A DNA stretch of 33,095 bases from Acidobacteriota bacterium. GTDB lineage: Bacteria > Acidobacteriota > UBA6911. Of the stretch, positions 1 to 33,095 are shown in pieces. Position numbers and translations under genes: made by a program. Location: the NCBI GenBank assembly GCA_031271905.1, contig JAISUT010000062.1:1-33095 (forward strand). Direction: 5' to 3'. The notes under the pieces are model-generated. The model ran no database searches. It saw only the letters and a list, made by a program, of their open reading frames with translations, and had not been told where the DNA came from. How positions within the stretch are numbered: position 1 is the stretch's first letter; every line of letters starts with the position of its first letter.

Positions 1-711
1 CACCCACATCCCGGCGACCGGCGGCGGCTTGTCCACCGCGCATGCGCTGACCCTCACCGGCCTGTCGGCGAACACGCTCTACTACTACCAAGTGGTCACT
101 GCGGACGCCCTCGGCAACCGGGCGGCATTGGTCACCCGAACCTTCAGGACTGCGCGGGACACGACCCCGCCGACCATCTCCGGCGTGACGTCCGTCGGCG
201 TCACCAGCAACCAGGCGACCATCTCCTGGACGACCAACGAGGTCGCCACGACGCAGGTCAATTACTGGGTCACCGGCAGCTCCAGCGTGCGCACGAGCGC
301 CAACTCCAGCCTGACGACGGCGCACACGATGACCATTGCAGGGTTGACCGGCGGCACCGCCTACTCCTACCAAGCCGTGTCGAAGGATGCGGGGGGCAAC
401 ACGACGACCTCCGCAACGTTCACCTTCACCACCATCGACAACGTCCCGCCGACCGTCTCCGGCGTGGCAGTCCGCAGCATCACCAGCAACCAGGCGACCA
501 TCGCTTGGACGACCAACGAGCCCGCCACGACGCAGGTCGATTACTGGACTGCCGGCAACACCACCCACATCCCGGCGACCGTCGGAGGTCTATCCACCGC
601 GCATGCGCTGACCCTCACCGGCCTGTCGGCGAACACGCTCTACTACTACCAAGTGGTCACTGCGGACGCCCTCGGCAATCGGGCGGCATTGGTCACCCGA
701 ACCTTCAGGAC
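1..711 (+). repeat. Near-identical direct repeat inside the Fn3 gene (1-150 and 562-711)
   Basis: The two copies are offset by exactly 561 bases (187 codons) and differ at only a handful of positions, mostly around 20-35 versus 581-596. The Fn3 unit between them (about 151-430) is clearly diverged. This indicates recent duplication of a two-domain block. Confidence 0.85.
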
Positions 712-721
712 GACGAGATGA
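2..721 (+). CDS. Fibronectin type III repeat protein, C-terminal part (5' truncated by window)
   Basis: The frame is open from the window edge, so only the last 239 residues are seen. They form about two and a half fibronectin-III-like beta-sandwich repeats, each opening with a T/V-PPT-(I/V)-SGV motif, then SNQATI(S/A)WTTNE, T-TQV-YW, and closing with (Y/S)YQ(V/A)V and a TFRT or TFTT strand. This pattern resembles the Fn3-like domain at the N-terminus of purple acid phosphatases and of many bacterial surface proteins. The protein ends right after the last repeat, with no sorting signal or membrane anchor visible. Bases 1-150 and 562-711 are nearly identical, so the real repeat period is 187 residues (two Fn3 units). 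An extracellular adhesive or scaffold role is likely; any enzymatic domain would lie upstream of the window. Confidence 0.8.
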   Translation, partial: THIPATGGGLSTAHALTLTGLSANTLYYYQVVTADALGNRAALVTRTFRTARDTTPPTISGVTSVGVTSNQATISWTTNEVATTQVNYWVTGSSSVRTSANSSLTTAHTMTIAGLTGGTAYSYQAVSKDAGGNTTTSATFTFTTIDNVPPTVSGVAVRSITSNQATIAWTTNEPATTQVDYWTAGNTTHIPATVGGLSTAHALTLTGLSANTLYYYQVVTADALGNRAALVTRTFRTTR

Positions 722-750
722 GCTAATGTTTTGATTTAATAAACATTGTG

Positions 751-793
751 TATCCGGCATGGACATTACCTTTTCATCGTTCCATGCCGGATA
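751..793. terminator. Hairpin downstream of the Fn3 gene
   Basis: A 13-bp perfect inverted repeat (751-763 TATCCGGCATGGA with 781-793) has a 17-base loop. It lies 30 bases after the Fn3 stop. No T-run follows, so it may be a barrier or processing hairpin that acts with the next one. Confidence 0.5.
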
Positions 794-812
794 AGTTGAT
801 GTCTTGCACAAG

Positions 813-872
813 AAAATACCGCACATATCGGCTTAAACAATGTGTTTTTAGCCAACATATGCGGTATTTTTT
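813..872. terminator. Bidirectional Rho-independent terminator between convergent genes
   Basis: An 11-bp stem pairs AAAATACCGCA (813-823) with TGCGGTATTTT (860-870). It has an A-run on the left and a T-run on the right, so it can terminate the Fn3 gene (plus) and the btu operon (minus), whose last stop is at 883. Part of the inner loop can pair weakly (GGCT with AGCC). Confidence 0.8.
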
Positions 873-882
873 GAGTATTTCC

Positions 883-1785
883 TCACTTGCCGACCGCTAG
901 GAGCGGGCGCATCCTGCCAGCGTCCCCGACGCCGCATCCGCAGCCATCGTCACCGGTGGCGTCGTCGGTGGAGATGACGGGCAACACCTCCACCTTGCCG
1001 CCGGGGAGATGGCGGATGGAGAAGTCCAGCCCGAAGACCCGCCGCAAGTTCTCCCGCGTCAGGACTTCCGCCACGCCTCCTTGGCAAAGCGCCTCCCCCT
1101 GCGCCACCAAGATGGCGCGGTCGCAGAAGGCGCCCAGCAGGTTGATCTCGTGCGAGACGATCAGCGTGGCGAGGTTCTTCCGGCGCGTGATGTCGCGCAC
1201 CAGGCGCATCAGCTCCACCTGGTAGTTGACGTCCAAGTTCGCCGTGAACTCGTCCAGCAGCAGGATGGGGGTGTCCTGCGCCAGCGCCCGCGCCAAGCCC
1301 AGCCGTTGGCGCTCCCCGCCGGAAAGCTCCGAGACGCGGGCGTCCCGGTAGCGCGTCAGCGCCGTCATCTCCAAGGCTTCCAGCACGATCCCCTCGTCTT
1401 CCGCCGACTCGAAGCCGAGCCGCGAAAGATGCGGCGCCCGCCCCTGCATGGCGAACTGGAACACCGTCTGATAGTCCGACACGCCGCCGTTTTGCGGCAC
1501 CATCGCGATCTCGCGGGCGATCTCCCGGCGCTTCAAAGAGGATATCGGCACGCCCCCCCGCAAGTAGACCTCCCCGCCCAGCGGCGGCAGGATCCTGTCC
1601 AGAAGGCGCAGGATGGTCGTCTTGCCGGAACCGTTGGGGCCGACGATGCCGGTCACCGTCCCCGCCGCAAGGCGGAAGGAGACGCCTTTCACGATCGGGC
1701 GGCGGTAGTCGAAGCGCAGGTCGCGGGCTTCGAGCATGGCCCCGCCCCCGTCCGCCCCGGTTGTCGCTGCCAAGATGGCGGTCAT
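883..1785 (-). CDS. btuD: Vitamin B12 ABC transporter ATP-binding protein BtuD
   Basis: This is the cytoplasmic ATPase (300 residues) of a FecCD/BtuCD-type importer. Visible motifs are Walker A GPNGSGKTT near residue 50, Q-loop MVPQN, signature LSGGERQRLGLARAL, Walker B ILLLDEFTANLD and H-loop SHEI. The start ATG at 1785 overlaps the btuC stop (ATGA) and follows a GGGGGAG ribosome site by 7 bases. The family alone cannot separate B12, heme and siderophore substrates; the cobalamin riboswitch ahead of the operon points to B12 or a related corrinoid. The last 30 residues form an unusual Gly/Asp-rich tail with a CGCG cluster, which could bind metal or be a lineage-specific extension. Confidence 0.88.
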   Translation of the reverse strand: MTAILAATTGADGGGAMLEARDLRFDYRRPIVKGVSFRLAAGTVTGIVGPNGSGKTTILRLLDRILPPLGGEVYLRGGVPISSLKRREIAREIAMVPQNGGVSDYQTVFQFAMQGRAPHLSRLGFESAEDEGIVLEALEMTALTRYRDARVSELSGGERQRLGLARALAQDTPILLLDEFTANLDVNYQVELMRLVRDITRRKNLATLIVSHEINLLGAFCDRAILVAQGEALCQGGVAEVLTRENLRRVFGLDFSIRHLPGGKVEVLPVISTDDATGDDGCGCGVGDAGRMRPLLAVGK

Positions 1786-2888
1786 AGCGAACTCCCCCTT
1801 TTGCTGTGCAGCAGGTAGATGAAAAGTGGCGCGCCGGCGAGGGCGGTGACGATCCCCACCGGCAATTCGGCGGGCGAGAGCACCGTGCGCGCCAAGGTGT
1901 CCGCCAAAAGCGTGAAGATCGCGCCGAACAGGAAGACCGTCGGCACCAAGATGCGGTTGTCCCCGCCGAACATCATGCGCCCTAGGTGCGGGCAGATCAG
2001 CCCGATGTAGGCGATGGGGCCGCTGACCGAGACGACCGCCCCGGTGATGACCGAGGCGATGACATAGACGGCGGTCTTCACCTTGCGCACGTCCACCCCC
2101 AGGATGAGCGCATCCTCCTCCCCCAGGCTGATCAGGTTCAGGTTGTGCGAGAGGAGGAAGAGCAGGAAGACGCCGCCGAAGACCAGCCCGAGCACCGGGT
2201 AGACCGAGGCGTCCACCGGACGGCTCAAGTCGCCTATCAGCCAGTAGAAGATGCCCCGTATGTCGGCTTGGTTGACGCTGGTCAGGAGGAAGACGTTGAT
2301 CGACGAGAGGAACGACGCCAACACGATGCCCGCCAGCAGCAGGCGCTGCGAATCCCCCCCCGGACGCCGGCGCGAGCCGCCGGCGATGACGTAGACCGCG
2401 CCGACGGTCAGCGCCGCGCCGAGGAAGGCGGCGACGGGCCGCGCAAAGACGAAGCCCCCGCCCACGCCCACGCCGCCGGCGACGGCAAGTCCGAGCCAGC
2501 CCGCGAAGATCGAATAGAGGATGGTCCCGAGCGACGCGCCGGTCGAGACGCCCAGGACGTAAGGGTCGGCGAGGGGGTTGCGCAACAGCGATTGGAACGC
2601 CGTCCCCGCGACGGCGAGCGACGCGCCGACCAGCGAGCCTAGGAGCGCCCTCGGCAGGCGGACGGAAAAGAGCACCGCAGCCATCGGGTCGCCGCCCGCA
2701 TCCCCCCCCGACAGACGCCGCAGGACGAGCGCCAGCGCCTTCCCCACCGGGATGCGCACGCTCCCGATGTTCAAGGAGACGGCGAGCGCCAGCAACCAGG
2801 CGCCTAGCAACGCCAAGGTGAAGGCTGCGATCTTGGTCTTGGACAGGGCGCCGGAGGACTGCGCCGCCTTTCCCGCAGGCAGGTTCAC
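1782..2888 (-). CDS. btuC: Vitamin B12 ABC transporter permease BtuC
   Basis: This is an inner-membrane permease of the FecCD family. The family motif region RLPRALLGSLVGASLAVAG is followed by FQSLLRNPLADPYVLG, with about ten hydrophobic helices after an N-terminal helix (FTLALLGAWLLALAVSL). I place the start at the GTG at 2888-2886, giving 368 residues: it overlaps the btuF stop (GTGA) and has GGAGG 7 bases upstream. A longer reading from 3017 would overlap most of the btuF C-terminus and encode low-complexity sequence, so it is unlikely. The gene couples BtuF delivery outside to BtuD ATP hydrolysis inside. Confidence 0.88.
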   Translation of the reverse strand: MNLPAGKAAQSSGALSKTKIAAFTLALLGAWLLALAVSLNIGSVRIPVGKALALVLRRLSGGDAGGDPMAAVLFSVRLPRALLGSLVGASLAVAGTAFQSLLRNPLADPYVLGVSTGASLGTILYSIFAGWLGLAVAGGVGVGGGFVFARPVAAFLGAALTVGAVYVIAGGSRRRPGGDSQRLLLAGIVLASFLSSINVFLLTSVNQADIRGIFYWLIGDLSRPVDASVYPVLGLVFGGVFLLFLLSHNLNLISLGEEDALILGVDVRKVKTAVYVIASVITGAVVSVSGPIAYIGLICPHLGRMMFGGDNRILVPTVFLFGAIFTLLADTLARTVLSPAELPVGIVTALAGAPLFIYLLHSKRGSSL

Positions 2889-3886
2889 TGGAACGCCTCC
2901 GGATGGAGTTTTTGCGCCAGATCCTCCACGCCGTCCACGAACAGCGGCGAAGGGTGTTGCAGATATTCGCTCAGGAAATGGACGCGCCCTTCTTTGACCG
3001 CCCGCAGCTCCCGCCACCCCGGGGTCTTGCGGAAGTCCGGGAGCGGGTCGCCCGTGTGCTCGATGGTCAGGATCACGTCCGGGTCTTGCGCCAGCACCTG
3101 CTCCAGGCTGTATCGGGGGTAGAAGTCCTCGACGTCGGCGGAGATCGAGCGCACCCCCGCCAGCGCCAGCGCCTCGTTTTCAAAGGTGAGGCGGCCGGGG
3201 GCCAGGAGCGGGTCGAACCAGGTGATGAAAAAACCCCGCAGCGGAGGGCGTCCGGCGAGCTTGCCCCGCACCGCGTCAAGGCGCGCGTGCATCTCGGCGA
3301 CCAACCGCCCCCCTTCCGCCTCGCAGTCGATGACGCGGCCGATCTCTTCGACCGTCGCGAATATCGCCTCCAGCGAGCGTGGCGCGGTGACGTAGACCGG
3401 CACCCCCAAGTCGGCGAGTTTCGTGACGGCGGCGCGGTCGTTCCCCGCCGTGGAGGAGATGACCAGATCCGGCGCCGCATCCAGGATCAGCTCGTAGTTG
3501 GGGTTCAGCAGGTCGCCGATCCTAGGCTTGCCCTTGGCGGCCTCGGGCCAGTTGCACTGCGTGGTGACGCCGATGAGCCTCGCCTCCGCCCCGAGCAGGT
3601 AGATGTTCTCGGTGACGTTCGGGGCGAGGGAGATGATGCGTCGCGGGTGCCTGGGGACGCGCACCTCGCGCCCCGTCCCGTCGGTGCGCGTCACGACGTC
3701 CCCGCCCCCGCCCGCAGCCTTCCGGGACGCGCCCGCATCGCCAGGGGCGCCCTGGACGCACCCGTGCAGGCAACCGAGCAACAACGCCAACGCCACCCAC
3801 GACGCGGCGCAGGGGCGGCTCGCAGGGGCGGACGACGACCTTGCGATGACGGGTGCGGAGCGGGAGGCGGCGGATTCGAGGCGCAT
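2885..3886 (-). CDS. btuF: Cobalamin-binding lipoprotein BtuF
   Basis: This is the substrate-binding protein of the importer (333 residues). A hydrophobic N-terminal segment (ASWVALALLLGC) runs into a lipobox-like LHGC around residue 43, predicting a lipoprotein. The mature part is a class III (BtuF/FhuD-like) fold with the family signature RIISLAPNVTENIYLLGA, IGVT--CNWP, KPRIGDL-NPNYELI and APDLVI. The start ATG at 3886 sits directly behind a hairpin that can hide its AAGAG ribosome site, which suggests riboswitch control of translation. It is the first gene of btuFCD, with overlapping stops and starts throughout. Confidence 0.88.
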   Translation of the reverse strand: MRLESAASRSAPVIARSSSAPASRPCAASWVALALLLGCLHGCVQGAPGDAGASRKAAGGGGDVVTRTDGTGREVRVPRHPRRIISLAPNVTENIYLLGAEARLIGVTTQCNWPEAAKGKPRIGDLLNPNYELILDAAPDLVISSTAGNDRAAVTKLADLGVPVYVTAPRSLEAIFATVEEIGRVIDCEAEGGRLVAEMHARLDAVRGKLAGRPPLRGFFITWFDPLLAPGRLTFENEALALAGVRSISADVEDFYPRYSLEQVLAQDPDVILTIEHTGDPLPDFRKTPGWRELRAVKEGRVHFLSEYLQHPSPLFVDGVEDLAQKLHPEAFQ

Positions 3887-3920
3887 TTCAGATCTCTTTC
3901 TCGCGAAGAGCGTGCTGAAA
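3886..3920 (-). promoter_or_regulatory. Start-codon-proximal hairpin, candidate riboswitch expression platform
   Basis: On the minus strand TTTCAG (3920-3915) pairs with CTGAAA (3891-3886), and inside it CTCTT (3910-3906) pairs with AAGAG (3898-3894). The AAGAG arm is the presumed btuF ribosome site and the outer arm reaches the first base of the ATG. This fits a translational OFF structure formed when cobalamin binds, but the pairing was judged by eye. Confidence 0.5.
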
Positions 3921-3927
3921 AAAGCGA

Positions 3928-4125
3928 CCGGGGCAGGTTTCCTGACTTACGGGTGGTGATTTTCGCCGCGCCCTCCGCCTTCCCCGTCGCGAAACGAGTG
4001 GCTGGCTTGCCTGCGGCAAGACCGTGGAGGGCAGACTCCCCGATTACAGTGGCGGGACCGTGCGGGATTCTCACCCGCTTCCCTTGGTTGGAACCCGTCC
4101 TCGCGGGCAGGCTCGTCAACCCCGG
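3928..4125 (-). ncRNA. Cobalamin riboswitch
   Basis: Read on the minus strand, the aptamer has the hallmark blocks in order: GGGAAGCGGGTGAGAATCC, then CGGTCCCGCCACTGTAA, and near the 3' end AAGTCAGGAAACCTGCC (B12 box region). The outer stem P1 can form from CCGGGG (4125-4120) with CCCCGG (3933-3928). It lies directly upstream of btuF, the expected place for feedback control of B12 uptake by adenosylcobalamin or another corrinoid. Confidence 0.93.
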
Positions 4126-4141
4126 CGCATTTCAGAAACAA

Positions 4142-4263
4142 GGGAACCTCTAAAAACCCCGGACGCTGCGTCGCGCCTCGGCCGAAAACGCCCATCGACC
4201 TCGGCAGACTCCGCTTTTCGACCGGCGGCAGACGCCTTGCCTGCGAGGTTTTCAGAGCCCCCA
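4142..4263. repeat. Dispersed palindromic repeat element, copy R1
   Basis: About 122 bases with imperfect inverted ends (GGGAACCTCTAAAAACC at the left, GGTTTTCAGAGCCCCC at the right). It is clearly related along its whole length to copy R2 at 18613-18737, sharing blocks such as GGCCGAAAA, ACTCCGCTT and CTGCGAGGTTTT. It is non-coding. It sits between the btu promoter and the riboswitch, so it would be transcribed as part of the leader. Confidence 0.8.
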
Positions 4264-4282
4264 TAATCAAAAACAAGCAAGA

Positions 4283-4311
4283 TTAATACAACATTCCCAT
4301 GCCTTTGTCAA
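4283..4311 (-). promoter_or_regulatory. Sigma-70-type promoter for the btuFCD leader
   Basis: Minus-strand TTGACA (4311-4306), a 17-base spacer, then TATTAA (4288-4283). The -35 is perfect and the spacing ideal. The predicted transcript starts near 4276, passes through repeat R1, then the cobalamin riboswitch, then btuF. Confidence 0.65.
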
Positions 4312-4408
4312 AACATGGTTGCGGCGGCGGCGGCGCGGCGATTGCGGTGGGATTCGGCGGGAATGGACCGGAGGAGGCGGCGGCCCCCCGACCGCACCCC
4401 CGGCTGCG

Positions 4409-5059
4409 CTACGGTTCGGACGGAGGCGCGGCGTCCTGCGCGCCGGACGCCGCGTCCGCCCTGCCGTAAAAGCTGAGGCACTGGTCGCCTTGGCGCACGA
4501 GGCGCGTCCGCAGGTAGCCCGCGCCGCTTTCGGGCAGCTCCGCGACGCACCGGCGCACCCCGTCCGGGGTGCGCTTGCGCGCACCCCGCGCCCCTTGGAT
4601 GCGGCGATGTTCGACGATCACGCGGGCGGACGGCGCCAGCAACGGTCGCGAGAAGACGATGTCCAACAGATCCTTGTACGGCTCGAAGTCGTATGGCGGG
4701 TCGAAGAACACGATGTCGGCTTGGAACCCCTTGCGCCCGAGCGCGCGCAACGCCCCGAAGACGTCGTCTTGGATGACGCGCACCCCGCCGGAGACGCCGC
4801 ACAGCTCCAAGTTTTTGCGGAGCAGGCGGCACCCGGCGGCGGACGCCTCTATGAAAACGGCCTGCCGCGCCCCGCGGCTCAACGCCTCGATGCCGACGGA
4901 GCCGGTGCCGCTGAAGGCGTCCAGCACCACGGCGTCCCGGATGTCCGGGGCGAGGATGTTGAACAGGCTCTCCTTCAGCCGGTCGCCCGTAGGCCGCACA
5001 TCCAGACCATCGGGCCCTTTCAGCCGCCGCCCACGGTATTTGCCTGCGATGACCCTCAT
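4409..5059 (-). CDS. rsmD: 16S rRNA (guanine-966-N2)-methyltransferase RsmD
   Basis: A Rossmann-fold, SAM-dependent methyltransferase of 216 residues that modifies G966 of 16S rRNA in the small subunit. The N-terminus MRVIAGKYRGRRL and the RPTGDRLKESLFNIL block are typical of RsmD. The SAM loop is LDAFSGTGSVGIEAL and the catalytic motif is FFDPPYDF. The start ATG at 5059 has AGAGGTG upstream. The last 20 or so residues are a low-complexity Ala/Pro tail beyond the usual end. It lies alone between the btu leader and the selenoprotein gene, not obviously co-transcribed with either. Confidence 0.9.
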   Translation of the reverse strand: MRVIAGKYRGRRLKGPDGLDVRPTGDRLKESLFNILAPDIRDAVVLDAFSGTGSVGIEALSRGARQAVFIEASAAGCRLLRKNLELCGVSGGVRVIQDDVFGALRALGRKGFQADIVFFDPPYDFEPYKDLLDIVFSRPLLAPSARVIVEHRRIQGARGARKRTPDGVRRCVAELPESGAGYLRTRLVRQGDQCLSFYGRADAASGAQDAAPPSEP

Positions 5060-5263
5060 GAGGACACCTCTGGAGACCCCGCAGGCAAGGCGAGCGCAGG
5101 GAGGCGCAAAGGCACCCGCCGAGGATGCCGGACAAGCGCTGGCGCAGTCATCGTGGTTCTTTCACAGGCGCCCATAAGGAGCAAACCTTAGACCATGCGC
5201 CGCCCCCTGTCCACCGGAAATTCCCCGCATGGGAGATTTCCCCGCACGGACTTTTGGCGCATC

Positions 5264-5286
5264 GGGGCGCGGCGAGGGCGCGCCCC
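5264..5286. terminator. GC-rich hairpin after the selenoprotein gene
   Basis: An 8-bp stem (GGGGCGCG 5264-5271 with CGCGCCCC 5279-5286) and 7-base loop lie about 40 bases past the stop at 5329 in the minus direction. No U-run follows, so terminator function is uncertain. Apart from this I see no gene in 5060-5328. Confidence 0.35.
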
Positions 5287-5328
5287 GAAAGCGACCGCTG
5301 CGTCACGGCGCGTCACTGGCAGGCACCC

Positions 5329-7068
5329 TCACCGCCACTTGTCCACCGAGGCGCTCGCCAGGTAGCCGAAGTCGCCCGCCTGCCAGAAGAAGTTGGTCCC
5401 CCCGCCCAGCGACAGGACGTTGATGTTGCCGGGGCTGCGGAACTGCGGGATCTCCGCGTCCCTGGGCATCTTCATCCATGTGGCCAGCGGCTCCTGCCCC
5501 TGCCTGCCGTAAGGCAGGACGAAGTTCTGCACGGCGTAGTAGTCGTCGAGCCACGCCCCGACGGTGACCTTGGTGTTCTTGTGTATCCAGTCGATCAACT
5601 GCTCCTTGGAGCCGAACCCCTCGTTCTCCTTGAGCTGTTTGATGATCGTCGGATCCAGCAGCAGGGTCGTCGAGGAGAACGGGCTGACGAACTTCAGCCA
5701 GAACGGTATCTGGTCGTGGAACGGCTTGCCGAAGCTCTGGTCCGGGTGCGTGAAGCCCCAGCCGAGGAAGGTGCTGACCACGCTCTCCCCCGGCTTGAAG
5801 CCCTTCTGCACATGCAGCGGGTTCCAGCCTTCGGGCAGATCCTCCTCGTTCTCCGGGAAGCAGAGGTTGTTGTAGTTGTAATTGTTCCCCAAGCTCCCCA
5901 TGTATATCTCCCCGGGCTTGCCCGAGGCGCCGAGGTTGAGGGATATGAGCGTCCACGCCCTGCCAATGACGGCGTTGGAGTGGTTGAACGGGCCGAGCGC
6001 GCCGATGCCGGAGTTCATCTTGAGCTCCTCGCGCACGGGCCCGTTGACCACGACCATGCCGGCGAACGAGGTGGTCGATGTGGAGATGGAGGTCCCGCCC
6101 ATGGACGCTATCGCCAAGATGACCGGCAGGTGCTCGGGCTTGGCGCCGGCCATGACCGCGTTGACCGCCACCTGCTCCACGGTGTAGCTCCACGCCTCGT
6201 GCGGCGAGGACGCCTGCATCGCGCCGACGACCTCGTCCGGTTCGTGGCTCGTGCCTTTGAGCATCTCCGCGACGCGCGCCTCCGTGGGCAACACGACCGG
6301 CAGGCCGTCCGTCCAGCCATTCTCCAAGAACAGCTTGTGCAGGTTCTCCTCGGTGTCGGCGGCGACCAGGCGCGGCGTCGGCCTCTCGATGACGCCGCCC
6401 GAGGCGTCTTCGGCGCTCAGGGGCCGGGTGATGGCGTCGATGATCTCGCCCAGCACCGGCTTCCCGGTGAGGGGATCGCTCCCTTGGAGGTATTTGTTGC
6501 ACAACTCCGCCGGGATGCCCGTGATGGGGTGCGGGACGAAGGTGAAGCGGAAGCCCGGCATGCCTTTCTTGAAGGCGTAGGTCTTCACCAAGTCTTCGAA
6601 AGTCCTGGTGACGACCGGGGCGGTGGGGATGCCTAACTTTTCAACTGTGAGGGAATGGCCGACGACCGACGGCGAGCAGGAGCTTCAATGCCCCACCCCC
6701 ATGATCATCGCGTGCCCCTTCTCCTTGATCTCCGCCCACAACTTGGGGTCGTCGTCGAAATAGGTGCCGGTCTTCGTCCGCACCTCCCACTTGGTCTTGG
6801 GGTATCTCTCGCCGAGCAGCTTCTGCATCTCGGTGAAGAACTGGTGCGTGTCGGTGAAACCGATATCGACGATGTAGACGGTCTTGCCGTCCAACGAGTC
6901 GAGCCGCGGCGCCATCGGCACCCGGGCGATGGGCGGCGGCTGGCCGAGCGGGTTCAGCACCGCGACCTTGGCGTCGTCGGCCAGGACGGGCGCCGGGGCG
7001 GGCGCGGCCGCAAGGAGCAGGAACGCGACCAGGGCGCAGCCCGGCAACAGGCGAAGTCTCTTCATCAT
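5329..7068 (-). CDS. Exported UGSC-type selenoprotein (in-frame UGA = Sec)
   Basis: Two open frames, 7068-6688 and 6684-5329, lie in the same phase and are separated only by a TGA at 6687-6685. Read through, they give one 579-residue protein with Sec128-Ser-Ser-Cys131, a redox-type U-x-x-C motif matching the UGSC (seleno)protein family as I recall it. The stretch after the UGA (LTVEKLGIPTAPVVT) has no internal start and resembles the family. A paralogue at 31170-33077 aligns across the join without a break. Residues 1-30 form a Sec signal peptide (ALVAFLLLAAAPAP, likely cut after VLA), so the protein is probably periplasmic. The C-terminal part holds WTDGLPVVLPT, AVNAVMAGAKPEHLPVI and IGALGPFNHSNAVIGRA blocks shared with the paralogue. 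The start is ATG 7068 or 7065 behind GAGGAGG. The reaction is unknown. If Sec machinery is absent, the same region would be two fragments. Confidence 0.82.
6658..6687 (-). promoter_or_regulatory. UGA selenocysteine codon with candidate bacterial SECIS hairpin
   Basis: The TGA is at 6687-6685. Downstream, GCCG (6673-6670) can pair with CGGC (6661-6658), leaving the 8-base loop UCGGUCGU. The loop has GGUC about 18 bases after the UGA, as in the apical loop of the E. coli fdhF SECIS. The stem is short, so this is only a candidate; bacterial SECIS elements are poorly conserved. Confidence 0.5.
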
Positions 7069-7121
7069 CACACCTCCTCAAACCAAGGGACATCAGAAAA
7101 ACAACCCGCCGTCGGCGGCGC

Positions 7122-7163
7122 GAAGCACCCGTCTTTTTTACGGGGTGCGGGGCGGAACCCCGC
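7122..7163. other. Adjacent GC hairpins between the lipoprotein and selenoprotein genes
   Basis: In the 167-base gap, GCACCC (7125-7130) pairs with GGGTGC (7143-7148) around a T-rich loop. The alternative stem GCGGGG (7147-7152) with CCCCGC (7158-7163) shares two bases with it. Neither is followed by a U-run in the minus direction, so a processing or stability role is as likely as attenuation. Confidence 0.35.
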
Positions 7164-7235
7164 CTCGGGGGGAGGGGGCGACGGTGGGCCGCCGCACCAT
7201 CCCCGAGGACGCTTCGCGCCGCAACGCCACAAACG

Positions 7236-8339
7236 CTACTTCACGATCTGGATCTTGTCCGACCAGCCGTCTTCGAAGTTGCTCCAGCCCGAGTTCATGC
7301 CGTAGGGGCATCGCTGCAGGACGGCCTCGATGCGTCGGATCTGGCCATTCTCGATCTTGAACAGCTCGGCGATCTGCCATGTCCACGGGGCGACCGGGCC
7401 GCCGACGACTTCGCGCCCGCCAGGCGCCGTGGCGTGGCGGGTCTTGCCCGCCGCATGGTCGAAGAATCCGAAGGCGAAGACGATGCCGTGCTCGCGGTCT
7501 ACGGCGACGAAACGGCGGTCGCGGATGCGGGTCACGAAATAGAGCAACCCGGACTCGAACTGCTCCTTGCACCCCCAGGCCGACGAATAGGTCATGGAGG
7601 TCTTGGGGTCGGGACGCGTCACGCCGGGGGGCAGGGGGGTGTTGGTGGACTGCATCCCGTTCTCCAGCCGGTCACAGTCGTCGGTGAAGGGGTAGTCGCC
7701 CTTGCCGTCGTTCTTCTGCATGCCGGTGAAATACTTGTTCGCGACGGTGATCAGCTCCTCGCGCGAGGGCCGCTCCGCCTCGGGGATGACCTCCCTGTAG
7801 ACGGCGTGCGGCTCGACGCCCTTTTCGATGCTGGCGGCCGCCGGGGGCATGTTGGTCCCCATGCCGCTGTCGGCGCGGATCACCAGTTGCTCGGCCTCGG
7901 TGATGCGGTCGTCCACGATCTTCAGGCGCAGGGCGACCGCGACAGGGTCGCCGCCCTTGGACATGTCGTCGGCCTCCTCGCGCGCCGTGCCGATGAATGC
8001 GACCTGGTTGGTTTCGACGTCGGGCACGTAGAACTTGTAGGTTCCCTTGCCCACCATGCTGGACCAAAGCCCCTCGTCGCCCAGCGGCAACTCCACGCCG
8101 TTCTCAGTGAAGCGCACCGTGGCGGCGAACAGCTCCGGGCTGACGGTGTGCGCGAGCATCGCGTCCATGTACTTGTCCACGAAGCCGTTCAGATCCTCGG
8201 CCGTGTACTGCTTCGCCTGGGCGGGCTGCCCGGACGACGCGGAGTCCGTCTCGGTCGTCGCAGGCTTCTGGCACGCGGCGAGAAGCAACAGCGACGAAAC
8301 GGCGGCGATCAACAATACGGCTCTCTTTCGTATCATCAT
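7236..8339 (-). CDS. Lipoprotein of unknown function upstream of the selenoprotein
   Basis: A 367-residue protein with a clear lipoprotein signal: VLLIAAVSSLLLLAAC, lipobox LLAAC ending near residue 23, then a Thr/Ser/Gln-rich linker. The mature part seems to hold two related alpha+beta halves of the NTF2/SnoaL-like type, with a C-terminal motif QIRRIEAVLQRCPYGMNSGW. That ending reminds me of the DUF8021 family, a recollection rather than a search result. Cysteines at CDRL, WGCKE and QRCPYG are candidates for disulfide or metal contacts. It shares strand with the selenoprotein 167 bases downstream, so the two may be one transcript and act together outside the inner membrane. The start may be ATG 8339 or, for better spacing from GGGGGA, ATG 8336. 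The preceding 8340-8460 is unusually AT-rich and probably holds the promoter. Confidence 0.75.
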   Translation of the reverse strand: MMIRKRAVLLIAAVSSLLLLAACQKPATTETDSASSGQPAQAKQYTAEDLNGFVDKYMDAMLAHTVSPELFAATVRFTENGVELPLGDEGLWSSMVGKGTYKFYVPDVETNQVAFIGTAREEADDMSKGGDPVAVALRLKIVDDRITEAEQLVIRADSGMGTNMPPAAASIEKGVEPHAVYREVIPEAERPSREELITVANKYFTGMQKNDGKGDYPFTDDCDRLENGMQSTNTPLPPGVTRPDPKTSMTYSSAWGCKEQFESGLLYFVTRIRDRRFVAVDREHGIVFAFGFFDHAAGKTRHATAPGGREVVGGPVAPWTWQIAELFKIENGQIRRIEAVLQRCPYGMNSGWSNFEDGWSDKIQIVK

Positions 8340-8523
8340 TCCCCCTTTTCCATATATGGTTGCACCCTATCGTTCAAAACTCACTGCCGCGCCTATCATA
8401 GACCAGAAAGAATCCGAATTCGTTATTTTTCCTTTGATTTTTTGGTGATTTTTTTGACCGGCGCCGCAAGCCCCCCCGCCCCGCCGCCGATGCGGCGCAC
8501 CCAGGCATGGGAGAGGCGTCGCG

Positions 8524-9219
8524 CTACGGGCGGGCCTCGCCGCAAGCGATGGTTTGGACGAAGCCGTCGCCGGAAGTCCAGACGCCCGGGAAAATCCGCC
8601 CGGTTTGCAGGCAATGGCCGCGCCAGCGGTTCCACCCGTCAGGGCGCGCAAACGGCTCGACCTCGACGACCACGCTGCGCGTGTCGCGGCGCAAGCCTTC
8701 CCGCAGGGCCTTCAGCACGCTCTCTTTCGCGCTCCAGACCAGGTTGGCGACAAGGGCTTCGCGCTCCGGGGCGGCGGCGGCGAGCCGCCCGATCGCCTCG
8801 ACCTCCGCAGGGGTGAAAAAATCGGCGACCATGGCGTCGCTGCGCGGCGCGACCGCCTCGATGTCGCAACCGAGCGCGACCGCGTCAGGGGCGGCGCAAC
8901 AGAAGCCCCTGCCCCCGGCATGGCTGATGGAGATCGACACCCCCGCCGGCCCGCCTTGGAAGAACGCTTCGGGCGCGCCCGCCCCCGCCGCCCCCTCCCC
9001 GACGGCGCATATCTCGATCTGGTCGAGCGCCGCGTCAGGGGGGAGCCCCCACCGCCCGCGCAACAGCATTTTCGCCGTCCAGCGCCCCAGACGCCAGTCG
9101 TCGCGCCGCTTGGGGAAGCGCAAGCCCGCCAAGAACTCGCGTTCGCCGACGCCCAGCCATCCGTCGCCGCCGGGGACGTCGGCGAGGTTTTGCGTGAGGA
9201 AGCGTATGGAGTCGAACAT
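8524..9219 (-). CDS. 4'-phosphopantetheinyl transferase (Sfp type)
   Basis: This enzyme moves the phosphopantetheine arm of CoA onto carrier proteins (ACP, PCP or similar). The 231-residue protein has the family motifs: substrate-side FLAGLRFPKRRDDWRLGR-TAK near residue 30, VSISISHAGG, Mg-binding GCDIEAV, and WSAKESVLKAL with the catalytic Glu-Lys. I chose ATG 9219; a longer frame to 9537 would overlap the DUF3343 gene and encode non-conserved sequence. No good ribosome site is seen, so it may be translationally coupled to the gene ending 35 bases upstream. No fatty acid, polyketide or NRPS partner is in the window, so its carrier protein is unknown. Confidence 0.85.
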   Translation of the reverse strand: MFDSIRFLTQNLADVPGGDGWLGVGEREFLAGLRFPKRRDDWRLGRWTAKMLLRGRWGLPPDAALDQIEICAVGEGAAGAGAPEAFFQGGPAGVSISISHAGGRGFCCAAPDAVALGCDIEAVAPRSDAMVADFFTPAEVEAIGRLAAAAPEREALVANLVWSAKESVLKALREGLRRDTRSVVVEVEPFARPDGWNRWRGHCLQTGRIFPGVWTSGDGFVQTIACGEARP

Positions 9220-9254
9220 AGGGGGAAGTGTCCGGGAGACGCCCGTCGGAGGCT

Positions 9255-9512
9255 TCAGTGCGTCGGCTTGTCCGTGGCGGGCAGCGGATGGATGGAGTCG
9301 AACGGGACGCCGCCCCGTCCCAGCAACTCCCGCAGGCGCCCCTCTTCGCCCCAGTCGAAACGGATGGCGACGCCGCAGTCGCTGGAAAGCTGGCGCGGGA
9401 CGGGGATCAACTTGATCTTGACCCTTTCGCGCAGCAACGCCTTCTCGGCCTTCAACGCCGCCGAGTTGGTGTGAAACAGGATGACGCCGTATGCGTCGGG
9501 AGCCCCGTCCAT
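9255..9512 (-). CDS. DUF3343 protein (putative Se/S carrier-like)
   Basis: A small soluble protein of 85 residues from ATG 9512, which has GGGGA at good spacing; upstream Met codons to 9557 add non-conserved residues. It matches the DUF3343 family: AYGVILFHTNSAALKAEK at the N-terminus, then IKLIPVPR-LSSDCGVAIRFDW with a single conserved Cys. Pfam labels this family a putative Se/S carrier, and the domain is found fused to or beside YedF, a selenium-metabolism protein; both points are from memory. It lies upstream of the phosphopantetheinyl transferase and about 2 kb from the UGA-containing gene on the same strand. A role in delivering selenium or sulfur is inference. Confidence 0.75.
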   Translation of the reverse strand: MDGAPDAYGVILFHTNSAALKAEKALLRERVKIKLIPVPRQLSSDCGVAIRFDWGEEGRLRELLGRGGVPFDSIHPLPATDKPTH

Positions 9513-9586
9513 GATTCCCCGTCCGATGACCGTCCAACCGCGCAACCCCGCCATCATACTGTGTTGGATTGCCTTGGACGGTGTGT

Positions 9587-9663
9587 TGGTGGGCCCAGAG
9601 GGACTTGAACCCCCGACCCGCAGATTATGAGTCAGCTGCTCTAACCAACTGAGCTATGGGCCC
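9587..9663 (-). tRNA. tRNA with CAU anticodon (Ile2 or elongator Met)
   Basis: The cloverleaf starts GGGCCCA at 9663, with D arm GCTC...GAGC, anticodon loop CTCATAA (CAU), T arm GTCGGGGGTTCAAGTC region, acceptor TGGGCCC, A73 and encoded CCA (9589-9587). The acceptor and A73 resemble tRNA-Ile2, read after C34 lysidination by TilS, but Met cannot be excluded. The anticodon stem GCTGA/TCTGC has a central T-T mismatch. Confidence 0.88.
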
Positions 9664-9678
9664 ACGAAATTCCGGGTT

Positions 9679-9707
9679 AAGGTAACACGTTACCCCCCGG
9701 CGGTAAA
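9679..9707 (-). promoter_or_regulatory. Promoter of the CAU tRNA
   Basis: Minus-strand TTTACC (9707-9702), 17-base spacer, TACCTT (9684-9679), 15 bases before the tRNA 5' end. The -10 is followed by AA as in the tRNA-Val promoter. A perfect palindrome GGTAACACGTTACC (9681-9694) overlaps the -10 and spacer and could be an operator. Confidence 0.5.
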
Positions 9708-9777
9708 GCGCGAATCTTCGCTCCAGGCGCTCCCAGGCGCTCCGCCGCCTGAGGACACCATCGCTTCACGGGGGCGC

Positions 9778-9808
9778 GGGGGCGCACTCCGCCTTGAAGC
9801 GCGCCCCC
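9778..9808. terminator. GC-rich hairpin after the HTH regulator gene
   Basis: GGGGGCGC (9778-9785) pairs with GCGCCCCC (9801-9808) around a 15-base loop, 36 bases past the stop at 9845. There is no U-run, so terminator activity is doubtful. Confidence 0.35.
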
Positions 9809-9844
9809 TGCGCCTTGGCTTGCCCAAAGAACCGATGCGGATGG

Positions 9845-10957
9845 CTAGATCAGGCGGTCGCCCGCGATGCGGGTGTCGTATCCGCCCAGCCCTTCCAACT
9901 CCCGCCTGAACGCCGTGCGCCCCAAGGTGTCCAGCAACACCTGCACGCCGGGGTGGTTCAGGTTCTGCTTGCGGATGACCAGATCGTAGCGCTCGCGCTC
10001 CAACATGATGAAATCAAGCCCGAAGATGCAAGCCGCCGTCTTGGTCGCCAGACAACAGTCCGCCACGCCGGTCTTCACCTGCCACGCCGCAGGCAGATGG
10101 CCGGCGGCGACGTTGCCATATCCCTTGACGCGCTGCGGAGAGACGCCGTTTTGCTTCAGATGGGAGTCGAGCATCTGGCGGATGCCGGAACCGGGTTCGC
10201 GGTTGACGATGCTCACGTCCTTGCGCGCCATGTCGGCGACAGTCCGAATGCCCTTCGGGTTCCCTCGCGCGACCACGATGCCCTCCTCCCAGAATGCGTA
10301 GGAGATCACCGCCACGGAACCCTTCGGGAAATTCTTGCGCACGGCGGGGAGGTTCGACTCGCCGGTCGCCTCGTCGCGCAGATGGGAGCCCGCCACATGC
10401 ACCAGTGATTTTTTCAGCAGCTCCAACGATTGCGAGCTGTTGCGGTAGGCGACCACCGCCTCCACCCCCTCGCGTTGCAGGTGGCGCAATAAAACGGAGA
10501 TGCCCGGGTCGCAACCGGCGATCAGGAGGCGCTTGTGGAACATCTTCTCGTCGTTGAAAAACTGCACCCGCGCCTTGCCGGAGCGCTTCCCCGCATCCAG
10601 CAACACCGCGTCCGCAGGCGGCAGGCCCCATTCGATCGGAGTCGGCAACATCGCCACCAGGCGTTTGTCCACTTCGCAAAGTTGCACCGGCACCCCTGGT
10701 TGCGGCTCCTGTTCGGAAGGCATCAGCTCCGCGACCTCGACCGTCGCCGGGGCGTCGTCGGACTCCAAACGGAACAGCTCCTCCACCGTCACGTCCAGCA
10801 CATGCGCCAGCTTCAACGCCACGACGGTGTTCGGCACATACAACCCGGTCTCCATCGCATAGATCGTCTGCCTGGTCACATTGATCTTCTTCGACAGCTC
10901 TATCGCCGACAATCCCCGCTTCTGCCTGTAGTGCGCCAAGTTGTTTCCAACGGTCAT
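9845..10957 (-). CDS. HTH regulator with periplasmic-binding-protein-like domain
   Basis: A 370-residue one-component regulator. Residues 1-66 form an XRE-type helix-turn-helix (LAHYRQKRGLSAIELSKKI, VTRQTIYAME, NTVVALKLAHVLDVTVEELF). The rest resembles a type II periplasmic-binding fold as in molybdate/tungstate or LysR ligand domains: CDPGISVLLRHL, VAVISYAFWEEGIVVARGNPKGI, IVNREPGSGIRQMLDSHL, GVADCCLATKTAA. Such fusions often sense oxyanions such as molybdate, which is a family-level expectation, not shown here. ATG 10957 follows AAGGGGTGG; longer starts are possible. It is separated from zapA by 151 bases with an extended -10 promoter, so it is probably transcribed independently. Its targets are unknown; the tRNA and DUF3343 genes are the nearest downstream. 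Confidence 0.8.
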   Translation of the reverse strand: MTVGNNLAHYRQKRGLSAIELSKKINVTRQTIYAMETGLYVPNTVVALKLAHVLDVTVEELFRLESDDAPATVEVAELMPSEQEPQPGVPVQLCEVDKRLVAMLPTPIEWGLPPADAVLLDAGKRSGKARVQFFNDEKMFHKRLLIAGCDPGISVLLRHLQREGVEAVVAYRNSSQSLELLKKSLVHVAGSHLRDEATGESNLPAVRKNFPKGSVAVISYAFWEEGIVVARGNPKGIRTVADMARKDVSIVNREPGSGIRQMLDSHLKQNGVSPQRVKGYGNVAAGHLPAAWQVKTGVADCCLATKTAACIFGLDFIMLERERYDLVIRKQNLNHPGVQVLLDTLGRTAFRRELEGLGGYDTRIAGDRLI

Positions 10958-11024
10958 TTCCACCCCTTTGCATTTGACACTTGTAATCGCCGTTTCCATC
11001 ACCCCTAACTCCAAGATGACGCTG

Positions 11025-11033
11025 ATTGTAGCA
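11025..11033 (-). promoter_or_regulatory. Extended -10 promoter for the HTH regulator
   Basis: Minus-strand TG-C-TACAAT (11033-11025) matches an extended -10 (TGnTATAAT, one mismatch). It lies about 68 bases before the chosen start. No clear -35 is seen. Confidence 0.45.
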
Positions 11034-11108
11034 CGACATGACAGCCGATTGCACGGATTGCGAGCCAATCGACCGCAGGCGATCGACCGCAACGGCCGTC
11101 CCGAGGCG

Positions 11109-11420
11109 TCAATCCGACGCCCCTTGGGAAAAAAGGCGCTCCAACATGGCTATGCAAGCGGTGGAGCGTTTGCCGACCGCTTCGTCCAGCCTCGCCGTCT
11201 CGTCCTTGGCGCGGCTCACGTCGTCGGCGATGCTCAGCGCCGCCAAGACCGCCACCTTGAGGGTGTCCACCGCGCCCGTGGCGGCGGCGACATCGCGCAT
11301 CCGCTTGTCCACAAGGGCGCAGATCGCCTTGAGGCGCGCCGGATCGCCATCCGTGCGTAGAACGTACTCTCGGTCGTAGATGCGGGCGCTGACGGATTTC
11401 GGTTCCTGCGGCTCGCTCAT
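11109..11420 (-). CDS. zapA: Cell division protein ZapA
   Basis: A 103-residue FtsZ-associated protein that bundles FtsZ filaments at midcell. The N-terminal half has the ZapA signature: VSARIYDREYVLRTDGDPARLKAICALVDKRMRD. The C-terminal half is a helix (LKVAVLAALSIADDVSRAKDE) of the kind that makes the coiled-coil dimer. It is the last gene of the thrS-to-zapA run, 122 bases after the ZapB-like gene on the same strand. The gap 11421-11542 shows no further gene. Confidence 0.9.
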   Translation of the reverse strand: MSEPQEPKSVSARIYDREYVLRTDGDPARLKAICALVDKRMRDVAAATGAVDTLKVAVLAALSIADDVSRAKDETARLDEAVGKRSTACIAMLERLFSQGASD

Positions 11421-11542
11421 GTCTTCGTATCCCCGGCCTCCGCTCCCGGACTCGCATGTCCGCCGCCCGCCCCGACGCCAGATGCGTCGATTGGAAGCGG
11501 CGGCGGGAAAAATTGGAAGTGAACGACGAAAACCGGCCCCCC

Positions 11543-12013
11543 CTACTTCACGCCTTTTCCGCCGTCGCCGCCGTCGTCATACAAGGCCGCGACCATCGAT
11601 TTCAGGTTCTCCATGCGTTTGCGCATCTCCTCGCGCTCTTTTTCAAACTTCGCCAGCACGTCCAACAGCTCGGTCTCGCTCTGGTCCTTCGTCTCCAACC
11701 GCTCCTTCAGGTCGGCGATCTCGCCCTGCAACGGCTCGACCGCCTTGGCCTTCTCCGCCAACGCGACGTTCTCCGCGCGCAACGCATCGCCAACCCCGGA
11801 CAGGCTCCGCACCTGCTCCCGCAGACGCCCGTTTTCGGCGAGCGCCGCCTCCGCGCCCGCCGCCGCAGACTTCAATGCGGCGTTCTCCGCGCGCAGGGAC
11901 GCCGTCTCTTTGCGCAGCGCCTTGAATTCCTCGACCGCGCGGAAAATCTTGTCTTCCAGATGGCCGAACCGCTCCAGCCCCGCCGGCACCCATTGCAATT
12001 TCGTATCACCCAT
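11543..12013 (-). CDS. ZapB-like coiled-coil cell division protein
   Basis: A 156-residue protein that is almost entirely a predicted coiled coil from about residue 15 to 145: heptads through HLEDKIFRAVEEFKALRKETASLRAE and repeated LRAEN and KERLE blocks. This composition and its place between pheT and zapA fit the ZapB-like family that bridges ZapA-bound FtsZ rings to other factors. Coiled coils align poorly, so the name rests on context as much as sequence. The ATG at 12013 is 2 bases after the pheT stop (12016), so translation is likely coupled. It ends in an Asp/Gly/Lys-rich tail. Confidence 0.7.
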   Translation of the reverse strand: MGDTKLQWVPAGLERFGHLEDKIFRAVEEFKALRKETASLRAENAALKSAAAGAEAALAENGRLREQVRSLSGVGDALRAENVALAEKAKAVEPLQGEIADLKERLETKDQSETELLDVLAKFEKEREEMRKRMENLKSMVAALYDDGGDGGKGVK

Positions 12014-12015
12014 GG

Positions 12016-14094
12016 CTATCTAAGTCCCGCCCCGTGTTTTGTGGTCAAAAATGCCGTGACGGCATTCATGAACTCTTGGATGCGTTCTATTGTAAGCGTT
12101 TTTCCCCGGTCTAGGAAGGTCAGCCGCAAAGTCAGGCTCACCTTCCCCTCGGGTATCTTCTCGCCCTCGTAGACGTCGATGAGCCGCACCCCCGTCAATT
12201 CCGCGATCCCCAGCCCCTCGACGCCCGTGCGCACCTCATGGAACGCGAGTTCCTTGCCGACCACGATGGAAAGGTCGCGCTCCGCCTGCGGCAACTTGGG
12301 CAACGGCGCGTAGACGACGGGTGCGAACGCCTTGGGTGCAAGGCGCTCCAAGTCGATTTCGGCCAAAAGCACCGGCTGGCGCAGCTTGAACTTCTCCCGC
12401 AACGCCGGGGCCAGCGTCCCCAAAACGCCCACGGCTTCCCCGCCCGCCTTGACGCAGGCTGCGTCCGCGCCGTCCAGCCACGGGACGCCCCCTTGCAACG
12501 GCTCGACGGAGACGTCACGCACCCGGAGCCGTTGCAGCAGCGCCTCGACCACCCCCTTCATGTGGTAGAACGTGTAGGCTTGCTCGCCGCTCGCCCAGTT
12601 GGCGTCGTAAAAGCCTCCGGTGCCGAGGACGCCCAGCGCATTCCTCTCCGAAGGGACGCCCCCCGCGCCCGGGAAATAGGTCTTGCCGACCTCGAACAGC
12701 CGGACGTCGCGCCGGCTGAAGTTGAAGTTGCGCCGCGCCGCGCGCACCAAGCCCGCCGCGAGGGTCGTGCGCATGTATTTGGTCTCCTCGGTCAGGGGGT
12801 TGCGCACCGCGACGCGGCCGCCGCCTTCCGCCGCAGCCTGCGCGCCCGTAGCGGCCGGGGGGAACTCCAGATGGTCGGCTTCGGCGGCGAAGCTGAGGTT
12901 GACCGCCTCGGAGTGGCCGTAGCCGCACAGCGCCTCGCGGACGGCGTTCTCCAGCACATAGACCGGGGAGTGGCAGCCTGCGGTGGGCGCGGGCGGCAAG
13001 GTCGCCGGGATGTTGTCGTAGCCGTAAAAGCGCGCCAGCTCCTCCACAAGGTCGGCTTCCAGCTCCATGTCCGCGCGGAACGTCGGGCAGAGCACGTCCC
13101 AGGCCCCCTCGCCCCTCTTCTCCAGCGCGAACCCCAGCTTTCCGAGCGTCGCCTCGACGAAGTCGTCGGAGAGCTCCACCCCCAGCAACGACGCGGCGCG
13201 CCGCCTGTCGAGCGGGATGGCGACCGGGGCCTTGGGCGCGGGGTAGACGTCCTTCAAGCCCCCCGCGACGCGCCCCCCGGCGAGTTGCTCGACCAAGTAT
13301 GCGGCGCGCGCGACCGCCGCGACGGTGCAGTCCCAGTCCGCCCCGCGCTCGAAGCGGTACGCCGCCTCGGTCGAAAGCCCCAGGCGCCGTGAGGTGCGCC
13401 GGATGGAGGCGGGTTGGAAATACGCCGCCTCGATCAGGATGCGCGACGTGCCGGGGGCGATCTCCGAATCGAGGCCGCCCATGACCCCCGCGATGGCGAC
13501 AGCCCCCTCGCCGTCGTTGATCATCAACATGTCGCCGTCCAGCTTGCGCTCCACGCCGTCGAGGGTCTGGAACGCCGCGCCGGGCGTGGCGCGGCGCACG
13601 ACGACCTTCCCGCCGCGCAACCGGTCGAAGTCGAAGGCGTGCAGCGGATGGCCTGTTTCGAGCAGGACGTAGTTGGTCACGTCCACCACGTTGTTGAGAG
13701 GGCGCATCCCCGCCGCCTCCAACCGCCGCCGCATCCACTCCGGCGAGGGCCCCACATTCACCCCGTCCATGACCACGCCCGTGTAACGGGGGCACAGCTC
13801 CGGGTCGGCGATTTCGATGGCGAACGGGACCCTTTCCCCGCCGGTCTTCAAATCCCCCTTCGCCGGCGGCTTGCGGAGCTGACGGCCGTAGAGCGCCGCC
13901 ACCTCCCGCGCCATGCCGACGTGGCTCAGGCAGTCGGGGCGGTTGGACGTGACCTCGACGTCCAGCACCACGTCGCCCCCGAGGGCGTCTATCGACTCCA
14001 CCAGGAGCCCTTGCATCGAGAGGTCGGCCTTGAGCCTTTCCGGGCTTTCCGGCAGATCGACGTATTCTTTAAGCCATTCAATGCTGATTTTCAT
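12016..14094 (-). CDS. pheT: Phenylalanyl-tRNA synthetase beta subunit, short form lacking the EMAP-type domain
   Basis: The beta chain of the alpha2-beta2 enzyme that charges tRNA-Phe; this subunit binds tRNA and edits Tyr. At 692 residues it is about 100 shorter than the usual near-800. The sequence goes from MKISIEWLKEYVDL-ESPERL straight to the B1 block DVEVTSNRPDCLSHVGMAREVAALYG near residue 45, so the OB-fold tRNA-binding domain normally inserted there is missing. The B3/B4 editing region (GVMGGLDSEI, EAAYFQPASIRRTSRRLGLSTEA--RFERG), B5, the catalytic-like core and the C-terminal ferredoxin-like anticodon-binding domain (PLPKLPQAERDLSIVV) are present. It starts 15 bases after pheS, with GGAG 9 bases upstream. 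Confidence 0.93.
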   Translation of the reverse strand: MKISIEWLKEYVDLPESPERLKADLSMQGLLVESIDALGGDVVLDVEVTSNRPDCLSHVGMAREVAALYGRQLRKPPAKGDLKTGGERVPFAIEIADPELCPRYTGVVMDGVNVGPSPEWMRRRLEAAGMRPLNNVVDVTNYVLLETGHPLHAFDFDRLRGGKVVVRRATPGAAFQTLDGVERKLDGDMLMINDGEGAVAIAGVMGGLDSEIAPGTSRILIEAAYFQPASIRRTSRRLGLSTEAAYRFERGADWDCTVAAVARAAYLVEQLAGGRVAGGLKDVYPAPKAPVAIPLDRRRAASLLGVELSDDFVEATLGKLGFALEKRGEGAWDVLCPTFRADMELEADLVEELARFYGYDNIPATLPPAPTAGCHSPVYVLENAVREALCGYGHSEAVNLSFAAEADHLEFPPAATGAQAAAEGGGRVAVRNPLTEETKYMRTTLAAGLVRAARRNFNFSRRDVRLFEVGKTYFPGAGGVPSERNALGVLGTGGFYDANWASGEQAYTFYHMKGVVEALLQRLRVRDVSVEPLQGGVPWLDGADAACVKAGGEAVGVLGTLAPALREKFKLRQPVLLAEIDLERLAPKAFAPVVYAPLPKLPQAERDLSIVVGKELAFHEVRTGVEGLGIAELTGVRLIDVYEGEKIPEGKVSLTLRLTFLDRGKTLTIERIQEFMNAVTAFLTTKHGAGLR

Positions 14095-14109
14095 CGGGGG
14101 GAGCTCCGG

Positions 14110-15126
14110 TCAGAATTGTTGCAGGAAGCGCAAGTCGTTCTCGAAAAAGAGGCGGATGTCGTCCACGCCGTACTTCAAGATCGCCACCCGGTCGATGCCC
14201 ATGCCCCAGGCGAAGCCCGAGTAGACGCCATCGTCGACACCCGACATGCGCAGCACCTTGGGGTGGATCATCCCCGCGCCCAGTATCTCGATCCAGCCGC
14301 TCCCCTTGCAGGTGGGGCAGCCCTTGCCGCCGCAGAAGATGCAACCGATGTCAACCTCCGCCCCCGGCTCCACGAACGGGAAGAAGCCGGGGCGCAGGCG
14401 CATCTTGACCTCCCGTCCGAAGACGCGCTGCAAGAAGACGCCCAGGGTCCCCTTCAGGTCGCCCATCGTCAAGCCCTTCTCGACCGCGACCACGTCCACC
14501 TGGTAGAACATCGGGGAGTGGGTGGCGTCGAACGGGTCGCGGCGGTAGACCTTGCCGGTGCTGATGGCGCGCACGGGCGGCGTCGCGCCCTCCAGCGAAT
14601 GGGGTTGCACCGAGGAGCAGTGCGTGCGCAAAAGGACGGTGTCGTCGAAATAGAACGTGTCCTGGGCGTCGCGCGCCGGGTGGTTGCGCGGCATGTTCAG
14701 CGCCTCGAAATTGTAGTAGTCGGTCTCGATCTCCGGCAGGTTGCGGATCTGGAACCCCATGCCCACGAAGATCTGCTCGATCTCGGCTTGCAGGCGTTTT
14801 ATGGGATGCGCGCTGCCGGACGCCAGCGGGAAGCCGGGACGGGTCACGTCCAGCGGCATCCCCCGCCCCGACGCCTCCGCAGCCTTGGCCGTTTGCAGGA
14901 GCCCTTCAAGGCGGCCCTCCACCAGCGTCCGCAACTCGTTCATCTTCTGCCCGAAGAGCGGCCGCTCCTCTTTGGGCAGCGTCCGGAGCCGCTTCATCGC
15001 GGCGGTGATGGCGCCGCCTTCCCGCGCGAGGTACTTGTCCCGCACAGCCTTCCAGGACTCCGCGTCCGTTATGGCGGCGCAATCCCGCTCGAACCCCTGG
15101 CGCAACTCTTCGAAGGTGTCGCTCAT
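14110..15126 (-). CDS. pheS: Phenylalanyl-tRNA synthetase alpha subunit
   Basis: The catalytic class II chain of PheRS (338 residues from ATG 15126, chosen because GAGG lies 5 bases upstream; an upstream ATG at 15153 would add nine residues). An N-terminal coiled-coil arm (residues 1-85) is followed by the catalytic core: HPIKRLQAEIEQIFVGMGF, motif 2 region RTHCSSVQPHSL and KVYRRDPFDATHSPMFYQ, and motif 3 GFAWGMGIDRVAILKYG. A CIFC-GKGCPTC cluster near residue 270 looks like the zinc-knuckle insertion found in many bacterial PheS. It pairs with PheT downstream. Confidence 0.95.
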   Translation of the reverse strand: MSDTFEELRQGFERDCAAITDAESWKAVRDKYLAREGGAITAAMKRLRTLPKEERPLFGQKMNELRTLVEGRLEGLLQTAKAAEASGRGMPLDVTRPGFPLASGSAHPIKRLQAEIEQIFVGMGFQIRNLPEIETDYYNFEALNMPRNHPARDAQDTFYFDDTVLLRTHCSSVQPHSLEGATPPVRAISTGKVYRRDPFDATHSPMFYQVDVVAVEKGLTMGDLKGTLGVFLQRVFGREVKMRLRPGFFPFVEPGAEVDIGCIFCGGKGCPTCKGSGWIEILGAGMIHPKVLRMSGVDDGVYSGFAWGMGIDRVAILKYGVDDIRLFFENDLRFLQQF

Positions 15127-15264
15127 ATCGACCTCATGGATGAAGGCATGCAAAGGCGCCCGCGAAACGCCGACGCGGCCCGCCCGCAGGCACCCATAAA
15201 AAGAAACGCCCGACGTGACGGCGCACCCCGGGCGTGACTATAAGGTTTCTGCCTGAGACCGGCG

Positions 15265-15630
15265 TCAGGCGGCGGTCGCCAGCGCGGCCTTGGCGCTTTC
15301 CGCCAACTTGGCGAAAGTCTCGGGATCTTTGATGGCGATCTCGGCGAGCACGCGGCGATCCAACTCGATGTTCGCCTTCTTCAAGCCGGCGACAAACTTG
15401 CTGTAGGAGATGTCGTTGCTGCGCGCAGCCGCGCCCAGGCGGATGATGAACAGGCTGCGGAAGTCGCGCTTCTTGGCGCGGCGGTCGCGGTAGGCGAACT
15501 GCAACGCCCTGTCCACCGACTCCTTGGCAGACCTGTGCAACTTGCTCTTAGTCAGGCGAAAGCCCTTGGCCAACCCTAAAATCTTCTTCCGGCGCTGTAC
15601 GCGCTTGTTACCACGTTTTACTCTCGGCAT
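15265..15630 (-). CDS. rplT: 50S ribosomal protein L20
   Basis: A full-length L20 (121 residues): [26 protein letters not shown], the [28 protein letters not shown] block and the globular C-terminal [28 protein letters not shown]. It binds 23S rRNA early in large-subunit assembly and represses the rpmI-rplT mRNA in well-studied bacteria. Here it is 206 bases from rpmI, unusually far, and the gap holds a terminator-like hairpin and a partial repeat. Ribosome site GGAG before ATG 15630. Confidence 0.96.
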
Positions 15631-15780
15631 TTTTCACTCCAGTCGATCCGCCGGCCATCGCCCGTCACCACGGGGGCGAAAGCCGGAAACTCGCAACGAC
15701 CTTGCGCGACCCGCCGCAGGCGGTCCGTGCCGGCCGTGCGAAGGCGCGCGCGTTGCGCATTCGATGTTCGGGCATGTCCC

Positions 15781-15799
15781 TAGAGGGAACCTCTAAAAA
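15781..15799. repeat. Partial dispersed repeat, copy R4 (end only)
   Basis: AGGGAACCTCTAAAAA (15784-15799) matches the left end of R1 exactly, then diverges into the hairpin that follows. It may be a terminal fragment of the same element family, or a converged terminator tail. Confidence 0.45.
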
Positions 15800-15825
15800 G
15801 CCCGCAGGCGGCGCCCCGGGCTTTT
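15796..15825 (-). terminator. Terminator-like hairpin between rpmI and rplT
   Basis: A 9-bp stem AAAAGCCCG (15796-15804) with CGGGCTTTT (15817-15825) and an inner GGCGCC. On the minus strand it ends in CGGGCTTTTTAG, a U-run after a GC stem. It lies 12 bases past the rpmI stop and could attenuate rplT-pheST expression. Confidence 0.6.
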
Positions 15826-15836
15826 CGCGACGCCCG

Positions 15837-16034
15837 TCAGATGTTCAACATCCGCTTGACGCGCCCCGTGTCCGCCTTGCTCACCAAGGCGGTGTCCACC
15901 AGCTTGCGCACGCGCTTGCGGGGCTTCTTGGTCAAGATGTGCCGCGCATGGCTATGGCGGCGCGTGATCTTCCCCGTCCCTGTCAACTTGAACCGCTTGG
16001 CGGCGCTTTTGCTCGTCTTTCCCTTACCCTTCAC
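15837..16034 (-). CDS. rpmI: 50S ribosomal protein L35
   Basis: A 65-residue basic protein with the L35 pattern: [33 protein letters not shown] and the C-terminal KRMLNI. The start is a GTG at 16034, preceded by GGGGGA at 6-base spacing. The 106-base gap to infC (16035-16140) has no gene. Confidence 0.95.
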
Positions 16035-16140
16035 GATGTATCCCCCAACTCTCGTTACAAACCCGGACGCCTTCCCACTCGCCGGACTTGGATGTAAAAC
16101 GCGCTATAGTATCCACCCAAACGGGGGATTTGTGAAGCCT

Positions 16141-16668
16141 CTATCCCCTTTTTTTCGGGATGAAGATCGCCGTCAGCGCATACCCTTCCAGCTTGGGCGG
16201 CCGTTCCACGTCGGCCAGCTCGGAAAGCTCCGTCACCAGCCGGTCCATCAACTTGCGCCCCAGTTCCTGGTGCATCATCTCGCGCCCGCGGAAGGTGACC
16301 GTAGCCTTCGCCTTGTTCCCCTCCTCGAGGAAGCGCAGGACGTTGTTCTTCTTGAACTGGAAATCGTGCTCCTCGGTCTTAGGCCGGAACTTCACCTCTT
16401 TGAGTACGACCTGCTTCTGGTTCTTGCGGGCTTCGTGCGCCCGCTTGCTCTTTTGGTATTGAAGCTTGCCGTAATTCACGATCCGGCAGACGGGTGGCGT
16501 GGCGCCGGGGGCGACCTCCACCAAGTCCAACTCCTTCGACTTGGCGATGGCGAGCGCCTCCTCCGGCGTCATGATGCCGAGCTGACCCCCCTCGTCATCG
16601 ACGACCCGAATCTCCTTCGCGCGAATCATCTCATTGATTCGAACCCGTGGTGCTTTGGCTGTTGCGAT
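16141..16668 (-). CDS. infC: Translation initiation factor IF-3, probable AUC start
   Basis: IF-3 binds the 30S subunit and checks start-codon choice. From ATG 16629 it would be 162 residues and miss the usual beginning. In frame, 13 codons upstream at 16668-16666, an ATC stands 5 bases after a perfect AAGGAGG, giving a 175-residue protein whose N-terminus contains PRVRINEMIRAKEIRV, the normal IF-3 opening. Rare AUU/AUC/AUA starts are characteristic of infC and let IF-3 repress its own mRNA. The N-domain covers residues 1-75, the linker is Lys-rich (QYQKSKRAHEARKNQKQ), and the C-domain has KEVKFRPKTEEHDFQ. It is 42 bases after thrS. Confidence 0.95.
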   Translation of the reverse strand: MATAKAPRVRINEMIRAKEIRVVDDEGGQLGIMTPEEALAIAKSKELDLVEVAPGATPPVCRIVNYGKLQYQKSKRAHEARKNQKQVVLKEVKFRPKTEEHDFQFKKNNVLRFLEEGNKAKATVTFRGREMMHQELGRKLMDRLVTELSELADVERPPKLEGYALTAIFIPKKRG

Positions 16669-16709
16669 TGCGACCTCCTTGGGAATGGGGCGGGAAGCGG
16701 GGAAACGCC

Positions 16710-18506
16710 CTACGGCCTCACCGTCCGCTCCTTGATGTACCCCACGATTTTGTTCAAGAACCCATCCACGGGCAACGCTCCCTCGTCGCCCTGGAAACGA
16801 TTGCGCACCGAGACCGTCCCCGCCTCGACCTCCTTGTCGCCGATGACCAGCATGTAGGGGATCTTCTGCGTCTGCGCCGCCCTGATCTTATACCCCATCT
16901 TCTCGTTGCGGTCGTCAAGCTCCGCGCGGACGCCTGCGGCGGCGAGCTTGCCCAACACCGTCCGGGCGTATTCGTGATGACGCTCCGCGATGGGGACGAG
17001 GACCGCCTGCACCGGCGCGAGCCATATCGGGAACGCCCCGGCGTAGTGCTCGATCAGCACCCCGAGGAAGCGCTCGATGGAGCCGAGCAACGCCCGGTGC
17101 ACCATCACCGGCTGGTGGTTCTGCCCGTCCGGCCCGACATACGAAAGGTCGAAGCGCTTGGGCAGCGTGAAGTCGAACTGGATGGTCGAAAGCTGCCACG
17201 AGCGCCCGATGGCGTCGATGAGCTTCACGTCGATCTTGGGGCCGTAGAAGACCGCCTCCCCTTCCATCCGCTTCCAGCCGATGCCGCGCTCCTTGAGCGC
17301 GTCCATGAGGGCGCCCTCGGCCAGCTCCCAGTCCTCCTCCGTGCCGGCGTAGTTCTTCTTGTTGGAGGAGTCGCGCACCGAGAGCTCGACCTTGAACTCG
17401 GCGAAGCCGAAGCTCTTCATGATGAGCAGCACCAAGTCCATCGCGTCGGCGATCTCGCCCTTGACCTGCTCGCGGGTGCAGAAGATGTGCGCGTCGTCCT
17501 GAGTGAAGCCGCGCACGCGCAGGAGGCCGTGCAACACGCCGCTCTTCTCGTAGCGGTAGACGGTGCCGAACTCCGCGAAGCGGAGCGGCAGCTCGCGGTA
17601 GCTGCGCATCTGCGACTTGTAGATCAGGATGTGCCCGGGGCAGTTCATCGGCTTGAGGACGAACTCGTCCTCGTCGATCTTGAACAGGTACATGTTCTGC
17701 TTGTAGTAGTCGTAATGCCCCGACTTCTTCCAGAGCGCGTCGCGCCCGATGTGCGGCGTGGTGACGAACTCGTATCCGCGCCGGAACAGCTCCTCGCGCA
17801 GGAACTCCTCGATCTTGACGCGGACGCGCGTCCCCTTGGGGTGCCAGAACGCCAGCCCCTGCCCCGCCTCGTCCGACATGCTGAAAAGGTCGAGTTCGCG
17901 CCCCAACTTCCGATGGTCGCGCTTTTTCGCCTCCTCGATCTGATTCAGGTATTCCGTCAGCTCCCCTGCGGTCAAGAACGCCGCGCCGTAGATGCGCTGC
18001 AACTGCTGGCGGTGTTCGTCCCCGCGCCAATAGGAGCCGGCGACGCTCATCAGCTTGAAGCTGCCGGGCTGTATCTGCCCGGTGGAGCGGAGGTGCGGGC
18101 CGAGGCAGAAGTCGGTGAGCGCCCCCAGCCGGTAGATGGAAAGCGTGTCGCCCGCCTTCTCCTCGATCAGCTCGACCTTGAGGTGCTCGCCCCGCGCGGA
18201 GAAGTCGGCGACGGCATCGGCCTTGGAGACGACCGACGGCTCGAACGGGAGGTCTTGCGCCTGGAGCTCCGCCATCTTCTTCTCGATCTTCCCCAAATCG
18301 TCTTCCGAGAAGCTTTCGGCGCGTTCGAAATCGTAGTAGAAGCCGTCGCTGATGGCGGGGCCGATGCCCAGCCGCGTCCCCGGGAAAAGCTCCAAGACGG
18401 CGGCCGCCATCAGGTGGGACGTGCTGTGGCGGTAGGTCTCCAGCGCGGTGGCCGACTCGTTGACCTCGCCTTCCCTGCCGTCCGAATATCTTATCTTCAA
18501 TGCCAT
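16710..18506 (-). CDS. thrS: Threonyl-tRNA synthetase lacking the TGS domain
   Basis: A class II synthetase (598 residues) that charges tRNA-Thr. The N-terminal TGS domain found in the usual 640-residue form is missing: after only about 20 residues it enters the editing domain at TYRHSTSHLMAAAV. The editing zinc-type motif HSTSH is intact, as are the catalytic Zn ligands (Cys in MNCPGH, His in the IYK block, His in VMVHRALLGS), motif 2 FGTVYRYEKSG and the C-terminal anticodon-binding domain ending in KERTVRP. The start ATG at 18506 has only a weak ribosome site. No T-box-like leader was recognised between it and repeat R2. Confidence 0.95.
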   Translation of the reverse strand: MALKIRYSDGREGEVNESATALETYRHSTSHLMAAAVLELFPGTRLGIGPAISDGFYYDFERAESFSEDDLGKIEKKMAELQAQDLPFEPSVVSKADAVADFSARGEHLKVELIEEKAGDTLSIYRLGALTDFCLGPHLRSTGQIQPGSFKLMSVAGSYWRGDEHRQQLQRIYGAAFLTAGELTEYLNQIEEAKKRDHRKLGRELDLFSMSDEAGQGLAFWHPKGTRVRVKIEEFLREELFRRGYEFVTTPHIGRDALWKKSGHYDYYKQNMYLFKIDEDEFVLKPMNCPGHILIYKSQMRSYRELPLRFAEFGTVYRYEKSGVLHGLLRVRGFTQDDAHIFCTREQVKGEIADAMDLVLLIMKSFGFAEFKVELSVRDSSNKKNYAGTEEDWELAEGALMDALKERGIGWKRMEGEAVFYGPKIDVKLIDAIGRSWQLSTIQFDFTLPKRFDLSYVGPDGQNHQPVMVHRALLGSIERFLGVLIEHYAGAFPIWLAPVQAVLVPIAERHHEYARTVLGKLAAAGVRAELDDRNEKMGYKIRAAQTQKIPYMLVIGDKEVEAGTVSVRNRFQGDEGALPVDGFLNKIVGYIKERTVRP

Positions 18507-18612
18507 GTCTTTATCCGCCGCCTGTCTGGTAAACCATCTTCCGCCCCGTGGGGGATATGCCGGGGTCGCCGGGAACCTGCCTTGTTTTTAAGGAAACGCA
18601 AATTTTTATTTT

Positions 18613-18737
18613 TAGGGAGCCTCTAAAAACCCCGGGCGCTGCGTTGCGCCTTGGCCGAAAATGCCCATTTACCTTGGTAAACTCCGCTTCCCGACCTGCG
18701 GCGACGCCCTGTCTGCGAGGTTTTTAGAGGCTCCCTA
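18613..18737. repeat. Dispersed palindromic repeat element, copy R2 (perfect ends)
   Basis: 125 bases bounded by a perfect 19-bp inverted repeat, TAGGGAGCCTCTAAAAACC (18613-18631) and its complement (18719-18737). The outermost TA on each side could be a TA target duplication, as for IS630/mariner-type elements. It has no coding capacity, so it fits a MITE or REP-like unit. It lies between tRNA-Val and thrS. Confidence 0.88.
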
Positions 18738-18757
18738 TAAGAAGTTTGATTCCATTT

Positions 18758-18832
18758 TGGTAGGCGCGAGCGGATTTGAACCGCTGACCCCTTCCGTGTC
18801 AAGGAAGTGCTCTCCCCCTGAGCTACGCGCCT
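18758..18832 (-). tRNA. tRNA-Val (GAC)
   Basis: A complete cloverleaf: acceptor AGGCGCG/CGCGCCT, D arm GCTC...GAGC, anticodon arm CTTCC-TTGACAC-GGAAG with GAC, T arm AGCGG-TTCAAAT-CCGCT, A73 and encoded CCA (18760-18758). The first pair is A1-U72 instead of the more usual G1-C72. Confidence 0.95.
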
Positions 18833-18847
18833 AAAAAACAAACGCTT

Positions 18848-18876
18848 AAGGTACCCAATGCCTCAACGGGTGTCAA
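18848..18876 (-). promoter_or_regulatory. Promoter of tRNA-Val
   Basis: Minus-strand TTGACA (18876-18871), 17-base spacer, TACCTT (18853-18848), about 15 bases before the tRNA. The -35 and spacing are ideal, the -10 weaker. Transcription could continue through R2 into thrS. Confidence 0.6.
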
Positions 18877-18887
18877 CAACTTTTTGG

Positions 18888-18923
18888 ACGCACTTCGGGA
18901 CGCACTTCGGGACGCACTTCGGG
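18888..18923. repeat. Three tandem copies of ACGCACTTCGGG
   Basis: Three perfect 12-bp copies (18888-18899, 18900-18911, 18912-18923) directly upstream of the tRNA-Val -35, downstream of the S41-gene stop. Function unknown. Confidence 0.9.
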
Positions 18924-18968
18924 GCGCGTGTTGGACGCGCCCGCACGCCGGACGCGCCGCCAACCGCG

Positions 18969-20213
18969 CTACGCGGCCTGCCGCAACCCCTCCGCCGCGC
19001 CGCCGCCAAGGACTTCCAGCGCCTTGTCGAGCTGGATCTTCTCGACCTTGCCTTTGATCATCTGGTACCTGGTTTCGTCCTCGTCGTAGTCGTAGTAGGA
19101 CTCCACCGCCAAGTCCTGCCGGGTCTCGGTGTCGGGGGAGTCGAAATCGGGCTCGATGCCCGCCTTGCGCGCCGTCTCGTCCTGGATCACCTTGCCGCTA
19201 GGGGTGCAGTATTTCGCCGTGGAGAGGATGAGCACCGCGCCGCTTTTCAACTTCATCGTCTTTTGCGCCGAACCGACGCCGAACGATTTCTTCCCCACCA
19301 AGGAAGCCCGATCATGGTCTTTCAGCGCCCCGGCGACGATCTCCGCCGCGCCCGCCGTGGAGCCGTTGATCAGCACCGCCAGCGGCAGGTCGGTCAGGAA
19401 CTTGTCCGGCGACGCCTCCACCTCGTCCAGCTTCGCCCCTTGCCGGTCCCGGCTGTAGTAGACGACCCCTTTCTCGAGGAAGAAGTTGGCGACATCCGCG
19501 CCCGCGCCCACCTCGCCGTCGGCGCAGTTGCGCAAATCGAGCAGGAGCTTGGACGCCCCGGCCGCGACGAGCGTCTTGAGCTTCACCTTGGCCTGCTCGA
19601 CGGAGGCGGGCGACAGGGATTCCACCTTCAAGTAGCCCACGCCGCCGTCCAGCATCTCGGACGCCACGAGCGCCTCCGCAGGTTCCCGGAGCGTCAGCTC
19701 CATATCCTGCGGCTTGGTCTGGCTGTCCCGAAATATCTGCAATTTGACCACGGTCCCCGGCGCGCCGCGCAGGAGGTGGTCTACTTCGAGGATGCTCATG
19801 TCCTCGACCTCTTTCCCGTCCACCGAGACCAGGTAGTCCCCGGGGCGGACGCCCGCCTTGGCGGCAGGGCCGTCAGACTCGACGGAGACCACATAGACCA
19901 CGTCGGCGCGCGTGGACAGCACCATCCCCGCGCCGGCGGTGGCGTCCTCGCCCCGCTTCTGCAACTCTTCGTACTGTTCGCGGGTCAGGAAGCTGCAATA
20001 GGGGTCGAGCGCCCCGATCAGGCCGCGCATCGCCCCCTCCTGGACCTTGCCCATGTCGGGGACCTCCACATACTCGTCCCGGATCTTCTGGATCACCTCC
20101 ATGAACACCGCCAGCTCTTTGTAGGCGTCTTTGCCGAAAAACACCGCAGACGCGCCGTAGAGCACGATCCCGACGGATATGACCAAAAGCAGTATCTTGC
20201 CTTTTCGGAACAT
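18969..20213 (-). CDS. S41-family (CtpA-like) protein with substituted Ser/Lys dyad
   Basis: A 414-residue protein from ATG 20213 (GAGGAGG upstream). It has an N-terminal membrane anchor or signal (ILLLVISVGIVLYGAS), the S41 N-domain (MRGLIGALDPYCSFLT), a PDZ domain around residues 90-165 (GPAAKAGVRPGDYLVSVDGK) and the protease core. The fold matches carboxy-terminal processing proteases, but an ungapped alignment by eye with E. coli Prc places Gly288 where the catalytic Ser sits (NGSTAGAAEI against the S-A-S-A-S-E pattern) and Val313 where the Lys sits (SFGVG against TFGKG). The substrate-loop DLRxNPGG reads DLRNCADG. It may be an inactive, regulatory or peptide-binding paralogue, or use other residues. 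Its stop is 128 bases before tRNA-Val in the minus direction. Confidence 0.85.
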   Translation of the reverse strand: MFRKGKILLLVISVGIVLYGASAVFFGKDAYKELAVFMEVIQKIRDEYVEVPDMGKVQEGAMRGLIGALDPYCSFLTREQYEELQKRGEDATAGAGMVLSTRADVVYVVSVESDGPAAKAGVRPGDYLVSVDGKEVEDMSILEVDHLLRGAPGTVVKLQIFRDSQTKPQDMELTLREPAEALVASEMLDGGVGYLKVESLSPASVEQAKVKLKTLVAAGASKLLLDLRNCADGEVGAGADVANFFLEKGVVYYSRDRQGAKLDEVEASPDKFLTDLPLAVLINGSTAGAAEIVAGALKDHDRASLVGKKSFGVGSAQKTMKLKSGAVLILSTAKYCTPSGKVIQDETARKAGIEPDFDSPDTETRQDLAVESYYDYDEDETRYQMIKGKVEKIQLDKALEVLGGGAAEGLRQAA

Positions 20214-20346
20214 CAAGCCTCCTCGGCCTCCTTAGGGGTCGGTCGCCGACACCCTCCGACCGCACGGGACGCCGTGGGGCTGCGCGGGTTTGCAACCGAA
20301 CTAAAACTTCACAATTGTGCTACTTTTCACTCCGGCTGACAACTTG

Positions 20347-20388
20347 TAAAAGGCGCAACGCGGCGTCCGGGGTTTTCAGAGGTTCCCA
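20347..20388 (-). repeat. Partial dispersed repeat, copy R3 (left half)
   Basis: On the minus strand, right after the DUF151 stop, about 38 bases match the left half of R1 (GGGAACCTCTGAAAACC, then GGACGCCGCGTTGCGCC). The right half is absent. The rest of the gap 20217-20388 has no gene. Confidence 0.7.
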
Positions 20389-20886
20389 TCACATCTTGTA
20401 TTTGCCCAGGTCGTCAGGGTCGAGGTTCTCCAGCCACTTCTTGATGTCTTCCGGGGCGTTGCGGCCGCCGGAGATCGTCGGGGCGTCCGGGCGGTTGGAC
20501 TTGGACACCACCTCGTCGGTCACGAAGATGGGGGCGTCGGTGCGCAACGCCAAGGCGATGGCGTCCGATGGGCGTGCGTCTACGGCGATGACCTTGCCTC
20601 CGGCATCCAAGAAGACGAGCGCGTAAAAGGTGTTGTCGAGCAGCTCGGTCACGACGACCTTCGAGACCCCGACCTCCAGGTGGCTCAGTATCCCCTTGAT
20701 CAGGTCGTGCGTCATGGGGCGCGGCGGCTCCACCTTTTCGATCTGCAACGCGATGGCGTTCGCCTCGAAGATTCCGACCCAGATCGGCAGCAGCGTCTCG
20801 CCCCCCGCCTCCTGCAACACCACGATCGGCGCGTTGGACAGGGGATCCATCATCAACCCCTTGATTCTGAATTCGATCTCTTTCAT
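20389..20886 (-). CDS. Bifunctional nuclease family protein (DUF151)
   Basis: A 165-residue protein of the BFN/DUF151 family: KEIEFRIKGLMMDPLSNAPIVVLQE, LLPIWVGIFEANAIALQIE, RPMTHDLIKGIL and AVDARPSDAIALALRTDAPIFV, the family's best-kept block. Plant members have been reported to degrade both RNA and DNA; bacterial roles are not settled. It sits 83 bases after miaB on the same strand, as in several delta-type genomes (from memory), and could be co-transcribed with it. The C-terminus extends into an acidic NAPEDIKKWLENLDPDDLGKY tail. Start ATG 20886, with only a weak GGGGG upstream. Confidence 0.85.
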   Translation of the reverse strand: MKEIEFRIKGLMMDPLSNAPIVVLQEAGGETLLPIWVGIFEANAIALQIEKVEPPRPMTHDLIKGILSHLEVGVSKVVVTELLDNTFYALVFLDAGGKVIAVDARPSDAIALALRTDAPIFVTDEVVSKSNRPDAPTISGGRNAPEDIKKWLENLDPDDLGKYKM

Positions 20887-20969
20887 GAGTCTTGAGCCCC
20901 CGTCATCGCCCTACGCCATCCGTTCCGGCGCCCGCGTCGCCCCGCGGCCTGCGGCGCCGGCACCTGACA

Positions 20970-22301
20970 TTATGCGCCAACCGTCCCGTCCATCAAAATT
21001 CCTTTCAAGCTGTTGGGGCTCGATCCGGTCACCTCCACCTGGGCGAAAGAGCCGATCAGGTCGTCCGGTCCGTCGAAGTTCACGATCTTGTTGTCGGTGG
21101 TGCGCCCCGCGAGCCGCACCCGGCTGCGGGCGCGCGCCTCGACCAGCACCTCCACCCGCCGCCCGACCCAGGCTGCGTTCCTCTGCGCCTGGATGTCCCG
21201 CTGCCGCGCCTGGAGCACCTCCAGCCGCCTTCCCTTCTCCTCATCGGCAACGTCGTCGGAAAGTTCATAGGCGGCGGTGTGGGGCCGGGGCGAATACTTG
21301 AAGGAGAAGGCGCCGTCGTACTGCGCCAGGTCGAGCAGGGTCAGGGTGTCGTCGAAGTCCGCCTCGGTCTCGCCCGGGTAGCCCACGATCAGGTCGGTGG
21401 AGATGGCGACGGGGCGCGGCAGGGCGTGTATCTTGCGCACGACGCCCAGGTACCCCTCCCGCGTGTACCCCCGGCGCATGGCGCGCAACACCTTGGTCGA
21501 GCCGGACTGCACCGGCAGGTGGACTTGGTTGCAGACCGCAGGGGTCGTGGCGAGCACGTCCAGCAGCTCGTCCGTGAAGTAGTTGGGGTGGGGCGAGGTG
21601 AAGCGGATGCGACGCAAGCCCTCGACCTTCGCCAGCCGGCGCAACAGCTCCGCGAAGTTGACGGACGGGTCGGAGGGATCGACGTAGGAGTTGACGGTCT
21701 GCCCCAGGAGCAGCACCTCCACGCAACCTTTGCCGACCAGCCCCGCGACCTCGCCCACGACCCCTGCGGAGGCGCGGTGCCGCTCCGGGCCGCGCGTGGC
21801 CGGCACGACGCAGAAGGCGCAACGGCGGTTGCACCCCTCGCTGATGGTCACGCTCGCCCGCCACGCCGTCTCGCGCGATATGTGGCCGTTCTCCAGAGGC
21901 GACGGCTCTTCGTCGCTGCGCAACGCCAGCACCGGCGCGGACGTGCGCCGGCTCCGTTCCACCAAGTCGCCGATGACATGCCCCTGTTGCGGTCCGGCGA
22001 CGATGTTCACGTAGGGGGCGCGCACGAGGATCTTCCCGCCCTCGAGCTGCGCCATGCACCCGAGGACGCAGACGGTCATGCCGGGGCGCGCGGCCTTGCG
22101 CCGCTTCAACTCGCCGAGGCGGGCGTAGGCTTTCTGCACCGCCTTGTCGCGCACGCTGCAGGTGTTGAGCGCCACCACGTCGGCGTCGTCCAAGCCGTCG
22201 GCGGGCACCATGCCGTGCCGCTGGAAGTCGCCGGCGATCTTTTCCGAGTCGAGCGCGTTCATCTGGCACCCGAAGGTCTCGATCCAATATTTCCTTGCCA
22301 T
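20970..22301 (-). CDS. miaB: tRNA-2-methylthio-N6-dimethylallyladenosine synthase MiaB
   Basis: A radical-SAM methylthiotransferase (443 residues) that adds the methylthio group to i6A37 of tRNAs reading UNN codons. An N-terminal UPF0004 domain carries the three auxiliary cluster Cys (ETFGCQMN, LNTCSV, VLGCMA). The radical-SAM core carries CNRRCAFC. The TRAM RNA-binding domain is near residues 370-440. The start is ATG 22301 (MARKYWIETF) behind GGGGCGGGGA; an in-frame start at 22322 is less likely. It is transcribed divergently from its paralogue rimO. Confidence 0.94.
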   Translation of the reverse strand: MARKYWIETFGCQMNALDSEKIAGDFQRHGMVPADGLDDADVVALNTCSVRDKAVQKAYARLGELKRRKAARPGMTVCVLGCMAQLEGGKILVRAPYVNIVAGPQQGHVIGDLVERSRRTSAPVLALRSDEEPSPLENGHISRETAWRASVTISEGCNRRCAFCVVPATRGPERHRASAGVVGEVAGLVGKGCVEVLLLGQTVNSYVDPSDPSVNFAELLRRLAKVEGLRRIRFTSPHPNYFTDELLDVLATTPAVCNQVHLPVQSGSTKVLRAMRRGYTREGYLGVVRKIHALPRPVAISTDLIVGYPGETEADFDDTLTLLDLAQYDGAFSFKYSPRPHTAAYELSDDVADEEKGRRLEVLQARQRDIQAQRNAAWVGRRVEVLVEARARSRVRLAGRTTDNKIVNFDGPDDLIGSFAQVEVTGSSPNSLKGILMDGTVGA

Positions 22302-22328
22302 GTCCCCGCCCCAGTCAAACAACCGGGA

Positions 22329-22337
22329 ATTCTACCA
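22329..22337 (-). promoter_or_regulatory. Extended -10 promoter for miaB
   Basis: Minus-strand TG-G-TAGAAT (22337-22329), one mismatch from an extended -10. A transcript from it would start about 20 bases before the miaB ATG. No -35 is evident. Confidence 0.45.
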
Positions 22338-22433
22338 GACCGGCGCCTCCGGGGCGGCTCGTAATTTCGCCCACGGCGGCGGCGCGCCAGACGCCCCCGG
22401 GATTCTTTGTTTTCCGGCGCGGGGCATTCGCGC

Positions 22434-22462
22434 TTGATGCGGTGGGCGGCGGGGCTTAACAT
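22434..22462 (+). promoter_or_regulatory. Promoter for rimO-yacG-pgpA-cinA
   Basis: TTGATG (22434-22439), 17-base spacer, TAACAT (22457-22462), each 4 of 6 to consensus, about 70 bases before the rimO start. Confidence 0.45.
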
Positions 22463-22536
22463 TGCATGGTTTCACCTTGCTTGCGCATTGGTGCTTGCGT
22501 ATCGGTTGTCGGCGGTGTGCGCCGGGGGGATGACGG

Positions 22537-23901
22537 GTGGCGAAGGTCGGTTTTATCAGCCTGGGGTGTCCCAAGAACCAGGTGGACAGCGAAGTGATGG
22601 TCGGCATGGTCCGTCGCGGCGGGCACGAGGTCACGCCCGTCGCCGCCGAAGCCGACGTCCTGGTCGTCAACACCTGCGGCTTCGTCAGCGACGCCAAGAA
22701 GGAGTCCATCGACGCCATCCTCGAAGCGGCGCAGTTGAAGGAGTCGGGGCGTTGCCGGCGGCTGGTCGTCACCGGCTGCCTGCCCGAACGCTACGCCAGC
22801 CAGATGCGCGCGGAGTTCCCCGAGGTGGACGTGATCCTGGGCACGAACCAGGTCGCGGACATCCTCCGCGCTGTGGAGGGCGCCGAGGTCGCGCCCCCCG
22901 ACTCCTACGGCAAAAGCGACGCCAAGCTGTTCCTCTACGACCACGAGACGCCGCGCGCCTTGGTCGGCGCGCCCCACGCCGCATACATGAAGATCGCGGA
23001 AGGGTGCGACCACGCCTGCGCCTTCTGCGTCATCCCCAAGATCCGCGGCAGGTTCCGCAGCCGCACCATCCCCTCGCTGGTCGCGGAGGCGCGGCATCTG
23101 GCGCAGGGCGGCGTCCGGGAGGTCACGCTGGTCGCGCAGGACACGACCGGCTACGGCAAGGACCTCGGCATGGACGACGGCCTCGCCGACCTGCTGGCGG
23201 CGCTCGAAAAGGTCGAGGGCATCGGGTGGATACGCTTCCTGTACGCCTACCCCGACGTTTTCAGCGACCGGCTCATCGGCGTCATCCGCGACAGCGGGAA
23301 GGTTTGCCGCTACGTAGACATGCCCCTGCAGCACGCCAGCGCGGACCTCTTGCGCGCCATGCGGCGCGGCGGCTCGCGCGCGGGATTGGAGCGCATGATC
23401 GACCGCATCCGCAAGGGGCTCCCGGGGGTCACGTTGCGCACCACCTTCATCGTCGGGTTCCCCGGCGAGACCCGGCGGGACTTCATCGAGCTCCAAGGCT
23501 TCTGCCGCGACATGGAGTTCGACCGGATGGGGGTCTTCGCCTACTCCGACGAGGAGGACACCCCCGCACACGGCATCTCCCCGAAGGTGTCCGCGCGCAC
23601 CGCCGAGCGGCGGCGGCGCATCCTCATGGAGCAGCAGGAGGGGATCGCGGCGAGGAAGAACCGCCAACTGGTGGGGAAGGAATTCAAAGTCCTCGTCGAA
23701 GGGCCGTCCGAGGAGAGCGAACTGCTGCTCCAGGGGCGGCTGGAGTCGCAGGCGCCGGAGATCGACGGCGTCTGCCTCATCAACGACATCGACCCGGACG
23801 CCGGCGCGGAGGCGGTCGCCGCCGGCGATTTCCGCACGGTCAAGGTCACCAAGGCGCTAGGGCACGACCTGCTGGGCAGGCTCGTGCGGCAACCGCGGTA
23901 G
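22537..23901 (+). CDS. rimO: Ribosomal protein S12 methylthiotransferase RimO
   Basis: A radical-SAM enzyme (454 residues) that methylthiolates the conserved Asp of ribosomal protein S12. Auxiliary-cluster Cys lie in SLGCPKNQVDSE, VNTCGF and VTGCLPER, and the SAM-cluster motif is GCDHACAFC. PKNQVDSE and IRGRFRSR identify RimO rather than MiaB. The C-terminal TRAM domain ends near LLGRLVRQPR. The start is a GTG (VAKVGFISLG) preceded by GGGGGG. It heads a tight plus-strand run, with yacG following after 24 bases. Confidence 0.94.
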   Translation: MAKVGFISLGCPKNQVDSEVMVGMVRRGGHEVTPVAAEADVLVVNTCGFVSDAKKESIDAILEAAQLKESGRCRRLVVTGCLPERYASQMRAEFPEVDVILGTNQVADILRAVEGAEVAPPDSYGKSDAKLFLYDHETPRALVGAPHAAYMKIAEGCDHACAFCVIPKIRGRFRSRTIPSLVAEARHLAQGGVREVTLVAQDTTGYGKDLGMDDGLADLLAALEKVEGIGWIRFLYAYPDVFSDRLIGVIRDSGKVCRYVDMPLQHASADLLRAMRRGGSRAGLERMIDRIRKGLPGVTLRTTFIVGFPGETRRDFIELQGFCRDMEFDRMGVFAYSDEEDTPAHGISPKVSARTAERRRRILMEQQEGIAARKNRQLVGKEFKVLVEGPSEESELLLQGRLESQAPEIDGVCLINDIDPDAGAEAVAAGDFRTVKVTKALGHDLLGRLVRQPR

Positions 23902-23925
23902 TCGCAGGCGGACAGGGAGGCAGGC

Positions 23926-24159
23926 ATGATCATCAAGTGCCCGCAATGCGGGAAGGGGAGCGAGGGCGAAGGGAACCCCCACCGGCCTTTTTGCGGAGAG
24001 CGGTGCAAGCTCATCGACCTGGGCAACTGGCTGGACGGGATGTATCGCATCCCTGCGGAGAGCCCGCCGGACGGCGCGCTGGGAACGGACGACGACCCGG
24101 CGGCGGCTTTCAAAACCGCCCCGGGCGCGCCGTCGGGGAAAGACGCGGTCCCGGAATGA
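23926..24159 (+). CDS. yacG: DNA gyrase inhibitor / zinc-binding protein YacG
   Basis: A small zinc protein (77 residues). The four-Cys site is CPQC near residue 5 and FCGERCK near residue 27, followed by [17 protein letters not shown], the YacG signature. In E. coli YacG binds GyrB and blocks DNA gyrase; the role here is by family. The C-terminal 30 residues are a disordered Asp/Ala/Pro-rich tail. Its stop overlaps the pgpA start (ATGA), so the two are translationally coupled. Confidence 0.9.
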
Positions 24160-24680
24160 CGCATTGCATATCGCTCATATCGCGCGCGCTGTCGAGCGCG
24201 TTCTACATCGGATTCATCCCCGGCGCGCCGGGGACCTATGCGTCGCTCGCCACCGTCGTCGCGCTCCACCTGGCCGACCGCTTCGTCTTCGGCGGGGCGC
24301 TCGACACGGGGGCGGTGTTCCTGCTCGCGACTGGCGCGGTCACCGTCGTCGGCGTCGGGACGGCGACCGTCGCCAGCAAGGCGGCGGGCGAGGAGGATCC
24401 ATCCTTCGTCGTCATCGACGAGGTCGCAGGGCAACTGCTGACGTTCTCCCTCGTCCCCCTGGGCGGAGGCGCCGGCATCGCCAACCTCGCGCTGGGCCTC
24501 GTCGCATTCAGGCTTTTCGACATCTGGAAGCCTTGGCCCATACGGAGGCTGGAGGCGCTGCCGGGGGGCGTGGGCATCATGGCGGACGACCTGCTCGCAG
24601 GCGCCTACGGTTGCGTCGCGTTGCACCTGGCGGGCGCGCTCTTCCGCTTCACGGGGTTGGATCTCCAAGGATGGGTTTGA
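24156..24680 (+). CDS. pgpA: Phosphatidylglycerophosphatase A
   Basis: An inner-membrane phosphatase (174 residues) that dephosphorylates phosphatidylglycerol phosphate to phosphatidylglycerol. It has the family motifs [12 protein letters not shown] near residue 20, [17 protein letters not shown] in the middle (Asp/Glu likely metal and catalytic ligands), [12 protein letters not shown] and [13 protein letters not shown], with three or four hydrophobic segments. The start ATG overlaps the yacG stop. The next gene, cinA, begins 4 bases after its stop. Confidence 0.9.
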
Positions 24681-24684
24681 CGGC

Positions 24685-25983
24685 ATGGGCACAGGCATCA
24701 CAGGCATGGACGGGACGGGCGCGGCGGTGGCGGAGATCGTCGCCGTCGGCTCGGAGCTGCTCACCCCCGGGCACATCGACACGAACTCGCTCTATCTGAC
24801 GGGCCGGCTCAACGACGCGGGGTGGGAGGTGCATCGCAAGACGGTCGTCGGCGACGGGCTGGAGGACATCGCCGAGGCGGTCCGCACCGCGCTCGGCCGC
24901 TCCCGGCTGGTGGTTTTGAGCGGCGGGTTGGGGCCGACCGAGGACGACCGCACGCGCGCGGCGGTGGCGCGGGCGCTGGGACGCACGACCTCCCGGAGCG
25001 GGGACGTCCTCGACCGCTTGCGCCGGCGCTTCGCGGAGCGCGGCTTCCCGATGACGCCGATCAACGAGCGGCAGGCGGAGGTGATCGACGGGGCCGAGGT
25101 GCTGGACAACCCGCACGGCACGGCGCCGGGGCAGTGGCTCGAGGACGGCGACCGCCTCCTGGCCCTGCTCCCCGGCCCGCCCCGGGAGCTGCGGCAGGTG
25201 TTCGAAGACGGCGTGCTACCGCGGCTCCGCCGGTTGGCGGGAGGGCGGCGCCTGGCGGTGAGGACGCTCCACGTCACAGGCGTCTCCGAGTCGGAGCTGG
25301 ACGCCCGTCTGGCGCCGGTCTACACATCCTATCCAGGCGTCGGCACCACGGTGCTGGCAGGCATGCGCCACATCTCGGTCAAGCTCAGCAGGTGGGTCGA
25401 CGCCGGCGCAGGCGGCGATTCCGTCGAAGGCGCGACGCCTGCCGCGCCAGACCTCGACGAGCTGTCGGCGAGGATCCAGGCGGAGATGGGCGACGCCATC
25501 TTCTCCACCGCCGGCGAGACGATGGAAGAGGTGGTGGGGCGCCTGTTGCGCGAATCGGGCAAGACCTTGGCGGTCGCCGAATCCTGCACGTCGGGACTGC
25601 TGGGGGCGAGCATCACCCGCGTCCCGGGCAGCTCGGACTATTTTCGCGGCGGGATCCTCTGTTACAGCGACGAGGCGAAGATGCGGCTCTGCGGCGTCGC
25701 GCCGGAGACGCTCGCCGCGCACGGCGCGGTCAGCGCGGAGACGGCGCGGGAGTTGGCGCGCGGGGTGCGCACGGCGCTGGGGAGCGACATAGGGGTCTCG
25801 ATCACAGGCATCGCGGGCCCCGGCGGCGGCACGGACGCAAAGCCGGTGGGGCTGGTCTACATCGGCATCGCGGACGGGGAGCGGACTTTGAGCCGCCACC
25901 GCGTCATGCCGGGCGACCGCGAGAGCGTCCGCGAGCGCTCGGCGTATCTCGCGCTCTCCTGGCTCCGCCGCTTCCTCCTGTAA
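24685..25983 (+). CDS. cinA: CinA family protein: nucleotide pyrophosphatase-like plus nicotinamide-nucleotide amidase
   Basis: A 432-residue two-domain protein. The N-terminal MoCF/COG1058 domain (about residues 14-250) has AVGSELLTPGHIDTNS, VLSGGLGPTEDDRT and LPGPPRELR. The C-terminal PncC domain (about 275-432) has AVAESCTSGLLGASIT, YFRGGILCYSDEAK and GIAGPGGGTDAKPVGLVYIG, with the Ser, Tyr and Lys expected for NMN deamidation, a step in NAD salvage. The first 13 residues are extra; a later start is possible. It is the last gene of the rimO run. After it, 25984-26080 shows only a weak 6-bp hairpin (26038-26064) between convergent genes. Confidence 0.92.
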   Translation: MGTGITGMDGTGAAVAEIVAVGSELLTPGHIDTNSLYLTGRLNDAGWEVHRKTVVGDGLEDIAEAVRTALGRSRLVVLSGGLGPTEDDRTRAAVARALGRTTSRSGDVLDRLRRRFAERGFPMTPINERQAEVIDGAEVLDNPHGTAPGQWLEDGDRLLALLPGPPRELRQVFEDGVLPRLRRLAGGRRLAVRTLHVTGVSESELDARLAPVYTSYPGVGTTVLAGMRHISVKLSRWVDAGAGGDSVEGATPAAPDLDELSARIQAEMGDAIFSTAGETMEEVVGRLLRESGKTLAVAESCTSGLLGASITRVPGSSDYFRGGILCYSDEAKMRLCGVAPETLAAHGAVSAETARELARGVRTALGSDIGVSITGIAGPGGGTDAKPVGLVYIGIADGERTLSRHRVMPGDRESVRERSAYLALSWLRRFLL

Positions 25984-26080
25984 CCGCCCGACGCCGCCCT
26001 GGACACCCCGACGTTCGCCGCAGTGTCGTCGCAAAGACTAAACCTAAGATGAAGCTGAGTTTAGCATTACATGTTAGATG

Positions 26081-29000
26081 TTACAGTGTACTAGCGGGCG
26101 CGTTGTAGAACTCGAACCAGTCGATCCAGACGTCCGTGCCCGGCATGAAGTAGAAGTCCACGTTGCGCACGCCGGTCTCCACGCCGATCTGGTACTCCCA
26201 CACGGCGTAGCCGGTGTCGTCCGGAGACCCGATCCGGATCGTCGCGCTGCTGTCCGGGCTCGTGCTGACGCGCACGTCCCTGGTGCCGTCGCCCTTGCCG
26301 TACACGCGCAGCTTGACGTTCTCGCCGGAGGATCCGAAGTCCAGACCGTTGTAAACGAACGACACGTTGTTCGGGTCGGTCACATGGACGGATGCGTCGA
26401 TGCGCCCACCCTCCCCCGCGGTGTTGCGGATCGCGTAGCCGTCGTCCGCAGAGTCGAAGTCCTCCGCCTGCGTCACCCGGTACGCGCTGCAAGGCTCCGC
26501 CCGCGCCTCTAGGAACTGCACGGATTCCATCGCGAAGACGTCGCCGGGGAACGTGAAATAGAGGTGGTGCGTCCGCTTGACGGCCGAGCCGTAGAGGTTG
26601 AAGACCTTGCCCAGCGTCTCGCCGCTGGTGTCCGGGAAGTCGATGGACGTGAGCACCGCCCCGTCCGCCGACCCGTCGCGGACCTCCACCCTCGCCGCCG
26701 CGTTCTGCGTGGCGCCGGTCACGACCACCTTGGTGGAGCCCGCGTCGCCGAACGTGAAGCCGTGAAACCCCAGAGCGCCCGGGGCGACGGAGTCCGCCCC
26801 CGACTCCAGGTTCACGGCGTACGGATCCCTGTCGGTCTTCGGGTTCTCCGTGAACTGCCAACCGTAGAAATACATGCTGCCGCTCGTGAACATGAAGCAG
26901 ATGTCCTGCAGCCCCCTCAGATTCCGGAGCGCGCTCGCGTCCTCGGGGACGAAGGTCTGGCCTGCGTATTCGAAGCCCCAAGCGTCGGCGTTCTTGTTGA
27001 AGTACACCGTGCCGAGCTGCGGACCCGAGCGCGACCCCAGGTGGACCTCGGCCTCGGCCGCGTTGCCGCCCGCGTTCGCGTTGACGCCGTAGAAGATCAG
27101 GTTGTCGCTGCCCCAAGGTCCGAAGTCCACGTTGCGGTAGAGGACCCAACTGCGGTTGCCCGTGTTGTTGACCAGGCGGTCGTCCGCCGGCCCCACGAGC
27201 TGGAGGTTGTTGTCGCCGTCGCTGTCGTGGGTGCGACCGCCGGTGTACGTCCTCGCCAAGACCAGCTCGTATGGGTTCGTGACGCTCTCCGGCTCCTCGA
27301 AGCCGACCGACGAGAACGTCAGGGTGGCTTGCACGGGTGCGCTTGCCCACCCGTTCGTCGCGGACGCGACCACCGCGAACGAGCCGTTCTTCCGCGCCGT
27401 GACCGTGCCGACGCCCGTCTCCGGGGCGACGCTGATCGTGGCGTTCGCCGACGCCGTCGAGAAGTTCTCCAAGGTGCCCACGGACAGCGAGATCGCGGAG
27501 GTCGCGCCGGGCGGCCACGCGACCGCGCGCACGGTCGCCGTGTTCGCGGCGGCGGACAGGGCGCGCGATCCGGAGAGCACCTCCAGCGCGATCCGGGTCA
27601 CCGGCACCATGTCCGGGTTCTGCCCGGAGATCGCGACGTCGGCCTCGCCGTAGACGCCGGAGCCGTCCAGCGCGGTCGCGCGGACTGTCACGACGCCGTC
27701 GTACAGCGGGCGCAGCACGCCCGCCGCGTCGATGGTCGCCAGCGCCGGCGCCGCAGCGGCGGCGTCCTTGTTGCGCACGCTCCAAGCCACGCCTGGGATC
27801 GTGGCGTCCGCCGGGGAGACGGAGGCGGACATGGGGAGGTTGCGTGACTTCGCCGCGACCTCGGTGGCGCCGTCCGCGCCCGCGACCTCGATGACCGCCG
27901 CCGGCGTGATCGCGCCCTGACCGCTGATCCGCACGTCCACGTAGGCCGATGCGCCGCCGCCGTCCAGCGCGGTGGCTGTGACGCGCACGGTTCCGTCGCG
28001 CAGCGCCGTCAGCACTCCACCCCGGTCTACGCGCGCCGCGCCCGTGGGCGTGCCGTCCACGTTCGTCACGGCGTAGGCGACCTTGTCGTAGTCGGCGTTG
28101 GCGGGCGACGTCTTCGCGGAGAGCTTCAGCTTGCCGCCGGGCGCGCCGATGGCCGCAGGGCCTTCTATCGGCGTCAGGGTGACGCCCGTCACCGCCTGCG
28201 TGCGCGCGGCGTTCACGGTCACGCTCGCGTCCTCGATCCCGTGCGACTTGGCGGCGACTGTGATCGGTCCGCCCGTGCCGTCGGACTTCACGACGGCCAC
28301 CACCTTGCCCGAGAACGCCCTGCGGGCCGGGGAGCGGAACGCGTCGAAGTCGTTCGAGTTGCCGTTGTCCGTCGCGACGAGCGTGCCCGCGCCGGATACG
28401 CGGAACTCGACGTAGTTGTTCGCGTCGGCGACGAGCACGCCGGCCGCGTCTTGTACGCTCGCCTCCACGAACACCAGGTCTTTGCCGTCCGCCGCGATCG
28501 TCTGGCGGTCTGCCGTCAGCGCCACCTTCGCCGGCGGGCCGAACGTCTCGATCCTGTCCGTCGCGACGACGACCCCAGACTCGTCGTAAGCCTTCGCCTC
28601 CACGACGCCGTCCTCGTATGGCACGACCCACCTGTAGTTCAGCGTGTCGTCCGTCGCCAAGTCCACGCGCTGCCTGCCCAGCGACTCGCCGTTCAGGAAC
28701 AGCTCCACGCTGTAGGCGTTGCTGTACGCCCAGACCGGCACGCCGCCCTCGGACTCGATGTCGTTGTACGAGATCGCGGAGACCGGCGCCCAGTACGGCA
28801 GCAGGTGCAGCACGGGCTCGTCCGTCCACACGCTCTGGTAGAAGTAGTAGATGTCCTTCGGCAAGCCTGCCGTGTCGATGATGCCGAAGTACGAGTTCTT
28901 GGCGGCGGTGTTGCTGGACGTGCCGCCGTAAGGCGACGGCTCTCCCAGGTAGTCGAAGCCGGTCCAGACGATCTCGCCCATGTCGAACGCATAGTCGCGC

Positions 29001-30919
29001 ACCGTCTTGTGCGCGGCGGCGGCGGTCTTCGTGTAGATGCCGTTGGCCGAGCTCTGGATGTGGTTGTCGTAGCCGGACGCCTGATAGCGCATGTTGCCCG
29101 TCGTGCTGAACAGCGCGGTGTCCGGCAGCATGTACACGCCCCTGCTGCGCACGGCCGACGACGTCTCGCCGCCGTAGATCTTAAGGTTCGGGTACTTGTC
29201 GTGCCACTTCGTGAAGTTGACGCCGCGGATGTTGATGTCGAGGTAGTTGTATCCGAACAGGTCGAGCACCTCGGCGCCGATCTGCATCGGTCTGCCGCTC
29301 GCGTCCTCCGGGGCGTTCGTCGAGTACGTCGTGTATGCGTTCGACCCGGGGTCGGACGCGCGTACGGTGTCGTGCAACGCCGTAGCCCTGGCGATGGCGT
29401 TCGCGTCCGTGTGGGCGCCGCCGACCTCGTTGCCGAGGCTCCACATTACGACGCTCGGATGGTTGCGCTCGCGCCTGACCCAGCTCGTGACGTCCAGCGC
29501 GCTCCAGGCGTCGTAGAAGCGCGCGTAGTCGTATGCGTTCTTGGCCGAAGACCAGCAGTCGAACGACTCGGTGACGACCATCAGCCCGATCCTGTCGCAA
29601 ATCTCCAGCAGCTCGGGCGTCGGCGGGTTGTGTGCCGTGCGCACGGTGTTGGCGCCCATGGCCTTCAGCAGTTCCATCTGGCGCTCGACCGCGCGGTAGC
29701 TGACCGCCGCTCCCAGCGCGCCGAGGTCGTGGTGCATCGCGACGCCGTGCAGCGTCACGCGCCTGCCGTTGAGGAAGAAGCCGTCGTCGGCCGTGGCAAG
29801 GATCGTGCGGAAGCCGAACGACGTGACGTACTCGTCGCTGAAGCCCCCGCCCGTCACGGTCGTCTTCAGCGTGTAAAGGTTCGGGTCGTCGATGTCCCAA
29901 AGCTTGGGGGAGGCGACGGTCAAGGTCTGTCGAACGGTGGCGGTGGCACCCGTCGCCATGGCGTCGATGGTCGCGGTCGCGTCGGCCACCCGGGCGCCGT
30001 CCGCGCCGTACACGGCCTGCTTGACCGTGATGCCCGTGATCGCCGACGCGGACGTGTTCACGACCTCCGTGTCGACGGTGGCGACACCGCCCGCGCCGTT
30101 CGTGGTTACGTACGTGCCGTCGGGCGCCACATGCAGGGGCGCAGTCTTGATCATCCAGACGTTGCGGTAGATGCCGGCACCCGAGTACCACCGGGAGTTC
30201 GGGTTCCGGAAGTAGCACCGCACGGCCAGGACGTTCGGCTCGTTGCCGTATTTCAGGTAGCCGGTGACGTCCAGGTGGAACGCCGTGTAGCCGTATGCCC
30301 AGGTGCGGGTCAAGTCCGCCGGGTTCAGCGTCAGCAACGTGCCGTTGATGTACACGTTCGTGTCCATGTACACGCCGTCGAAGCGGATCGTGACGTTCTT
30401 GGCCGCGTCCTCCGGCGCCATGTAGAACGTCTTGCGGTACCAGCCGTACCCCGTCGCGTACATCGCGCTGACGTTGTTCGACGCGCCCGTGCCGAACTGG
30501 TGGATCTGCCAGTCGTGCGGCAGCTCGACGTCCGCCCACTTCGAGTCGTCGAACTCGGGCGCCTGCGCGGCCGCGTCCTGCGCCGCGACGTAGAACTTCC
30601 AGCCGTCGTTGAACAGCTCGCTGCGCACGCCGCCGCTGACGGAGTCGCGCACACGCATGTCGGTCGCCGGCAGCACGGCCGCCTGGGACGCAGTAGGCGC
30701 GACCGACGGCGGGAGCAGCAGGGACGCGGCGAGCGCCAGCAGGGCGAACGCCCTCGCAGCCAACCCGCGCCTTGCAAGGTTTGCGTGGCTTGAAGCGGTT
30801 GCGGGTGATGCGGTCTGGCGCCGTCCCAGTCCAAGGCGGCGCGCGGGTGACTTGGAAGCGATGTTCCCGATCCTGAATGCATGGACAGGGCGCACAAGCT
30901 GTTTCTGCCGCATTCCCAT
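26081..30919 (-). CDS. Secreted multidomain glycoside hydrolase family 2 (beta-galactosidase-like)
   Basis: A 1,612-residue exported enzyme from ATG 30919 (GAGAGGTGA upstream). The long N-region ends in a signal peptide (AARAFALLALAASLLLPP). It continues with a GH2 sugar-binding domain (about 80-240; FNDGWKFY, LPHDWQI, YGWYRKTF), an Ig-like domain and the TIM barrel (about 350-680; HGVAMHHDLGALG, NTVRTAHNPP). The likely acid/base is Glu498 in SLGNEVGG and the nucleophile Glu585 in YGGETSS. Beyond it are a DUF4982-like segment (WTDEPVLHLLPYW), several Ig-like/BIG2-like repeats (900-1180), and two carbohydrate-binding-module-like sandwiches, the last (about 1480-1612) starting QAEDFDS and ending in a Trp-rich strand. 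The substrate is probably a beta-galactoside or related plant or host glycan, not settled. The architecture recalls Firmicutes enzymes, and the flanking IS91 remnant suggests acquisition by transfer. Confidence 0.9.
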   Translation of the reverse strand: MGMRQKQLVRPVHAFRIGNIASKSPARRLGLGRRQTASPATASSHANLARRGLAARAFALLALAASLLLPPSVAPTASQAAVLPATDMRVRDSVSGGVRSELFNDGWKFYVAAQDAAAQAPEFDDSKWADVELPHDWQIHQFGTGASNNVSAMYATGYGWYRKTFYMAPEDAAKNVTIRFDGVYMDTNVYINGTLLTLNPADLTRTWAYGYTAFHLDVTGYLKYGNEPNVLAVRCYFRNPNSRWYSGAGIYRNVWMIKTAPLHVAPDGTYVTTNGAGGVATVDTEVVNTSASAITGITVKQAVYGADGARVADATATIDAMATGATATVRQTLTVASPKLWDIDDPNLYTLKTTVTGGGFSDEYVTSFGFRTILATADDGFFLNGRRVTLHGVAMHHDLGALGAAVSYRAVERQMELLKAMGANTVRTAHNPPTPELLEICDRIGLMVVTESFDCWSSAKNAYDYARFYDAWSALDVTSWVRRERNHPSVVMWSLGNEVGGAHTDANAIARATALHDTVRASDPGSNAYTTYSTNAPEDASGRPMQIGAEVLDLFGYNYLDINIRGVNFTKWHDKYPNLKIYGGETSSAVRSRGVYMLPDTALFSTTGNMRYQASGYDNHIQSSANGIYTKTAAAAHKTVRDYAFDMGEIVWTGFDYLGEPSPYGGTSSNTAAKNSYFGIIDTAGLPKDIYYFYQSVWTDEPVLHLLPYWAPVSAISYNDIESEGGVPVWAYSNAYSVELFLNGESLGRQRVDLATDDTLNYRWVVPYEDGVVEAKAYDESGVVVATDRIETFGPPAKVALTADRQTIAADGKDLVFVEASVQDAAGVLVADANNYVEFRVSGAGTLVATDNGNSNDFDAFRSPARRAFSGKVVAVVKSDGTGGPITVAAKSHGIEDASVTVNAARTQAVTGVTLTPIEGPAAIGAPGGKLKLSAKTSPANADYDKVAYAVTNVDGTPTGAARVDRGGVLTALRDGTVRVTATALDGGGASAYVDVRISGQGAITPAAVIEVAGADGATEVAAKSRNLPMSASVSPADATIPGVAWSVRNKDAAAAAPALATIDAAGVLRPLYDGVVTVRATALDGSGVYGEADVAISGQNPDMVPVTRIALEVLSGSRALSAAANTATVRAVAWPPGATSAISLSVGTLENFSTASANATISVAPETGVGTVTARKNGSFAVVASATNGWASAPVQATLTFSSVGFEEPESVTNPYELVLARTYTGGRTHDSDGDNNLQLVGPADDRLVNNTGNRSWVLYRNVDFGPWGSDNLIFYGVNANAGGNAAEAEVHLGSRSGPQLGTVYFNKNADAWGFEYAGQTFVPEDASALRNLRGLQDICFMFTSGSMYFYGWQFTENPKTDRDPYAVNLESGADSVAPGALGFHGFTFGDAGSTKVVVTGATQNAAARVEVRDGSADGAVLTSIDFPDTSGETLGKVFNLYGSAVKRTHHLYFTFPGDVFAMESVQFLEARAEPCSAYRVTQAEDFDSADDGYAIRNTAGEGGRIDASVHVTDPNNVSFVYNGLDFGSSGENVKLRVYGKGDGTRDVRVSTSPDSSATIRIGSPDDTGYAVWEYQIGVETGVRNVDFYFMPGTDVWIDWFEFYNAPASTL

Positions 30920-30953
30920 CCGTTTGTCACCTCTCCCGCAAACATACACCATG

Positions 30954-31149
30954 CCTTGCACAGCCCCCCCTTCGACGTCGGGAGTTCAACGTCCACCACG
31001 AACACCCGCTTCAACAACTGGCACCCACGCATGGCGACGGGGGCGCGGGAACCAGCGCCGCCAGACGCTCCATCAGCTCCATCGGCTCGAACACGACGTG
31101 GCTCGTCCCGTCCCGCCAACGCAGTTCGAGGATGGTTAGTGTTTGCATA
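30954..31149 (-). pseudogene. IS91-type transposase remnant, frameshifted
   Basis: From ATG 31149 the frame reads LRWRDGTSHVVFEPMELMERLAALVP, which matches a conserved region near the C-terminus of IS91-family (Y2 rolling-circle) transposases. It then derails to a stop at 31014-31012. A second frame from 31032 gives LLKRVFVVDVE, like the final WAELMRRVFxxDV segment of the same proteins. The catalytic Tyr region and most of the gene are gone. It lies between the GH2 gene and the Thr-substituted paralogue, marking a past insertion and decay. Confidence 0.72.
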
Positions 31150-31169
31150 GGGGGTACTTCCTTGTTGTA

Positions 31170-33077
31170 TTATTTTCCGGCTTCCGTAAGCGTTGCGCCG
31201 GTTATCTTCTTGATGTAGTAGTATGTGTTTACGCCGTTGTTTTGGCGAAGAGTGCCGCTGCCGTAACTGCCCATTGGGTACATGCCGAGCGTCTGCCCCG
31301 ACATTGAACCCGCGACAAAAATCGCAATGCCGTCCGTGCTGATTACAGGCACCGTGCCGCCCGATTGGCAGTCGCTGACGGACAACCCGCGCATTGTGCC
31401 GCTCTCTGCCAGTTTCCGCACACCCTTTTGCAGGTTGGCAGGCAGTTTGTCCCACGGCAGTCTGTGGTAGTCGCGAATGTGATCAAGCAGTTTCTCACGC
31501 GTGAACCCTGCGGCGGCAAGTTGACGTGCCTGTCCGGGGTACAGTATCAGAATATAGTTTCGGCGCATAAGTTGCGCGGGGTCTGTCGCCTGCAACGCGT
31601 GCAGGAACGGATTGACAACGCCCTTTGCCACCTGCTCCAACGTTGGCGCGTCGCCGCGTGCGCGTTGCGTGATTTTCTCCAAATCCGCATCGAAGCCATA
31701 CGTCCATATTCCCGACGGCATAGCCTGGTCGCCGAGCTGAAACACACCGTCGATGTAAAATATTTCCTCAATCATCACCGTGCTATCCTGCGGCGAGAAG
31801 CCCTGCGAAACCGCATACGGCTCCCATGGGCTGAGTTCCGAGTTCTCGGCGAATACGAGGTTGCAGAATCTGGACGCTTCACCGTACATACCGCCGTCGA
31901 ACTTGTAGTTAATCCACCCGCAGTTGAGTGCGCACAGGCTGATTGCGCGGCCGATTGAGTTGTTGGCGCGGTTGCCGGGACCGAAGCAGCCCATTTGTCC
32001 GCTAATGCCCAGTTCCTTCGCGACAGGTCCGCCAACGTTGACGAGCAGGCTGTCGCCGTTGATTGCGGCAAGCAGATGATACGAGTAGAAATCCGGGTCG
32101 CAGAGCATTTCAACCGCCGTGATAATCACGGGCAGATATTCCGGCTTCGCACCCGCCATTACGGCGTTGACGGCAATCTTCTCAATGGTGACGATGCCGC
32201 GTCCCGGTTGCATTACGCCCGGTATGACCTCGTCCGGCTTGCGACTCGTGCCGGTCAGCATTTTAGCGACTGCTTCAGGCGTCGGCGGCGCAACAGCGAT
32301 GCCGTCGCTGAGTCCGTGTTCGAGGAAGTAATCCTGAAACTTACAAAAAGCGTCAGAATAGTCCGCGCCCTCGAAACGCAGGTTGGCGAAGTCGTACTCA
32401 AACGGTTTCGGGTGCTGTTCCTCTGCTGTCAACGGGTCGGTCAGCGCGTGGACGATAACGTCAAAGTAGTCCGCGACAATCGGAACAAACGTCTTCGGAT
32501 TGTTGCCCGCGGCACACCAACGTTCGGCGTTCACCGCGACCATTCGGACGGTCGGCATTCCGTGAACCATTGCACTGCGCCGGGCTTGCTCGATAGTCGT
32601 GTCTAGGCAGACGAGTAGACCCGGTTTGCCGGAACGTTCATATGCGACTGCAGGCTCGGTGTCCGTGCCGCCCGTGTGGCGCATTCCGGCTATGAACGCG
32701 TCATAGTTGCGCAGAACCTCGGCGTCAGCGTCCGCGGACGCGAGGTTCGCCGTGCCCTGCACATAATCGACTGTTGCGGTCGGGTACGTTGCCAACAACT
32801 GTGCCTGCAACGGTTTGAGGAATACGTCATCGTCGGGCTTCTCGCGGAAGATGACAATGCGCTTGCCGTCCAACGTGTCAAGACGCGGGACGGACAATCC
32901 GCAGAAGTCACGTATGTCCGGCTTCGCGCGGGGGTTCAAGACTTCCAGCGTTTCAGCCCTTCCGGACGCGCATCCTGCGGGAACCGCCAAGGCGGACGCG
33001 CCCACGGCCGCCGTCGCGGCGCCTTTGAGGAAACTCCTGCGGGTGGAACCGTCCTTTTCATCCGATTTGTCGTGCAT
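31170..33077 (-). CDS. Tat-exported UGSC-family paralogue with Thr-Gly-Gly-Thr in place of U-S-S-C
   Basis: A 635-residue protein from ATG 33077 (AGGAG upstream). The N-terminus has a twin-arginine motif STRRSFLKG, a hydrophobic stretch and an AGC lipobox-like end (residues 12-36), so it is probably exported folded and perhaps lipidated. It aligns along its length with the selenoprotein at 5329-7068: EVLNPRAKP, RLDTLDGKRIVIF, HGLSDGIAVAPPTPEAV-KMLTGTSRKPDEV, AVNAVMAGAKPEYLPVI, GNRANNSIGRAISL. At the redox site it reads MRHTGGTD (residues 135-138 are TGGT; bases 32664-32675), so both Sec/Cys positions are Thr. It therefore cannot do the same chemistry by that site. Base composition of the body looks lower in GC than the window, while the signal region looks host-like. 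Function unknown. Confidence 0.85.
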   Translation of the reverse strand: MHDKSDEKDGSTRRSFLKGAATAAVGASALAVPAGCASGRAETLEVLNPRAKPDIRDFCGLSVPRLDTLDGKRIVIFREKPDDDVFLKPLQAQLLATYPTATVDYVQGTANLASADADAEVLRNYDAFIAGMRHTGGTDTEPAVAYERSGKPGLLVCLDTTIEQARRSAMVHGMPTVRMVAVNAERWCAAGNNPKTFVPIVADYFDVIVHALTDPLTAEEQHPKPFEYDFANLRFEGADYSDAFCKFQDYFLEHGLSDGIAVAPPTPEAVAKMLTGTSRKPDEVIPGVMQPGRGIVTIEKIAVNAVMAGAKPEYLPVIITAVEMLCDPDFYSYHLLAAINGDSLLVNVGGPVAKELGISGQMGCFGPGNRANNSIGRAISLCALNCGWINYKFDGGMYGEASRFCNLVFAENSELSPWEPYAVSQGFSPQDSTVMIEEIFYIDGVFQLGDQAMPSGIWTYGFDADLEKITQRARGDAPTLEQVAKGVVNPFLHALQATDPAQLMRRNYILILYPGQARQLAAAGFTREKLLDHIRDYHRLPWDKLPANLQKGVRKLAESGTMRGLSVSDCQSGGTVPVISTDGIAIFVAGSMSGQTLGMYPMGSYGSGTLRQNNGVNTYYYIKKITGATLTEAGK

Positions 33078-33095
33078 GGCCAAGGCTCCTGTTTT

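Follow-up and report, generated by a model that had tools for sequence, protein, structure and literature searches.

A TGA-interrupted gene in an Acidobacteriota genome reads as one exported, two-domain UGSC-type selenoprotein

We analysed a 33,095-nt stretch of DNA (the window), contig JAISUT010000062.1 of the Acidobacteriota bacterium assembly GCA_031271905.1 (3.40 Mb genome, 99.8% complete). On the minus strand, one long frame is interrupted by a single internal TGA before it ends at a terminal TGA (Table 1). Translation places the internal TGA at residue 128, the first position of U-S-S-C in GVGH-U-S-S-C, in agreement with an earlier reading made from the letters alone (the sequence-only reading), which had described an otherwise continuous frame broken at this point. 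That reading had also proposed an N-terminal signal peptide, and MMKRLRLLPGCALVAFLLLAAAPAPAPVLA can indeed be read straight from the window protein. Residues 1 to 20 have low pLDDT in the predicted structure described below, and hydrophobic N-termini are also found in relatives (loci L036 and L038-L041). Elsewhere in the window, a cobalamin riboswitch (3915-4139, minus strand, 89.5 bits) lies ahead of a BtuFCD-type ABC transporter operon (883-3886), the operon being read from the open reading frames.

Table 1. Coordinates of the features discussed, as positions in the window.
Feature	Position	Strand	Basis
Complete selenoprotein gene, 579 aa including predicted Sec128	5329..7068	-	frame and Pfam UGSC match across the join; terminal TGA 5329-5331
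Shine-Dalgarno AGGAGG, 5' of ATG 7068	7073..7078	-	sequence
Signal peptide, putatively residues 1-30	6979..7068	-	read from sequence
UGSC domain (PF24696), residues 37-189; flavodoxin-like/Rossmannoid in model	6502..6960	-	Pfam match and predicted structure
Putative Sec codon TGA (U128); resolving Cys131 three residues later	6685..6687	-	paralogue and homologue comparison
Putative SECIS hairpin of bacterial type, with GGUC loop 6667-6664 on stem 6673-6668/6663-6658 (5 of 6 pairs)	6658..6673	-	family-level support
C-terminal domain of ~345 aa, no Pfam/NCBIfam family, no assignable PDB match	5332..6378	-	profile and structure searches
Upstream exported protein, no family match	7236..8339	-	homologues beside UGSC genes in loci L039, L046 and L051
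Paralogue, Tat-signal lipoprotein-like two-domain UGSC protein, no Sec/Cys (TGGT)	31170..33077	-	profile match and alignment

The genome encodes the machinery for selenocysteine insertion. All four of selA, selB, selC and selD, which the sequence-only reading had proposed to look for, are present: the tRNA-Sec scored 70 bits, with ARAGORN calling the same tRNA, and selB (365 bits), selD (365 bits) and selA (554 bits) all exceeded their curated cut-offs. Further, selD itself carries an in-frame TGA (AAGUAAK) and would thus be a Sec-containing SelD. Eleven UGSC domains were found in the genome, every one fused to the same C-terminal domain. Six of these paralogues have one TGA each, always at the same motif position (GHUSSC, GHUSQC, GHUSVC, GHUSLC, SGUDGC and AGUWGC), and UxxC is invariant among them. 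The other five, four of which carry twin-arginine signals, have neither Sec nor Cys at the site. One of the five is the second UGSC gene of the window, which had been said to show no stop when aligned across the join; the alignment holds, while the site reads TGGT, so this paralogue supports continuity of the frame and not the catalytic residue. In a scan of homologues elsewhere, limited to one genome per species and covering 80 loci, the codon at the Sec site was TGA in 62 cases, TGC in 15 and another codon in 3. Close orthologues that all carry a stop and a separate downstream start would have spoken for two proteins; instead, TGA or Cys lies inside one continuous frame. A selB gene above cut-off was detected in 30 of 32 genomes with the TGA form vs 6 of 15 with the Cys form, many of these genomes being metagenome bins of unknown completeness.

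That UGA has been reassigned to, or is read through as, another residue such as Trp in this genome is extremely improbable: UGA codons do occur inside several frames, but those found in frame sit at the UGSC motif site and the SelD Sec site, the window gene itself terminates with TGA, and relatives have Cys rather than Trp at the position. A true stop, giving two proteins or marking a decaying gene, is likewise very unlikely. It could draw on the nearest start-like codon past the TGA, a TTG at 6591 located 32 codons on and preceded by a weak AGGA, which also qualifies the earlier claim that no start or ribosome site exists near the join. With this caveat, the claim stands. Compared with locus L036, the 31 codons in between show 9 synonymous and 3 non-synonymous changes and are kept as protein, which implies that they are translated. 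This coding conservation directly after the TGA, a TGA shared at this codon by 6 paralogues and 62 homologues, with mostly Cys in the rest, and the Sec machinery of the genome all argue against termination. Based on sequence and genome evidence, the window gene is almost certainly one intact selenoprotein gene with an export signal and with TGA128 encoding Sec. The proposal that the seemingly split gene is one exported UGSC-type selenoprotein is borne out by the UGSC domain, the Sec machinery and the homologues alike. Standard gene callers are likely to split such UGSC genes into two.

Downstream of the TGA, genes of the TGA form contain a hairpin at +14 to +29, in most cases with a GGUC loop, which resembles the SECIS loop of E. 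coli fdhF. Mean stem pairing in TGA genes was 4.74 of 6 vs 4.05 ± 0.09 after synonymous recoding (maximum 4.34, n = 1000) and 2.73 vs 2.50 ± 0.19 in Cys genes, values whose independence is overstated because the hairpin sequences are related. An Ala-Val dipeptide is encoded as GCG-GTC in 44 of 48 TGA genes vs 2 of 13 Cys genes, and counting pairs over 47 distinct sequences gives a consistent picture, with modest covariation. The window hairpin taken alone was no more stable than shuffled sequences in single-sequence folding (z 0.3 and 1.0). At the level of the family, the comparison thus supports a putative SECIS-type hairpin that is kept in TGA genes and not in Cys genes.

Assignment to the UGSC family was evaluated by the profile search that the sequence-only reading had suggested, with a divided result. 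The Pfam model PF24696 runs unbroken through the TGA with 107.2 bits (gathering cut-off 25), whereas the NCBIfam equivalog NF041046 gave 77.3 bits, below its curated cut-off of 125. The window protein is thus a divergent two-domain member. It shares the UxxC arrangement of Sec and Cys with the known family, in which Sec and Cys forms both exist, but differs in being exported and fused to a C-terminal domain. Neither the family nor fusion as such is new: PMC2398784 (2008) describes UGSC, and Fig. S1A of that paper contains a UGSC/Unknown_1 fusion in which the UGSC domain is joined to a conserved domain. This fusion may be the same architecture as that of the window protein. UGSC selenoproteins are among the commoner ones in aquatic metagenomes.

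To characterize both domains, an AlphaFold model was computed from 62 sequences, with Cys in place of Sec (pLDDT 92.4, pTM 0.90). For folding, the plasmid rows of one alignment were left out. The modelled N-terminal domain is an alternating beta-alpha-beta Rossmannoid sheet in which strand 120-126 is followed by Sec128 and a helix (131-144), with Cys131 predicted at the helix start. Its best structural match had a Z of 10.0 (2.5 Å over 113 residues) to flavodoxin-like/Rossmannoid folds, the best among the matches listed being AerR, CheY-like and PurE-like folds with Z of about 8-10. In case of the C-terminal domain, modelled alone with a pLDDT of 85, no Pfam or NCBIfam family matched among the 62 members, and Foldseek/VIA searches of the PDB with the full model and with the domain alone returned no assignable match (best Z 5.0, Foldseek E 0.5); we do not claim a new fold. 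A PDB sequence search with the UGSC protein family gave no match either. In haloarchaea and Roseovarius, the UGSC domain and the C-terminal domain are separate, adjacent genes. Conserved residues of the C-terminal domain include Asn, Arg and Glu. The domain has no invariant Ser, Thr or Cys that would suggest a pyruvoyl precursor site like that of PrdA/GrdE, and substrate activation must therefore differ from that in PrdA/GrdE.

We compared the UGSC domain with the selenoprotein subunits of glycine/betaine/sarcosine and D-proline reductases, GrdB and PrdB. The PrdB model TIGR04483 was matched by 9 of 62 members (best E 4e-4), and several others matched GrdB-type models. Profile alignment by hhalign yielded P values of 1.9e-6 against PrdB-like proteins, 4.7e-7 against GrdB and 1.6e-8 against both together, with Sec aligned on Sec; the reversed control gave 0.03 and the best of 60 column-permuted controls 0.09. 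A first comparison with GrdB restricted to the PF07355 stretch had given a P of only 0.025, since PF07355 stops just before the Sec motif, and the signal appears once the alignment is extended past Sec. No match to PF07355 (GRDB) was found in the 62 members or in the genome, which makes this a remote kinship and not membership. A sequence search of the PDB returned no GrdB or PrdB structure. In both groups, a strand leads into Sec and a helix and an E..GIPT segment come next, and thioredoxin-reductase-like neighbours occur in many relatives; UGSC differs in being a single short domain with another partner domain and, here, in being exported. These comparisons support a distant kinship between UGSC and the GrdB/PrdB Sec domain, at hhalign values of 90-96% that a shared Rossmannoid architecture could inflate. 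As a separate observation, PrdB-like proteins with in-frame TGA in other genomes (L122, L123, L127 and L128; PVUPGC, PVUPLC, GVUPLC and PAUPIU), of which that of L128 has a second TGA within the motif, apparently form a further PrdB-like selenoprotein group.

Gene neighbourhoods give information about possible redox partners and substrates. Near UGSC genes of either Cys or Sec form, a thioredoxin-reductase-like gene with CxxC was present at about 15 loci from Alpha-, Beta- and Deltaproteobacteria and Chloroflexi. Ramlibacter and Aminobacter, for example, have a Cys form with the TrxB-like gene adjacent to it. Among nine downstream TrxB-like copies that were measured, seven start at most 11 nt from the UGSC stop codon or overlap it. 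Only the Roseovarius copy passed the TrxB equivalog cut-off among those scanned, the others being divergent. Organic-acid transporters (TRAP/TTT) and CoA-handling enzymes (CoA transferase) also recur near UGSC genes in relatives. Neither these nor a TrxB-like gene adjoins the window gene, and no shared operon was found among the TGA genes of this genome, whose neighbours differ. Among the proteins of this genome is one of DsbD type, a possible electron route out of the cytoplasm. Two further neighbours were observed. One TGA paralogue (G000:C35; L133 5567-9213) has immediately upstream, and in the same orientation, a gene for a member of the linalool dehydratase/isomerase family (PF18566, 291 bits). 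In related genomes, a small lipoprotein-like domain, weakly DUF4352, usually comes straight after UGSC genes (17 loci, e.g. L041 5744-6442).

Taken as an enzyme, the window protein is probably a Sec-dependent, dithiol-recycled reductase of small organic substrates. SelB and tRNA-Sec would decode UGA128 as Sec, aided by the hairpin about 14 nt downstream. The fused C-terminal domain would bind and present an organic substrate, which the Sec128 selenolate would attack with delivery of two electrons, and Cys131 would resolve the adduct as an Se-S bridge. Re-reduction of this bridge would be carried out by a dithiol system. In cytosolic relatives this would be a thioredoxin-reductase-like flavoprotein devoted to the task, and in this organism probably a DsbD-type periplasmic pathway. 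Different paralogues would serve different substrates. We assign a probability of roughly 0.6 to the whole statement, which combines an exported selenoprotein, kinship with GrdB/PrdB and a dithiol-recycled reductase. Against the reductase mechanism stand the lack of a pyruvoyl-type precursor site in the C-terminal domain, the lack of a TrxB-like gene beside the window gene, and the 5 of 11 paralogues with neither Sec nor Cys, in which the fold evidently persists without the redox pair.

The strongest rival accepts the selenoprotein but takes UxxC for the site of a generic thiol/selenol oxidoreductase, whether peroxidase, disulfide reductase or isomerase, whose targets would be proteins or oxidants and which would not cleave a substrate. 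The UxxC spacing is like that of Trx-family motifs, PMC2398784 calls the UGSC fold likely Trx-like, and a TrxB-like neighbour would fit such an enzyme as well. Yet the predicted flavodoxin-like beta-alpha-beta model with its AerR, CheY-like and PurE-like matches does not favour a Trx-like fold, UGSC resembles GrdB/PrdB, and the large conserved partner domain together with catabolic neighbours (CoA transferase, TRAP/TTT transporters) suggests small organic substrates. We consider a generic oxidoreductase unlikely, if clearly more plausible than either termination or reassignment of the TGA. Together, the GrdB/PrdB link, the fixed partner domain, the thioredoxin-reductase-like partner and a genus in which one genome can hold 20 TGA copies yield a testable enzyme hypothesis.

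PheT of this genome is 60-64% identical to PheT of three bins named 'Acidobacteria', and the host is most likely an uncultured acidobacterium. All 10 genomes searched in the genus of the window organism hold 10 to 27 UGSC domains each, as opposed to a single domain in 1 of 5 genomes from other genera of the same family and a UGSC domain in 3 of 45 genomes from the wider class and phylum. In three fully counted genomes of the genus, TGA forms made up 18 of 19, 20 of 28 and 17 of 27 UGSC genes. Multiplication of UGSC genes, with as many as 20 TGA copies per genome, is genus-specific. A 2016 survey listed 33 UGSC genes across 26 organisms (PMC5029168), and our literature search found no report of a comparable UGSC expansion. 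Such numbers invite comparison with the RdhA reductive dehalogenase arrays of organohalide respirers, likewise multiplied exported reductases. RdhA reaches tens of copies in some genomes. Fold and cofactor differ from those of RdhA, and a respiratory role is only a hypothesis here. Tentatively, and with considerable doubt, the genus may possess a large set of Sec-dependent reductases (up to ~20 per genome), for the most part exported and descended from the GrdB/PrdB line. Each would act on a different organic substrate and draw on a periplasmic dithiol pathway, which would make the set a selenium counterpart of the arrays of reductive dehalogenases or secreted flavin reductases that serve anaerobic respiration or detoxification.

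The four Tat-signal UGSC paralogues of this genome have lost Sec and Cys while keeping both domains, which suggests a non-redox role. One of them is the paralogue in the window, and the other three stand in tandem on another contig (G000:C67:82310-87844), adjoining a radical-SAM protein.

Follow-up and report, generated by a model that had tools for sequence, protein, structure and literature searches.

A UGSC-fusion homologue lacking the Sec/Cys redox pair in an Acidobacteriota genome, with a likely Clostridia-like origin and a Tat leader shared with a resident paralogue

UGSC proteins, which are not known to have an assigned function, form one of the common environmental selenoprotein families, with 255 sequences in the GOS survey (PMC2398784). 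That survey describes a fusion of UGSC with a second, uncharacterised conserved domain (UGSC/Unknown_1) and proposes a thioredoxin-like fold for UGSC (PMC2398784). A Sec/Cys-free UGSC clade is not described in the available portions of PMC2398784, PMC13188914, PMC7539508 and PMC9312934. The present analysis concerns a protein of this kind, encoded within a window of 33,095 nucleotides (the whole stretch of DNA analysed) from an Acidobacteriota bacterium. It is considered fairly probable that this protein belongs to an ancient Sec/Cys-free branch of the UGSC fusions, derives from a Clostridia-like donor, was re-addressed by a Tat leader, and acts as a non-redox enzyme.

The target protein and the selenoprotein of the same window

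The target gene lies on the minus strand at 31170-33077 (stop included) and encodes a redox-pair-free UGSC-fusion protein of 635 aa. Its frame of 635 codons runs from an ATG at 33077 to a stop at 31170-31172 without internal stops, and a Shine-Dalgarno-like AGGAG is found 8 nt upstream of the ATG. The UGSC profile PF24696 scores 38.3 bits on the target and 106.9 bits on the selenoprotein of the window, both over the cut-off of 25. NF041046, which requires 125 bits, stays below its cut-off on both proteins, with 25.6 bits on the target and 77 on the Sec paralogue.

The protein has two parts. The N-terminal UGSC domain (32427-32876, minus strand; model residues 68-217) is a flavodoxin/PurE-like domain of alternating beta/alpha elements in the AlphaFold2 model. 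The C-terminal fused region (31173-32426, minus strand) contains the conserved residues C382 (codon 31934-31932), E438, R377, E411, and W418, and presumably corresponds to the ‘Unknown_1’ domain of the GOS fusions. A UGSC domain joined to a long conserved second region is the fusion architecture, and the target has it.

The UGSC family is defined by the motif U-x-x-C, with Sec or Cys at position 1 and Cys at position 4. This motif is absent from the target, which has T-G-G-T at the same position (32664-32675, minus strand) and is therefore classed as a homologue lacking the motif and not as a UGSC protein proper. T135-G136-G137-T138, encoded by codons 32675-32664, aligns with U-G-S-C of the Sec relatives and with U-S-S-C of the selenoprotein in the window; the loop that follows is 3 residues shorter than in the Sec relatives. 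These alignments bear out the preliminary description, which had read the site as a Sec/Cys pair replaced by Thr/Thr. Its second reading, a Tat export signal, also holds, with a TIGR01409 score of 17.7 bits against a cut-off of 16.7 and a TRRSFLK motif.

The Sec-containing paralogue occupies 5332-7068 on the minus strand (frame 7068-5332), with an HUSSC motif and its TGA at 6687-6685. Read by eye, its signal peptide is of the ordinary, non-Tat kind. The two proteins share 141 identities over 421 aligned columns (33%) with an E value of 3e-42, so their homology is not a matter of chance. The many long blocks that the two were said to share are present up to about residue 434, but the last 200 residues of the target do not align with the Sec copy. 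Blocks common to the target and the Sec fusions likewise run through residue 434, and blocks conserved throughout the Sec-free clade of the target reach the C terminus.

When folded, 57 nt taken from the selenoprotein's TGA are not unusually stable (z 0.50), and a search for SECIS elements gave zero Rfam matches at the gathering threshold. These results neither support nor exclude Sec insertion, and the reading of the TGA as Sec follows from family conservation together with selB, which is present in the genome. Elsewhere in the window are a cobalamin riboswitch (3915-4139, minus strand), which precedes a periplasmic-binding-protein ABC transporter, and a large beta-galactosidase-like protein of 1626 aa (26081-30961), recognised by eye.

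A clade without the redox pair

Loci were collected by a scan of named genomes, from which the best 80 of 554 relatives were taken; all source sequences are MAGs or draft genomes, in which binning errors are possible. The alignment omits L083, L086, L107, and L134, which duplicate G007/G008 genes, and L111, L135, L146, L147, L154, L155, and L156, which are broken or partial. L138, L144, G7_330b, and G0_35sec were left out of a tree of 89 rows. A more careful tree uses 52 of the 89 rows; the leader-trimming motif is absent in 15 of the 52, which entered untrimmed.

In the 89-row tree, which includes loci from the best 80 of 554 relatives, the target falls within a Sec/Cys-free clade of 30 rows with SH-aLRT support of 100. 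The 52-row tree contains 26 of these 30 rows and supports the clade at 100/100 (bootstrap/SH-aLRT). The clade spans Acidobacteriota, one Myxococcota-assigned MAG, and Bacillota. Its members read H-TGGT (the target), NTAA, NTAG, LSGG, TTGG, TAGH, TSGS, TSGG, TATS, ASETG, DAIT, DAHT, or DSHS at the site. Additional Clostridia copies repeat these motifs, and two of them read KSCTTGG and KASTTGG, the former with a Cys beside the site. Exact TGGT is found in no protein other than the target among the best 80 of 554 relatives and the further Clostridia copies. A strict TGGT clade across genomes, for which the preliminary description proposed a test, is not borne out, and what the members share is the absence of U/C alone. 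The conserved feature of the clade is the absence of the redox pair, not TGGT itself.

A second Sec-free group of 8 rows (DSGQG, DSGMG, or DNGMG) sits inside the Sec rows of the 52-row tree with supports of 99/99 and 100/100. An AU test nevertheless fails to reject a single Sec-free clade of both groups (p 0.30), and for this reason no number of Sec losses is claimed. Other Sec-free or Cys rows (PSSST, PSCST, MSGGS, and FTGTS) lie outside the clade of the target in the 89-row tree.

Ten Clostridia genomes hold 12 clade loci and 2-10 family matches each, and none of these family matches has an in-frame TGA. SelB is over cut-off in three of the 10, its absence in the other seven being provisional. 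In one Clostridia genome (G066:C24), a UGSC-family match at 11077-12372 lies about 1 kb from selB (8952-10043). The occurrence of the clade in genomes without SelB over cut-off would allow the contribution of selenium to be separated from that of the scaffold, and the Sec-free members are proteins that could be made in E. coli directly.

The loss of a redox pair after duplication could mean that the copy is on its way out. This reading is scarcely credible, even though TGGT does not recur among the best 80 of 554 relatives or the further Clostridia copies and a truncated copy of the 5' end of the target opens contig C18 (L067:1-1715), where about 204 nt match with one mismatch before the copy breaks off. 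Against decay, the 635-codon frame is intact and relatives without U/C are under purifying selection. Seven close pairs within the clade have dN/dS values of 0.078-0.154, and for two further pairs, drawn from two Sec-free groups outside it, the values are 0.097 and 0.119. The values for the target itself, taken near dS saturation, are 0.25 against L079 (dS 1.6) and 0.43 against its paralogue C67a with the leader included. When each sequence is left out in turn, the target retains 84/85 of the clade-invariant positions, and its relatives range from 76/83 to 84/84. The 27 Sec rows have 163 conserved positions; 85 of these are kept at a level of at least 85% in the 30 clade rows, but D134/U135/G136/S137 of the Sec loop are lost. 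Invariants specific to the clade are C382, E438, D229, F235, G237, K246, and G357. By these sequence measures the target is a specialised protein and not a decaying one.

Origin of the gene and of its leader

Target-matching places in the host genome number 12: four full-length stop-free copies, five with one in-frame TGA, and three partial. The four stop-free copies are the target, on contig C19, and three in tandem on contig C67. Among the matches listed, PF24696 occurs 10-27 times in every one of the 10 genomes of the genus (G000-G009), mostly with one TGA, and in the other 50 relatives it occurs once in four and not at all in 46. These counts amount to a lineage-specific expansion of UGSC-fusion selenoproteins in the genus of the window. 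Of its 10 genomes, three (G000, G007, and G008) carry the Sec-free clade of the target among the matches listed.

The three tandem Sec/Cys-free copies (L066:6224-11974, equal to G000:C67:82223-87973) adjoin a radical SAM gene and a gene for a 149-aa unknown protein. Two of them have a near-identical Tat leader, and their mature parts have 18-50% of residues in common per block. On contig C18 the truncated target copy is followed by an AbiEii-type toxin-antitoxin gene, and a second AbiEii gene stands beside another Sec-free cluster (L068:2553-3230).

The nearest relatives of the target are not those of its own genome. In the 89-row tree it belongs to an eight-row group with seven Bacillota rows (support 100), closest to L078 and L079 (97); the 52-row tree gives 100/100 for this group and 100/96 for the target with L078 and L079. 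Among the best 80 of 554 relatives, the nearest are rumen, gut, or digester Clostridia with 46-53% identity, as against 45% for its own C67a paralogue. An AU test rejects a grouping of the target with the Acidobacteriota redox-free proteins C67a, G7_330a, and G8_58a (p 7.7e-9; group picked after the first tree). The target has a GC3 of 0.70 throughout, compared with 0.90-0.93 for the Sec copy and the paralogues on C67. In a home-made gene list, the credible genes of the window have GC3 values of 0.83-0.94, and three ORFs at 0.67-0.76 look like wrong frames.

The leader has a different history from the remainder of the gene. Over codons 1-51 (32925-33077, minus strand), which encode the TRRSFLK Tat motif and a possible lipobox VPAGC read by eye, 148/153 nt (97%) are identical to C67a (G000:C67:84153-86033). 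Beyond codon 51, DNA identity to C67a is 39-68% per 51-codon block. The pair C67b/C67c has the same pattern, with a leader identity of 93% followed by 39-73%. Contigs C19, C18, and C67 of the genome carry this leader DNA, and a single additional match is weak (80%). RR leaders are present in all eight Acidobacteriota- or Myxococcota-assigned clade rows, though in one row the assembled leader is not in frame, and in none of the 22 Bacillota rows, where 0-28 residues precede the first conserved block. At L068:9946-10063 (G007:C330) an SRRKFF Tat leader and its UGSC gene are in different reading frames following a T run, through either a frameshift or an assembly error.

Since the leader of the target is C67a-like and its closest relatives are leaderless, the leader was copied between resident genes, here onto a gene of the leaderless type. 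It is strongly indicated, from the trees, GC3, and leader identity, that the target gene entered Acidobacteriota from a Clostridia-like donor and took a Tat (probably lipoprotein) leader from a resident paralogue. This graft would be a clear case of the transfer of an export signal from paralogue to paralogue onto an incoming gene, and would account for the presence of a single family in two compartments.

An active/dead pair formed by duplication inside the window is rejected, as the two genes occupy distant places in the tree. The TGGT protein could still work with, regulate, or act as a decoy for the selenoprotein that lies 26 kb from it, given that two exported members of one family share a contig in a genome with Sec decoding (selB). 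This is very improbable. The evolutionary histories of the two genes are separate in the trees and the AU test, the clade of the TGGT protein is also found in genomes without SelB over cut-off, and a family match within 26 kb has about a 16% chance under random placement of the copies in the genome. The local subfunctionalised pair of the preliminary description fails on these separate histories and the 33% identity, and a sensor or decoy role towards the selenoprotein of the window is at variance with a clade that also occurs in Clostridia, where 7/10 genomes lack SelB over cut-off and family matches have no in-frame TGA. What stands is the existence of a redox-pair-free version, its export in this organism, and its place in a functional and not a decaying lineage; a strict TGGT clade and a local duplication pair do not stand.

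Function and comparison with known systems

The AlphaFold2 model of the target is a confident one, with a pLDDT of 88.7 and a pTM of 0.89; that of the Sec paralogue is slightly less so, with 84.0 and 0.85. In the former, residues 68-217 form an alternating beta/alpha domain in which the TGGT loop follows strand 127-133. The best solved matches of this domain are flavodoxin/PurE/LarB-like with middling scores, and the model of the Sec paralogue has PurE-like and CheY-like matches among others. The C-terminal part has no known-fold match in Foldseek/VIA-align, where matches cover the N-domain alone, and no new fold is claimed for it; a PDB sequence search gives no match (best E 0.89). The C-terminal end of a strand is a usual substrate-binding place in flavodoxin/PurE-like folds.

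The favoured mechanism joins these features. A UGSC-fusion branch has dropped the Sec/Cys redox pair, and the rest of the two-part protein has stayed under strong constraint. A copy would then have passed from a Clostridia-like donor into an Acidobacteriota genome, where the Tat leader of a resident paralogue would lead to the export of a protein that had been leaderless and presumably cytoplasmic. The product would be a non-redox enzyme, such as a lyase, hydrolase, or isomerase, with a small molecule as its substrate. Its old Sec loop, at the C-terminal end of the strand, may now offer Ser/Thr/Gly groups, and the conserved C-terminal part may supply the remaining machinery. That the target performs ‘a different reaction’ than the selenoprotein, one of the roles first suggested for it, is possible and is the preferred reading. 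A more general version, that a widespread clade arose from a selenoenzyme family, with non-redox, selenium-independent chemistry on the two-part scaffold, gene transfer between gut Clostridia and Acidobacteriota, and a switch from cytoplasm to periplasm by a Tat leader copied from resident paralogues, is held tentatively.

Gene neighbours were tallied for 109 of 203 candidate ORFs, hand-picked for nearness and plausibility from the output of a home-made ORF picker. The Clostridia genes stand at the end of Opp/Dpp-type operons in L077, L085, and L090, and in tandem in L078, L085, and L090. Among the 109 proteins, the commonest Pfams are ABC transporter parts (9, 8, and 6 members), followed by DHDPS and Cu_amine_oxidN1 (4 each), Aldo_ket_red, GNAT, FAD_binding_2, and FMN_red (3 each), and DUF6282, Amidohydro_2, and molybdopterin domains (2 each). 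Genes for Opp/Dpp-type importers, DHDPS-like lyases, DUF6282 proteins, an amidohydrolase, and FMN and FAD reductases stand near the relatives, and DHDPS-like and DUF6282 genes also lie beside the Sec-free copy in G008:C178. Neighbours differ between loci, and no single one is constant. The neighbourhood points to import and breakdown of small molecules, and the target is most likely a non-redox enzyme of such an import/catabolic cassette.

Where the Sec once stood, clade members have S, T, or A and no one fixed residue, which argues against a simple Ser/Thr nucleophile and makes a non-catalytic N-domain possible. A pseudoenzyme whose N-domain binds the family substrate without chemistry, as a ligand-binding or sensor protein in uptake or signalling, is unlikely but deserves consideration. 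Its variable site residues, the placement of genes immediately after Opp/Dpp ABC transporters in L077, L085, and L090, and the Tat leaders on the copies here are in keeping with such a role. The Clostridia protein is leaderless, however, and hence no periplasmic binding protein, and many invariant charged and polar residues are retained in the C-terminal region. Alternatively, the redox site may have moved, with conserved C-terminal Cys residues replacing the Sec/Cys pair. C382 is Cys in 30/30 clade rows, and C405 and C570 are Cys in 9/9 rows of the subclade of the target. This alternative is improbable, because C382 is also Cys in 4/27 Sec-containing rows, and over the whole clade C405 and C570 are conserved in only 40% and 57%. 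A non-redox enzyme remains the preferred reading.

Among known structures, model residues 68-217 align with PurE at a Z of about 9 and an rmsd of about 3 Å over 110-121 residues, and the N-domain aligns with LarB at a Z of 8.6. The likeness to PurE, LarB, and flavodoxin is one of fold only, with an identity of 10-15% and weak Foldseek E values (best 1.9e-3 overall). Thioredoxin-like chains are not among the structural matches listed by Foldseek/VIA-align, and the modelled N-domain fold is not clearly thioredoxin, unlike the 2008 suggestion for UGSC. The GOS survey that describes the UGSC/Unknown_1 fusion counts UxxC Sec forms and Cys homologues (PMC2398784), whereas the target has neither Sec nor Cys at the site. 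With the UGSC family of PF24696 and NF041046 the target shares the N-terminal domain, and it differs in lacking U/C and in carrying a long C-terminal extension.
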